Below are positions 1-50,692 of a stretch of DNA of 50,692 bases, one piece after another (positions within the stretch are counted from its first letter, which is position 1; the number at the start of each line of letters is the position of its first letter). Location: the NCBI GenBank assembly GCA_022825725.1, contig JAJDWE010000012.1:1-50692 (forward strand), written 5' to 3'. The notes under the pieces were generated by a model that saw only the letters and a list, made by a program, of their open reading frames with translations, was not told the origin of the DNA and searched no databases. Position numbers and translations under genes: made by a program. This DNA is from Gemmatimonadota bacterium. Its GTDB lineage: Bacteria > Gemmatimonadota > Gemmatimonadetes > Palauibacterales > Palauibacteraceae.

Positions 1-2528
1 TGGATCAGCAGGCGGGAGTCGACCGCGGCGGGGTAGGCGCCGGGGGCGACGCGTCCGCCCACGAAGAGGTCGAGATCGCCGTCGCCGTCGATGTCGGCCT
101 GGGCGAGCGGGCCGGTCGCGGCGGGGAGCTGCCCGGGCAGGGCGCCGGGAGCTTCGATGAGCGGGGGCGCCGGCGCGGACGCGCCGAGGGGCGCCGCGAT
201 GACCGCGGGAACGGCCGCGGCCTCCGCGGGCGTGCCCGCCTCGTACGCGCTCGTGCCGATGAGCAGCGCGACGCGACCGTCGGCCGCGCGATGCGGCAGC
301 ACGGCGGTCGCGTCCCACGCCAGCGCGGGCACGAGGGCGCGCGGGGCGGCGAAACCGTCGCCCTCGTTCCGAATCACGACGGGGCTGCCTCCCCGGCCGC
401 TCCCGACCACGAGATCCGCGTCGCCGTCGTCCTCCACATCGATCCACGACACTCCCGGGCCGGGGCGATCGAGGGAACGGGGCAGGAGCGGCTGCCGGAG
501 CCGGTCGTCGAAGGGCGATTCGACGTGCCGGTGCCCGAGTCCGTCCGAAACGTCGACGAAATGGGCGGCGCCCGTCGGCCGCGTCGCCGCGTCGTCGGGG
601 TCGGGCGCCGAGTCGGGACCGACCGCCTCGGCGGTGGCAGCGTCGATGACGTATTCCCGGTTCGCGACGATCCCCTCCAGCCGCGTGCGGCGGCCGTCCG
701 GCCAGTCGACGATGAGGGTCATCTCTCCGCCGGCAGGCGCGGCAAGGCTGGCAGCGGGTTCGGGGGACGAGAGGTAGGCGCCTCCCGCCGTGATCTCGCG
801 CACCTGGGGGGCCGGCGCCGCGGCCGCGCCGGGGGTCTCGAGGCGGATCCGGGCGCCGATCCCGCGGGTGTTCGGGCCCGGACTCCTGAGGCGTACGAGG
901 ATGCGGGGGGCCGCGGCGTCGTTCCGGTACAGGAGCGGAGGCGCTCCGAGTCGGGTCACGACGACATCGAGGTCCCCGTCATTGTCGAGATCGCCCGTGG
1001 CGAGGCCGTGCGAGATGTCCGGCTCGCCTCCCCAGCGCCAGCTCTCGCTCACGTCGGTGAAGCCGCCCGGCCCGCCGCGGAAGGCGACGTTCGGCTGCGG
1101 GAGCCCCGGGAACATGCGCAGCGCCTGATCCGCCGGCAGGCCGGGGATCGCCGCGATCCGGGCGTTCGCGTCGCCATCGAGCTGATCCCACGCGTGGCCC
1201 GTCGTGACCAGGATGTCGTTCCAGCCGTCCAGGTCCGCGTCCATGATGAGCGCGCCCCACGTCCAGTCGGAGGCGGCGAGCCCGAGTTCCCACGCCGCCT
1301 CGGCGAAGGTCCCGTCGCCGCGGCTCAGCTGCACCGCGTTCCGGTTCAGCTGCACTCTCGTGTCCGTGACCCCGGGCGGCTCCGGGGCCTCCTCGTAGCT
1401 CGGCGTCTGGACGAGGCGCTCCGCCGCATTCCTGGCGAGCATGTCGGTCGTGAGGAGGTCGAGGTCGCCGTCGCGGTCGAGATCTCCGACGTCGACGGCC
1501 ATCGAGGAGAGGCTCGTCGCGCGGACGGCCTCGTTCGAGACGGGCGAGAAGGTCCCGCCGCCCTCGTTGAGCCAGATCCCGTCCTCGCTGTTGAAGTCGT
1601 TCGCCACGTAGAGGTCCGGGTCGCCGTCCTCGTCCCAGTCGCTGAACCTCGCCGCGAGTCCCCAGTCCCGAGCGGGCGCCGAGACGTTCCCGCGGGAACG
1701 CGTGAGGGGCGGGCCGGCGGCCGCGGGGGCGAATCGTCCGTCCCCGAATCCCGTGTAGTACTCGTCCGGCTCTCCAAGCTCGAAGCGGCGCACGAAGCGG
1801 CCATCGAGCAACTCCACGCGGTAGTGCTCCGCGTACAGTTCCCGGAGTTCGGGCGGGATGAAGGGCCCGCCGTCCTCGCCCCGCCGGATGTGATTGATGT
1901 CCAGCACATCGGGCGGATGGAGGTCGTCCACCTGCCGCGTCTTGTAGTTCGCGATGTAGAGGTCGAGATCGCCGTCGCCATCCGTGTCGGCCAGCGTGGG
2001 GGTCGTGCTCCCCCACGCGCCGGCGAGGCCCGTGTCTTCGAGTTCGGAGAATCCGCCCGCGCCGTCGCCGAGGAAGATCCGGTTCCGGCCCCCGTGGACC
2101 GTGATCACGAGGTCGAGGTCATCATCTCCGTCCAGGTCGACGAGCGCGGCCCCTCGCGCGAGCACGCCTTCGAGCGCGAGGGAGGGGGGCGTGATCTCCT
2201 CGAAGCGCCAACCGCCGAGGTTGCGGTAGAGGGCGCTCGCGCCCCCGAAGCCGGCGAAGAAGACGTCGGCCAGACCGTCGCCGTCCACGTCCCCGATCGC
2301 CACGCCCTGCCCCTCGGCGAGCACGCGGTTGTCGAGGCGCGACGCCTCGTCGACGTCATAGAGGAAGGTCACGCCGCGACGCGACGCGTCGAGCGGACGG
2401 AAGCCTCCGGAGCCGCGCGGCTTCAGCTCCCGCCACCGGTATCCGTCCGCCTCGACCCAGGGGCCGGGCTCCGGCGCCCCGCAGGCCGAGGCGAGCAGGG
2501 CCGCCGCGAGGAGGGCCCGTGTGTTCAG
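1..2528 (-). CDS. FG-GAP/VCBS repeat lipoprotein with ASPIC/UnbV domain (C-terminus beyond window)
   Basis: The minus-strand frame stays open from 2528 through base 1, so at least 842 codons are present and the C-terminus is missing. It carries about nine calcium-binding-like FG-GAP/VCBS motifs of the type D-x-D-G-D-x-D (for example TDGDGDLDLYIANY, LDRDGDLDLLTTDM, LDNDGDLDVVVTRL), predicted to form a beta-propeller. An ASPIC/UnbV (CRTAC1-type) segment lies near residues 535-610, followed by a second FG-GAP block. The N-terminus reads LNTRALLAAALLASACG, a lipoprotein signal with lipobox LASAC, so it is probably outer-membrane anchored. No ATG, GTG or TTG lies close upstream in frame. The best start is CTG at 2526-2528, which overlaps the stop of the S9 peptidase (CTGA) and follows a GGGGAGGG ribosome site. 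Substrate unknown. Confidence 0.85.
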   Translation of the reverse strand, partial: MNTRALLAAALLASACGAPEPGPWVEADGYRWRELKPRGSGGFRPLDASRRGVTFLYDVDEASRLDNRVLAEGQGVAIGDVDGDGLADVFFAGFGGASALYRNLGGWRFEEITPPSLALEGVLARGAALVDLDGDDDLDLVITVHGGRNRIFLGDGAGGFSELEDTGLAGAWGSTTPTLADTDGDGDLDLYIANYKTRQVDDLHPPDVLDINHIRRGEDGGPFIPPELRELYAEHYRVELLDGRFVRRFELGEPDEYYTGFGDGRFAPAAAGPPLTRSRGNVSAPARDWGLAARFSDWDEDGDPDLYVANDFNSEDGIWLNEGGGTFSPVSNEAVRATSLSSMAVDVGDLDRDGDLDLLTTDMLARNAAERLVQTPSYEEAPEPPGVTDTRVQLNRNAVQLSRGDGTFAEAAWELGLAASDWTWGALIMDADLDGWNDILVTTGHAWDQLDGDANARIAAIPGLPADQALRMFPGLPQPNVAFRGGPGGFTDVSESWRWGGEPDISHGLATGDLDNDGDLDVVVTRLGAPPLLYRNDAAAPRILVRLRSPGPNTRGIGARIRLETPGAAAAPAPQVREITAGGAYLSSPEPAASLAAPAGGEMTLIVDWPDGRRTRLEGIVANREYVIDAATAEAVGPDSAPDPDDAATRPTGAAHFVDVSDGLGHRHVESPFDDRLRQPLLPRSLDRPGPGVSWIDVEDDGDADLVVGSGRGGSPVVIRNEGDGFAAPRALVPALAWDATAVLPHRAADGRVALLIGTSAYEAGTPAEAAAVPAVIAAPLGASAPAPPLIEAPGALPGQLPAATGPLAQADIDGDGDLDLFVGGRVAPGAYPAAVDSRLLI

Positions 2529-5119
2529 CCACCCTCCCCGTTGGGCGATGCGCCGTTGGCCGATGCCCCCTGGCCGTCGCCGATCACGCGCTCGAACAGC
2601 TCGTAGATGCGCCGGTATTCGTCGGTCCACGACGAGGGCTCCACGAACCCGTGGTTCTCCACCGGGTACACGGCCATCTCCCAGTTCTCCTTCCCCAGTT
2701 CTATGAGACGCTGGGCGAGGCGCACGACGTCGGAGAAGTGCACGTTCGTGTCGTACATCCCGTGTGCGATGAGGAGGTGTCCCTCGAGCCCCTCCGCGAA
2801 GTAGATGGGCGAGGACCGGCGATAGGCTTCCTCGTCCTCGTGGGGGAGGTTCAGGATGCGGCTCGTGTACCAGTGGTTGTAGTGCGCCCAGTCGGTGACG
2901 GCGCGGAGCGCGCCGCCCGCCGCGAAGGACTCCGGCGCGGTGAAGAGCGCCATCAGCGTGATGAATCCGCCGTATGACCCGCCGTAGATCCCCATCCGGC
3001 CGGGATCGACGCCCTCCTCGCGGACGAGGTACGCGGCGCCGTCCACCTGGTCGGAGAGGTCCCAGCCGCCCATGTGACGGTAGATCGCCGTGCGCCAGTC
3101 GCCCCCGTATCCGGCTGAGCCGCGGTAGTCGATGTCGAGCACCGTGTAGCCCTGGGCCGCCAGGAAGTGGTGGAACATGTATTCCCGGTAGTAGTTCGAC
3201 CACCAGTTGTGGACGTTGTGCAGGTATCCCGCCCCGTGGACGAAGATGACGCCGGCCCCGTTGGGTTCGACCCCGAAGTCGGCCGGGCGGTAGATGCGGG
3301 CGGGCACGGGCACCCCGTCGCGGGCCTCGAAGTGCACGATCTCGGGCCTGAGCCAGGGGAAGCCGAGCCACGTCTCGGTGGGGGAGGTCGTGACCTGGGC
3401 CATCGCGGCGCCCGGCGCGGCGTCGGCGAGGTAGAGTTCGGGCGGCCGGTTCGCGCGCGAATGGAGGACGGCGAAGCGACGCCCGTCGGGCGATGGCGTG
3501 ACGGTGAACGAGCCCTCTCCCTCGAGGAGCTGAACCCGGTCCGAGCCATCGAACTCCATGCGCCACGGGTGCTGGTCGAAGGGTGACAACTCGCTCGTCT
3601 GCATCAGGAACGAATCCCACCCGTCGGGGATCGTCACGCCGAGGACCTCCCACTCGCCGGCCGTGAGCGCCTCGCGGTTCCCGCCGTCGGCGTCGATCGC
3701 GTACAGGTGGGAGTAGCCGGTCTCCTCGCTCACGTACCAGGCGCGGGGCATCTCGCCCGCGGCTTCCGCCGGGAGCCAGCCTATGCAGCCCGCACCCTGG
3801 AAGCCGAAGCAGGGGCCGCCGACCCACGCCTCGTCGTAATGGGTGTCCAGCATCGTGAGCGCGCCGGTCGCCGCCTCCCAGGCGTAGAGGCGCCACGTCT
3901 TGTAGTCGTAATCCACCGCGAATACGAGCCCGTGGGAGCCGGAATCGTTCCAGCCCGCGAAGCTCGCCACGGCGAGGCGGTCGTCTTCCTTCGGGCCGCC
4001 TTCCGCGTCGCCCGCTGCGCCGGCATCGTCTGCGCCGGCCATGTCGCCGGTCTCTTCCCCGGACTCCGCGCCCGAGCCGTCGCCCGTGAGGTCGAGCCAC
4101 GTCGCCTCGCCCGTCCCGGTGTCGACGATGGCGAGGCGTGAGACGCCCTGCTCGTCCCCGACCTTGGGGCGCATCTCGGTGTTCTCGGTGTAGCCGGACT
4201 GCGTGACCCAGAGGGGAATGTCGGTGCGCCGACCACCTTCGTTGAAGCTGCCGCGCGTGACGGTGACCGCGACGCGGCTTCCGGTGGGGTCTGCGGCGAA
4301 GAACTGCGCGCGTTCTCCCTGCGCGAGGTGCAGCGTCTCGCGTTGCCCGGCCTCGCGGAGTTCGCGCCGCTCCTCGGCGCGCTCCTCACGGATGTCCTGG
4401 ACGCGGATGTGCTCGAACAGCTCTCGCTGCTGCTCTTCGAGGAAGGCCTTGTGCCCCTCCGCCTCCGGGTCCTCGGGCTGTTCCGGGCCGCCCACGGAGG
4501 TGAGTTGCCGGATCTCGCCGTCGGCGATGTCGAAGGCGAAGAGGTTGTTCCCGCGGCGGAAGAAGATGGAAGCGCCGTCACCGGAGAAGACGGGGCTCGC
4601 CTCGAAGTCCTGCGTGTGGGTCAGCCGGCGCGTCGCGGCTCCGTCCCGCTCGATGAGATAGAGGTCTCCGTCGGAAGAGGTCACGCGCCAGCGGCCATCC
4701 GGGGAGACGTCGCCCTGCGCCAGGATGGGACCGAGGCGAAGTTCTTCCTCGTCATCGACCCGCTCGGGCGTGCCGCCGGTCGAACGGACGCGGTAGAGGG
4801 CGCGGGGCTCGTGCCACTCGGCGCCGCCCGGGAGCCACCGGAAGTAGATCCACTCGCCGTCGTCGGACCAGCTGACGCCGACGGGCGCCTGCCCCACGTG
4901 CTCGGAGCCCCGCATGATGGACTCGAGCGTGAGCGCGAAGGCGTTGTCGCGCGCGGGGACGGGCTCGAAGCGGGCCAGACTCTGCGCGTGGAGCGGCGGG
5001 GCCGCGGCAACCCACGCGGCGGAGACCGCGGCGACGGCGATCCACGCGCGTCCGGGTCCCGCGGGCCGGAGGGCGGTACGCCGGCGGGCGGCGCGCCAGG
5101 ACGTCGGGGAAAACTTCAC
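2525..5119 (-). CDS. S9 family peptidase (prolyl oligopeptidase / dipeptidyl-peptidase type), secreted
   Basis: This 864-residue serine peptidase has an N-terminal signal (hydrophobic WIAVAAVSAAWVAAAPPLHA), a beta-propeller-like middle with TolB/WD40-like strands, and a C-terminal alpha/beta-hydrolase domain. The catalytic triad is visible: Ser715 in GIYGGSYGGF, Asp790 in HGMYDTNVHF and His823 in VENHGF. An acidic, Gly/Ala-rich low-complexity insert (GDGSGAESGEETGDMAGADD) interrupts the propeller. The start is GTG at 5117-5119, preceded by GGAGGAGGT. It overlaps the stop of the NTF2-like gene as GTGA, so the two are probably translationally coupled. It is likely periplasmic or surface-located, cutting peptides or modified peptides. 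Homologues are usually exopeptidases or oligopeptidases; the exact specificity cannot be read from sequence. Confidence 0.93.
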   Translation of the reverse strand: MKFSPTSWRAARRRTALRPAGPGRAWIAVAAVSAAWVAAAPPLHAQSLARFEPVPARDNAFALTLESIMRGSEHVGQAPVGVSWSDDGEWIYFRWLPGGAEWHEPRALYRVRSTGGTPERVDDEEELRLGPILAQGDVSPDGRWRVTSSDGDLYLIERDGAATRRLTHTQDFEASPVFSGDGASIFFRRGNNLFAFDIADGEIRQLTSVGGPEQPEDPEAEGHKAFLEEQQRELFEHIRVQDIREERAEERRELREAGQRETLHLAQGERAQFFAADPTGSRVAVTVTRGSFNEGGRRTDIPLWVTQSGYTENTEMRPKVGDEQGVSRLAIVDTGTGEATWLDLTGDGSGAESGEETGDMAGADDAGAAGDAEGGPKEDDRLAVASFAGWNDSGSHGLVFAVDYDYKTWRLYAWEAATGALTMLDTHYDEAWVGGPCFGFQGAGCIGWLPAEAAGEMPRAWYVSEETGYSHLYAIDADGGNREALTAGEWEVLGVTIPDGWDSFLMQTSELSPFDQHPWRMEFDGSDRVQLLEGEGSFTVTPSPDGRRFAVLHSRANRPPELYLADAAPGAAMAQVTTSPTETWLGFPWLRPEIVHFEARDGVPVPARIYRPADFGVEPNGAGVIFVHGAGYLHNVHNWWSNYYREYMFHHFLAAQGYTVLDIDYRGSAGYGGDWRTAIYRHMGGWDLSDQVDGAAYLVREEGVDPGRMGIYGGSYGGFITLMALFTAPESFAAGGALRAVTDWAHYNHWYTSRILNLPHEDEEAYRRSSPIYFAEGLEGHLLIAHGMYDTNVHFSDVVRLAQRLIELGKENWEMAVYPVENHGFVEPSSWTDEYRRIYELFERVIGDGQGASANGASPNGEGG

Positions 5120-5715
5120 GGGGTACCTCCTCCGTTCCTGGAGGGCAGATACTGTCCCGGGATCGGCAGGTCGGACCGCTCCCCGGCCCAGTAGATCGTG
5201 ACGACGTACCAGCGGTCGCCGTCGTGCATGAGCTGGATCGAGTTGATGCCGCGGGCGAACGGTTCGGGGTCGTCCGCGTTCCGCTTCGAGTCGTAGGTTG
5301 AGAAGGCGTGCACCACGGGGCCGAAGCGTTCCTCCGTGCGGGCGATCTCCCGTTCGAAGAACCCGTTCTGTTCGAGGAAGCCGCCCGCCTGTTCCGCGTA
5401 TTCTCCCGGGCTCCACACGTTGTAGCCGTGCTCGCCCTGCGGGGACCGGCCCGTGGGAATGAGGCGGGCCTCGGGGATGAACAGGGAGCGGAAGCGGTCC
5501 CAGTCGCGCGCCTGTCCGGCGGGGCCCGAGATGACGTCGTAGAGCGCAGTCAGGATGCTGTCGACCGACTCCACGTCGCCGGGATCGGCGTCGGGCCAGC
5601 TCTCCGCCATGGCCGCGTTCGGTCGGCCCTGGGCGAGCGAGGGGGTGGGCATCGCGAGCGCCAGGGGTCCGGCGGCCAGCGCGCCAAGGAGGAAGAGTGT
5701 GCGCAGTCGTCGCAT
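5116..5715 (-). CDS. Secreted NTF2-like (SnoaL/DUF4440-type) protein
   Basis: The product has 199 residues. It begins with a Sec signal, MRRLRTLFLLGALAAGPLAL, with likely cleavage after PSLA. The mature part has the alpha+beta cone pattern of NTF2-like proteins: a helix with SVDSILTALYDVISG, then RDWDRFRSLFIPEARL, a strand with GPVVHAFSTYD and the closing strand DRWYVVTIYWAGE. Family members are ligand-binding or minor catalytic proteins of varied role. The ATG at 5713-5715 follows GGAGCGG. A longer open frame upstream lacks a signal and is not used. It is the first gene of the run that continues into the S9 peptidase through a GTGA overlap. Family assignment is by fold pattern only. Confidence 0.75.
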   Translation of the reverse strand: MRRLRTLFLLGALAAGPLALAMPTPSLAQGRPNAAMAESWPDADPGDVESVDSILTALYDVISGPAGQARDWDRFRSLFIPEARLIPTGRSPQGEHGYNVWSPGEYAEQAGGFLEQNGFFEREIARTEERFGPVVHAFSTYDSKRNADDPEPFARGINSIQLMHDGDRWYVVTIYWAGERSDLPIPGQYLPSRNGGGTP

Positions 5716-5821
5716 CGTTCCGCTCCGGTTCTGGTGGAAGGCGTCCCCGAATCTAGCCCGGACCGGACGCCGGGTGCGACCCGGAGGCGGAGACGCGGGG
5801 GGCCGGGGCGGCGGCGTTCGG

Positions 5822-5850
5822 TTGCATCGGACGCGGGCTGCGTCTACCGT
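5822..5850 (+). promoter_or_regulatory. Possible sigma70-type promoter for tRNA-Arg
   Basis: TTGCAT (5822-5827) and TACCGT (5845-5850) are separated by 17 bases and lie 18 bases before the tRNA. The -10 match is weak; this is inference from position. Confidence 0.35.
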
Positions 5851-5868
5851 TTTCGGCTCGCGGCGCCC

Positions 5869-5942
5869 GCGCCCGTAGCTCAATTGGATAGAGCGTCTGA
5901 CTTCGGATCAGAAGGCTGGGGGTTCGAGTCCTCCCGGGCGCA
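5869..5942 (+). tRNA. tRNA-Arg (anticodon TCG)
   Basis: A complete 74-nt cloverleaf can be drawn. The acceptor stem is GCGCCCG with CGGGCGC and discriminator A. The D-stem is GCTC/GAGC. The anticodon stem is TCTGA/TCAGA around loop CTTCGGA, giving anticodon TCG. The variable loop is AGGCT and the T-arm is GGGGG-TTCGAGT-CCTCC. The CCA end is not encoded. It reads CGA arginine codons. It sits alone between the divergent peptidase run and the DUF454 gene. Confidence 0.96.
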
Positions 5943-5996
5943 TGATCCCTCGTCCGATGACCCCGAGAACGCCGAGCTTCGACGAACTTCACCGAC

Positions 5997-6473
5997 ATGA
6001 AGCCGAATCCGAACATGCCCCGGGGCCAGACGGCGACCCCTCCGCAGGCGGCCCAATGCCCGGTCGATCACCGGGCGGCGGAGCGCGCCGCGAGGGCGCT
6101 GCCGGGTCCCGTGCGACGAGCCGTCTTCCTGGGCGTCGGGACGCTGAGCGTGACCGCGGGCATCATCGGCATCGTGGTGCCGCTCTGGCCCACGACGTGC
6201 TTCCTGCTTCTCGCCGCCTGGTGCTATGCGCGCAGTTCCCCGCGCGCGGAGCGCTGGCTGCTGGAGAACCGCGTGTTCGGACGCTACCTCACCGCATACC
6301 GGGAGCGCGGCGTGATCTCCACCCGCGTGCGGCGCGGCGCGACGATCTTCCTGTGGAGCGCGATCCTCGTCTCGGCCGTGCTGGCCGCCGGACACCTCTG
6401 GGTCGTGGCCCTCCTCCTCCTCGTCGCCGCGCTGGTCACCGCCCACCTCTACTCCCTCCCCGGAGAAGGCTGA
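5997..6473 (+). CDS. DUF454 (YbaN-type) small inner-membrane protein
   Basis: The product has 158 residues, the family's usual size after a short hydrophilic N-terminus. The DUF454 core is clear: GIIGIVVPLWPTTCFLLLAAWCYARSSPRAERW, in pieces GIIGIVVPLWPTTCF and ARSSPRAERWLLENRVFG, followed by Y..YRERGVI and two hydrophobic helices near the C-terminus (IFLWSAILVSAVLAAG and WVVALLLLVAALV). YbaN-like proteins are inner-membrane proteins of poorly defined role. It lies 54 bases after the tRNA and may be read from the same promoter. The ATG has no convincing ribosome site, so a slightly later start at MPRGQ is possible. It converges on the cystathionine beta-synthase gene with only 10 bases between stops. 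Confidence 0.85.
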   Translation: MKPNPNMPRGQTATPPQAAQCPVDHRAAERAARALPGPVRRAVFLGVGTLSVTAGIIGIVVPLWPTTCFLLLAAWCYARSSPRAERWLLENRVFGRYLTAYRERGVISTRVRRGATIFLWSAILVSAVLAAGHLWVVALLLLVAALVTAHLYSLPGEG

Positions 6474-6483
6474 GGCCGGCTCC

Positions 6484-7872
6484 TCAGGCGCTTTCGGCTC
6501 CCAGGGCCGAGATCAGGTCGGAGCGGGTGAGGATGGAGAGCGTGCCGTCTTCTCCCCGGACCAGCACGGCGGGTTGGTCTCCGCTCAGCTCGTTCGCGAA
6601 CGCGTGGACGGGGCTCGAAGCCTCCACCACCGGGAAGGGCGGGCCCATGAGGTCGCCCACGAGGCGTGCCCGCGCGTCGGGGTCTCCCATGAGGAAGCGC
6701 AGGATGTTCTGCTCGATGAGGCTCCCGACGACTTCTCCCTCCTCCATCACGGGAAGCTGTGAAATCTCGTGCTCCCGCATCGACGCGATCGCGTCGTCCA
6801 GCGACAGGTCGGCCGGGGCCGACACAAGCGGCCTTTCGGCCGAGCGGCGTGCGACGAGCGCGCCCGCGGTGAGGGTCTCGCCCTCGTCCAGGAAGCCGTG
6901 CTCCTGCATCCAGACGTCGTTGTAGACCTTGCCGAGGGCCCGGTAGCCGCCGTCGGGCATGATCACGACGAGCACGTCGTCGTCCGAGAGCGTCTCTCGG
7001 TTCGCCTCCATCCACTGGAGGACGCCGGCCATCGCCATGCCGCACGAGCCGCCGAGGAACATCCCCTCCTCGCGCGCGAGACGGCGGGTCATGAGCATCG
7101 ACTCCCTGTCCGTCACGCGCACGTAGTCGTCCACGATGTCGAAGTTCATGTTGCCCGCGAGGATGTCCTCCCCCACTCCCTCCGTGACGTAGGGATAGAT
7201 CTCGTCCTCGTCGAACTCCCCGGTGTGGAAGTACTTCCAGTAGACGGAGCCGAAGGGATCCACGCCGATGATCCGCACGCCGGGGTTCCGTTCCTTGAGG
7301 TAGGCGGCGGAGCCCGAAATCGTGCCGCCGGTGCCGGAGCCGACGAAGAGGTGCGTGATCCTCCCCTCCGTCCCCTCCCACAGTTCCGGGCCCGTCGTCC
7401 GCAGGTGGGCCGCCGTGTTGGCGGGGTTGTCGTACTGGTTCATGTAGAAGGAGTTGGGCGTCTCCTCCGCGAGCCGGCGCGAGACCTGGTAGTAGGAGCG
7501 CGGATCCTCGGGGTCCACCGCCGTGGGGCAAACGATGACCTCCGCCCCGAGCGCCCGCAGGATCGCGATCTTCTCGGGGCTCTGCTTGTCCGTGGTCGCG
7601 AAGATGCACTTGTAGCCGCGCGCGATGGCGGCGAGCGCGAGGCCCACGCCGGTGTTGCCGCTCGTGCCCTCGACGATCGTGCCGCCGAGCGCGATCTCGC
7701 CCCGCGCCTCCGCATCCTCGAGCATCGAGATCCCGATCCGGTCCTTCACGGAGCCGCCGGGGTTGAAGTACTCGAGCTTCGCGAGGACGGTGCCGGGGAG
7801 GTGCGCGGTGAGGCGGTTCACGCGGACGAGGGGCGTGCCGCCGATCGTGCCCAGGATATTGTCATGCCACAT
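6484..7872 (-). CDS. cbs: Cystathionine beta-synthase (PLP enzyme with C-terminal CBS pair)
   Basis: The 462-residue cytoplasmic enzyme condenses serine and homocysteine to cystathionine. The fold-type II PLP domain shows Lys43 in GGSVKDR, the phosphate-binding TSGNTG at 70-75 and GSGTGGTISG. Two CBS motifs close the protein (about residues 340-462; HEISQLPVMEEGEVVGSL and the DGTLSILTRSDLISAL end). Length and layout match bacterial or yeast CBS without the heme-binding N-terminus of the animal enzyme. A cysteine synthase is an alternative, but those lack the CBS pair. The ATG is at 7870-7872, five bases after the DUF5916 stop. It is the last gene of a run that also holds a homocysteine S-methyltransferase, so both fates of homocysteine are coded together. 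Confidence 0.93.
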   Translation of the reverse strand: MWHDNILGTIGGTPLVRVNRLTAHLPGTVLAKLEYFNPGGSVKDRIGISMLEDAEARGEIALGGTIVEGTSGNTGVGLALAAIARGYKCIFATTDKQSPEKIAILRALGAEVIVCPTAVDPEDPRSYYQVSRRLAEETPNSFYMNQYDNPANTAAHLRTTGPELWEGTEGRITHLFVGSGTGGTISGSAAYLKERNPGVRIIGVDPFGSVYWKYFHTGEFDEDEIYPYVTEGVGEDILAGNMNFDIVDDYVRVTDRESMLMTRRLAREEGMFLGGSCGMAMAGVLQWMEANRETLSDDDVLVVIMPDGGYRALGKVYNDVWMQEHGFLDEGETLTAGALVARRSAERPLVSAPADLSLDDAIASMREHEISQLPVMEEGEVVGSLIEQNILRFLMGDPDARARLVGDLMGPPFPVVEASSPVHAFANELSGDQPAVLVRGEDGTLSILTRSDLISALGAESA

Positions 7873-7877
7873 GGGTG

Positions 7878-10172
7878 CTATCCGGTCAGGTTGAGGAGCC
7901 GGCTGTACTTGACCACGAGCTGGCGCTGCTTCGGTCCCGCCATGATTCCCGTGCGCTCGAGCGAGCCGGTGTGATTCGTGTCGTTCCACACGATATACAA
8001 CCCGGTTCCCGCCGTATCGAGCCACGCGAGCCGGATGTTGGTCCCGATGTCCTTCGTGTCGTCGTTGTACTGGACGTTCGTCTGCAGGTACAGGCGGGGC
8101 GTGAACGAGTAGGACGCGTTGAATCGCACGACGGCCGTTCTGAAGCTGCCCTCGTCGAGGCGGACGTCGAAGTAGTTCGTGATCAGGTTCGCGCTGAACG
8201 TGTCGCCGTAGCGGTAGGCGAGCGTCGCGTTCGGTCCGAACCGGGTCCCGCTGTAGAACCCTCCGAGCTCCCATCCGACCGACAGCGAGAGGGGGGCGCC
8301 GCGATTCGTGTTCGCCCTGAACTCCCAGTCGATGTTGTGGTAGGTGCCGGGCGGAATGACGATGTCCTCCCGGATCGCGAACGGTGCCTCGAGCCCCTCC
8401 CCGGTGAAGTTGAAGCCGGGGAGCTGGAAGAACGCGCCGTTCTCGAACTGGAAGTGGTTGTCGATGTGCAGCAGATAGGACTCGTTGAAGCCGCCCAGCG
8501 TCCACCAGCTGTTGCCGGAGATGTGGGGGCGGAATTCGCGGAACCAGGACACGCTCTCCGTGCGATAGTGACGGAGGAAGCGCCAGTTCAGCTGACGGTA
8601 CCCGCGCCGGTTGACGAAGCCGACCTCGGGGTTGAAGGCGTCGCCGATCTGGCGGTACCCGGTCGTAACCTGCCAGTCGCGGGTCACATACCGCATGCCG
8701 CCCGCGAAGCCGTACTCGCCGTCGTTGAATCCCGATCCCGGCGCGGCTTCCCCGGCGGCGGTCGGCGTGGCGGTGAGGCTCGCCCAGCCGTCGAACGTCA
8801 GCGCCTCGCCGATGCCGAGCCGGCCGTCGATCCCGTACGTGAGATTGTGGTCGTCCGCATCGCCGGTGTTGAGGCGCGACACGAAGATGGCGCCGAGCTG
8901 CGACCGGTTGCCGAACTCCCGGTACGCGCGCAGCACGCCGAAGTTGTTCGCGGGTGCGATCCGCTCGCTCTCGCCGGTGTCGTCGTCGAAGGCGAAGGCC
9001 TCGTCCGTCTGGATGTTGAGCATGCCGACCTGGAAGGCGCCGACCTTGCCCGTCAGCCGGGCCCCGGCCCGGATCGGCACTTCCCGTCCGCCCTGGAGAC
9101 CGATACGGCGGCTGAAGAAGAGTTCGGCCGAACGGTTCGCCCCGACGGCGAAGGTCCCCGCATTCTCGAGGAAGAAGGCGCGCTTCTCGGGGAAGAAGAG
9201 GCTGAAGCGCGTAAGGTTCACCTGCTGGTCGTCCACCTCCGCCTGTGCGAAGTCGGTGTTCACGGTGAGATCCAGCGTCAGGCTCTGATTGAGGCCGATC
9301 TTCGCGTCGCCCCCGATCTGCTGCCCGAACTCCGTCTCCGGCGACGGTACGCGGTAGTCCCTGAAGCCGTCCACGAGCGCGTACGGGCTGATGGATACCG
9401 TCCGCCGGGCGGGGGCCTCCAGGGCGAGAGTCCCGGCGAGCGAGACCCGGTACACGCCGAACTGCCTGGGCAGGGGGGCCCACATCGACTGCTCGCTGTT
9501 GCGGCGGATCTTCCGCTCCAGGTTCAGGCCCCAGTCCTGGGCGCCCCCGGCTCCGTAACGGAGGGTCGAGAAGGGGATCCGCATCTCCGCGTACCAGCCG
9601 CGTTCGTCCCGGGTCGTGGCGACCTCCCACGAGGCATCCCAGTTGAGGTTGAAGCCGCCCGCCGAACCGCGCTGCTGGCGCCCCCCGCCCCGACCTCCGC
9701 CCACCCCCTCGCCGGTGACCTGGCCGTCGTACTCGATGCCCGCCGGAGTCGTGCCGAAGACCAGGGCGTTCTGCCGGTCCAGGTAGGTGTCGAGCACGAC
9801 GACGAAGGCGTCGGAGTCGTCGAGCGAGGCGTCGCGCAGCGTCTGGCCCGTGACGATGCCCGAGGGCTCCTCATCGAAGAGCCAGGCGCCGATGTACAGC
9901 GCCGCGCCGTCGTAGCCGATCCGGACCTCCGTCGGCTGCGACACGGGCTGGCCCTCGGTGGGCTCGCGCTGGGTGAAGCCCTCGAGCGGATCGAGGCCGG
10001 ACCAGGCTTCGTCGTCGAGCCGCCCGTCGATGACCGGAGGCGCCGCAATCTCCGACGCCCGCGCCCGGGGCGCCTGCTGTCCGTGGAGCTGGGCGGTGGC
10101 CACGAGCCCGGAAAGCACCGGGATGGCGACGAGGCCACACACGGTGCGCACGCGCGTCCTGTTCCCTCTCAC
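7878..10172 (-). CDS. DUF5916 outer-membrane protein with N-terminal CBM9-like domain
   Basis: The 764-residue product opens with a signal peptide (VCGLVAIPVLSGLVATAQLH). Next comes a carbohydrate-binding family 9-like beta-sandwich at about 38-210 (PPVIDGRLDDEAWSGLDP, VRIGYDGAALYIGAWLFDEEP, WYAEMRIPFSTLRYG), and then a long amphipathic-strand region typical of DUF5916 (FFPEKRAFFLENAGTF, ELFFSRRIG). The strand-rich remainder resembles an outer-membrane barrel. A Gly/Arg patch (GVGGGRGGGRQQRG) interrupts the first domain. The start is GTG at 10170-10172, overlapping the upstream stop as GTGA; an internal GTG eight codons later is also possible. The family is common in Bacteroidetes and Gemmatimonadota, with function not established. 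It sits between two homocysteine enzymes with no obvious reason. Confidence 0.88.
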   Translation of the reverse strand: MRGNRTRVRTVCGLVAIPVLSGLVATAQLHGQQAPRARASEIAAPPVIDGRLDDEAWSGLDPLEGFTQREPTEGQPVSQPTEVRIGYDGAALYIGAWLFDEEPSGIVTGQTLRDASLDDSDAFVVVLDTYLDRQNALVFGTTPAGIEYDGQVTGEGVGGGRGGGRQQRGSAGGFNLNWDASWEVATTRDERGWYAEMRIPFSTLRYGAGGAQDWGLNLERKIRRNSEQSMWAPLPRQFGVYRVSLAGTLALEAPARRTVSISPYALVDGFRDYRVPSPETEFGQQIGGDAKIGLNQSLTLDLTVNTDFAQAEVDDQQVNLTRFSLFFPEKRAFFLENAGTFAVGANRSAELFFSRRIGLQGGREVPIRAGARLTGKVGAFQVGMLNIQTDEAFAFDDDTGESERIAPANNFGVLRAYREFGNRSQLGAIFVSRLNTGDADDHNLTYGIDGRLGIGEALTFDGWASLTATPTAAGEAAPGSGFNDGEYGFAGGMRYVTRDWQVTTGYRQIGDAFNPEVGFVNRRGYRQLNWRFLRHYRTESVSWFREFRPHISGNSWWTLGGFNESYLLHIDNHFQFENGAFFQLPGFNFTGEGLEAPFAIREDIVIPPGTYHNIDWEFRANTNRGAPLSLSVGWELGGFYSGTRFGPNATLAYRYGDTFSANLITNYFDVRLDEGSFRTAVVRFNASYSFTPRLYLQTNVQYNDDTKDIGTNIRLAWLDTAGTGLYIVWNDTNHTGSLERTGIMAGPKQRQLVVKYSRLLNLTG

Positions 10173-11134
10173 GTGACGATCGGCTGAGAAGACGGGGCCG
10201 TGCCGCGGATGGCGGCGATCTCGGCGGGGCCCACGCGGCAGCAGCCACCGACGCCGTCGGCGCCCTCCCGCCGCCACTCGGTGGCGCTCCGGGCCCAGTC
10301 CAGCGGGGTCGCGGGGCCTGTCCAGCGCTTGGCTTCCGCGTCCCATTCCTCCCCCGAGTTGGGATAGACGAGGATCGGTTTTCCGGTCGCCCGCCGCGCC
10401 GCGTGGATGAGCGGCGCAACAAGGCGCGGATCGACGCAGTTCACGCCGACCGCGACAACGTGGGGTTCGGCCTCGCACAGGGCGACGGCGGTCTCGAACG
10501 GCGTGCCATCCGCGAGGTGGGCGGCGTCGCGACACTGGAAGCTGATCCACGTCGGACGGTGGGACACGGCGGCGAGGCGGCAATAGGCCTGCGTTTCCTC
10601 GAGGGAGGGAGTGGTCTCGCACGCGAGGACGTCGGCCCGGGTCTCGGCGAGGACCTCCCAGCGCCGGGCGTGGAAGTCGTACAGTTCGGCCGCGGAGAGC
10701 CCGTAGTCGCCCCGGTATTCGGACCCGTCGGCGAGGAAGGCGCCGTAGGGTCCGACGCTGGCGGCGACGAGGGGTCGCGGGCGATCGGCCGGCTCTGTGG
10801 CGGCGGCGGGGCGCTCGGCCACGAACCCGTCGCGCGCGGAGACGGCGATCTCGACCGCCCGGCCGAGGAGACGCGCCGTGTCGGACGCGTCGAGACCCCG
10901 GGCCGCGAAGCCCTCGAAGGTCGCCTGATAGGTCGCCGTGGCGATGCAGTCTGCGCCCGCTTCGAGGAAGCGGCGGTGCGCGGTGCGGATCGCCTGAGGG
11001 TCGTCGATGAGGGCGCGGGCGGACCACAGGGGGTCGTCGAGGTCGCAGCCCAGCGTCTCCAGTTCCGTTGCCAGGCCCCCATCGAGGACCAGAAAACCCC
11101 GCTGCTCGAGGACGTCGCGGATGGGATCGGTCAA
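10169..11134 (-). CDS. mmuM: Homocysteine S-methyltransferase (MmuM type)
   Basis: The 321-residue zinc enzyme transfers a methyl group, in characterised relatives from S-methylmethionine or S-adenosylmethionine, to homocysteine to give methionine. The three zinc ligands are visible: Cys233 in VGVNCVDP and Cys298-Cys299 in GGCCR. The N-terminal LVLDGGLATELE and the segment ATYQATFEGF also match the family. The length is normal for stand-alone MmuM and too short for MetH. The ATG at 11132-11134 overlaps the stop of the MBL gene (ATGA). Clustering with cystathionine beta-synthase supports a homocysteine-handling role. Confidence 0.92.
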   Translation of the reverse strand: MTDPIRDVLEQRGFLVLDGGLATELETLGCDLDDPLWSARALIDDPQAIRTAHRRFLEAGADCIATATYQATFEGFAARGLDASDTARLLGRAVEIAVSARDGFVAERPAAATEPADRPRPLVAASVGPYGAFLADGSEYRGDYGLSAAELYDFHARRWEVLAETRADVLACETTPSLEETQAYCRLAAVSHRPTWISFQCRDAAHLADGTPFETAVALCEAEPHVVAVGVNCVDPRLVAPLIHAARRATGKPILVYPNSGEEWDAEAKRWTGPATPLDWARSATEWRREGADGVGGCCRVGPAEIAAIRGTAPSSQPIVT

Positions 11135-12096
11135 AGCTGATCCCGTCGCAACAGGATGGTGAAACCCTCGAACACGAACTCGACCCCTCCGCCCGGCAGC
11201 GCGTTGCCGATGGCAATGCCCTCGAACATGGCCTCCACGGCATCGTGCAGGTCGAGAAGCCGGGAGGGCTGCGCGACCGGCGTGTTGTGGGCCGTGAACA
11301 GCGTGGTCAACTCGGGCACGAGTTCGGCGAGCCGGGCCACCGAGGTCCGGTACGCTTCCAGGTCCGTCTCGGGCGCGAAGAGCCAGATCGGGCCCTCGTA
11401 GAATGCATCCCCGGTCCAGAGGAAGCCGGCTTCGCGGTCGAGGAGGGCGATCGCGTCGGGCGCGTGGCCAGGAACGGAGATGACCTCGAGCGTGCGTCCG
11501 CCGAGGTCGATCCGGTGTCCGTCTTCGATGAAGGCGGCGATCTCGAAGGCGGGCGTGTGGTAGTTGTCCTCCGTGATTCCGGCGGGCAGGGCCCGGCAGA
11601 GTGAGCTCTCGGCCACCTCTCCGCGCACCTCGGCGTTCGTGCGGCCACGCGCGTGCGTGCGGGTGAACTCCGTGTCCATGGCGAGGACGCGTTCGAACTC
11701 GGCGTTGCCCCCGACGTGGTCCATGTGCGTGTGCGAGTTGAGGACCGTCACGGGCAGCGCCGTGAGTTCGTCCACGACGGTGCGGATGCGGCCGATCCCC
11801 ATTCCCGTGTCGAAGAGGAGGGCGCCGTCTTCACCCAGAATCAGGTAGGAGATGACCTCCTGGAACTGGAACGGCTCGTAGATGGCGTACACGTCCGGCG
11901 CGACGCGATAAACCTCGAACCAGTCGTCCGCGACTTCGACGCGCTCCAGGTCGGCGTACTGCGAGCGGGGCACTTCCGAGCAGAACCCCGCCGTCGCGGC
12001 GCGCGATTCGGGGGCGGAGTCAACCCCCGGCGCGCAGGCGAGCGCTCCCCCGGCCAGCGCGCCCGCGGCCGCCAGCCGGAGGATCGCTCCGCACAC
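11131..12096 (-). CDS. Lipoprotein MBL-fold metallo-hydrolase
   Basis: The product has 321 residues and starts with a lipoprotein signal (lipobox ALAC, Cys21). The metallo-beta-lactamase fold is given by SHTHMDHVGG (His122, His124, Asp126, His127), a preceding FDTGMGIG strand, VPGHAPDAIAL and WTGDAFYEGP. A late His (FTAHNTPV) can complete the dinuclear zinc site. Relatives include glyoxalase II, lactonases and subclass B3-like hydrolases; the substrate cannot be called. The lipobox places it in the cell envelope. The start is GTG at 12094-12096, six bases after the Asp-box gene stop, with a weak ribosome site. The run MBL, MmuM, DUF5916, CBS follows with overlaps or very short gaps. Confidence 0.88.
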   Translation of the reverse strand: MCGAILRLAAAGALAGGALACAPGVDSAPESRAATAGFCSEVPRSQYADLERVEVADDWFEVYRVAPDVYAIYEPFQFQEVISYLILGEDGALLFDTGMGIGRIRTVVDELTALPVTVLNSHTHMDHVGGNAEFERVLAMDTEFTRTHARGRTNAEVRGEVAESSLCRALPAGITEDNYHTPAFEIAAFIEDGHRIDLGGRTLEVISVPGHAPDAIALLDREAGFLWTGDAFYEGPIWLFAPETDLEAYRTSVARLAELVPELTTLFTAHNTPVAQPSRLLDLHDAVEAMFEGIAIGNALPGGGVEFVFEGFTILLRRDQL

Positions 12097-12102
12097 CGAC
12101 TG

Positions 12103-15100
12103 CTAGTCCTGGTCCGTCGTGATGACGCGGCCGACCCTCGCCTGGAGCATCTGGTTGAACTCGGCGAGTTCGTCGGCCAGCACGGCTTCCAGCCGCACCT
12201 GGACCTCGTCGATCTGGTCGCTCAGGAGCTGCGCCACCTCGGCGTGCTGGTCGGTGGGCGGGAAGTCCGCCGTCCCCACCGTGCGCTGGAGGTAGGACAG
12301 GCGGCCGCCGATCATCGAGGGCCAGCGGACCCCGTCGGCGCCCGTGTCCTTCAGCTGCACGAGTTCGCTCTCCACCTCGATGAGCGATTCGTCGAGCGCC
12401 TCTCCCGCCTCGATGACATCCTCGGCGTCGCCCGCATCTTCGAGCACGGGGCGCAGGTCGTAAATCTGGCGCCGCAGGAGTTCGATCTGGTTGACGAGGT
12501 CGGCGAGCCGGTTCCGGTCGTCGACGATGTCGTCGAGCAGAGCCTTCTGCGCCAGGATATCCGCCATGGACCCTTCGGAGCCGGGATCGCGCAGGACGGT
12601 CAGTTCCTCGGACCCCACGTCCTCGCCGTCCACGACCAGCGTCACCGTGTAGGTTCCCGGCGGCTGCCGGGGCCCACCGCCGAAGCCGAAAAAGCCGCCG
12701 CCGACCTGCCGGGACACCTCCGGCATCGGCATCCAGTCCGCGAACTGCGGCTTCGTCCGGTACTGGATCGGCTTCGCGTCCGGCCCCCGGAAGTTCCACC
12801 ACACGCGGTTGAAGCCGTCGTGGCTGGAGCCGTCGAGCGTGGCGAGCGTCTCGCCGTCCCCGTTCTCGACGCGGACCTTCACCTCGCGTCCCTCTCCGTC
12901 CGCGAGCCAGTAGTTGATCGACGCCCCGTTGGGCGGGTTCTCGCCCACGGACCAGTCCTCGTACATCACCTGCGGTTCGGAGATGTCGTTGAAGCGGTAG
13001 GCGTCGCGCGGCGCGAACAGGTGCGCGTCGGAGGCCGCGATCTCGGGGGTGAGCTGCTGGACCGGGCTCAGGTCGTCGAGGATCCAGTAGCCGCGGCCAT
13101 AGGTGCCCGCCACGAAGTCGTTGAAGTGCTCCTGGATGATGAGCCCGTAGTACGGCGTCGGCGGGAGGTTCGGCATGAAGAGCTGCCAGCTTTCCCCGTC
13201 GTCGTAGCTGATGTAGACGTTCGTTTCCGTGCCGAGGTAGAGGAGGCCCGGCCGCACCGGGTCCTCGAGCAGGTAGCGGGTGTAATCCACGGGGTAGTTG
13301 TCGACGCCGTTCGTGATCTGCGTCCACGTCTCGCCGAAATCGTCCGTCTTGTAGGCGCGCGCGTCGAAGTCGCCGACCTGGTGGTGCTCGATCGTGATGT
13401 AGGCCTTCGCGACATCGAAGCGGGATGCGTCGATGCTCCGCACGATGCCGTCGGGAGGCAGGTTCGGGATGTTCTCCGTGACGTTCGTCCACGTCGCGCC
13501 GTCGTCCCGGCTCACCTGCACGAGGCCGTCGTTCGTGCCGGCCCAGAAGACGCCCTGCTCGATGGGCGACTCGTCGAAGGCGTAGATCACGCAGCAGAAC
13601 TCGACCCCGATGTTGTCGGGCGTGAGCCCGCCGGAGATCGTCATCTTCGAGCGGTCGTTCGTCGACAGGTCGGGGCTGATGACCTCCCAGCTCTGACCCC
13701 GGTTGCGCGTGCGGTGCACGTGCTGGCTCGTGACGTAGATCGTCTCGTTGTCGTGCGGCGAGATGAGGAGAGGGAAGGTCCACTGGAAGCGGTAGCGGAT
13801 CTCCTCCGCCGGGTATCCCATGGTGGACTCGGGCCATACCTCGACGTCGCGGAACTGGCCGCGCTCCCTGTCGTGGCGCACGACGATGCCGCCGACCGCG
13901 CCGGCCCCGGAGGCGCTCGACCACACGATGTTGGGGTCCGTCGGGTCGGGCGTGGCGAAGCCGCTCTCGCCGCCGCCCACGGTCGTCCAGTCGCCGCGCG
14001 GGATGAGTCCGCGCGCCCAGAAGCCGGTGTAACGCGTGTTCGACGGCCCGTGGTAGGAGGGCCCATCCTGCCGGTTCCCCATCACGTTGTAGGGGATCTC
14101 GTTGTCCACCGTGACGTGGTACATCTGCGCGATCGGAAGCTGCATGCGGGACCACGACCTCATCCGGTTCTCCGTGATCGCGACGCCGCTGTCGCCGCCG
14201 ATGAAGACGCGGTCCGCGTTGTTCGGATCGACCCAGATGTCGTGCAGGTCCCACCCCGGGGCCGCCGGATCGCCGCCCGGAGGACCGCCGCCCAGGAAGT
14301 TGAACATCTCGTACGTCGCGCCCCCGTCGCGGCTCACGCTGAAGCTGGACGAGAGGAAGTAGACTTCGTCGCGGTCGTCGGAGGCGACGCCGCAGCGGGT
14401 GTAGTAGGCCTGCCGGGTCGCGAGGTTGTGGCTGTAGTTCACGAGCGTCCACGTGCGGCCGCCGTTATCGCTCCTCCACAGCTCGCCCGTGTCGGCCTCG
14501 TACCCCTCCATCGGCACGCCGTCGCTCGTCTCGATGAGGGCGTAGACGCGGTCGGAGTCCGAGTGGGACATGCAGACGGCGATCTTGCCGAGCGTGCCGG
14601 TCGGAAGCCCGTTCCCCTCGAGTTCGGTCCACGTGTCGCCGCCGTCCATCGTGAGGTGGAGGCCGCTCCCCGGCCCGCCGCTGTCGCGCTTCCACGTCTT
14701 GAGATCGATGTCCCACATCGTGGCGAAGATCTTCCGCGGGTTCGCGGGGTCCATGACCATGTCGTAGGCGCCGGTCCCGCGGTCTACGAAGAGAATCTTC
14801 TCCCACGAGGCGCCGCCGTCCGTGGTCCGGTATACGCCGCGCTCGTCGGATTCCGCGTAGGCGTGGCCGAGCGCCGCGACATACACGATGTCCGCGTCGG
14901 TGGGGTGGATCAGGATGCGGCCCACGCGGCCGGTTCCCTCCAGTCCCATGTGGGTCCAGCTCTCGCCGCCATCCGTCGACTTCCACACGCCGTTTCCGAT
15001 CGAGACGTTCGAGCGGATCGAGGTCTCGCCGGTGCCGGCCCACACGACCGCATGGTCGCTCGGGGCGACGGCGAGGGCGCCGATGGAGTGCACGGGCTGG

Positions 15101-15351
15101 TCGTCGAACACGGGCCGCCAGTGCAGGCCGGCGTCGTCCGTCTTCCAGATCCCTCCGGTGGCGGCGCCGGCGAAGTACGTGTTGCGGTCACCGGGGACGC
15201 CCGCGATCGAGGAGACGCGGTTCCCGACGGGCCCGATGTGGCGCGCCCGCAGCCCCTCGTACTGCTCGGGCGCAAGTTGCTGCGCACCCAGCGGCACCGC
15301 GGCGGCGAAGGCGAGGGCAAGACTGATGGAGAAGCGGCGAACGTTGGACAT
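12103..15351 (-). CDS. Secreted Asp-box (VPS10/sortilin-like BNR) repeat protein
   Basis: The 1082-residue protein has a signal peptide (ISLALAFAAAVPLGA) and about ten Asp-box hairpins of the S/T-x-D-x-G-x-x-W type (KSTDGGESW, RTTDGGASW, TMDGGDTW, RSDNGGRTW, SRDDGATW, KTDDFGETW, SYDDGESW). These form one or two beta-propellers of the sortilin/VPS10 or GH74-like sort. After the propellers come a PGTYTVTLVVDGE strand region and a helical, coiled-coil-like C-terminus (about 930-1082). This is the layout of the very common Gemmatimonadota and Bacteroidetes proteins annotated as glycosyl hydrolase or VPS10 domain. No glycosidase active site could be assigned. The start chosen is the ATG at 15349-15351, which directly precedes the signal and follows AGAGAG; an ATG nine codons upstream has no ribosome site. 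Confidence 0.9.
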   Translation of the reverse strand: MSNVRRFSISLALAFAAAVPLGAQQLAPEQYEGLRARHIGPVGNRVSSIAGVPGDRNTYFAGAATGGIWKTDDAGLHWRPVFDDQPVHSIGALAVAPSDHAVVWAGTGETSIRSNVSIGNGVWKSTDGGESWTHMGLEGTGRVGRILIHPTDADIVYVAALGHAYAESDERGVYRTTDGGASWEKILFVDRGTGAYDMVMDPANPRKIFATMWDIDLKTWKRDSGGPGSGLHLTMDGGDTWTELEGNGLPTGTLGKIAVCMSHSDSDRVYALIETSDGVPMEGYEADTGELWRSDNGGRTWTLVNYSHNLATRQAYYTRCGVASDDRDEVYFLSSSFSVSRDGGATYEMFNFLGGGPPGGDPAAPGWDLHDIWVDPNNADRVFIGGDSGVAITENRMRSWSRMQLPIAQMYHVTVDNEIPYNVMGNRQDGPSYHGPSNTRYTGFWARGLIPRGDWTTVGGGESGFATPDPTDPNIVWSSASGAGAVGGIVVRHDRERGQFRDVEVWPESTMGYPAEEIRYRFQWTFPLLISPHDNETIYVTSQHVHRTRNRGQSWEVISPDLSTNDRSKMTISGGLTPDNIGVEFCCVIYAFDESPIEQGVFWAGTNDGLVQVSRDDGATWTNVTENIPNLPPDGIVRSIDASRFDVAKAYITIEHHQVGDFDARAYKTDDFGETWTQITNGVDNYPVDYTRYLLEDPVRPGLLYLGTETNVYISYDDGESWQLFMPNLPPTPYYGLIIQEHFNDFVAGTYGRGYWILDDLSPVQQLTPEIAASDAHLFAPRDAYRFNDISEPQVMYEDWSVGENPPNGASINYWLADGEGREVKVRVENGDGETLATLDGSSHDGFNRVWWNFRGPDAKPIQYRTKPQFADWMPMPEVSRQVGGGFFGFGGGPRQPPGTYTVTLVVDGEDVGSEELTVLRDPGSEGSMADILAQKALLDDIVDDRNRLADLVNQIELLRRQIYDLRPVLEDAGDAEDVIEAGEALDESLIEVESELVQLKDTGADGVRWPSMIGGRLSYLQRTVGTADFPPTDQHAEVAQLLSDQIDEVQVRLEAVLADELAEFNQMLQARVGRVITTDQD

Positions 15352-15452
15352 GGCTCTCTGCCTCGTGAAGCGGGTCATTTGAGCGAAGAAACGTGCGGCG
15401 AAGAAGGGGCGCAGACCAGAGCCCGAACCCCTCCGGACCCCGGTGGGCGGGA

Positions 15453-16319
15453 TCAGTGGGGGCGGCGGGCATCCCCGGATGCTTCGTCAACCGCATCGTC
15501 CCCATCCGGGCTGGCGGCTGTCGAGAGACCCTTCCAGAACCCGGCACGGACTTGGTGTCTGGCTTTCTCGGAAAGCGGGTCTCCGAAACGGTTCGCGGCC
15601 TCCTTGATCAGCCACACGTCGATGAACGGCGGGATTCGCGGCCGGTGCGCCAGAATCCCCGCGACCGCCTCCGCGTCGCGCGCACCTCGTACCGCTCGAC
15701 CACATGCTTCGCCAAAGCCGGCCGGTCTTACGTCCGTTCCGACGTTCACCGGTATGTTGAGGCGAGCCTCTCTCACCTTCCCGGCGCTTCGTGTAATGAA
15801 TCGGGTGCAATCCTTGCGCGATAACGTGATGAGGTCATCGGCTTCCCGAACGAGCGTCGCCGCCTGATTGGCGCTTCCCGGCAGGGGTTCTATCCCAAGG
15901 AGAATCACAGAAACGCCGAACTCTTGCGCCTCGACGACACCTTCCCGCACGTCCTCATCTCCGCTCATGAGGTATGCCGTGCGTACGGCTTCGTTCCTGG
16001 ACAGTACGATGAGGTCCCGCACGATGCGGGAATCTACCCCTTTCTGGCCGTGTTTCGTCAGGCGACCCAAGCGAAGCTTGACCCCCTGCTGTCCGCCGAT
16101 CAGCAGCTGATCGTCCGTGGGAACGGCATCAGGTGCAGCGTCGTACCAGTAGGTTCTGAGATGCGCCTGCTTCGCATGGCTATCGCAGCGCGTCCTCAGG
16201 GAGAGGGTTGCCTTCTCGGGGTGGAGGATCAGGTCACGTCGACGGCTGGTACCGAAACAGAGATGCCCGGCAGCCGCAAGGAGATACCCGGCGTCGACGA
16301 AGATCGCATACCGATCCAT
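15453..16319 (-). CDS. NYN-domain (LabA/DUF88-type PIN-like) protein
   Basis: The 288-residue protein has an N-terminal NYN nuclease-like domain with its acidic set: Asp9 in IFVDAGYLL, Asp96 in KGVDSRIVRDL, and Asp121/Asp123 in MSGDEDVREG. NYN proteins are PIN-like, metal-dependent and usually act on RNA. Residues beyond about 170 show no domain I recognise. The gene looks less GC-biased than its neighbours, with more A/T at third positions by eye. It is set off by its own strong AGGAGGA ribosome site, a terminator upstream and a palindrome covering its start. This suggests an acquired, separately controlled unit. It is not closely similar to the second NYN protein in this window (39378-41609), which adds LOTUS domains. 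Confidence 0.85.
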   Translation of the reverse strand: MDRYAIFVDAGYLLAAAGHLCFGTSRRRDLILHPEKATLSLRTRCDSHAKQAHLRTYWYDAAPDAVPTDDQLLIGGQQGVKLRLGRLTKHGQKGVDSRIVRDLIVLSRNEAVRTAYLMSGDEDVREGVVEAQEFGVSVILLGIEPLPGSANQAATLVREADDLITLSRKDCTRFITRSAGKVREARLNIPVNVGTDVRPAGFGEACGRAVRGARDAEAVAGILAHRPRIPPFIDVWLIKEAANRFGDPLSEKARHQVRAGFWKGLSTAASPDGDDAVDEASGDARRPH

Positions 16320-16329
16320 CCGATGGATC
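16313..16329. promoter_or_regulatory. Perfect 8-1-8 palindrome over the NYN start codon
   Basis: GATCCATC and GATGGATC are exact inverted repeats with a one-base centre. They cover the ATG (16317-16319) and reach back to the AGGAGGA ribosome site of the NYN gene. The site could be a repressor operator or an RNA hairpin hiding the start. Function is inferred. Confidence 0.5.
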
Positions 16330-16344
16330 CTCCTGGGGAGAGAG

Positions 16345-16380
16345 AAAAAAAACGGGTCCCCGCTACAAGAGCGGGGACCC
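16345..16380 (-). terminator. Intrinsic terminator after glutaryl-CoA dehydrogenase
   Basis: GGGTCCCCGCT (16354-16364) and AGCGGGGACCC (16370-16380) form a perfect 11-bp stem with loop ACAAG. Eight As (16345-16352) follow on the plus strand and become U8 in minus-strand RNA. It lies about 100 bases past the dehydrogenase stop and just before the NYN gene, so it separates the two transcripts. Confidence 0.9.
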
Positions 16381-16478
16381 CAAGATCAGGGCCGCAGAGG
16401 CCCCAGACCAAAACTGCTATTCGCAAATACGCTAATCGCGCAGCGTGGGTTCCACAAGGTCCCGCGGGAGCGAGCGTC

Positions 16479-17663
16479 TCAGCTGTAGGCCGGGAGCCCG
16501 GTCGCGTCGTGTCCCAGGATGAGGGAATGGATGTCGTGGGTGCCCTCGTACGTGTAGACGGACTCCAGATTCGCCATGTGACGCATCGAGGCGTACTCGG
16601 CGAGGATCCCGTTCGCGCCGAGCAGCCGCCGCGACTCGCGGGCGCACTCGCACGCCATGTTCACGTTGTTGCGCTTCGCGAGCGAGACGTGCTGCGGCCG
16701 CATCGTGCCCTCGTCCTTCATCCGGCCGAGCCGGAGGCAGAGAAGCTGCGCCTTCGTGATCTCGGTGAGCATGTCGGCGATCCGGACCTGCTGGATCTGG
16801 GTCTGCGCGATCGGCGTCCCGTCGAACTGCACGCGGTTCTTCGCGTACTCGACCGACTCGCGATAGCAGCCCATGGCGGCGCCGACGGCCCCCCACGAGA
16901 TCCCGTAGCGCGCCTGCGTCAGGCACTTCAGCGGGCTCTTGAGCCCCCCGCTGCCCGGGAGGACGTTCGCCCGCGGCACCCGCACGTCCTGCAGGACGAG
17001 TTCGGAGGTGTCGGACGCCAGGAGGGAGAGTTTCCCCTTCTGGTCGCTGGCTGAGAAGCCGTCGCGCCCCGTCTCGACGATGAAGCCGCGGATCGAGCCG
17101 ACGTCGTCCAGCTCCCCGGTCTTGGCCCAGATCACCGCCACGTCGGCCAACGATCCGTTCGTGATCCACATCTTGGCCCCGTTGAGGACCCACTCGTCCC
17201 CGTCCTCGACGGCCCGCGTGATCATGCCGCCGGGGTTGGAGCCGAAATCGGGCTCGGTGAGGCCGAAACACCCGATGGACTCGCCGCTCGCCATCCGCGG
17301 CAGCCACTCGCGCTTCTGTTCCTCGGACCCGAAGGCGAAAATCGGGTACATGACGAGGGCGCCCTGCACGGAGACGAAGGAGCGGAGGCCCGAGTCCGCC
17401 CGCTCCAGTTCCTGCATGATGAGGCCGTAGGCCACGTTGTTGAGGCCGGCGCAGCCGTACTCCTCCGGGAGGTTCGCCCCGAAGAAGCCGAGTTCGCCCA
17501 TCTGGGGGATGAGTTCCCGCGGGAACGTGCGTTCGATGTAGTGGTGGCCGATGATGGGCAGGACTTCCTGGTCCACCCAGTCGCGCACCAGATCCCGAAT
17601 CGCGACCTCCTCTTCGTCGAGGAGCGCATCGAGATTGAAGTAGTCGACACCTTCGAAAGTCAT
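16479..17663 (-). CDS. gcdH: Glutaryl-CoA dehydrogenase-type acyl-CoA dehydrogenase
   Basis: The 394-residue FAD enzyme is expected to oxidise and decarboxylate glutaryl-CoA to crotonyl-CoA in lysine, hydroxylysine and tryptophan breakdown. It follows the GCDH pattern through its length: RSFVSVQGALVM, GCFGLTEPDFGSNPGGM, the WVLNGAKMWITNG strand, ARYGISWGAVGAAMGCY, ADMLTEITKAQLLCLRLGR and the catalytic Glu373 in YTYEGTHDIHSLILG. Other acyl-CoA dehydrogenases lack the RSFVSVQ and TYEGTHDIH combination. The ATG at 17661-17663 overlaps the stop of the preceding small membrane protein (ATGA), with GGAG upstream. It is followed by a strong terminator. Confidence 0.92.
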   Translation of the reverse strand: MTFEGVDYFNLDALLDEEEVAIRDLVRDWVDQEVLPIIGHHYIERTFPRELIPQMGELGFFGANLPEEYGCAGLNNVAYGLIMQELERADSGLRSFVSVQGALVMYPIFAFGSEEQKREWLPRMASGESIGCFGLTEPDFGSNPGGMITRAVEDGDEWVLNGAKMWITNGSLADVAVIWAKTGELDDVGSIRGFIVETGRDGFSASDQKGKLSLLASDTSELVLQDVRVPRANVLPGSGGLKSPLKCLTQARYGISWGAVGAAMGCYRESVEYAKNRVQFDGTPIAQTQIQQVRIADMLTEITKAQLLCLRLGRMKDEGTMRPQHVSLAKRNNVNMACECARESRRLLGANGILAEYASMRHMANLESVYTYEGTHDIHSLILGHDATGLPAYS

Positions 17664-17926
17664 TCGCGAGTTTCTCCGGATTCCGGGCAGCCCGTGGCTG
17701 CGGGGTGAGGGACGGCGGACGAATCCGCACGGAAACAATGGACGCCGAGCGCGACGCCGGCGGCAGCGAGGAGGATGCCCGCGGCGACTCCCGGCCAGCC
17801 GTACACGTGCGCGTTGATGACGAGGACGATCCCGACCATGGTGGCGAGCGCGGCGGCCGGAAGCCCCAGCACGGTCCGGATGCCGGCGCGCCTGCCGGGC
17901 CGGGCGCCTATCGGCCGATCCGCCAT
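17660..17926 (-). CDS. Small two-helix membrane protein
   Basis: The product has 88 residues with two predicted transmembrane helices (GLPAAALATMVGIVLVINA and GVAAGILLAAAGVALGVHCF) and an arginine-rich N-terminus (PIGARPGRRAG) that should stay in the cytoplasm. I recognise no family. The ATG at 17924-17926 lies inside the 3' end of the zinc-ribbon gene, and the stop overlaps the start of glutaryl-CoA dehydrogenase as ATGA, so expression is tied to both neighbours. The longer open frame upstream is a shadow of the zinc-ribbon gene. Confidence 0.7.
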   Translation of the reverse strand: MADRPIGARPGRRAGIRTVLGLPAAALATMVGIVLVINAHVYGWPGVAAGILLAAAGVALGVHCFRADSSAVPHPAATGCPESGETRE

Positions 17927-18252
17927 CGCGTGTAGCCCTTCACGACCTCGCGGCCGATGCGGAAGCCGAGATAGTACGCCGCCACAATCGGCAGGCCCCA
18001 CGCGTACGCCGGCAGGAAACCGAGGTCGGGGGAGGTGCGGAGCCAGATGATGACCCAGACGGCGAAGGGCAGCGTGATGCACGCGGCGACCACATGGCGC
18101 CCGCGCCGCATGCGCCGCTGCATGCGGGGTCCGCACGCCTCGCACGAGTCGTTGTCGTCCAACTGTCCCTTGGGGAACATCTGGCCGCAGGCGTCGCACA
18201 TCACGCCCTTGAAGTGAAGCTCTTCCATCCGCTCGCGCTCCGTGCCGATCAT
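17908..18252 (-). CDS. Zinc-ribbon membrane protein
   Basis: The product has 114 residues. The N-terminal half holds two Cys pairs (CDAC and CEAC, 17 residues apart by position) that form a zinc ribbon. Two hydrophobic segments follow (HVVAACITLPFAVWVIIWL and FLPAYAWGLPIVAAYYLGF) and then a basic tail. Such proteins are usually uncharacterised; the ribbon probably sits in the cytoplasm. An alternative start is the Met at 18226-18228 (MEELHF), which has GGAG somewhat upstream. The stop lies 19 bases inside the next gene. No function can be assigned. Confidence 0.75.
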   Translation of the reverse strand: MIGTERERMEELHFKGVMCDACGQMFPKGQLDDNDSCEACGPRMQRRMRRGRHVVAACITLPFAVWVIIWLRTSPDLGFLPAYAWGLPIVAAYYLGFRIGREVVKGYTRWRIGR

Positions 18253-18276
18253 GCCGGGCCGGTCGTTCCGCGCCGG

Positions 18277-19311
18277 TCATTCACCGGCGACATCCAGTCG
18301 TTCGATGACCGCGCCGGCGAACTCCGCCGTGCCCGCGGAACCGCCGAGGTCCGGGGTCTGGGCGGCGCCGTCCTGCAGGGTCCGGTGCAGGGCGGCGCGG
18401 ATGCGCGCGGCCACCCCGGGTTCATCGAGGTGGTCGAGCAGGAGGCAGCCCGCGAGCAGGAGGGAGGTGGGGTTGGCGATCCCCTTCCCCGCGATGTCCG
18501 GCGCGGATCCGTGCACCGCCTCGAAGATCGCCGCGCGCTCGCCGAGGTTCGCGCCCGGCGCGAAGCCGAGCCCGCCGATGAGTCCGGCGACCTGATCCGA
18601 GAGGATGTCGCCGAACATGTTCTCGGTCACGATCACATCGAAGCGGTACGGATCCAGCGCGAGCTGCATCGCCGTGGCGTCCACGATCTTCTCGTCGAAT
18701 TCCACTCTTCCCTCGTACTCGGCCGCGACGTTGCGCCCGACCTCGAGGAAGAGACCCTGCGTGTACTTGAGAATATTCGCCTTGTGGACGAGGGTCACGA
18801 GACGCCGGTTGTGGGCCAGGGCGTACTCGAACGCGAAGCGCACGATGCGGCGCGACCCGTAGCGCGTGATGAGCATGACGGATTCGGCGACGGCGCGGGG
18901 ATCGTTCTCCATCCCGATGAAGTGCTCGATCCCGGCGTAGAGGCCCTCCGTATTCTCCCGCACGATGACGAGATCCACGTCCTGATAGCGGGCGGCCGGG
19001 AGAAGGGTGACCGCGGGACGGACGTTCGCGTAGAGGTCGAAGTGCTTGCGGAGCGCGACGTTCACGGATCGGAAGCCGGAGCCGATGGGGGTCGTGAGCG
19101 GCCCCTTGAGCGCGACGCCGGTCGCCTCGATCGATTCGAGCGTCGCCTGCGGAAGCGGCTCTCCGACCGTTTCCATGGCGGTGACGCCGCCGAGGCTCTC
19201 GCGCCAGCGGATGGGCGCGCCCGCAGCCTCCAGGATCGCGACGGTGGCTTCGGATATCTCCGGGCCAATGCCGTCGCCCGGGATCAACACGACGTCGTGT
19301 AACGGTTTCAT
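18277..19311 (-). CDS. NAD-dependent isocitrate dehydrogenase-type beta-decarboxylating dehydrogenase
   Basis: The 344-residue enzyme of the isocitrate/isopropylmalate dehydrogenase family oxidatively decarboxylates a malate-type acid. It has IPGDGIGPEI near the N-terminus, substrate-site residues Ser82, Asn84 and Arg88 in GFRSVNVALRK, Arg98 in YANVRPA, and the family signature NMFGDILSDQVAGLIGG. Ser and Asn at 82/84 are the pattern of isocitrate enzymes (IDH3-like); isopropylmalate and homoisocitrate enzymes differ there. HGSAPDIAGKGIANPTS fits NAD use. The neighbour two genes away is an HMGL-family acyl transferase, which leaves open a joint pathway. ATG at 19309-19311, two bases after the upstream stop. 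Confidence 0.85.
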   Translation of the reverse strand: MKPLHDVVLIPGDGIGPEISEATVAILEAAGAPIRWRESLGGVTAMETVGEPLPQATLESIEATGVALKGPLTTPIGSGFRSVNVALRKHFDLYANVRPAVTLLPAARYQDVDLVIVRENTEGLYAGIEHFIGMENDPRAVAESVMLITRYGSRRIVRFAFEYALAHNRRLVTLVHKANILKYTQGLFLEVGRNVAAEYEGRVEFDEKIVDATAMQLALDPYRFDVIVTENMFGDILSDQVAGLIGGLGFAPGANLGERAAIFEAVHGSAPDIAGKGIANPTSLLLAGCLLLDHLDEPGVAARIRAALHRTLQDGAAQTPDLGGSAGTAEFAGAVIERLDVAGE

Positions 19312-19313
19312 CG

Positions 19314-19925
19314 TCAGGAAGGTGCGAGTTGATCGGCCACGCGCAACGCGAGCGTGGTGAGGGCGAAGGGGGATGCGGCCTCCGCGACCGCCCCCGCGAC
19401 GGGGCCGTGCCAGAGGACGGCGCTGCGCCGCACGTCGATGATCGCGAGGCGCAGAACGGCCCGACGCTCCCGATACGAGACCGCGAGCGGCAGGACGACG
19501 AGGCGGGCTCCGAAGAGGGCCGCTACCTGGCGGAGCTGCGTGTGGAGCGGCTCGTAGAGTTGCGCCCGGGAATCCGGCGCGGTGAGCAGGCCCCGGTAGG
19601 CGAGTCGCCCCGGGTCGACGCCGATCGTCGGGTTGCGGGCGAGGCGAGCCTCCACCGCGGGCGCGAGAGCCCAGTGTGCGGCTCCCTCTTCCTCTCCGAA
19701 CGCAAACTCGATCTCGGCGTTGAGGAGGTCGATCGTGCTCTCCGCGCTCTCCGTCCCCCCGATCCACGTCCCTCCGGGGTCCGGAAGGGCCGACTGCACC
19801 GGGAGGACGACGACGGGCACGCCCGCGGGCACCGCCGGAGGGTCGTCGGCCGGAGGCTGCTCGGCCGCCAGCGCCCCGGCGGAGAGAAGAACCAGCGCGC
19901 AGGACGACGCCGTCCGCCGTCTCAT
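19314..19925 (-). CDS. Secreted protein of unknown function
   Basis: The product has 203 residues with a signal sequence (SCALVLLSAGALA, cleavage near AEQ). The mature part alternates strands and helices (GVPVVVLPVQSA, FGARLVVLPLAVSY, AVLRLAIIDVRRSAVLWHGPV), a pattern faintly like the alpha/beta domains of CsgG/LpoB-type lipoproteins. There is no lipobox, and I would not assign it to that family. The ATG at 19923-19925 overlaps the stop of the HMGL-family gene (ATGA). It lies between two metabolic enzymes, so its place in the run may be incidental. Confidence 0.65.
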   Translation of the reverse strand: MRRRTASSCALVLLSAGALAAEQPPADDPPAVPAGVPVVVLPVQSALPDPGGTWIGGTESAESTIDLLNAEIEFAFGEEEGAAHWALAPAVEARLARNPTIGVDPGRLAYRGLLTAPDSRAQLYEPLHTQLRQVAALFGARLVVLPLAVSYRERRAVLRLAIIDVRRSAVLWHGPVAGAVAEAASPFALTTLALRVADQLAPS

Positions 19926-21163
19926 GCCCGCGCCGCCGCGATGCGTGCGATCTCGGCTTCGATTTCCTCCTGCGAGAGCGTGTGATCGCACTTCTTGGCG
20001 AGCCCGAACACGGCCTCGCACAGCCTCTCGTCCCCCGCGTCGTATCCGTGCTGGCTCAACCAGAAGCGGACGTTGCTGAGACCGGACACCGGAGAAATCT
20101 CGATGGTCTGTTTCCGCCCCACGATCGAAGCCGGGACGCCGCTGTAGACCCGGTCCTCCAGCCAGCCGTCCCCCTTCTGCATGGCCTTGATGATCGCGGC
20201 CGCGTGTACGCCGGTCCCTGTCCTGAAGGCGTCGTCCCCGATGACCGGATAGTTGTGGGGCACCTCGACTCCGCACATCTCCGCCGTGAGCCGGCAGTAG
20301 TCCGACAGCCGGTCGATCGGGTGATTGTGCGTCCCGAGCAGGTGGAGGTTCACGAGCAGCAGATCCATCTCGACATTGCCGATCCGCTCGCCGATGCCGA
20401 GCGCGGTGGCATGCACGCGGTCGACACCTTCCTCGATCGCCGCCAGCGCGTTCGCCAGCCCGAAGCCGCGGTCCCGGTGTCCGTGCCAGTCGATCTTCAC
20501 GGACTCTCCCGTGCCCGCCACGATGTCCTTCGCGAAACGCACGAGTCGCCGCACGCCGTGGGGCGTCGAGTGACCGACCGTGTCCGCGAGACAGATCCGC
20601 CGGGCCCCCGCCTCGACCGCGGCCGAGAAGAGTCGCGCGAGCGTCCTGGGCCGCGACCGCGTCGTGTCCTCCGTCACGTACATGACGTCGAGTCCCTCGC
20701 CGATGGCGAACCCGATGGCGTCGCGCGTCGAGGAGAGGATCTGGTCGACATCCCAGTTCTCGGCGTACTGGCGGATCGGCGAGCTTCCGATGAAGGTGGC
20801 GACCTCGATGTTCAGACCGGTCGCCTGCTGGACGCGCGCCACGGGTTCGATGTCGGCCCTGACCGTGCGGGCGGCCGCGTTGGCCTCGATCGGGAGTTCG
20901 CACTCGGTGATCTCCCGGGCCAGCGCGAGGCACGCTTCGTGGGCACGGGGCCCGGCGCCCGGAAGACCGATGTCGACGGCGTGGATGCCGAGGTCCACCA
21001 TGAGGTGGAGGAGTTCGATCTTCTTCTCGATGGGCGGGTCCTTGACGGACGGATTCTGCAGGCCGTCGCGCAGCGTCTCGTCGTCGAGTTCGACGCGGGT
21101 CGCCTCGTAGTCGTGGCTCCCCGGAAGCGCGTTCCAGTCGTATATGAGTTCGTCCTGGCTCAC
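19922..21163 (-). CDS. HMGL-family acyltransferase (2-isopropylmalate / homocitrate / Re-citrate synthase-like)
   Basis: The 413-residue DRE-TIM metallolyase condenses acetyl-CoA with a 2-oxo acid in characterised relatives. Visible features are the catalytic loop DDETLRDGLQ (about 27-36), the metal ligands His227 and His229 in WHGHRDRGFGLAN, and GIGERIGNVEMD. It lacks the C-terminal leucine-feedback domain of long LeuA proteins. Two signature positions are unusual: RDGLQ where isopropylmalate and homocitrate synthases have RDGEQ or RDGxQ, and Arg rather than Asp/Asn after the second His. The start is GTG at 21161-21163, overlapping the upstream stop as GTGA. An isocitrate-dehydrogenase-like gene lies one gene downstream. 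Substrate not determined. Confidence 0.85.
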   Translation of the reverse strand: MSQDELIYDWNALPGSHDYEATRVELDDETLRDGLQNPSVKDPPIEKKIELLHLMVDLGIHAVDIGLPGAGPRAHEACLALAREITECELPIEANAAARTVRADIEPVARVQQATGLNIEVATFIGSSPIRQYAENWDVDQILSSTRDAIGFAIGEGLDVMYVTEDTTRSRPRTLARLFSAAVEAGARRICLADTVGHSTPHGVRRLVRFAKDIVAGTGESVKIDWHGHRDRGFGLANALAAIEEGVDRVHATALGIGERIGNVEMDLLLVNLHLLGTHNHPIDRLSDYCRLTAEMCGVEVPHNYPVIGDDAFRTGTGVHAAAIIKAMQKGDGWLEDRVYSGVPASIVGRKQTIEISPVSGLSNVRFWLSQHGYDAGDERLCEAVFGLAKKCDHTLSQEEIEAEIARIAAARA

Positions 21164-22152
21164 GTCCGCTTGCCTTCGACGACCCCGTCGTCGCCCACGT
21201 TCACTCTTCCGCGCACGCCCCGCAGCGTCACGCGGTCCCCGACGAGCGAATCTACGAGGTCGCAGTCTTCGATGACGCTGTCCGCGCCGACGATCGTATG
21301 GCGGAGGCGCGACCCCCGGACCCGGCTTCCGGATGCCACGCTCACGTTGGGGCCGACCGCCGAAGTCTCGACGACGGCGTCCGCCGCGACCGCGATGGCC
21401 CCGTCGACGGCGACGGAGTCCGGGAGGTCCGGGTCCCCTCCGTGTCCGCGCTCGAGCATCGTCCGGTTCGTCTCGAGCAGCGTCTCCGGCTTCCCGCAAT
21501 CAAACCAGCCGCCCACTTCCGCCGTATGGAGACGTGCGCCGCGGTCGATCATGTACTGAAATGCGTCCGTGAGATAATACTCCCCGAGCCCGGGATCCCG
21601 GTCCATCACATGCCGAACCCCCTCGAACAGCAGCTCATGATCCTTCACGTAGTAGACGCCGATGTTCGCGAGCTTCGACACGGGTTCCGACGGCTTTTCG
21701 ATGATCCGCTTCATGGTTCCCGCTTCATCGGTGAGGATGACGCCGAACCGCTGGTAGTCCTCGACCTCCTTGGCCCAGATGATGCCGGACGCGGAGGCGT
21801 GGCGGTGCAGCACGCTGAAGTCGGCATCGAAAAGCGTGTCCACGAAGACGATGATGACCGGCCCGGTCACCCAGGGTTCCGCCAGCGCCACCGCATCGGC
21901 CGTCCCCCGCTGATTGGCCTGCTCCACGTAGGTGATCGAGAGGCCGGGGAACTCCTCGGCCATGAAGGCCCGGATCTGACCGGCGAGGTGCCCGGTGATG
22001 AAGATGAACTCGTCGACGCCCTCGGCTCTGAGCTGCTCGACAACGTAGGAGAGCACGGGCCGATTGGCCACGCGGAGCAAGGGTTTGGGACGGGTGTGGG
22101 TGTGGGGACGGACCCTTGTACCCATTCCCGCCAACGGTATTATGGCCTGCAT
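21160..22152 (-). CDS. NDP-sugar nucleotidyltransferase (RmlA-like long form)
   Basis: The 330-residue enzyme activates a sugar 1-phosphate with an NTP. The nucleotide-binding signature GMGTRVRPHTHTRPKPLL is at the N-terminus, followed by VFVDTLFDADFSVL (metal-binding Asp), IIEKPSEP and GEYYLTDAFQYMI. The C-terminal 80 residues are hexapeptide-like repeats of a left-handed beta-helix (VAVDGAIAVAADAVVETS, VGPNVSVASGSRVRGSRL), as in long-form glucose-1-phosphate thymidylyltransferases. The exact sugar and base are not certain. The ATG at 22150-22152 is divergent from the DUF1499 gene across a 135-base gap. Confidence 0.88.
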   Translation of the reverse strand: MQAIIPLAGMGTRVRPHTHTRPKPLLRVANRPVLSYVVEQLRAEGVDEFIFITGHLAGQIRAFMAEEFPGLSITYVEQANQRGTADAVALAEPWVTGPVIIVFVDTLFDADFSVLHRHASASGIIWAKEVEDYQRFGVILTDEAGTMKRIIEKPSEPVSKLANIGVYYVKDHELLFEGVRHVMDRDPGLGEYYLTDAFQYMIDRGARLHTAEVGGWFDCGKPETLLETNRTMLERGHGGDPDLPDSVAVDGAIAVAADAVVETSAVGPNVSVASGSRVRGSRLRHTIVGADSVIEDCDLVDSLVGDRVTLRGVRGRVNVGDDGVVEGKRT

Positions 22153-22192
22153 GTTTAGCCGTCAGAGTTTCGGGAGAGTGGTCCTGCTGTCT

Positions 22193-22227
22193 GCGGGGGC
22201 CGGGAGCCCGGGCCAACCGGGCCCCGC
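22193..22227. other. GC-rich hairpin in the divergent intergenic gap
   Basis: GCGGGG (22193-22198) and CCCCGC (22222-22227) flank further CCGGG/CCCGG pairing within the 135-base gap between the nucleotidyltransferase and DUF1499 starts. It could fold in the leader of either gene. No clear promoter box was found. Confidence 0.35.
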
Positions 22228-22287
22228 GGACCGCCAAGCTATCCGACCGCGGCGGACGCGGGCAACCGGGGAAAGGGGATTTTCGGG

Positions 22288-22743
22288 GTGACGGAGGCAT
22301 CTCCCGACGGCGGGCAGGCCGGCGGGCTCTCCCGCTGGTTTCACCAGAATTCGGCGGATACCCGTGCGCCGGACGGGCCGGAGCCGCGCCTCTACGAGGT
22401 GGCCTTCTCCCGGGTCTGGGACCAACTGCTGAAATACGCGGGGCGGCGCTGGTTGTGGACACTCGCCCACCGCGACGAAGACCTGGGACTCATCTCCGTG
22501 AGCTGCACGGTCCCGCTCCTGCGGTGGGTCGATGACCTGACGATCTGGGTCGCCCTGGATGCGAACGGGCTCACGCGGGTCGAGGCGTTCTCGCGCGCGC
22601 GGCGGCGAAATTTCGATCTCGGCGTGAACCGGCGCAGGATCCGGCGCATGCTGAAGTCGCTCGACCGGGCCCTGGGACCGCGAGCCAGGCTGCCCGACCC
22701 CGCTCCCGGCGGGGACGCGCGGGACGCGCCGGGGGAGACGTGA
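22288..22743 (+). CDS. DUF1499-type protein
   Basis: The product has 151 residues. The DUF1499 pattern is present: FSRVWDQLLKYAGRRW, HRDEDLGLISVSCTVPLLRWVDDLTIWVA in parts, and the closing SRARRRNFDLGVNRRRIRRMLKSL. The family is found in bacteria and plastids and has no settled function. The start is GTG at 22288-22290 after GGGGAAAGGGG. It begins a five-gene run; its stop overlaps the next GTG (GTGA). Confidence 0.8.
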   Translation: MTEASPDGGQAGGLSRWFHQNSADTRAPDGPEPRLYEVAFSRVWDQLLKYAGRRWLWTLAHRDEDLGLISVSCTVPLLRWVDDLTIWVALDANGLTRVEAFSRARRRNFDLGVNRRRIRRMLKSLDRALGPRARLPDPAPGGDARDAPGET

Positions 22744-23651
22744 TCGGGCGATGGCCGTCCGGGGTGGCGGGCGCCGCCCTGGTCCTTTTCGCCTGTGCAG
22801 GGCCTCCTCCGGATGGAACAGCGGAGGCTCGCGGAGAAATCGCCGGCGACCCGCTCACGCCGGCGGTCGACGCACGGTATCTGACGCACCTGCTCTTCGC
22901 CGCCGACGACGGGACGGCGTTCATCGGCTCGTTCGATCAGACGGCCGAGGGCGAAGACCTGCTCCTCGACTACGACGTGCGACTCGCGGAGGAAGACGCG
23001 TGGCGGTCCCTCGTTCTGACGCACGACACGGTGTCCGTGGCCCGCGCGGCGTGGCGCCTTCTGCCTACGCCGGCGATGGCGGTGCGTATCGGCGATGCCG
23101 GCCAGGTCGTGAGCCTTCTGTTCACCGAACCCGAGGGCGGAGGCACGGATTCGGTGCGTCTCGTCGCGGGCGAAGAAGTGTCCGTCTGGACCGGACCGAC
23201 GGGGCAGCGCGAGTCGCTGGGGATCGCGGCGATGGTGATGAACGACAGGACCGTGCCCGGCATCCTCTTTTTTCGTCGCGCCGCCCGCGCGCTGAGCATC
23301 CCCGTCGCGTCGACGGATGGCCAGACGTTCGTGTTCGCCGACTCGCTCGGAAACGGACTCGTCGTCCACGCGGGCACCATCGGCCAACCCACCGTTGCCC
23401 ACACCTGGTTCCATGGGATAGAGGCGGCCTGGGGCGACGTCACCCTCGAATCGCCGGAGCCGGGTCGGACCGGCGGTCCGGACTCGGCCTGGCGGTTCGA
23501 GATCTCCGGTACGACGGTCCGCGGGAGCTTTCGGCCGCTGATGGACGAGGATCCCGGCGACGGGACGCTCATCCGCATGGAGGCCATCGTCTACGTCGGA
23601 ACGGAGGTGCTTTACTTCAACGGGTTTGCCGCCACGCTCCCATCTCCCTGA
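22740..23651 (+). CDS. Putative lipoprotein, unknown function
   Basis: The product has 303 residues and begins with a lipoprotein signal, MIGRWPSGVAGAALVLFACAG (Met from GTG; lipobox LFAC, Cys19), so it is probably lipid-anchored. The mature part is rich in beta strands and acidic turns with no motif I know. It overlaps DUF1499 by four bases and DUF445 by one base (TGATG), so all three are likely translated together. The run leads into cytochrome-oxidase maturation genes, which is the only hint of context. Confidence 0.75.
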   Translation: MIGRWPSGVAGAALVLFACAGPPPDGTAEARGEIAGDPLTPAVDARYLTHLLFAADDGTAFIGSFDQTAEGEDLLLDYDVRLAEEDAWRSLVLTHDTVSVARAAWRLLPTPAMAVRIGDAGQVVSLLFTEPEGGGTDSVRLVAGEEVSVWTGPTGQRESLGIAAMVMNDRTVPGILFFRRAARALSIPVASTDGQTFVFADSLGNGLVVHAGTIGQPTVAHTWFHGIEAAWGDVTLESPEPGRTGGPDSAWRFEISGTTVRGSFRPLMDEDPGDGTLIRMEAIVYVGTEVLYFNGFAATLPSP

Positions 23652-25240
23652 TGGAATTCGACTGGCTGCGCGCCCTCGTCACGGTGGCCTTCGGCGCCCT
23701 GGCGGGCGGGATTACGAACCGGATCGCCGTGTGGATGATCTTCCATCCCTACCGTCCACCGAAGATTCTGGGCCGCCCCGTACGCTGGCTGCAGGGCGCC
23801 GTGCCGAAGAATCAGAAGCGGCTGGCGGATTCGGTCGGTGGCGTCGTCGGCGGCGCGCTCCTCACGCCGGAAGACATCACCTCCGAACTGCGGGAACTCG
23901 AATCCGCTTTCGGGGAGCGACTGCGGGAACTCGCGGTCGAACTCGGCGAGGTCGAGCAACCCGCGCTCGCCGACCTCCTCCCGGAGGCCGCGCTCGACGA
24001 GGTCCGCGAGATCCTCACGCAGATTCTCGGACAGGGCCGGGAGTTCCTGGCCGGGACGCTGGATTCCCCGGATTTCGGGGATGAATCCGGGCGCCTCCTG
24101 GAGTCCATCCGGGAGTCGCTGAGCGACGAATCCCTCGCGCGGACGCTGGAGCCGGAACGGATCGCCGCCATCCGGGACACGATGGACGGCTGGCTCGCGC
24201 GGCTCGCCGATTCGTCCGCCTTCGAGATGACGGTACGCCGCCACCTGGACGAGGCCGCGCGGCAACTGCTCAGACCGCACCGGACCTTCGAGCAGCTGAT
24301 TCCCGCGGGGCTCGTGGCCGCGCTGGAGCACGCGATCAAGGACTATCTCCCGGTCGCGATCGAGCGTCTGAGCCGTTTGCTCGACGACCCGGATGCGAGG
24401 GAGCGGATCGAACATGTGCTCGGTGAACTGTTCGACCGCTTCATGCAGGACCTCCGCTTCCACCAGCGCGTCGTGGCCCGCCTCATCGTCACCGAGGAAA
24501 CCGTGACGCACGCGCTCGATACCCTGCGGGAGGAAGGCGCGGATCGCCTCGGCGGCGTGTTGCGCGAACCGGAGGTCCAGACGGCGATCGCGCGGCACGT
24601 CAACGATGGCGTCGTCGAGTTCCTCCGGCACCCTCCTTCGGAGGTCATCGGCGGCGCGGGCGATCCCCAGGTCGAGAGCGCGCTCGATGCGTTGGCGGAG
24701 TGGATCGTGAAGGCGGCGCGGGACCCGGGCTCGCGCGCCTTCCTCCTCAACCGGCTCGAGGGACTGCTCGAACGCTTCGGCGAGAGGAGCTGGGCGGACG
24801 TGCTACACGCCGTACCAGCCGACCGTGTGGCGGCCTCACTCGCCGCGGGATTCCGGTCCGACGCGGGACGCGTCCTCTTCGACTCGATCGCCGAGCCGAT
24901 GGCGGACCGGCTCCTTCACACGCCGATCGGGCGGCTGGGGCGCTTCGTGCGCGAGGACGCCGCGGTGCGGCTGGCGGATACGCTGGCCGCGCCCGCGTGG
25001 GACTGGATCGTCAACCGGGTGCCGGAGGTGGCGGGGCGGATCCGGATCGCCGAACGTATCTCGACGAAGATCGAGAACTTCTCCATAGATCGGATCGAAC
25101 ACCTTGTTCGCGATATCAGCCAGCGCGAATTCGACCTCATTGTGCGGCTCGGATACCTGCTCGGCGCCGGCATCGGCACCGGGCTCGTGATCCTGGATTC
25201 CGTCCCGGTCCTCGAGTTCCTCCGGGGGCTGTTCGGATGA
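23651..25240 (+). CDS. DUF445 membrane protein (YheB-like)
   Basis: The product has 529 residues. DUF445 features are the N-terminal membrane segment WLRALVTVAFGALAGGITNRIAVWMIFHPYRP, read as GALAGGITNRIAVWM then IFHPYRPP, the PKNQKRLADSVGG box, long helical repeats, and a C-terminal hydrophobic anchor (LIVRLGYLLGAGIGTGLVI). The conserved TNxIAVWM followed by hydrophobic helices is typical of the family. Function is not established; members sit in the inner membrane with a large helical soluble part. Start ATG at 23651-23653; the stop overlaps the SCO1 gene (ATGA). Confidence 0.85.
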   Translation: MEFDWLRALVTVAFGALAGGITNRIAVWMIFHPYRPPKILGRPVRWLQGAVPKNQKRLADSVGGVVGGALLTPEDITSELRELESAFGERLRELAVELGEVEQPALADLLPEAALDEVREILTQILGQGREFLAGTLDSPDFGDESGRLLESIRESLSDESLARTLEPERIAAIRDTMDGWLARLADSSAFEMTVRRHLDEAARQLLRPHRTFEQLIPAGLVAALEHAIKDYLPVAIERLSRLLDDPDARERIEHVLGELFDRFMQDLRFHQRVVARLIVTEETVTHALDTLREEGADRLGGVLREPEVQTAIARHVNDGVVEFLRHPPSEVIGGAGDPQVESALDALAEWIVKAARDPGSRAFLLNRLEGLLERFGERSWADVLHAVPADRVAASLAAGFRSDAGRVLFDSIAEPMADRLLHTPIGRLGRFVREDAAVRLADTLAAPAWDWIVNRVPEVAGRIRIAERISTKIENFSIDRIEHLVRDISQREFDLIVRLGYLLGAGIGTGLVILDSVPVLEFLRGLFG

Positions 25241-25929
25241 GGCCGGCGCGCGTCGCCGCGCTCGGCGCCGTTGCGTGCGGCGTCGGTCTCGCCCTGGCCG
25301 CCTGCGCCTCCCCCGACACGGCGATCGACCGCACGGAGGGCACGGGCGAGTTGCGCGGGCTGGCGCTGGAGCAGCCGTTCGAGGTGCCGGAGTTCGCCCT
25401 CACGGATTCCCGAGGGCGCCGCTTCGACTTCCGGCCGGAGACCGCGGGGTCGCTCACGCTCCTCTTCTTCGGCTATACGCATTGCCCCGACATCTGTCCG
25501 GTGCAGATGGCGGTGCTCGGCGCCGCGCTCGACGATCTTTCGTACGCGGACCGCCGCGAGATCGAAATCGTCTTCGTGACGACGGATCCCGCGCGCGACA
25601 CGCCGGACCGGCTGCGGAGCTGGCTGGACCTCTTCGACGCGTCTTTCGTCGGCCTCAGCGGGGAGTTGGAGACGGTGAACGAGATACAGGCCGGATTCCA
25701 CCTCCCGCCGGCGCGGATCGAGGAGACCTCGCCCCCGCCGGGCGCGGGAGAGCCTTATCTGGTGGGACACGCGACGCCGATCGTCGCCGTCACTGGCGAC
25801 GGCGTGGCACGGGCGCTGTACCCGAGCGGCGTGCGCCAAACCGACTGGCGTCACGACCTCCCCCTGCTCCTGCGCCTCAACCGGTCGGTTTCACGGCCGA
25901 CGGGCGGAGCGGACACGAGCGGCGACTGA
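25237..25929 (+). CDS. SCO1/SenC copper chaperone lipoprotein
   Basis: The 230-residue thioredoxin-fold protein delivers copper to the CuA site of cytochrome c oxidase or acts as a thiol reductase there. The copper-binding CPDIC motif lies in GYTHCPDICPVQM, and the distal His is in LVGHATPIV, the full SCO1 set. The N-terminus has a lipobox (LAACAS), so it is membrane-anchored facing the periplasm. It overlaps DUF445 by ATGA and is followed nine bases later by CtaG, another oxidase assembly factor, which supports the role. Confidence 0.94.
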   Translation: MRPARVAALGAVACGVGLALAACASPDTAIDRTEGTGELRGLALEQPFEVPEFALTDSRGRRFDFRPETAGSLTLLFFGYTHCPDICPVQMAVLGAALDDLSYADRREIEIVFVTTDPARDTPDRLRSWLDLFDASFVGLSGELETVNEIQAGFHLPPARIEETSPPPGAGEPYLVGHATPIVAVTGDGVARALYPSGVRQTDWRHDLPLLLRLNRSVSRPTGGADTSGD

Positions 25930-25938
25930 GGCCACGCG

Positions 25939-26724
25939 ATGCAATGGTGGTGTGCGGCCCAGAGCATCCCGTGGGACTGGTCGTGGCGCCCCTATCCGGG
26001 CGTCTGGCTCTTCATCGCTTTCCTGTGCCTCGCCTATCGCGCCTTCACCCGTGGCGCCGCGCCCTCGCGACTCGAGATCGCCCGCTTCGCCGGCGGGGCG
26101 CTCGCACTCTGGATCGCGCTCGACTGGCCGGTGGGTGCGCTGGGCTCGGGATACCTGGCTTCGGTGCACATGGTGCAGTTCCTCCTCATCGCGCTGCTGG
26201 CCCCGCCTTTCCTCATCGCGGGGCTTCCGCGCGAGGCGCTGGAGCGAGTGCGCGGCGGCAGGGCCACCTCCGTCCTCGAGTTCCTCGCGCGACCGCTCAT
26301 CGCGCTGCTCTTCTTCCACGCGATCGTCGTCGCGACGCACTGGCCGGAGGTCGTGGACGGCCTCATGGCTTCGCAGGCAGGCTCGCTCGCGCTCGACATG
26401 GCCTGGCTGGGCGGCGGACTCGCCTTCTGGTGGCCCGTCGTGAGTCCGGTCCCGCACCGGCCGCGTTTTCCGCTCGGCGTGCGGATCTGCTACCTGATCG
26501 CGAGCACGGTGTTGATGACGCTGCCGTATGTCTTCCTGACGTTCGCGGAACTCCCCTTCTACGCGACGTACGAACTCGCGCCTCCGGTGGGCACGCTTTC
26601 CGCGGGCGAGGACCAGCGGCTCGCGGGGCTGATCATGCGGATCGGCGGAGGCACGATCCTGTGGGCGGCGGCGGGCGTTGTCTTCTGGTTCTGGTACCGC
26701 TCCGAGAACGACGCCGTCCGCTGA
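25939..26724 (+). CDS. ctaG: CtaG-type cytochrome c oxidase assembly protein (caa3 family)
   Basis: The 261-residue integral membrane protein has about seven helices. The caa3-type CtaG pattern is clear: WDWSWRPYPGVWLFIAF, a HMVQFLLIALLAPPFLIAG helix, HWPEVVDG after the VVATHW helix, AWLGGGLAFWWPVVSP and LMTLPYVFLTFAELPFY. These proteins are needed for CuA or heme-copper oxidase assembly in Bacillus and relatives and differ from Cox11-type CtaG. The run SCO1-CtaG is a common pairing. ATG at 25939 with GAGG upstream. It converges on cutA with a 12-base gap and no terminator. Confidence 0.88.
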   Translation: MQWWCAAQSIPWDWSWRPYPGVWLFIAFLCLAYRAFTRGAAPSRLEIARFAGGALALWIALDWPVGALGSGYLASVHMVQFLLIALLAPPFLIAGLPREALERVRGGRATSVLEFLARPLIALLFFHAIVVATHWPEVVDGLMASQAGSLALDMAWLGGGLAFWWPVVSPVPHRPRFPLGVRICYLIASTVLMTLPYVFLTFAELPFYATYELAPPVGTLSAGEDQRLAGLIMRIGGGTILWAAAGVVFWFWYRSENDAVR

Positions 26725-26736
26725 GGCGCGGTAGCG

Positions 26737-27057
26737 CTAGTCGTTCACCTGTTCGGTGACCCAGTCCATGTAGGGTGGGGAGCCGGCGGCCACAGGGATG
26801 AAGAGGACCTCCGGGACGGCGTAGGGGTGGAGTTCGCGGATGCGGCGCTCGACGGCATTGCTGCGGGACGCGGTCGTCTTGAGGATGCCGAGGGCTTCCG
26901 CTTCCTCGCACACCTCGCCTTCCCATCGATAGACGGAGGTTACGCGGTCGACGACGTTCAGGCAGGCGATGAGTCGTTCGCCGACGAGGGCCCGGCCGAT
27001 CCGCACGAGTTGCTCGCGGTCGGGCCCCGTGACGAGCCCGGCCACGACATCGCTCAC
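26737..27057 (-). CDS. cutA: CutA1 divalent-cation tolerance protein
   Basis: The 106-residue trimeric ferredoxin-like protein has full family length. Conserved parts are GERLIACLNVV, the YRWEGEV turn, EALGILKTTAS, a HPYAVPEVLFIPV block and the closing YMDWVTEQV. CutA was linked to copper tolerance in E. coli, but its molecular role is debated. The start is GTG at 27055-27057 overlapping the stop of the acyl-CoA ligase (GTGA). Confidence 0.93.
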   Translation of the reverse strand: MSDVVAGLVTGPDREQLVRIGRALVGERLIACLNVVDRVTSVYRWEGEVCEEAEALGILKTTASRSNAVERRIRELHPYAVPEVLFIPVAAGSPPYMDWVTEQVND

Positions 27058-28925
27058 GGGCGGTCTTGCTCTCTTTCACGCCCGCTCATGGTGTCCTCGG
27101 CCCGCTCGTAGAGCGCTTCGATCGCGCCGGCGAAGCGGGTCTCGATCACGCGACGCTTGACCTTGAGCGTCGGCGTCAGCTCCCCGCCCTCGACGGTGAA
27201 CGGCCCGGGGACGAGGAGCACGTCGCGTGGCCGCTCGTAGTGCGCGAAATCCCGACAGCGTTCCCGCACGGCGCCTTCGATCATTTCCCGCGTTCGGGCG
27301 TCCGTGACGAGGTCGGCGTCCGCCGCTTCCTCGAAGCCGTGCAATTCCGGGCGGACAGCCTCGAATTCGGGCACGACGATGACGATCGGGAACTTTCGTC
27401 CGTCGCCGAGCATCACCGCTTCCGCCACCATCGGGTGCCGCTTGATCTCCGCTTCGACGGGCTGGGGGGCGATGTTCTTTCCGTAAGCGGTGATGATGAG
27501 GTCCTTCTTGCGATCCGTGATCCGGAGGTACCCGTCCCCGTCGATCTCGCCCACGTCGCCGGTGTGGAACCAGCGGTCCCCGTCGATGGCCTCGGCCGTC
27601 GCCTCGGGCTTGTTGTAGTAGCCCGCCATGATCTGCGGCCCGCGGATGAGGATCTCTCCGTCCTCGGCGATCCGGATTTCGGTGCCGGGGATCGGTTTCC
27701 CGACCGTGCCGAGTCGGATGGCGTCGATCGGATTGAAGCTGACGGCGGGCGAGGTCTCCGTGAGCCCGTAACCCTCGACGATGGGCAGGCGCGCGGCGAA
27801 GAAGAAGCGGGCCACGGCCGGCGAGAGGGGGGCTCCGCCGCTCACGAAGTAGCGGACCCGCCCTCCGGTGCGGGCGCGCAGCTTCGAGAACACGAGGCGA
27901 TCAGCGAGCGCGGACTGGAGCTGGAGACCCGGCCCGACCCGGCGGCCCTCGAGTTCCGCCATCGCGCGGGCTTCGCCGACGCGACGCGCCCAGTTGAAGA
28001 TCTTCTGCTTCGCGCCCCCCGCCTCCCGGGCGGTGGCTTCGGCCCTCTCGAGCACCTTCTCGAACACGCGCGGAACGGCGGCCATGAAGGTAGGCGAGAC
28101 TTCGCCGAGGTCCCGGGCCACCGTGTTGGGGGACTCCGCGTACGCCACGGTGACCCCCGCTCGCCACATGATGTAGTGGCCGACCGTGCGCTCGAATACG
28201 TGCGCGAGCGGCAGGAGCGCGAGGGCCACGTGGGTGGAGTCGATCGGGAAGACCCGCAGCGCCATGTCCGCGTTCGAATGGAAGTTGGCGTGCGTGAGCA
28301 TCACGCCCTTCGGGTCGCCGGTCGTGCCCGAGGTGTAGATGAGCGTCGCCAGGTCTTCCGGACGCGTCGTTCGGGCGTGCGTTTCGTAGGTCGACGCGAG
28401 CGCTTCGGGCGCGGATTCGCCGAGATCGGAGAGGGCGTCCAGCTGCATCGTGGCCAGCGAGGAGCCCTCGGGTGCGGTCACGGGCCCGAAGGCGATCGCA
28501 AGTTTCAACGCGGGCAGGTCCTGCTCTACCTCCGCGACCTTGTCCAGTTGCTCCTGATCTTCCACGAATACGGCTCGCGCACCGGAGTCCGCGAGGATGT
28601 AGCGAACCTGGTCGGCGGGAAGCACCGGATAGACGGGGACGGAGGTGAGCCCCGCCATGACGATGCCCCAGTCGGCCAGGGCCCACTCGAGGCGGGTCTG
28701 CGAAAGGATCGCGATGCGGTCGCCCGCCTCGAACCCCCGTGTCCGGAGCCCGAGCGCGATGGCGCGAGCGCGGCGTCCGATGTCATCGGTGGAGGTCGAA
28801 ACCCAGACGCCGTCCGCTCCCCGCGTCCGCGCCGCATCATCCCGGGGCCGCGAGAGCCCGTCGAGGAAGAGTTCCGGCAAAGTGCCGGGCTGATAGTCGT
28901 CCGGGAGCGGGCTCGAGGCTTGCAC
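27054..28925 (-). CDS. Long-chain fatty acyl-CoA ligase (FadD/FadD15 type)
   Basis: The 623-residue AMP-forming ligase activates fatty acids with ATP and CoA. Motifs are present in order: the P-loop IYTSGTTGDPKGV (196-208), YGLTETSP, WFHTGDVGEIDGDGYLRITDRKKD, and the C-terminal lysine region ELTPTLKVKRR. Length and the ITAYGKNIAP and VEAEIKRHPMVAEAVMLGDGRKF segments fit the long-chain (FadD15-like) subgroup. It is cytoplasmic or membrane-peripheral. The start is GTG at 28923-28925, 19 bases after the TPR gene, probably on the same transcript. Its C-terminal lysine motif is intact, unlike the ligase-like protein at 41772-43364. Confidence 0.92.
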   Translation of the reverse strand: MQASSPLPDDYQPGTLPELFLDGLSRPRDDAARTRGADGVWVSTSTDDIGRRARAIALGLRTRGFEAGDRIAILSQTRLEWALADWGIVMAGLTSVPVYPVLPADQVRYILADSGARAVFVEDQEQLDKVAEVEQDLPALKLAIAFGPVTAPEGSSLATMQLDALSDLGESAPEALASTYETHARTTRPEDLATLIYTSGTTGDPKGVMLTHANFHSNADMALRVFPIDSTHVALALLPLAHVFERTVGHYIMWRAGVTVAYAESPNTVARDLGEVSPTFMAAVPRVFEKVLERAEATAREAGGAKQKIFNWARRVGEARAMAELEGRRVGPGLQLQSALADRLVFSKLRARTGGRVRYFVSGGAPLSPAVARFFFAARLPIVEGYGLTETSPAVSFNPIDAIRLGTVGKPIPGTEIRIAEDGEILIRGPQIMAGYYNKPEATAEAIDGDRWFHTGDVGEIDGDGYLRITDRKKDLIITAYGKNIAPQPVEAEIKRHPMVAEAVMLGDGRKFPIVIVVPEFEAVRPELHGFEEAADADLVTDARTREMIEGAVRERCRDFAHYERPRDVLLVPGPFTVEGGELTPTLKVKRRVIETRFAGAIEALYERAEDTMSGREREQDRP

Positions 28926-28944
28926 GTTGCCGGTGCGCGGGCCG

Positions 28945-29382
28945 CTAGTGGGCGACCGATTCCGCGGCCGGCACGCCCAGCCGCTGCAGCGTGCGCCGGG
29001 CGTGCTCGAGGTGCCTCGGTTCCTCCCGGTCTCCGCGCGCGTAGGCGAGAAACTCCTGGAGGTGGCGCGAGGCGTCCCGCTCGGCGCCCTTCTTCAACAG
29101 GAGGAACGCCAGGCCATAGTGCGCCGCGGTACTGCGCGGGCGCTCCTCGAGGGCGGCCCCGTACGCGCGAACCGCATCATCGGTCAGTCCAATGTGCGTG
29201 TACACCACGGCCATCTGTTCCAGCGTGGCCGGATGCCGCGGGTTGTACTTCAAGGAGAGACGAAACGAGATGAGCGCCTCATGGTAGAGCTCCTGCCGAA
29301 CCAACTCCACGCCTTCCTCATAGAAGTCCGGCTGCTTGCGTCGGCGCCGTCCGTCACTGTCCCAGATCTTCCACCACACCAT
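28945..29382 (-). CDS. Tetratricopeptide-repeat protein
   Basis: The product has 145 residues with three TPR-like units (FYEEGVELVRQELYHEALIS, ATLEQMAVVYTHIGLTDDAV, TAAHYGLAFLLLKKGAERDA), predicted as a protein-binding helical scaffold. There is no signal or membrane segment, so it is cytoplasmic. The ATG at 29380-29382 follows GGAGGG. It is the first gene after the promoter and tandem repeats at 29466-29518 and leads into the acyl-CoA ligase and cutA. Partner unknown. Confidence 0.85.
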   Translation of the reverse strand: MVWWKIWDSDGRRRRKQPDFYEEGVELVRQELYHEALISFRLSLKYNPRHPATLEQMAVVYTHIGLTDDAVRAYGAALEERPRSTAAHYGLAFLLLKKGAERDASRHLQEFLAYARGDREEPRHLEHARRTLQRLGVPAAESVAH

Positions 29383-29465
29383 TCCACCCTCCCCCGAGCG
29401 AGCTGGATCTTACATCTCACTCAACCACCTTCCACACACCCCCGCACATCTGGCGACAACGGGGA

Positions 29466-29493
29466 ATTATAGCGTCTTGTCAAGCTGTGGCAA
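29466..29493 (-). promoter_or_regulatory. Probable sigma70-type promoter for the TPR-ligase-cutA run
   Basis: On the minus strand, TTGCCA (29488-29493) and a consensus TATAAT (29466-29471) are 16 bases apart, about 85 bases before the TPR start. It lies inside an A/T-rich patch that stands out locally. The -35 box is part of the left 20-base repeat (29477-29496). Confidence 0.6.
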
Positions 29494-29518
29494 CTTTTTT
29501 GTCAAGCCGTGGCAACTT
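29477..29518. repeat. Tandem 20-base operator-like repeats
   Basis: TTGTCAAGCTGTGGCAACTT (29477-29496) and TTGTCAAGCCGTGGCAACTT (29499-29518) differ at one base and have a 22-base period, two DNA turns. Each is a partial palindrome, TTGtCA-N5-TGgCAA. One copy overlaps the promoter core, and the other overlaps the end of the zinc-ribbon gene at 29502. Confidence 0.7.
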
Positions 29519-30191
29519 GCTGGCTCCGTTCACCGACCCAGACGGTGGCGTCGGAGGCGACCTCCGTGAACGCCGACGCGGCGAGCGCGTCGAGATCCGC
29601 GGGGGTCGGGGTCTCCACGACGAGGCGCGCGCCGGGCCGGGCGCAGCGCGTGATCTCGGACAGTGGGAGCGCGATGGGAGCTGCGAGCGCGATGCCATGC
29701 AGTGCGCTGGAGCGGATCGGCCAGCGGTTCGGCGCGGCGCCCAGGAGAGGATCGACGCCGGCAACGAGGTCCTCGACGCCCGCGGCGGCCGAGGGGGAAC
29801 GGCCGGCGGCGTCCGGCAGCCAGACGAGTACCTCGAGACGGTCTCCGAGGCGGGCGATCGCAGCGGCGTGCGCGGCGAGCCGGGGGCCGAGGAGCACCAC
29901 CATGCCCGCCCGGTCGCTCACGCCCAGCAGCGCCGCCAGTCGCAGTGGCGCCTCCGGAGCGGTCTCCCCGGCGGGCTGCTCCGTCGCGTCGCGCGGCGTG
30001 GCGCGTCGCGCGGCATCGGAAAGATCGAACCGCATCGTCCCGCGACGGATGGGCACCTCGATCTCGCACAGGGGGCAGCCCAGCCGTCCCTCGACCACGC
30101 GACGCGACTCCGCCTCGTCGACGAAGGTGACGAGCCCGACCGACTCATCGCAGTCGGGACAGTCCAGGACCTCAGCGAGTTCAAGAAACAT
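29502..30191 (-). CDS. Zinc-ribbon (Trm112-like) protein with degenerate methyltransferase-like domain
   Basis: The product has 229 residues. The N-terminal 60 hold CPDC and CPLC pairs in a Trm112-like zinc ribbon (EVLDCPDCDESVG, RLGCPLCEIEVPI). The rest is Ala/Leu-rich and has a Rossmann-like order (GMVVLLGPRLAAHAAAIARLG, LEVLVWLPDAAG, ARLVVETPTPADLDALAASAF) like a SAM methyltransferase, but no clear SAM-binding GxGxG is seen. It may be a non-catalytic or divergent methyltransferase. The ATG is at 30189-30191. The stop lies inside the right copy of the tandem repeat (29499-29518). Function unknown. Confidence 0.7.
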   Translation of the reverse strand: MFLELAEVLDCPDCDESVGLVTFVDEAESRRVVEGRLGCPLCEIEVPIRRGTMRFDLSDAARRATPRDATEQPAGETAPEAPLRLAALLGVSDRAGMVVLLGPRLAAHAAAIARLGDRLEVLVWLPDAAGRSPSAAAGVEDLVAGVDPLLGAAPNRWPIRSSALHGIALAAPIALPLSEITRCARPGARLVVETPTPADLDALAASAFTEVASDATVWVGERSQQVATA

Positions 30192-30550
30192 GTCGCCGCC
30201 CAGTACCGCCCTCCGCCGTCACGCCCCGCCCGGGATGCAAAAGGGGCGACCCGTGGGTCACCCCCCCTGTAGAATCGGATGCAAGGAGATTTCTTGAAGC
30301 CCTCCGCAACACGGTTCGGCCCCTCCCATCGGTTTTCGCCGTCCCCGCAGGGCATGACGTCCGCCTCCGGATCGGAGACTCTATGGGCAATTGTTGGCTC
30401 AAGAAATATGGCCCTGCATCCGTCTTCGTGAAGGTTAGTGCGGCTTCGGGTTCGCGGCAAACCCCTCTGGCGCACGCGGAACGGGCGACGGTGGCGCGCG
30501 GCGATCATCGAAGTCATGATCCTTCCGAACCTCTTCCCAACGGAGGCGCC
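30192..30550. other. Non-coding stretch with strong secondary structure
   Basis: This 359-base gap separates the divergent zinc-ribbon (minus) and small amidase-partner (plus) genes. It is lower in GC than its surroundings at about 30270-30440. It contains a long inverted repeat (30289-30301 with 30396-30407), several inner hairpins (for example CTCCG-AUC-CGGAG), and a terminator facing the minus gene at 30239-30264. A TTG-started frame (30294-30431) has an AAGGAGA site but an unconvincing product. No recognised riboswitch or RNA class was matched by eye. Confidence 0.5.
30239..30264 (-). terminator. Intrinsic terminator or attenuator facing the minus strand
   Basis: GGGGCGACCC (30243-30252) and GGGTCACCCC (30255-30264) are inverted repeats with one mismatch that becomes a G-U pair only in minus-strand RNA. 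Four Us follow (30239-30242). It lies 48 bases before the zinc-ribbon gene, with no minus-strand gene ending upstream, so it may end a short leader RNA. Confidence 0.55.
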
Positions 30551-30835
30551 ATGGCCCGCCGACCCGCTCCGCCGCGTTCGGTCACGTCATCGCAGGAGGT
30601 GACGGACGAACAACTCGACGCGTACATCCACACGCGCCTCGCGCTGCTCGGGGTCGATCTCTCCGTGCTTCCCGCCGACGATGAGGATGCGCCGGCCGAT
30701 CAACGCCGCATCATGGCGTCCGCGCGACGCTTCCTGCGGTCGACGCCCGGTGCGATCGCCGATTTCGAGTTCGACCCGATGGGGCCGGCGCCCGTCATCT
30801 ATCCCGCCGAAGTGAGCGCGTGGAACCGTGGGTGA
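30551..30835 (+). CDS. Small acidic protein, candidate AtzG/GatC-like amidase partner
   Basis: The product has 94 residues, with no signal. It has a helical first half (VTDEQLDAYIHTRLALLGVD and DQRRIMASARRFLRS) and a C-terminal FEFDPMGPAPVIYPAEV. Small proteins of this kind precede amidase-signature enzymes, such as AtzG with AtzE or GatC with GatA, and stabilise them. The closing A-P-x-x-Y-P-A-E stretch is reminiscent of the AtzG end, but the match is by eye only. The ATG at 30551 follows GGAGG. It overlaps the amidase start by eight bases, which supports a joint role. A longer open frame upstream is not used. Confidence 0.6.
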   Translation: MARRPAPPRSVTSSQEVTDEQLDAYIHTRLALLGVDLSVLPADDEDAPADQRRIMASARRFLRSTPGAIADFEFDPMGPAPVIYPAEVSAWNRG

Positions 30836-32603
30836 GGTGAACCGGCGCCGCTTCCTCGAGCGAATGACGGCGCTCACCGCGACGGCCGTAGCGACGCCCG
30901 CAACGCTGGGCGCGATCGCCAACGCCGGGTCCCGATTCCCCGGAGAGACCCGAGCGGGCAGCCGGGCCGCGGCCGGACGCCCTGACGAACTGAAGCTTCC
31001 GCCGGCGGGCCGTCCGCAACCTGCGGAGCTGACCGAACTCACACTCGCCGAGGCGGCGCGACTCCTCCGCGACGGCGATGTCGGCGCGGTCGAACTCGTG
31101 GAGGCGTACCTCGCGCGGATCGGCCGCTGGGACGCCCGCTATCAGGCGTTCAACACCGTGGTTTCCCGGGACGCGCTCGAGGCGGCCCGGACCGCCGACC
31201 GGACGCGCGGCCGGGCGCCGCTGACCGGCGTGCCGCTCGCGATCAAGGACAACTACTTCACCGCCGGGGTCCGCACGACGGCCAACTCGTTCATCTTCGA
31301 GGACTTCGTACCGGACTTCGACGCGACCTCGTGGGCCCGGCTTCGCGACGCGGGCGCGATCCTGCTCGGCAAGACCCAGATGGGGCCGCTCGCGACGACG
31401 GCCGCCTCGACCCCCACCGGAGAGCGCACGACGGCGAACGCGTGGGCACCTCACCACGACGATGTGAGCCCCGGCGGATCCTCGAGCGGATCGGCGACGG
31501 CGGTCGCCGCGCGCATGGCCGCGTCAAGCACCGGGACGCAGACGGGCGGCTCGATCACGAATCCCTCGAACGCCCAGGGCCTGACGGGGATCAAGCCGAC
31601 GATGGGCCGGGTCTCGCTGCACGGCATCCTCCCTCTCACCTACACGCGGGATCACCCGGGCCCCCTGGCCAGAGACGCCGTCGATGCCGCGCTGATGCTG
31701 CAGATCATGGCGGGCCCGGACCCCGCGGACCCCCGCTCCCTCGGCCTCCCGCCGGTCCCGGACTATCTGGGGGCCGTACGCGAGGATGCCGGCGCGCTCA
31801 CGCATCCGGAGCGCGGAGGGGCGGTGCGGATCGGCGTCCTGCCCGGCTTTCTCGATGAGCCCGAGCCGCCGGAGGATCCCGCGCCCGACCCGGACCCCGA
31901 TATCGACCGCATCGGGAGTTCGTTCCCGCGGCGGGAGCGGACGCAGGCGGCGTACCGTCGCGAGGTGGCGACGGTGGAGGCGCGGCGGCGCATGCTCGCG
32001 ACCCTCGAGGAGATGGGAGCGGAAATCGTCGCACTCGACTTCCCCACCCACTGGGAGGCGCTGACGAGCTTCAACTTCAACAACGTGCGGCTCCCGGAGC
32101 GCTCCGAGATCTTCCTCGAACACCTTCGGGATGACGTGAGGAAGTTCGGCGTCTCGCTCGCGCCATGGATCAACGGGCTGCTCCTTCCCGCGGCGGAGTA
32201 CGTGCGGGGCTCACGGGCCCGGCTCGTCCTCCTGAGGGAGGTCCTCGACGAGGTGTTCGCCCGCTGCGACCTGGTGACGCAGACCGCGCCCTTCCCCTTC
32301 GACATGGTGGGGCTGCCGCTCATCGGCTTCCCGATCGGGTTCGAGACCGGGTCGACGGGATACCCGAGGCCCATCGGCGGCATGTTCGGCGCGGAACCCT
32401 ACGCGGAGCACCACCTGCTCGCCGTCATCGCGGCGTACCAGCGCGCAACGGACTGGCACCTGCGGCGACCCGCGGACCCCGGCGAACTCCGGCCCGCCGA
32501 AGGGAACGGGGGCGGTCCGCGCGGCGGAGCCGGTGGCTCGGCCGGCCGCGACCGTTCACCGGGGCGCTACGATCTGTTCGACGTGATGGAGCGCGGCGAA
32601 TAA
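30828..32603 (+). CDS. Amidase-signature family hydrolase with Tat signal
   Basis: The 591-residue enzyme has a twin-arginine signal, VNRRRFLERMTALTA, so it should be exported folded. The Ser-cisSer-Lys triad can be placed: Lys140 in PLAIKDNYF, cis-Ser218 in SPGGSSSGSA and nucleophile Ser242 in TGTQTGGSITNPS. The usual amidase text is GTDxGGSIRxPA, so Asp to Gln and Arg to Thr changes are seen beside the nucleophile. It should hydrolyse an amide; the substrate is unknown. The C-terminus has a Gly-rich tail. The start is GTG at 30828 (a second GTG is three codons on). It converges on gamma-glutamyltransferase with seven bases between stops. Confidence 0.88.
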   Translation: MGEVNRRRFLERMTALTATAVATPATLGAIANAGSRFPGETRAGSRAAAGRPDELKLPPAGRPQPAELTELTLAEAARLLRDGDVGAVELVEAYLARIGRWDARYQAFNTVVSRDALEAARTADRTRGRAPLTGVPLAIKDNYFTAGVRTTANSFIFEDFVPDFDATSWARLRDAGAILLGKTQMGPLATTAASTPTGERTTANAWAPHHDDVSPGGSSSGSATAVAARMAASSTGTQTGGSITNPSNAQGLTGIKPTMGRVSLHGILPLTYTRDHPGPLARDAVDAALMLQIMAGPDPADPRSLGLPPVPDYLGAVREDAGALTHPERGGAVRIGVLPGFLDEPEPPEDPAPDPDPDIDRIGSSFPRRERTQAAYRREVATVEARRRMLATLEEMGAEIVALDFPTHWEALTSFNFNNVRLPERSEIFLEHLRDDVRKFGVSLAPWINGLLLPAAEYVRGSRARLVLLREVLDEVFARCDLVTQTAPFPFDMVGLPLIGFPIGFETGSTGYPRPIGGMFGAEPYAEHHLLAVIAAYQRATDWHLRRPADPGELRPAEGNGGGPRGGAGGSAGRDRSPGRYDLFDVMERGE

Positions 32604-32610
32604 CGAGTCG

Positions 32611-34518
32611 TCACCATGCGATGCCGTAGTCGTCGCCGTGGTGGCTCGATCCACCCCAGAAGGCGTCGTTCTCCCAGTCGAAGAAGATCGCGTTGATCGG
32701 CCCCGATGTGCGCTCCGAGAAGGTGAGGTCGTATCCCATCGACTCCAGCGCGGAACGGATCCAGGGCGGCGTCGCGTCCTGCAGGAGCATCCGCCCCGGG
32801 CGCGTCTCGTGCTGGCCGAACGAACCGCGCATCTGGAAGCTGTTCATGTTCGGCGCCTCGACCGCCTGCTGCACGTTCATGTCCCACTCGACCACGTTGA
32901 GGAAGAACTGGAGCAGGTTCTGGTCCTGTCCGTCGCCGCCCTGGACGGCGAACGAGAGGAAGGGACGGCCGTCCTTGAGCGCCATGCCCGGCGTGAGCGT
33001 TGCGCGCGGGCGCTTTCCGGGCTCGATCACGTTGTACGGGTTGTCCGCCTCGTCGAGGACGAAGCTCTGGGCCCGCTGCGAAAGCCCGATCCCGGTTTCC
33101 CCGGCGACGACAGCGGGGATCCAGCCGCCGGAGGGCGTGATGGAGACGACCCAACCCTCGGCGTCCGCCGCCTGTACGGAGGTCGTGCCGAGGTAGAAGT
33201 CTTCATCGAGTGTCGCGTGGTCCCCCAGCGACAGTTCGACCCCCTGTTCCGTCGTGACGGCGGCCCGCGTCCCCCAGCGCTCGAGCAGGTCGGCGAAGGG
33301 GTTCTCCTCTCCCTGGAAGGGATAGGGATCGCCGGGCCCCGCGTTCGGATCGTTCCGGTCCCAGTCGATGGTTTCGAGCCGGGCCCGTGCGTAGTCCTTC
33401 GAAAGGAGTCCCTCGATCGGCTCCGCGGGCGGGAAGTAGGGGTCCCCGTAGTAGAAGTCGCGGTCGGCGAAGGAGAGGTTCATCACCTGGTAGAGCGCGT
33501 GGAGGTAGTTCGCGCTGTTGTATCCCATGGCTTGCAGGTCGAGTTGCTCGGCCATGTTGAGCGCCTGCAGCATCACGGGCCCCTGGACCCACGTCGTGAG
33601 CTTGTAGACGTCGATCCCCTTGTAATTCGCGGTGACGGGTTCCTCCAGGTGGACCTGCCAGTTCGCCATGTCCTCCATCGTGATGAGCGCGCCGGCCGCC
33701 TGCGCGCCCGCAACGAAATCCGCCGCGATGTCGCCCCGGTAGAAGGCGTCGTAGGCGGCCTGGATCGCCTCCTTGCGGCTGGCGCCTCCCGCCAGCGCCT
33801 CGGCTTCCGCTTCCACGAGGCGTTCGAGCGTCCGCTTGAGGCCGGGCTGCCGGAAGATCTCACCCTCCCGCGGGCCCGGGTTCTCCGCGTCGTCCGGGTG
33901 GGTGAAGTAGACATCCATGGACGACGGCCACTGCCGGATGTCGTCCGCCGAACTCCGGATGCGGCGCGCCGCGTCCGCTTCGATCGGGTATCCGTCCGCC
34001 ATCTCGATCGAGGGCTGAAGCACGTCGGCGAGGCTCAGCCGGCCCCATTCGGCGAGCATCGTCATGAGTCCGCCGGGCGTGCCGGGGGTCACGGCCGAGA
34101 GCGGGCCGACCTCGGGCGGGAAGTTCTCGTGTCCCTCCGCGCGGTAGTGGTCGGGGGTCGCGCCGGTCGGCGCCACGCCGAGCGCGTTGACGCCGATGAC
34201 GCGCTGTTCTCCCGGATGATAGACGAGCGCCTGCGTCTCCCCTCCCCACGAGAGCACGTCCCACATGGTGGAGGTCGCGGCGAGCATGGCGGCGGCCGCG
34301 TCCACGGCGTTTCCGCCCTGGTGGAACATGCGCGCCCCGGCGGTGGCGCCGAGCGGCTTGCCCGTGATCGCCATCCAGTGACGCCCGTGCAGGACCGGCT
34401 TGGCCGTGCGCTGGGCTTCGACGATCGGGGGCAGAGCCAGGAGCAGCAGCGCTGCGAGCGCGACGCGGGGCGACGCGACGTTGCGGCGGGGGCGGGAGCC
34501 GAAAGCGACAGACATCAT
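32611..34518 (-). CDS. ggt: Gamma-glutamyltransferase (gamma-glutamyl hydrolase), secreted
   Basis: The 635-residue N-terminal-nucleophile hydrolase cleaves gamma-glutamyl bonds such as those of glutathione. It has a signal (VALAALLLLALPPIVEA) and the large-subunit text GARMFHQGGNAVDAAAAML and VGPLSAVTPGTPGGLMTML. The autoprocessing Thr445 lies in LGTTSVQAADAEGW, followed by small-subunit segments (RPRATLTPGMALKDGRP, GGDGQDQNLLQFFLN). The canonical T-T-H-x-S box is T-T-S-V-Q here, so the residue after the second Thr is Ser rather than His. Length is normal for a proenzyme. The first of two adjacent ATGs (34516-34518) follows GGAGGA. Confidence 0.92.
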   Translation of the reverse strand: MMSVAFGSRPRRNVASPRVALAALLLLALPPIVEAQRTAKPVLHGRHWMAITGKPLGATAGARMFHQGGNAVDAAAAMLAATSTMWDVLSWGGETQALVYHPGEQRVIGVNALGVAPTGATPDHYRAEGHENFPPEVGPLSAVTPGTPGGLMTMLAEWGRLSLADVLQPSIEMADGYPIEADAARRIRSSADDIRQWPSSMDVYFTHPDDAENPGPREGEIFRQPGLKRTLERLVEAEAEALAGGASRKEAIQAAYDAFYRGDIAADFVAGAQAAGALITMEDMANWQVHLEEPVTANYKGIDVYKLTTWVQGPVMLQALNMAEQLDLQAMGYNSANYLHALYQVMNLSFADRDFYYGDPYFPPAEPIEGLLSKDYARARLETIDWDRNDPNAGPGDPYPFQGEENPFADLLERWGTRAAVTTEQGVELSLGDHATLDEDFYLGTTSVQAADAEGWVVSITPSGGWIPAVVAGETGIGLSQRAQSFVLDEADNPYNVIEPGKRPRATLTPGMALKDGRPFLSFAVQGGDGQDQNLLQFFLNVVEWDMNVQQAVEAPNMNSFQMRGSFGQHETRPGRMLLQDATPPWIRSALESMGYDLTFSERTSGPINAIFFDWENDAFWGGSSHHGDDYGIAW

Positions 34519-34598
34519 GGAATCCTCCGGATAGGAACCGAGCGAGCCGACAGCCGAATATGGACCCCGCCATGCACGTGGCGAAAGCCGGGCCGAAG

Positions 34599-34765
34599 CT
34601 AGTGTAGTGTCGCAGAAATCCTGCGGCCATTCGAGCGCCGCTGCATCCGTCCCCGCAGCGTTGCTCCTCCTCGAAATAGCGCTGCTATTCCTCGTCGGAG
34701 CGCCTTGCGGGAGCCGGCGCCCCGGCGCTCTCGGTGACTCGCAGATTTCTGCGACACCACACTAG
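34599..34765. mobile_element. 167-base foldback element (MITE-like or giant hairpin)
   Basis: The ends are 21-base inverted repeats differing at one base: CTAGTGTAGTGTCGCAGAAA(T) at 34599-34619 and its complement at 34745-34765. The pairing continues imperfectly inward through the whole element to an AATAGC-GCT-GCTATT hairpin at the centre, so nearly all of it folds on itself. It has no coding capacity. Its right end supplies the TAG stop of the DEAD-box gene (34762-34764). It could be a remnant transposon end pair or act as a terminator. Confidence 0.65.
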
Positions 34766-35982
34766 CGCCGGCGTCGGATGCCGCGCCTCAGGGCCGTGGG
34801 CTCGGGGCGCTCGACCTCCGGCTCCTCCGGGGGCGGCGGCTCCACTTCGGGTTCGAAGCCGGGGACGACGCGGCGTTCGATCGTGTCGCCCAGGAGGCGT
34901 TCGATGGCTCTGATCTCGACCCAGTCGCTCGCGGCCATGAGCGTGATCGCGTCGCCGGTGTCGTCGCCGCGCGCGGTGCGGCCGACGCGGTGCACGTAGT
35001 CTCTGGGGTCTTCGGGCACGTCGAAGTTCACGACGTGGCGGATGCCGCGGATATCCAGACCTCTCGCGGCCACGTTGGTGGCGACGAGGACGCGGATCGA
35101 ACCTTCGCGGAAGCGGCGCAGCGCCTTGTCGCGCTGGTCCTGGTGCTTGCCGCCGTGCAGCCCCGCCACCGCGACGTCGTGCGACCGCAGATAGTCGGCG
35201 AGGTAGGTCGCCGTCACCCGCGTGCGCGTGAAGACGAGCACCTGGCCCTCCGGCCACTCGCCGAGCAGGTGGTGAAGGAGGGCGTGCTTCTGCGACCAGT
35301 CCACCGGATGGAGGACCTGGCGGATGCCCTCCGCCGCGGTCTCTCGACCCACCTGTACCTCTTCGGGGTCGGTCATCAGCTGATGGGCGAGCCATCGGAC
35401 GCCGTCGGGCATCGTCGCCGAGAAGAGGAGGGTCTGCCGGTCGTCCGGCGTGTGGCGAACGATCTCCTTCACATCGTCGATGAACCCCATGTCGAGCATG
35501 CGGTCGGCTTCGTCGAGCACGAGGACCTCGACGCGGGACAGATCCGCGTTCCCGCGCTTGATGTGGTCGAGGAGCCGACCCGGCGTGGCGACGAGCACGT
35601 CGCACCCGAACGAGAGTTCCGCCTTCTCGGGCCCGAGCGGCGTGCCGCCGTGGACGACGACGGACTCGATGGAGGACGACGCGCCGTATGTCGTGACCGC
35701 CGCCCCGACCTGCTGCGCCAGTTCACGCGTTGGCGTGATGACGAGGCCCCGCGGGGCGATGGACGACTCCGTGGCCGCAAGCCTCTGCACGGCCGGGAGG
35801 GTGAAGGCCGCCGTCTTGCCGGTGCCCGTGTGGGCGGTGCCGAGAACATCGTGGCCGGCGAGGATGGCGGGGATCGCCTGGCGCTGGATTCCGGTGGGCT
35901 CGACATAGCCCGCCCTTGCCACCGCCTCGACGAGGTCGGGGGAGAGGCCGAGTTCGGCGAAGGGGTGCCCTTCGTCACTCAT
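34762..35982 (-). CDS. DEAD-box RNA helicase (RhlE-like)
   Basis: The 406-residue ATP-dependent RNA helicase has all core motifs: the Q-motif YVEPTGIQRQAIPA, Walker A AHTGTGKT (50-57), PTRELAQ, TPGR, DEAD (157-160), FSATMP, and HRVGRTAR near the C-terminal helicase lobe. A short Pro/Glu-rich, Arg-ended tail (PEVEPPPPEEPEVERP then RRGIRRRR) follows, as in RhlE-type proteins that bind RNA. It acts in the cytoplasm in ribosome assembly or RNA turnover. The ATG at 35980-35982 overlaps the lysA stop (ATGA), with GGAGGT upstream. The stop codon lies in the foldback element. Confidence 0.93.
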   Translation of the reverse strand: MSDEGHPFAELGLSPDLVEAVARAGYVEPTGIQRQAIPAILAGHDVLGTAHTGTGKTAAFTLPAVQRLAATESSIAPRGLVITPTRELAQQVGAAVTTYGASSSIESVVVHGGTPLGPEKAELSFGCDVLVATPGRLLDHIKRGNADLSRVEVLVLDEADRMLDMGFIDDVKEIVRHTPDDRQTLLFSATMPDGVRWLAHQLMTDPEEVQVGRETAAEGIRQVLHPVDWSQKHALLHHLLGEWPEGQVLVFTRTRVTATYLADYLRSHDVAVAGLHGGKHQDQRDKALRRFREGSIRVLVATNVAARGLDIRGIRHVVNFDVPEDPRDYVHRVGRTARGDDTGDAITLMAASDWVEIRAIERLLGDTIERRVVPGFEPEVEPPPPEEPEVERPEPTALRRGIRRRR

Positions 35983-37328
35983 GTGCGTACCACCTCCCGG
36001 GTCGCGGGCCGCAGCGGGCCGACCGCCGAACCGCCGAGTGAAAGGTCGCACGCCAGGAGGTCGTCGTCCGTCTCGCGGCGAACCACCTCCCGCGCCCCTC
36101 CGGCCCGCACGAAGACCACGGCGGGGCGTCCGACCCCGTTGTACCGACTCGACATCGCGAACACGTAGGCGCCGGTGCCCGGGATGGCGAGCACGTCGCC
36201 CACGGCCGTGTCGCACGGCAGCGTCGCCGCCGGCGCGATCACATCGCCCGACTCGCAGTGCCTCCCCACGACGCGGAACGACCGCTCGGCCTCGCCGCGG
36301 CCGCGCGATGCGTTGAGCACCTCGTAGCTCGCCCCGTACAGCGACGGGCGCGGGTTGTCGGAAAGCCCGCCGTCCACGGCCAGTGCCTCCCCCGCCTCCT
36401 CGAGACGCTTGCGCGCGTGAACCGTGTAGAGGGTGAGACCGGCGTTCGCGATCACGGACCGACCCGGTTCGACGATGAGCCGGTACGCGCCAAGCCGCGC
36501 CTCCGCCCCGGATCGGTGCAGGCCGGCCTCCAGCGCCTCGGCGTACTCCCGGGGCGAGGGCACCTCGTCCCCGGCGCGATAGGGCGCCGCGAGCCCTCCC
36601 CCGAGATCCAGGTCGACCGTCTCCGGAAAACAGAGCCGCAGCGGCGCCACGAAATCCACCGCCGCCTCCGCGACCCGGGAGAAGAGCGCGGGATCCCGAA
36701 TCTGGCTGCCCGCATGGATGTGGACCCCGGCAAGGCGCCATTCACCCGCGCCCGCGAGGCGGCGCGCGACGGACGCCGCAACGGACGGAGACATCCCGAA
36801 ATGCGTGCCCGGCCCCACGGTTCGCACCTTCTCGTGGGTCTCCGGGGTCAGATCCACGTTCAGCCTCAGGAGCAGGTCGGGACGATGGTCGGCGCCGGTC
36901 GCGGCCGAGGCTTTCCGCAGATCCCCGATTTCGTCCGGATGGTCGATGACGATCCGTCCCACGCCGTACACGATGGCTCGTTCCAACTCGGAGGCCGACT
37001 TTGCGTTCCCGTGCAGGATCACGCTTCGTCCCGGGAAGCCGGCGCGCCGCACAAGTTCGAGTTCCCCGCCGGAGACGACATCCACCAGCCAGCCCTCCCG
37101 GTCCAGGAGCCGCACGAGGGCCCCGCACAGGAAGGCCTTGCCGGCGTACGTCAGTCCGGCGTCCGCTCCGAAGGCGGCGCGAAAGCGGGCGAGGCGATCC
37201 TCCAGATGGTCTTCGTCGACGACGACCAGCGGCGTCCCGAATCGCGCGGCGAGTTCCGTCAGGGCCACTCCGCCGACGCGCGCGCGTCCGTCGCTCTCCG
37301 TCCACGAGACGGGCAGGACGTGCTTCAC
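35979..37328 (-). CDS. lysA: Diaminopimelate decarboxylase
   Basis: The 449-residue PLP enzyme decarboxylates meso-diaminopimelate to lysine. It has the alanine-racemase-fold lysine Lys64 in TYAGKAFLC, the phosphate-binding GGGLAAPY, an EPGRSVIANAG strand, HIHAGSQI and the CESGDVI active-site cysteine region near the C-terminus. These match LysA rather than ornithine decarboxylases. The start is GTG at 37326-37328, overlapping the antiporter stop (GTGA). Placement after an NhaC-type carrier suggests lysine synthesis and transport together. Confidence 0.94.
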   Translation of the reverse strand: MKHVLPVSWTESDGRARVGGVALTELAARFGTPLVVVDEDHLEDRLARFRAAFGADAGLTYAGKAFLCGALVRLLDREGWLVDVVSGGELELVRRAGFPGRSVILHGNAKSASELERAIVYGVGRIVIDHPDEIGDLRKASAATGADHRPDLLLRLNVDLTPETHEKVRTVGPGTHFGMSPSVAASVARRLAGAGEWRLAGVHIHAGSQIRDPALFSRVAEAAVDFVAPLRLCFPETVDLDLGGGLAAPYRAGDEVPSPREYAEALEAGLHRSGAEARLGAYRLIVEPGRSVIANAGLTLYTVHARKRLEEAGEALAVDGGLSDNPRPSLYGASYEVLNASRGRGEAERSFRVVGRHCESGDVIAPAATLPCDTAVGDVLAIPGTGAYVFAMSSRYNGVGRPAVVFVRAGGAREVVRRETDDDLLACDLSLGGSAVGPLRPATREVVRT

Positions 37329-38761
37329 ATCAGCGCTCCGACGACGGCGAAGCCCGCGGTCGCGATCCCTCCCGCGACGAGCGCATAGGGAATCTGCGTG
37401 CGGACGTGCTCGATGTGATCGGTGGCCGACGCGAGCGAGGCGATGATCGTCGTATCGCTGATCGGGCTGCAGTGGTCGCCGAAGATGCCGCCCGACAGCA
37501 CCGCCGCCACGAACGGCGCGGGCGGCAGGCCGAGGGCGTTCGCGAGCGGTATGGCGACCGCGAGCATGATCGCGAAGGTCCCCCAGCTGCTCCCGGTGGC
37601 GAAGGCGATCCCGCCCGTGACGACGAACACCAGCGGCAGCAGCGCCATGAGCGGGAACGCGTCTCCGACGATCCCCGCCGCGTAGAGACCCGTCCCCAGC
37701 GACCTCGTCACGTCGCCGAGCGACAGCGCGAGCCAGAGCACGACCGCCATTCCGGTGAGCGCCCCCGCCCCCTTCAGTCCGACCCGGCTCAAACCCTCCA
37801 GATTGAGGGAGCGGTGGGCGAGCGCGAGGACCCAGGCAAGCCCCAGCCCGACGAGCACGGCCCACAACACGCTCGTCGACCCCGAGCCCTCCCTGATGTC
37901 GCCGCCACCCGTCACCCACATGAACACGGGCATGGAGACGACCATCGCCGCGATCGGGATCAGCATGTTACGAGGCTTGAGGACGACGCCCTCGGCCGGC
38001 GGCGGCGCGATTTCCTCCGGGTCCGCGAGCGCCACGGCGTGGTCCCAGTGGAGACGCCCGTCCCGCGTGCGCGCCTCGGCCTTCTTCATCGGACCCCAGT
38101 TCCAGCCCCGGAAGGCCGTCAGGCCCGCGAGCACGAGGGCCGCGACGGCATAGAGGTTGAGCGGAATCGCGATGAGGAAGACGCCGAGCGGGTTGGCCAC
38201 GCCCTGCTCCGACAGGATCCCCAGAACGAGCGCACCCCACGCGTTGAACGGGATGAGGATGCAGACGGGCGCCGAGGTCGAGTCGACGATGTAGGCCAGC
38301 TTCTCCCGTGAGATCCGGAACCGGTCGAAGAGGGGCCGGGACACGGAGCCCGCGACGAGGATCGTGAGATTCGATTCGATGAAGACGACGATCCCGATCA
38401 GCCAGGCCATGATCTGCGCGCGACGGGCGTTCGTCACCCACCGGGCCTCCTCGACCCAGCGCACGAAGCCCCGCATGCCGCCGTTCGCCTCCACCGTGGC
38501 AATGAGGGCGCCGATGAGGAAGGTGAAGACGATGACCCGCGCGTTGCCCGCGTCGCCGAGCACGCCGATCGCGCCATCGATCGCCCCTGCCGCGCCCGCG
38601 GCCGGGTTCCAGCCGGCGATAATCGTGTGTCCGAGCCAGATGCCGGCCGCCAGGGAGAGGAAGACCTGGCGCGTATAGATCGCGAGGCCGATGGCCAGCA
38701 ACGGGGGGAGGAGCGAGGCGAAGCCGTACGTACCGACTTCCTGCAGAGCGATTTCGGCCAT
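37325..38761 (-). CDS. NhaC-superfamily carrier (Na+/H+ antiporter or lysine transporter)
   Basis: The 478-residue integral membrane protein has about eleven hydrophobic helices. Family text includes LAAGIWLGHTIIAGWNP, FTFLIGALIATVEANGGM, WLIGIVVFIESNLTILVAGS, ATGSSWGTFAIMLAVAIPLA and FGDHCSPISDTTIIASLAS; the last is the NhaC hallmark. NhaC members exchange sodium and protons or malate and lactate, and one subgroup (LysW) was proposed as a lysine transporter from L-box regulation. Its junction with lysA (GTGA) favours an amino-acid role, but substrate is not shown. ATG at 38759-38761, 14 bases after the glycosylase stop. Confidence 0.88.
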   Translation of the reverse strand: MAEIALQEVGTYGFASLLPPLLAIGLAIYTRQVFLSLAAGIWLGHTIIAGWNPAAGAAGAIDGAIGVLGDAGNARVIVFTFLIGALIATVEANGGMRGFVRWVEEARWVTNARRAQIMAWLIGIVVFIESNLTILVAGSVSRPLFDRFRISREKLAYIVDSTSAPVCILIPFNAWGALVLGILSEQGVANPLGVFLIAIPLNLYAVAALVLAGLTAFRGWNWGPMKKAEARTRDGRLHWDHAVALADPEEIAPPPAEGVVLKPRNMLIPIAAMVVSMPVFMWVTGGGDIREGSGSTSVLWAVLVGLGLAWVLALAHRSLNLEGLSRVGLKGAGALTGMAVVLWLALSLGDVTRSLGTGLYAAGIVGDAFPLMALLPLVFVVTGGIAFATGSSWGTFAIMLAVAIPLANALGLPPAPFVAAVLSGGIFGDHCSPISDTTIIASLASATDHIEHVRTQIPYALVAGGIATAGFAVVGALM

Positions 38762-38775
38762 TCAGCTCCTCCCTC

Positions 38776-39381
38776 TCAGCGCTTCGAGACCCAGCGGCTC
38801 CGTCGATCGTAGAACCTGAGGGGTTGGTCCGCCGCGCGCGAGATCCCGATCCGCGTCGTGACCCGCACGGCGGCCTCCGGGACGGATTCTCCCCAATGCA
38901 GGGAGAGCGGAGGATGGTCGAGCCGATGCCCCTGCATTTCGGGGCCTACTCCGAGCGCCTGGGTGAGCCGGGCCGGGCCGTTGGTGAGTTCGGCGCGACC
39001 GCGGCGGCGACGCATGACGTCGAGACCCTCGGTCGGCTCCACGGCTCGCAGGAGGACGCCGGCCGGGAAGTCTTCCGGGCCCGTGACCACGTTCAGGAGC
39101 CAGTGGATGCCGTAGTTCCGGTGGATGTATGCGGTGCCCGGAGGTCCGAACAGCGGGGCGTTGCGCGCGGTGCGGCCGATCCGCTCGGCCGCGTGGCAGG
39201 CGTCGTCCTCGGGTCCGGTGTAGGCTTCCGTCTCGACGATCCGGCCGACCGTCCGCTCGCCGGCGCAGTCGGAGCGCACCGTGCAGCCGAGCAGCGCCCG
39301 GGCCACTTCGACGGCGGGGCGAACGAGAAAGTCGGCGTCGATCGGTCCGGACCCGAGGCCCGAGCCGGCCGCGTCGTTCAG
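38776..39381 (-). CDS. mpg: 3-methyladenine (alkyladenine) DNA glycosylase, AAG/MPG family
   Basis: The 201-residue DNA repair enzyme excises alkylated and deaminated purines. Family text includes VGRIVETEAYTGPEDDACHA (catalytic Glu), GTAYIHRNYGIHWLLNVV, GVLLRAVEPTEG, LTNGPARLTQALGV and the closing RIGISRAADQPLRFY. The conserved N-terminal segment DADFLVRPAVEVARALLG starts upstream of the first GTG, and the frame holds no ATG, GTG or TTG there before a stop. The start is therefore set at CTG (39379-39381), which overlaps the upstream stop as CTGA. Its gene follows the NYN-LOTUS gene directly. Confidence 0.88.
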   Translation of the reverse strand: MNDAAGSGLGSGPIDADFLVRPAVEVARALLGCTVRSDCAGERTVGRIVETEAYTGPEDDACHAAERIGRTARNAPLFGPPGTAYIHRNYGIHWLLNVVTGPEDFPAGVLLRAVEPTEGLDVMRRRRGRAELTNGPARLTQALGVGPEMQGHRLDHPPLSLHWGESVPEAAVRVTTRIGISRAADQPLRFYDRRSRWVSKR

Positions 39382-41609
39382 CTCTCCAGCTCTGCGCGCC
39401 GGGCTTCACGAACCACTTTCGCCCGGCCTTCCGAGAGCACTTCCGTCAAGCGCGTCGGCTCGGAGTCGATGACGTCGAACACGCGGTCGCCGAAATGGTC
39501 GAAGAGCACTTCCGCGGTCCGCTTTCCGACGCCCGCATAGTTGCGGACCATGTGCCCGATGGGCCCTCCGGCCGGCTTCGCGGCCGGCTTCGCGGTTCCG
39601 CCAGCCGGCTTGCCGCCCCCTCCGGTCTTGCGGGCCGCGGGCCTGTCGCGAGTCGGAGCGTCCTCGCGCTTCGCGTCTTTCCTTGCCTCTCCCCCGGCCG
39701 GTTCCTCATCGGCGACCGGGCCGATGCGAGGCGCCCCCGCCTTCTTCGCCGCGCTCGGCGCGGCCGTCCGCCCGCGGGACCCCGACCGGTAACGTCCCAG
39801 CGTTCGCCGGGAAGGCGTCTTCTCCCGGGCGCTCGGCTGGCTGTCCCGTGTCTCCGGCTCGCGCTGCGGCGCGGACGCGGCGGGCTCCTTCTTCGGCGTC
39901 GCCTCTTCGCGATTCGGCCCCGCAGCCCGCTCCCGCTGTTCGCGCGCCTTCGGCTGGCCGCGGCGCTCGGCGGAGCGGCCACCTCGCCGATCCGGCCGAC
40001 CCTTATCCGCCGGGCCTTGATCCGCCCGACCTTTCGCGGCTGTCTTCGCGCCCCGCGCGCCGGACGGGTCTCTACCGCCTCGTTCGGGTCGATCCGGCTC
40101 CGCCTTCCGCTGCTGAGCCGGCTTTTTCCGCTGACCCGGCGCGTCCGCACCGGCCGCCCGGGACGATGGCGCACTCCGGGGCGCCGGCTCTTGCCGGGGT
40201 GCGGGCTTGCTACGGGGTGCCGGTTTGCTTCGGGGCGCTGCCTCGCTGCGGGACGCCGGCTTGCCCGGGGACGCCGCCTCGTCGCGAGGTGCCGGCCCGC
40301 GCCGGAAGCGGTCGAGCGTCTTGCGCGCGGCCCGCGCCGCAGCGGACAGGGGGGACCGCCCACCCGCCTCGTCCGAACTCCCGTCCGGCGTCGACGCCGC
40401 CTTGCGCGCGGGCGCGGCCGGGGCGGCCGCCACGGTCAGATAGTGATTGCCGTCCTCGTGCCGGGACATCCGGACGACGCCCGCGTCGTGCGCCGCGCGC
40501 AGGAACAGGCTGAACTTGCTGAAGCCGAAGACGCCTTCATCGAAGGCGGCGTCGTACTGCAGGAGCTTGCGCTTGGCCATGGAGTCGCGGACCGGGGCTC
40601 CGTCCCGGGAGAGTTCGGCCACCGCGCGCTTCAGTGCCTCGTAGGCGCCTTCGACGGCGGCTGCGGAGGGATCTGTCGTCTTTGCCGACGGTTTCCCGGC
40701 CTTCGCGGGTGCGCGGTCCTCCGGGGTTTTCGGAGCGGCCGCGCGGCCGCGGCCTCCGCGACGGCCGCGCCGACCGCGGCTCCTCGCCGTCGCGGCCTCC
40801 CCCCTGGAGGAAACCGGGTCGCCGCTCGCCGCTGACGCCGAAGCGCCGGACGGCAGGCCGACATCGTACTGGCCGTTTTCCCGCTTCTGCAGCACGATTC
40901 GATTGCGCTTGGCCGCTTCGCTCAGAAATCGGTTGAATCGGGAGAAACCGGCCGTCTTCTCGTCGAAGCCCGGGTCCATCTCCAGCATCACCTGCTTCAG
41001 GCGATCCGACCGCATGACATCGCCGCGCTCGGCCATGCGCGCGACGGCCCTGCTCGTCAACTCCCACGGGTCGTGCTTCTCGGTCTGGATTTCGTCGGCC
41101 GACTTGAGCCCGGACAGTCGGTTGTAGCTGTAGTACTCGTCGCAGTTCTGGACGAGGATGTCCGAAGTGGACTCCTGGAGCCCCACGCCGATCACGTACT
41201 TCCCGTACTCCTTCAGCTTCAGCACGAGGCTCGAAAAGTCGGAGTCCCCGGAGAGGAGGATGAAGGTCCCGATCTCGGGGCGCGTGAACACCAGTTCGAG
41301 CGCATCGATCGCGAGCCGGATGTCGGTCGCGTTCTTCTTTGACGACCCGTAGGCGGGCGCGAAGATGAGGTCGACGGAGGACTCGGAGAGCGGCACGATG
41401 TACTGGGGGTAGCGTCGCCAGTCCGCGTACGCTCGCTGGACGGCCACCTTGCCGCGAATGATGTCCGAATCGAGGAAGTTCCGGAGTTCCTGTCCCAGGT
41501 TGGACCGGATCCCCATGGTCACGTTGTCGAAGTCGATGAGAAGCGCCGCGGCGTCTGCCATATCGGCGGAGGGGCGCCGGTGAGGCGCCCGCGTATACAT
41601 GTCGTTCAT
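39378..41609 (-). CDS. NYN-LOTUS-LOTUS-HhH RNA-binding nuclease-like protein
   Basis: The product has 743 residues. The N-terminal NYN domain (about 20-165) carries Asp26 and Asp28 in LLIDFDNV, Asp96, and Asp122/Asp124 in LLSGDSDFSSLV. A first OST-HTH/LOTUS domain spans about 180-252 (DPWELTSRAVARMAERGD, FSRFNRFLSEAAKRNRIV) and a second about 320-394 (FSKFSLFLRAAHDAGVV). Between them is an Arg/Gly-rich box (RSRGRRGRRGGRGR). Residues 400-675 are basic and disordered, rich in Lys, Arg, Ala and Pro. The C-terminus holds a helix-hairpin-helix (GVGKRTAEVLFDHFGD). The NYN plus LOTUS pairing recalls eukaryotic MARF1/limkain, which cleaves RNA; here it is probably RNA-directed too. Start ATG at 41607-41609 with GAGG. 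Confidence 0.92.
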   Translation of the reverse strand: MNDMYTRAPHRRPSADMADAAALLIDFDNVTMGIRSNLGQELRNFLDSDIIRGKVAVQRAYADWRRYPQYIVPLSESSVDLIFAPAYGSSKKNATDIRLAIDALELVFTRPEIGTFILLSGDSDFSSLVLKLKEYGKYVIGVGLQESTSDILVQNCDEYYSYNRLSGLKSADEIQTEKHDPWELTSRAVARMAERGDVMRSDRLKQVMLEMDPGFDEKTAGFSRFNRFLSEAAKRNRIVLQKRENGQYDVGLPSGASASAASGDPVSSRGEAATARSRGRRGRRGGRGRAAAPKTPEDRAPAKAGKPSAKTTDPSAAAVEGAYEALKRAVAELSRDGAPVRDSMAKRKLLQYDAAFDEGVFGFSKFSLFLRAAHDAGVVRMSRHEDGNHYLTVAAAPAAPARKAASTPDGSSDEAGGRSPLSAAARAARKTLDRFRRGPAPRDEAASPGKPASRSEAAPRSKPAPRSKPAPRQEPAPRSAPSSRAAGADAPGQRKKPAQQRKAEPDRPERGGRDPSGARGAKTAAKGRADQGPADKGRPDRRGGRSAERRGQPKAREQRERAAGPNREEATPKKEPAASAPQREPETRDSQPSAREKTPSRRTLGRYRSGSRGRTAAPSAAKKAGAPRIGPVADEEPAGGEARKDAKREDAPTRDRPAARKTGGGGKPAGGTAKPAAKPAGGPIGHMVRNYAGVGKRTAEVLFDHFGDRVFDVIDSEPTRLTEVLSEGRAKVVREARRAELES

Positions 41610-41632
41610 GTCCCTCTTGTCCGTTCGTTTGC

Positions 41633-41715
41633 CGCGAACGGTCCGAGGAGGCCCCTCTGCCTCGCCCCCGGTGGCGGGGGGGATGGTGAGAGGGGTCTAC
41701 GGACCACCGTTCGCG
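41633..41715 (-). promoter_or_regulatory. Long hairpin in the NYN-LOTUS leader with alternative pairings
   Basis: CGCGAACGG (41633-41641) pairs with CCGTTCGCG (41707-41715), TCCG with CGGA, GGCCCCTCT (41650-41658) with AGAGGGGTC (41689-41697), and CCCCCG (41665-41670) with CGGGGG (41675-41680). An alternative partner of CGAACGG lies at 41621-41627. The element falls between the ligase-like gene stop and the NYN-LOTUS start. It may serve as a terminator or a leader switch. Confidence 0.6.
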
Positions 41716-41771
41716 TTCTCGCCGGTCCGATCGCGGGCCGCTTTGCCCGACGACCGCCGCGGCGATGTAAT

Positions 41772-43364
41772 CTAGTCGGCCTCGGCGCGTACGATGCGGG
41801 CCAGACTCACGCGGCGCGCTTGTGCGCTGGAGGCCTCCGGAAGCTCATCCAGAAAGTGAATGAGATCCGGCACTCTGTGCTCTGCCAGAGATTCGTGGCA
41901 GAAATCCCGGATTTCGTCGGCCGTGATCAAGGCCCCTTCGGCGGTGACCACGCAGGCGCAGATGAGTTCACCCAGCACGTCGTTGGGGATCCCGAGAACC
42001 ACCGCTTCTTCCACCGCGGGGTGGGACCGGAGCTGCGCTTCGATTTCGGCGGGGTGAACGCTGTTACCCCCGCGAAGAATCACGTCGCTCAGGCGGCCGA
42101 CGATATGCAGGTAACCCTCGGGGTCGACCATCGCAAGGTCGCCCGTCTTGAGAAAGCCGTCTTCCGTCATGGTTTTTCGAGTCCGGCCGGGCTGATGGAA
42201 GTACTCCTGCATCACGTTGAAACCACGCACGGCGAGCTCACCCACGGACTCGATGGGGAGCTCCGCATCCGCCTCGTCAAGCACCTGGAGTTCGACCCCC
42301 TCGAGCGGGCGGCCCACCGTGTGGGCCCGTTTCGACTCGGGATCCGACGGGGTCGTGATCGAGACCGTGGGGGAGGTCTCGGTGAGGCCGTAGGCGCTTT
42401 CGAGATCGGGGATCAGGCGTCGGCGCACGTCGCGCACCAGGTCGGCGCCGACCGGGGCGCCCGCGATGACCCCGGTGCGCAGGGAGTCGGGCCGGACCCC
42501 GCCGCGTTCCAGCGCTCGCAGCAGCATCACGAACATGGTCGGGACGCCGTGGACGACCGTGGCCTCGTGCTCCCGCGCGAGTGCGAGCGCGGCCGCCGCG
42601 TCGAAGGTCTCCTGCAGCACGAGCGTCCCTCCGGTGCCGAGCGTCGTGAGCAGGGCGGTGAGCCCGAAGATGTTTGGGAGCGGGACGATGCACAGCGTTC
42701 GATCGTCGCCGTCCAACCCCAGCCGCGCCGCCGTGGCGAGGGCGGTCCGCACCAGGTTGTCGTGCGTGAGGACGACCCCCTTCGGAGCCCCCGTTGTCCC
42801 GGGCGTGTACAGGATCGCGCACGGATCCCGGTGCGGGTCCACCTCCGTCGGCGCGACTTCCCTGCCGCGGCCGCTCGCGATGAGGTCCTCGAACTGGAAG
42901 ATCCGGTCATCGTACCAGAGATCCTCCTCCCCGACCGTCACCACGTACTGGAGGTCCGGCAGCCGCGTAAGGAGGCTCTCGAAGCGCTGGAGATAGTCCA
43001 CGCCGCCCCAGTTCTCGGCCGAGATCGCGACGGCGGCCTCGGAGTTCCGCAGGGTGAAACGCAACTCGCGCGCCGAACAGTTCGGACCGATGGGCACGAG
43101 GACGGCGCCCGCTTCCGCGACCGCGAGGGCCGAGATCACGAATTCGGGCCAGTTGGGCAGCTGCACCGCGACGCGGTCGCCGGGTTCGACCCCCAGGCGG
43201 TGGAGCCCCACGGCCAGCGCGCGCGCCTGCGCCGCGACGCGGGAATAGCTCCACGACCCGTCCCGCGCCCGTATGCAGGGCGCGTGCGGGCTCGACTCCG
43301 CGTGTCGGGCGAAGAGGTCGGCGACGCTGAGCGCGGAGGTCGGTGACGGTTCGGCTGGGATCAC
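41772..43364 (-). CDS. AMP-dependent acyl-CoA ligase-like protein lacking the C-terminal Lys motif
   Basis: The 530-residue ANL-superfamily protein has the P-loop YTPGTTGAPKGVVLTHDNL (from about 186), SAYGLTETSPTVSI, FLKTGDLAMVDPEGYLHIVGRLSD and RGGNSVHPAEIEAQLRSHP. The C-terminal catalytic motif, usually P-x4-G-K, reads LPEASSAQARRVSL, so the lysine that drives adenylation is replaced. It may make thioesters poorly or act on a preloaded substrate. The start is uncertain. GTG at 43362-43364 is chosen because earlier in-frame starts lie inside aroB, but its ribosome site is weak. It ends just before the hairpin leader of the NYN-LOTUS gene. Confidence 0.85.
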   Translation of the reverse strand: MIPAEPSPTSALSVADLFARHAESSPHAPCIRARDGSWSYSRVAAQARALAVGLHRLGVEPGDRVAVQLPNWPEFVISALAVAEAGAVLVPIGPNCSARELRFTLRNSEAAVAISAENWGGVDYLQRFESLLTRLPDLQYVVTVGEEDLWYDDRIFQFEDLIASGRGREVAPTEVDPHRDPCAILYTPGTTGAPKGVVLTHDNLVRTALATAARLGLDGDDRTLCIVPLPNIFGLTALLTTLGTGGTLVLQETFDAAAALALAREHEATVVHGVPTMFVMLLRALERGGVRPDSLRTGVIAGAPVGADLVRDVRRRLIPDLESAYGLTETSPTVSITTPSDPESKRAHTVGRPLEGVELQVLDEADAELPIESVGELAVRGFNVMQEYFHQPGRTRKTMTEDGFLKTGDLAMVDPEGYLHIVGRLSDVILRGGNSVHPAEIEAQLRSHPAVEEAVVLGIPNDVLGELICACVVTAEGALITADEIRDFCHESLAEHRVPDLIHFLDELPEASSAQARRVSLARIVRAEAD

Positions 43365-43428
43365 TTCGTGCCGGTCGGTGAATGGATGTGCGAACCCTGG
43401 GCGCTTTCCGCTACGGTCGCCGACAATC

Positions 43429-44556
43429 TCAAACGCCCCGGGCCGGTCGTAAAGCCGTTGCGAGAGGTTCCGCGAGATCTTCTTCGGCGAGAGCGAAGCT
43501 GTGTCGTCCATCCGCGTCGGTGGCCACCCTGCCGAGTTGCGTAAGAAACACGCAGCGGATCCGGGCCTGACGTGCCTTCTTGTCCTTCGACATCGCATCC
43601 CGGATTTCCGTTGGCTCGCGGTCGGTCTCCCAGTCGCCGCCGAGCCCGCACGCCTCCAGCAGCGCGGCGAGCTGTTCGGAGGTTCCGCGCTCCGTGATCC
43701 CCAGCAGTTCTCCGAGACGAGCCTCGACGCGCATCCCCGCGGCGACGGCCTCGCCGTGGAGGAGCTTGTAGCCCTCGAGGGCTTCCAGCGCGTGGCCGAC
43801 GGTGTGTCCGAAATTCAGGATCTCGCGGCGGCCGCGCTCCAGCGGATCGTCGCCGACCACCGCCGCCTTGTGCCGCACGACGCGCTCGATGAGCTGCGCG
43901 GATGCGTCCGGGTCGCCGCTCGACAGCGCCGAAGACCCGCGCACCATCCAGTCCCAGAGTTCCACATCGAGAATCGCCGCCGTCTTCACGGCCTCCGCCA
44001 ACCCGGCGCTCCGCTGGTGCCGCGGCAGCGTCTTGAGTACGGCGGGATCGATGAGTACGGCCGACGGGTGATGGAAGGCTCCGATCAGATTCTTGCCCGC
44101 TTCGGTATCGACCCCCGTCTTCCCTCCCACCGAACTGTCCAGCATGGCCAGGAGTGTCGTGGGAATCTGAATGACGGGGACGCCGCGCATGTACGTGGCC
44201 GCGACGAAACCGGCCAGGTCGCCCGCCACGCCGCCTCCGAGCGCGACGACGGCGGAGTCGCGGCCAAACCGCGCGTGAAGCATGCGATCGCTCAGCGCGG
44301 CCCACTGCTCCCGGCTCTTGTTCCACTCGCCCGCGGGGAACGGGAAGAGGTCGGCGGTGAGACCGGCATCCTCCAGGCCGGAGACGACACCGGCGCCATA
44401 GAGCCGCGCGACCTGCGAATCCGCGATCACGGCGTACCGGTGCGCCGGCGCGTATCGCCGACAGACCGACGCCGCTTCGCCGAGCAGGCCCGGTTCGATG
44501 TGGATCGGGTAGCTCCCGCTTCCGGCAACCTGAACTTCCAGAGTCCTGCGGCTCAT
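43429..44556 (-). CDS. aroB: 3-dehydroquinate synthase
   Basis: The 375-residue NAD- and metal-dependent enzyme is the second step of the shikimate pathway, turning DAHP into 3-dehydroquinate. Family features are GGGVAGDLAGFVAATYMRG, PTTLLAMLDSSVGGKTGVD, the metal-ligand segments LAEAVKTAAI and NFGHTVGHALE, and LHGEAVAAGM. Length is typical. The ATG at 44554-44556 overlaps the folK stop (ATGA). It is followed by the ligase-like gene 64 bases on. Confidence 0.95.
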   Translation of the reverse strand: MSRRTLEVQVAGSGSYPIHIEPGLLGEAASVCRRYAPAHRYAVIADSQVARLYGAGVVSGLEDAGLTADLFPFPAGEWNKSREQWAALSDRMLHARFGRDSAVVALGGGVAGDLAGFVAATYMRGVPVIQIPTTLLAMLDSSVGGKTGVDTEAGKNLIGAFHHPSAVLIDPAVLKTLPRHQRSAGLAEAVKTAAILDVELWDWMVRGSSALSSGDPDASAQLIERVVRHKAAVVGDDPLERGRREILNFGHTVGHALEALEGYKLLHGEAVAAGMRVEARLGELLGITERGTSEQLAALLEACGLGGDWETDREPTEIRDAMSKDKKARQARIRCVFLTQLGRVATDADGRHSFALAEEDLAEPLATALRPARGV

Positions 44557-45068
44557 GAGCCTCCAGCGGAAGCACCCGTCAGGCGCAGATCCGTGACGGC
44601 GACACCCTCCGGGTCGATAGCGGCCGCCAACTCGGCGATCGAGCGCCCGAGCGCCGGATGTCGCCAGGCGCCGGCCACCTCCGCCAGCGGCAGGAGAACG
44701 AAGGCCCGCTCCGCGAGCGCGGCGTGTGGAATCGCCAGCTGCGGCGTTTCGACAATTTCGTCCGCGTAGAGAAGGATGTCGAGATCGAGAGGGCGGGAGG
44801 AGAATCTCGGCGCGTCCGGGTCGCGTCCCGCTTTCGATTCGAGATCCTTGAGCGATAAGAGCAGAGCGCCGGGCTCGAGACGGGTCCGGCCGACGCAGCA
44901 GGCGTTCAGGTAGGCGGGCTGGTCCAGGCCGTGCGCGGGCGCCGTCTCAAAGACCCTGGAGAACCGGGGCGCGACGAGCACCGTCTTCGCCAGACGCCGC
45001 GCGGCGGCGCGCAGATGATCGATGCGGGAACCCAGATTCGATCCCATCCCGAGGGCGACCTCCCGCAT
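44553..45068 (-). CDS. folK: 6-hydroxymethyl-7,8-dihydropterin pyrophosphokinase
   Basis: The product has 171 residues from the chosen start MREVALGMGSNLGSR. The enzyme transfers pyrophosphate from ATP to hydroxymethyl-dihydropterin in folate synthesis. It has the GMGSNLG loop, FETAPAHGLDQPAYLNAC, and the metal-binding pair in SSRPLDLDILLYAD. A longer reading from TTG at 45125 adds 19 poorly conserved residues. The short form is preferred because the family begins close to the GSNLG loop; neither start has a clear ribosome site. It leads into aroB by an ATGA overlap, so folate and aromatic synthesis, which share chorismate, are coded together. Confidence 0.92.
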   Translation of the reverse strand: MREVALGMGSNLGSRIDHLRAAARRLAKTVLVAPRFSRVFETAPAHGLDQPAYLNACCVGRTRLEPGALLLSLKDLESKAGRDPDAPRFSSRPLDLDILLYADEIVETPQLAIPHAALAERAFVLLPLAEVAGAWRHPALGRSIAELAAAIDPEGVAVTDLRLTGASAGGS

Positions 45069-45146
45069 CGAGACGTCGGTACCGGAGGATGGGATGCCGG
45101 AGGATGGCCGATCGGACCCCGTCAAGGCGCGCCGGGCGCCGAATCG

Positions 45147-45347
45147 CTAGCGATTCTCCGGGAGGATCGGGACGATGCTGTTCCCCGGATTCGTGCTGCC
45201 CGGCTCATCGAGCGCGGTGTCTTCCATCGAATCGACGGACGGAACCGTGGGCCCGACGGTGAGGTCCAGGCACCCGGTCGCGGACACCCCGGCCAAGCCG
45301 ATCAGGACCGCGCATGTCGCCAGGAAGTGCGTGGCTCTCAGTTTCAT
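45147..45347 (-). CDS. Small lipoprotein
   Basis: The product has 66 residues: a signal MKLRATHFLATCAVLIGLAG with a lipobox-like SATGC, then a short acidic tail (LTVGPTVPSVDSMEDTALDE). There is no known family. The ATG at 45345-45347 follows AGAGG. It lies downstream of SusD on the same strand, past a 14-bp hairpin, and may be transcribed alone or by readthrough. An upstream in-frame extension is not used. Confidence 0.6.
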   Translation of the reverse strand: MKLRATHFLATCAVLIGLAGVSATGCLDLTVGPTVPSVDSMEDTALDEPGSTNPGNSIVPILPENR

Positions 45348-45480
45348 GTATGCCTCTGTACTCGTGCTCGGGATCGTCTCCGGACCGTCTCCGTAGCCGG
45401 AAGCTAGCGCGGCGGACGATCGCCGCACAACGAGGAAACGTCCGAAGTCCGCCTTTTCTGACACGCCGGGTCCCGGATGC

Positions 45481-45516
45481 GCGGAGGCCACCGGAACGAA
45501 TCCCGGTGGCCTCCGC
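45481..45516. terminator. Hairpin after SusD, possible terminator
   Basis: GCGGAGGCCACCGG (45481-45494) and CCGGTGGCCTCCGC (45503-45516) form a perfect 14-bp stem with an 8-base loop, 56 bases past the SusD stop. No U-run follows at once on the minus strand, so it may be a weak or factor-helped terminator. The remainder of the 45348-45571 gap holds nothing else I can assign. Confidence 0.55.
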
Positions 45517-45571
45517 CGCCAGCCCGAAGACGCCCGCAGGCGCCCCCGCACGAATCCTCCGCGGAGGACTG

Positions 45572-47305
45572 CTAACGGACTACGAGATCGGCGTTTGCCG
45601 CCCGACTCTCAGTCGCGATACTCCTCTGGATACGCTCCAGCGAGTACGCCGCACGCAGCAGCGCCGCGTCGAGACTGCCCGGCACGATCGCGGGCGGTAT
45701 CGGGTTCCCGGCGGAACTCGCCTCTCCCCCGCCGAAGGTGTAGATGTCCCGCTGCAGCACCTCGAGGTCCGCCGCCGGGATCGGCAATTGCAGCGCACTC
45801 CCCGCCGGCATGATGTCGTTACGCCGTCCGTGCCAGAACTCGAGTCCGCCGAAGACGTTGAACACGTTCTCGAAGTGCTCGAACCACATCGCGTCGCGCA
45901 GGTTGCCGCAGCGGCCCTGCACATCGTACCGCTTCCGCGGCGTGCACTCGCCCGCCGCGTTGGTCGGCACCGCATCCGTCGGGTTCGACGGCGCGGGCGG
46001 CAGGCCCGCCTCCATGCGCGTCTTGTTCACGATGTCCGCGGCGGCTCCGAAGTTCCCCATGCGGTAGTGGGCTTCGGCGACATACGCGTCCATCTCCTGG
46101 TGTGTCATGGACTCCATCTCGCCGAACTCGCAGCGGCTGCAACTCAGCGTGTAGTCGTCGTATCGCGAGTCGCCGTAGTGCGACTGCCGGTACGTTCCGC
46201 GCTCCGGCCGGAAGATGATCGTCGCGTTGTACCGGTGTCGCGGACCGTACGAGGCGACCGAGGGGCTCACGGGCTCTCCCAGCGTGCCGTTCTCGTTCAC
46301 CGCCGGGAACCGCTTGTCGTCCCCGAACGTCATCTCGCGCGCCGTCTTCTGCTCCGTCGGGAACGTGAGCCAATCCTGGTACTGGCCGCTCTGGTCGGCC
46401 ATGCCGACCCAGTCCATGTGCATGCGGTGCCAGGTCGAGTTCTCCTGCATGAAGATCTTGATGCCGCTCCACCACGGGGTTCCGGAAGAACGGTCCTCGC
46501 CTATGGCCACGAGTTCGCGAATGCCGTTCTCGGCATCCGAGATGACCTTGCCCCAGTTCACGCCGGCGGCCTCGGCATCCGTCCGCGGCAGGTTCGCCGC
46601 GCAACGCGCCTTCCAGCTCACCAGGTAGTCGGCGTACTGGTTGTTGTCCCAGGGATTCCCGTTGATCCAGGTTTCCGGGAGCGTGAACGACGACGACCGG
46701 GCCGCCGCCTCGGCCTCATCCAGCTTGTTCACGGCGTACTGGTACACGGCGTTGTAGTCAACCGTGTCCAGCTCCCCGGCCAGATCCACCGTCTCATCGA
46801 CGATGAACGCCTGATCGTACCACAGCGCGAGCAGGCACTTCAGTATCGCCTGACTCCCCATCGCGAACGTGCGCGCGCGCGCATTGCGCTCGCCTCCGGG
46901 GCCGATCTCCAGTCCCTCGTCGATGGCCCGGATCCCGTCCGACGCGGCCGAGATGCCGCTGTAGGCATCACCCCAGTTCGCCTCGAAGATGTACGAAGGG
47001 CTGTACGCGGCCGAGTTCGGCAGCGGTTCCCGGGGCTCACGGCCGAGGTCGTTCATCCCCATGTTGCCCCACGTCGCCGTGTGACGGCTCGACATGTGGT
47101 TGAAGGCGAAGTTCGCGTTGTTCCAGTAGTGCCCGATTTCCCAGACCTTGAGGTAGGAGCTCGCGATGAGCGTCTCCACATCGTCCGGGCCCGCCAGGGC
47201 TCGCGCCCGGTCCGGCTCGTTCAGGTTGTCGACCTGCAGGTCGCAACCCGTAAAGCCGACCGATAGCGCCAGCGCGACGGCAGGCAGCGTCAGCTTCCTT
47301 TTCAT
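45572..47305 (-). CDS. SusD/RagB-family outer-membrane lipoprotein
   Basis: The 577-residue surface lipoprotein binds ligand at the mouth of a SusC channel. It has a lipoprotein signal, MKRKLTLPAVALALSVGF with lipobox FTGC, then VDNLNEPDRARALAGPDDVETLIASSY, the SusD start, in parts. TPR-like helices follow (YNAVYQYAVNKLDEAEAAA) and the C-terminal RRNDIMPAGSALQLPIPAADLEV typical of RagB/SusD. The ATG at 47303-47305 follows GGAGGG. An ATG ten codons upstream is less likely. It is 54 bases after SusC, so the pair is co-transcribed. The nutrient is unknown; no glycosidase or peptidase neighbours are seen nearby in the window. Confidence 0.92.
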   Translation of the reverse strand: MKRKLTLPAVALALSVGFTGCDLQVDNLNEPDRARALAGPDDVETLIASSYLKVWEIGHYWNNANFAFNHMSSRHTATWGNMGMNDLGREPREPLPNSAAYSPSYIFEANWGDAYSGISAASDGIRAIDEGLEIGPGGERNARARTFAMGSQAILKCLLALWYDQAFIVDETVDLAGELDTVDYNAVYQYAVNKLDEAEAAARSSSFTLPETWINGNPWDNNQYADYLVSWKARCAANLPRTDAEAAGVNWGKVISDAENGIRELVAIGEDRSSGTPWWSGIKIFMQENSTWHRMHMDWVGMADQSGQYQDWLTFPTEQKTAREMTFGDDKRFPAVNENGTLGEPVSPSVASYGPRHRYNATIIFRPERGTYRQSHYGDSRYDDYTLSCSRCEFGEMESMTHQEMDAYVAEAHYRMGNFGAAADIVNKTRMEAGLPPAPSNPTDAVPTNAAGECTPRKRYDVQGRCGNLRDAMWFEHFENVFNVFGGLEFWHGRRNDIMPAGSALQLPIPAADLEVLQRDIYTFGGGEASSAGNPIPPAIVPGSLDAALLRAAYSLERIQRSIATESRAANADLVVR

Positions 47306-47359
47306 GATCCCTCCATTACTCAATTCCATGTCCATCCGAACCCCCGTTCCCGGAGGGCA

Positions 47360-50300
47360 TCAGAAGACGAGTTCCGCCGAGAAGGTGAACGTTCGGAAGT
47401 TCGGGTAGCCGAAACTGTCGACGCGGTTCAGGGTCGCACTCCCGACCTCGCCGCCGTCCGAGCCGACTTCGGGATCGTACCCGCGGTACGCGGTGAAGGT
47501 GAACAGGTTGCGTCCGATCGCGCTCAGCGTGACCCGGTCGAACACGTCCCCGAACAGGGCCGACGAGACCGACTCCGGCAACGTGTAGCCGAGAGACAGT
47601 TCGCGGACCTTGAGCCAGTCGCCGTCCTCGCGGAACCAGGAGTTGTCCGACCCGACGTTGTAGATGACCGAGGCGTAGCCCGTCGGCTTGTTCAGCTCGA
47701 GCGGCTTGCCCGTCTGGTCCACATCCTCGCCGCGCAGTTCGCGAAGCGCCCACTGCGCCGTGTTGTTGTAGATGGAGTGACCCACCGACGACTCGAGGAG
47801 CGCGTTCAGGCTGAGGTTCCTGTACCGGAAGTTCGTCGCGAAGGACGCGTTGAAGTCCGGCGTTGTGTTCCCGTACGGGAGGAAGTCCGTCAGCCGGCAC
47901 TTCTCCGTGTAGTCGCCCGGGTTCTTGGCGACGCAGGCCGGCGAGTAGTCCTCGACGTAGAACGGATGCCCCCAGGCGTAGCTGCGGTCGCCGTCCGGGG
48001 TAGACACGGTCCCGGCGGTGCCCCACAGCTTCTTGGTGAAGCCTTCCGTGTGGTTGTGCCCGCCGGTGTAGACGAGAAGGCCATCATCGTTGACCTGGAA
48101 GTTGGCGCTGCAGTCGGAAGCCGACACGCCGACCGGCGCCAGGTCCGCACAACTCGTGGCCAGCACTTCGCCCCACAGTTCACCGAGCGGGCGACCCTCG
48201 GAGACGTAGAAGGTCCCCACCGTGTAGTCGGGCACGTCCAGACGCGTGATCTCCTGCCGCGTCCGGTCCCAGTTGAGGCGGAACTGGAGGCCCATGTCCT
48301 GCTCGTCGATCGCCGCGTAGCGCAGCGAGACCTCGTACGTCTGCGCCGAAATCTCGCCCGCGTTCTGCCACTGGTTCGAGAAGCCCACGAACGCCGGCTG
48401 CGGCACCTGCAGCAGCTGGTCGTCCGTCGTCTGCCACGCGTAGGTGAGGTCGAGGCCCAGATTGTCGAAGAACACGAAGTTCAACCCCGCCTCGCGCTCC
48501 GTCGTGAACTCCGGCCTGAGCGCCCGGTTCCCGAGGTTGACCGGGAAGATCGCGCCCTGCGCGACGCCGAACGTCTCGTACTGGGCGTTGAAGTTGGGCC
48601 GACCGCCCGCCGTCCCCAGCGAGAAGCGCAGCTTGAACTCATCGATCGCGTCGATGTTCCAGAAATCTTCCTGAGAGATCCGCCACGCGACGGAACCGCG
48701 ATAATACGTCTGCCACCGCTCATCGGGCCCGAACAGCGAGGAGCCGTCGCGACGAACGAGGCCATCGAGGATGTAGCGTCCCCGGTAGTCGACGCTCGCG
48801 ATTCCGAACAGGCCCTCCGACTTGATCGAGCGGACCTGGTTGTTTCCGCTCGTCTCACCGATGATCGCGCCGAAGTTGGGTACGTCCTGCACCGAGAACC
48901 GGCTGCCGAACACGCCGTTCGACTTGAAGCTCTGGTCTTCGATGAGGTAGCGGGCCTTCCCGCGCACCGTGACGTCGCCGTCCATGAACGTCCGGCTCGC
49001 ACCGAGCGTCACGGAGGCATTGATCGCCTCGTCGGTGAAGTTGAACTCGCGCAGGCTGCCGCCGGTGAGTTCGCCCGTGCCGCTGGCGCTCGACGTCCGC
49101 TCGTTCTTGGGCCGGATCGTGTAGTCCCGGAAGTCGGTCCGGTCGAAGGAGGCGTTCGCCTCGAGCGTCAACCAGTCGATGGCCGCGGGCGAGAAGTTGA
49201 GGTCGACGGAACCCATCGACCGCGTGCGCTTGTCGCGGCTGTCGTTCACCGCGAGCAGGTAGAGCGGGTTCGCCTCGATCGACTGCGGGTCCGCATCGAT
49301 GTCGGGGTACCCGTCGAACGACGACACGCCGGTCAGTTCGATCGCGGGCGACATGAAGGTGAGCCTGGAGAAGGCGCCTGTCGACACGGCCTTGTCGTCC
49401 TGGTCGGAGCGCGAATAGAAGCCGCTCGCCGCGATGTCGAGATCGCCGAAGCGCGTGTCGACGTTCAGGCGCACGTTCTGCCGCTCGAACCCCTCGTCGT
49501 CCGGAACGCCGACGTCGAAGGCCGAGAGACCCTGCGCGACGCGGTCCGCGTTCAGCGTGGCAAGGTTGTCGATGCACTGTGAGCAACTCACCACGCCCGC
49601 CTCGCGGAACTGGTCCACGCTGACCCGGAAGCTCGATTCGCCGAACCGGCCCGTCACCGCGCCGTAGATATCCATCGTCTCGCCGGGATCGAAGAACGTG
49701 TCCATGTGGTCGAACAGTTCGCCCGGGAACGCCTGGTTCGCGAACGCGGTGGCCGTGGTGCCCGGCTCGCCAGGATTGATCTGGTTGTAGAGCAGCGCCG
49801 AACCGAACCCCCGCCGGTTGAGGTCGCGGAAGTCGACCTCGCTGCCCTGCGAGTCGATGAACTTCGTCCCGGACGCGTTCATGGTGTACGGGTGCGAGCG
49901 CACGAGGCCGATATCACCGACGAGTTCGCCCAAGCCGTACTCGCCGCGGGCGAGGATGTCCAGCGTATTCATCTGCAGGCCCGTGCCGCGCTTCGTCGTG
50001 ATCTCGATCACGCCGTTCTGCGCCCGCGAACCGTACAGCGACGCCGCCGCCGCGCCCTTCACGATCTCCACGTGGTCGATGTCCAGCGCGCCGACGTCCG
50101 AAAGCGAGGCGCCTTCCGACTGGATCACGCCGTCGATCACGATCAGCGGCGACTGGCTTCGGCCGGCTGCGTTGATCGACGTCGGGCCGCGCAGCATGAT
50201 CGAGGCCGGCTGGCCGGGCTGGCCGGATCCGGAGATCACGGACACGCCAGCCGCCTTACCCGTCAGCAGCGAGGAAGCGTCCGCCGCCGGGACCGGCAGG

Positions 50301-50692
50301 TCCTGCGCCGACAGCCGCTCCACCGTGAACGGGAGCTTCACCTGAGGCGTCTCGCCCACCACGCCCGTCACGACGATGTCCTGGAGGCGAAGCGCCGTCT
50401 GCTCCACGGCGAAGTCCGCCGTCGCCACCTGGCCCGACGCCACCGTCACCGTCTGCGACAGCTCGCGATAGCCGATCAGGCGGACCGTCACGGTTTGCGC
50501 GCCCGCCGGTACGCCGTCCAGCCGGTACGTGCCCTCCACGCCCGTCAGCGTACCGATCACCGTTCCCGCAACGAACACCTGCGCGCCGGCCACCGGGGCC
50601 AGCGACTCCGCGTCGGTCACCGTCCCCGAGATCGCTCCCTGAGCGAGCAGCGGGGCCGCGCCGATAAAGAGCCAGGCGCTCACTGCCGTGGC
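47360..50692 (-). CDS. SusC/RagA-family TonB-dependent outer-membrane transporter (N-terminus beyond window)
   Basis: At least 1108 residues are present. The N-terminus has the tail of a signal (AWLFIGAAPLLAQ) and a carboxypeptidase-D-like regulatory beta-sandwich (AISGTVTDAESLAPVAGAQV, GTYRLDGVPAGAQTVTV). Then come a TonB-box-like DIVVTGVVGE and the plug with SSLLTGKAAGVSVISGSGQP, DVGALDIDHVEIVKGAAAAS and LYGSRAQNGVIEITTK, which is the SusC/RagA signature. The barrel runs to the C-terminus ending FSAELVF. The GTG at 50681-50683 could start translation, but the signal is short there, so the true start is probably outside. It takes up a ligand captured by SusD, with energy from TonB. Confidence 0.93.
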   Translation of the reverse strand, partial: ATAVSAWLFIGAAPLLAQGAISGTVTDAESLAPVAGAQVFVAGTVIGTLTGVEGTYRLDGVPAGAQTVTVRLIGYRELSQTVTVASGQVATADFAVEQTALRLQDIVVTGVVGETPQVKLPFTVERLSAQDLPVPAADASSLLTGKAAGVSVISGSGQPGQPASIMLRGPTSINAAGRSQSPLIVIDGVIQSEGASLSDVGALDIDHVEIVKGAAAASLYGSRAQNGVIEITTKRGTGLQMNTLDILARGEYGLGELVGDIGLVRSHPYTMNASGTKFIDSQGSEVDFRDLNRRGFGSALLYNQINPGEPGTTATAFANQAFPGELFDHMDTFFDPGETMDIYGAVTGRFGESSFRVSVDQFREAGVVSCSQCIDNLATLNADRVAQGLSAFDVGVPDDEGFERQNVRLNVDTRFGDLDIAASGFYSRSDQDDKAVSTGAFSRLTFMSPAIELTGVSSFDGYPDIDADPQSIEANPLYLLAVNDSRDKRTRSMGSVDLNFSPAAIDWLTLEANASFDRTDFRDYTIRPKNERTSSASGTGELTGGSLREFNFTDEAINASVTLGASRTFMDGDVTVRGKARYLIEDQSFKSNGVFGSRFSVQDVPNFGAIIGETSGNNQVRSIKSEGLFGIASVDYRGRYILDGLVRRDGSSLFGPDERWQTYYRGSVAWRISQEDFWNIDAIDEFKLRFSLGTAGGRPNFNAQYETFGVAQGAIFPVNLGNRALRPEFTTEREAGLNFVFFDNLGLDLTYAWQTTDDQLLQVPQPAFVGFSNQWQNAGEISAQTYEVSLRYAAIDEQDMGLQFRLNWDRTRQEITRLDVPDYTVGTFYVSEGRPLGELWGEVLATSCADLAPVGVSASDCSANFQVNDDGLLVYTGGHNHTEGFTKKLWGTAGTVSTPDGDRSYAWGHPFYVEDYSPACVAKNPGDYTEKCRLTDFLPYGNTTPDFNASFATNFRYRNLSLNALLESSVGHSIYNNTAQWALRELRGEDVDQTGKPLELNKPTGYASVIYNVGSDNSWFREDGDWLKVRELSLGYTLPESVSSALFGDVFDRVTLSAIGRNLFTFTAYRGYDPEVGSDGGEVGSATLNRVDSFGYPNFRTFTFSAELVF

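Follow-up and report, generated by a model that had tools for sequence, protein, structure and literature searches.

A NYN-LOTUS protein that is core in a class of Gemmatimonadota, predicted to be an endoribonuclease and carrying a helix-hairpin-helix tail in one branch

We describe a gene on the minus strand of a contig from a Gemmatimonadota bacterium (39378..41609 of the window, that is, of the whole 50,692-nucleotide stretch of contig JAJDWE010000012.1, assembly GCA_022825725.1, that was analyzed). It encodes a protein of 743 amino acids whose parts run in the order NYN, LOTUS, RGG box, LOTUS, disordered linker, and helix-hairpin-helix (HhH). The gene is core in its class: it was present in 248 of 261 good genomes of the phylum Gemmatimonadota. 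The best explanation, which we consider somewhat better than an even bet, is that it encodes a class-wide, housekeeping, metal-dependent endoribonuclease, which would hold RNA via its LOTUS and RGG parts, and to which one branch of the class has added an anchor for duplex DNA.

The ATG start is backed by N-termini that are kept in relatives (MNDMYTRAPH or MNEQYTRAPH). We rejected a chance open reading frame because the frame is open and conserved in the relatives. The earlier note, which was made from the letters of the sequence, listed an NYN domain, two LOTUS domains, an Arg/Gly-rich box, a linker, and an HhH domain, and this list was borne out by Pfam, AlphaFold, Foldseek, and profile searches. 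In particular, structure prediction shows LOTUS folds in the regions where the note had put them (residues 180-252 and 320-394) and an HhH at 681-743.

The NYN (PIN-like nuclease) domain spans residues 21-161 (41127..41549, minus strand) and matches Pfam PF01936 far above the curated cut-off (E = 1.2e-25; 91.1 bits versus 24.2). When a profile of NYN and LOTUS1 was compared to PDB, the sole significant match was to VPA0982 (2qip; E = 5.8e-12), and no MARF1 chain appeared among the matches up to E = 5. Foldseek gave a weak match to the same structure. The AlphaFold2 model is poor over this domain (pLDDT of about 43-65), so the assignment rests on sequence. Four acidic residues, D26, D96, D122, and D124, are invariant across 32 sequences and are also kept in related proteins from Burkholderiales. 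In most other families of the class, the domain is 82-91% identical to the window's copy; the lowest value (75%) is in genome G049. RecA from the same genomes is 70-79% identical at order and class distance, which usually leaves the NYN domain as the better conserved of the two. Outside close relatives, the faster-changing parts of the protein are LOTUS1 (about 47-66% identity), LOTUS2 (38-54%), and the HhH (29-65%). The slow evolution of the NYN domain, together with its invariant aspartates, argues for a catalytic role.

LOTUS1 (OST-HTH) lies at residues 180-252 (40854..41072, minus strand) and LOTUS2 at residues 318-396 (40422..40658, minus strand). The OST-HTH model of Pfam (PF12872) scores 29.5 bits, above its curated cut-off of 23.8, in two stretches, of which the better is at 194-248; the second corresponds to LOTUS2, which resembles LOTUS1 in sequence. 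The LOTUS regions were modeled at a pLDDT of 84-93, or about 90 (AlphaFold2 with 32 sequences), and they show the winged-helix order H-H-H-E-E at 181-251 and 314-393. Foldseek matched them to TDRD7 (3rco; TM-score by target of 0.79), TDRD5 (3s93), NE0665 (2kpm), and CV_0373 (2kzv), with E-values of 0.05-0.25 and probabilities of 0.97-1.00. In members of the family that lack the HhH, LOTUS2 is divergent or missing. The helix that extends eLOTUS domains is absent from both LOTUS1 and LOTUS2, as the model turns to disorder past the last strand, and on this model the domains do not seem to be of the Vasa-binding (eLOTUS) kind. Bacterial LOTUS domains have been described as mLOTUS-like, and their role is a stated open question because bacteria are without the poly-A tails and the CCR4-NOT partners known in animals (PMC6168497). 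For MARF1, binding of its LOTUS domains to G-rich and quadruplex RNA has been reported, according to a citation in PMC10226599.

Between the two LOTUS domains is an RGG/RGR box, SRGRRGRRGGRGR, at about residues 275-292 (40734..40787, minus strand), and behind LOTUS2 is a basic linker, rich in Ala, Pro, Arg, and Gly, that spans residues 397-680 (39570..40421, minus strand). The linker is predicted to be disordered: its pLDDT is below 50 nearly throughout, and the 400 residues of the protein that fall below 50 are mainly in linkers. RG[GR] motifs occur on average 5.9 times per protein, versus 1.2 times in shuffles that keep the composition, and the enrichment has p < 0.05 in 62 of 85 members. 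A short motif in the linker, GRYRSGSRGR (residues 605-614; 39768..39797, minus strand), is of the type R[FY]RxGSRG and recurs in the linkers of relatives, where G610 and R612 are nearly invariant. With one regular expression, motifs of the type RFRRGSRG were found in 24 members, on both sides of the split between proteins with and without the HhH. Across the class, R[FY]RxGSRG is often followed by IGVV or PPxLxGQ. It is a candidate partner-binding motif.

The HhH domain occupies residues 681-743 (39381..39569, minus strand). These residues are helical, with a pLDDT of 88-94 (about 92) in the model of the whole protein and 92 when the domain is modeled in isolation. Four helices are predicted; the first hairpin, YAGVGKRTAEVL, which includes GVGKRTA, is of the canonical nucleic-acid-binding type, and the second is degenerate, without a GxG core. 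The RecD2 model matches residues 691-735 (E = 0.0005). HHH_5 is matched by 34 of 40 relatives' copies at E ≤ 0.1 (best, 4.4e-7), while the window's copy alone falls below the Pfam cut-off. A profile of the domain matched XPF, topoisomerase V, a 3-methyladenine DNA glycosylase (2jhj), and RuvA in PDB, and 10 of the 40 copies weakly match the SAM fold of 5'-3' exonucleases. Foldseek matches are weak (E of 0.9 and above), with NusA at the top; we take most of the leading ones (NusA, FAAP24, XPF, Hel308, UvrC, and RuvA) to be HhH proteins. The GxGxxTA core of the hairpin, which is shared with XPF, RuvA, RecD2, and topoisomerase V, is kept over deep divergence, and G20 and T23 of the domain are invariant. 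By analogy with such proteins, the domain may bind duplex DNA. Unlike in those proteins, the HhH here ends a disordered tether of about 280 residues on an RNase-type protein. Setting aside fragments that are split over contigs, the HhH profile has one match per genome, in the NYN-LOTUS protein.

Across Gemmatimonadota, the NYN-LOTUS core was found in nearly all good genomes, as given above, and the HhH on one side of a single branch. This branch separates members with and without the HhH with 100/99 support, so one change on the tree accounts for the distribution of the HhH. The domain is found only on the Palauibacter/Longimicrobiales side; roughly half of the members sampled are without it and keep the rest, including the neighboring DNA glycosylase gene described below. 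The Burkholderiales outgroup, which is without the HhH, would favor one gain, although the branch to this outgroup is very long. Because the HhH occurs on only one side of this branch and is missing from about half of the sampled members, it is accessory rather than central, and the core job of the protein cannot depend on it. In the single-contig genome G026, the gene is split inside LOTUS1 into an NYN half and a LOTUS-HhH half (L038 and L039), which are about 640 kb apart on contig 1; this reflects either an inversion or a misassembly.

The gene is absent from the sampled genomes of three families (f4, f9, and f11). The copy in Palauibacter denitrificans (L061) is 98% identical to the window's over NYN and LOTUS1. 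Two entries titled Gammaproteobacteria (SB0662_bin_11 and RHO1_bin_70; loci L084 and L091) have a copy of the Gemmatimonadota type, with 71% identity, and these titles look wrong. The scan of named genomes listed 80 loci, all of them at least 66% identical to the window's copy, so other phyla were sampled through plasmids only. We rejected a role in anti-phage defense: there was no PADLOC match, the gene was not found in viral contigs or phages, and its spread is that of a core gene and is not patchy.

Directly downstream on the minus strand is a gene for a methylpurine-DNA glycosylase (MPG/AAG; 38776..39330, with the family match extending to 39330; Pfam PF02245, E = 4.8e-57), which is single copy in the source genome. 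The order on the minus strand is folK (HPPK), aroB, an AMP-binding enzyme, the NYN-LOTUS gene, MPG, a Na+/H+ antiporter, a PLP-dependent decarboxylase, and a DEAD-box helicase. Contrary to the earlier note, the NYN-LOTUS gene thus does not head the run: folK, aroB, and the AMP-binding gene precede it on that strand. Neighbors were counted at distinct loci whose flanks were long enough. MPG is downstream on the same strand in 71 of 81 (37 of 41 with the HhH and 34 of 40 without it), and 69 of these have 0-240 bases between the NYN-LOTUS gene and the MPG domain. The two genes adjoin in 45 of the 46 nearest genomes that have both. Four genomes (G013, G014, G018, and G048) have the NYN-LOTUS gene without MPG, and families f4 and f9 have MPG without the NYN-LOTUS gene. 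Other neighbors are kept less often: the AMP-binding gene in 48 of 94 loci, aroB in 37 of 87 (3 of 48 on the side without the HhH), the antiporter in 23 of 77 (0 of 38 on that side), and the DEAD-box helicase in 4 of 22, all on the HhH side. The glycosylase is therefore conserved as a neighbor across the class; the RNA helicase, which had also been pointed out as a neighbor, is not, and we rejected a partnership with it. A 2010 analysis reported no conserved neighborhoods that would tie the family to known RNA-processing systems (PMC2848206). The region had no Rfam match to a structured RNA, and a scan of it for promoters and terminators gave nothing above chance.

Part of the architecture is known. 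Bacterial proteins with an LK-nuclease (DUF88/NYN) domain and OST-HTH domains have the same stereotypic architecture (Anantharaman, Zhang and Aravind 2010, PMC2848206); since NYN with one or two LOTUS domains was published for bacteria in that year, we count this part as known. Those proteins were predicted to be RNases. The Gemmatimonadota protein has the N-terminal NYN, the OST-HTH behind it, and the conserved acidic active-site residues of this family, and adds the long RGG-rich disordered linker, the HhH, and the conserved MPG neighbor. Arabidopsis DNE1, compared by its description, also has an N-terminal NYN followed by two LOTUS domains, but it has a eukaryotic decapping partner and no HhH is described (PMC10226599). 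Animal MARF1 (limkain b1) shares the NYN endoribonuclease, whose Mn/Mg-dependent activity is established, and the LOTUS domains, but its LOTUS domains number eight, it also contains two RRMs, and it contacts decapping or deadenylation factors, which are eukaryotic (PMC6294520). Pfam scans of the window's protein and 32 relatives found no RRM. The idea that the protein would work like other LOTUS-NYN RNases holds. The label "MARF1-like", however, is apt for the architecture only and does not extend to orthology, given the lack of an RRM and of a MARF1 chain among the profile matches. Plant DNE1 and the bacterial DUF88-OST-HTH proteins already published come closer in architecture than MARF1 does. 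Plasmid-encoded proteins from Burkholderiales (P0002 and P0003; 36-39% identity) share the NYN, a LOTUS region, and a basic disordered tail, but have one LOTUS domain, no HhH, and no MPG neighbor. On a Rhizobium plasmid (L059:3971-5039), in another phylum, the NYN-LOTUS gene is followed by a gene for a cold-shock protein, an RNA-related neighbor.

The source genome encodes both RNase E/G and RNase Y, and no RNase J passed the cut-off there. With RNase E/G and RNase Y in place, we rejected the idea that the NYN-LOTUS protein replaces missing canonical RNases. Six genomes from families f4 and f9 (G044, G047, G050, G053, G056, and G059) lack both the NYN-LOTUS gene and RNase Y; five of the six keep MPG, and most keep RNase E/G. 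However, f11 has RNase Y without the NYN-LOTUS gene, so a co-dependence with RNase Y is only a lead.

In the mechanism we favor, the NYN domain would cut single-stranded RNA using a metal ion bound by the aspartates. Selecting and holding the RNA, probably G-rich or structured RNA, would fall to the pair of LOTUS winged helices and the RGG-rich linker, which may also gather RNA in assemblies. The Palauibacter/Longimicrobiales branch has an HhH of the duplex-DNA-binding kind at the far end of the tether, and this domain might let the RNase dock on DNA, for example, close to nascent transcripts. RNA cleavage and RNA binding are suggested by analogy with the named families. The mechanism as a whole draws on domain matches above curated cut-offs, on confidently predicted LOTUS and HhH folds that were matched by structure or profile, and on the spread, conservation, and RG[GR] enrichment described above. 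However, the activity of close relatives is itself predicted, the NYN model is poor, and HhH folds sometimes bind protein, as the weak top match to NusA recalls. The long-kept MPG neighbor also hints at DNA rather than RNA. On a rival reading, the protein is a repair nuclease that works with the adjacent MPG and, with a PIN-like domain and an HhH in the style of FEN or XPF, cuts DNA, or RNA within DNA, at alkylation damage. The NYN domain does belong to the fold superfamily of 5'-3' nucleases (PMC2848206), and the relatives of the HhH (XPF, RuvA, 3-methyladenine DNA glycosylase, and the SAM fold of exonucleases) fit this proposal, as does the linkage on both sides of the class. We nevertheless consider it unlikely: members without the HhH still adjoin MPG, each gene occurs without the other, and the LOTUS and RGG parts point to RNA.

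Nor do we expect, though we give it slightly more credence, that the protein is mainly a scaffold or regulator whose linker and LOTUS domains gather RNA and partners such as RNase Y, RNase E/G, or RNA polymerase, with cleavage as a minor activity. The long RGG-rich linker with its recurring motif, the match of the HhH model to NusA first, and the joint absence of the gene and RNase Y from f4 and f9 would fit, but the NYN domain is the slowest-evolving part with an invariant Asp set, which points to catalysis, and f11 has RNase Y alone. It is quite possible, if short of an even chance, that neither the linkage to MPG nor the HhH matters for function: the gene order would just have persisted, and the HhH would be an addition that is neutral or binds protein. 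The partial retention of aroB and the AMP-binding gene and the existence of either gene alone are consistent with this. However, the side without the HhH keeps MPG where it does not keep aroB or the antiporter, and the GxGxxTA core has been kept. The most far-reaching proposal, which we consider a long shot, is that the HhH holds the endoribonuclease on the chromosome, where, around alkylation damage that MPG deals with, it would clear nascent RNA or the RNA of R-loops and so couple RNA turnover to base-excision repair.

We did not find the HhH tail, the class-wide linkage to MPG, or NYN conservation as strong as or stronger than that of RecA in the papers that we read. The HhH tail and the lasting pairing with MPG look new within what we searched, a limit that we set because other phyla were thinly sampled. 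As nearly all genomes of the class carry the gene, with an NYN domain held more tightly than RecA, this family is a good place to test the role of LOTUS domains in bacteria. The branches with and without the HhH offer a natural experiment, and MPG is a lasting gene neighbor. Should the protein prove to be a main RNase, it would join RNase E/G and RNase Y in a class for which no RNase J scored above the cut-off.
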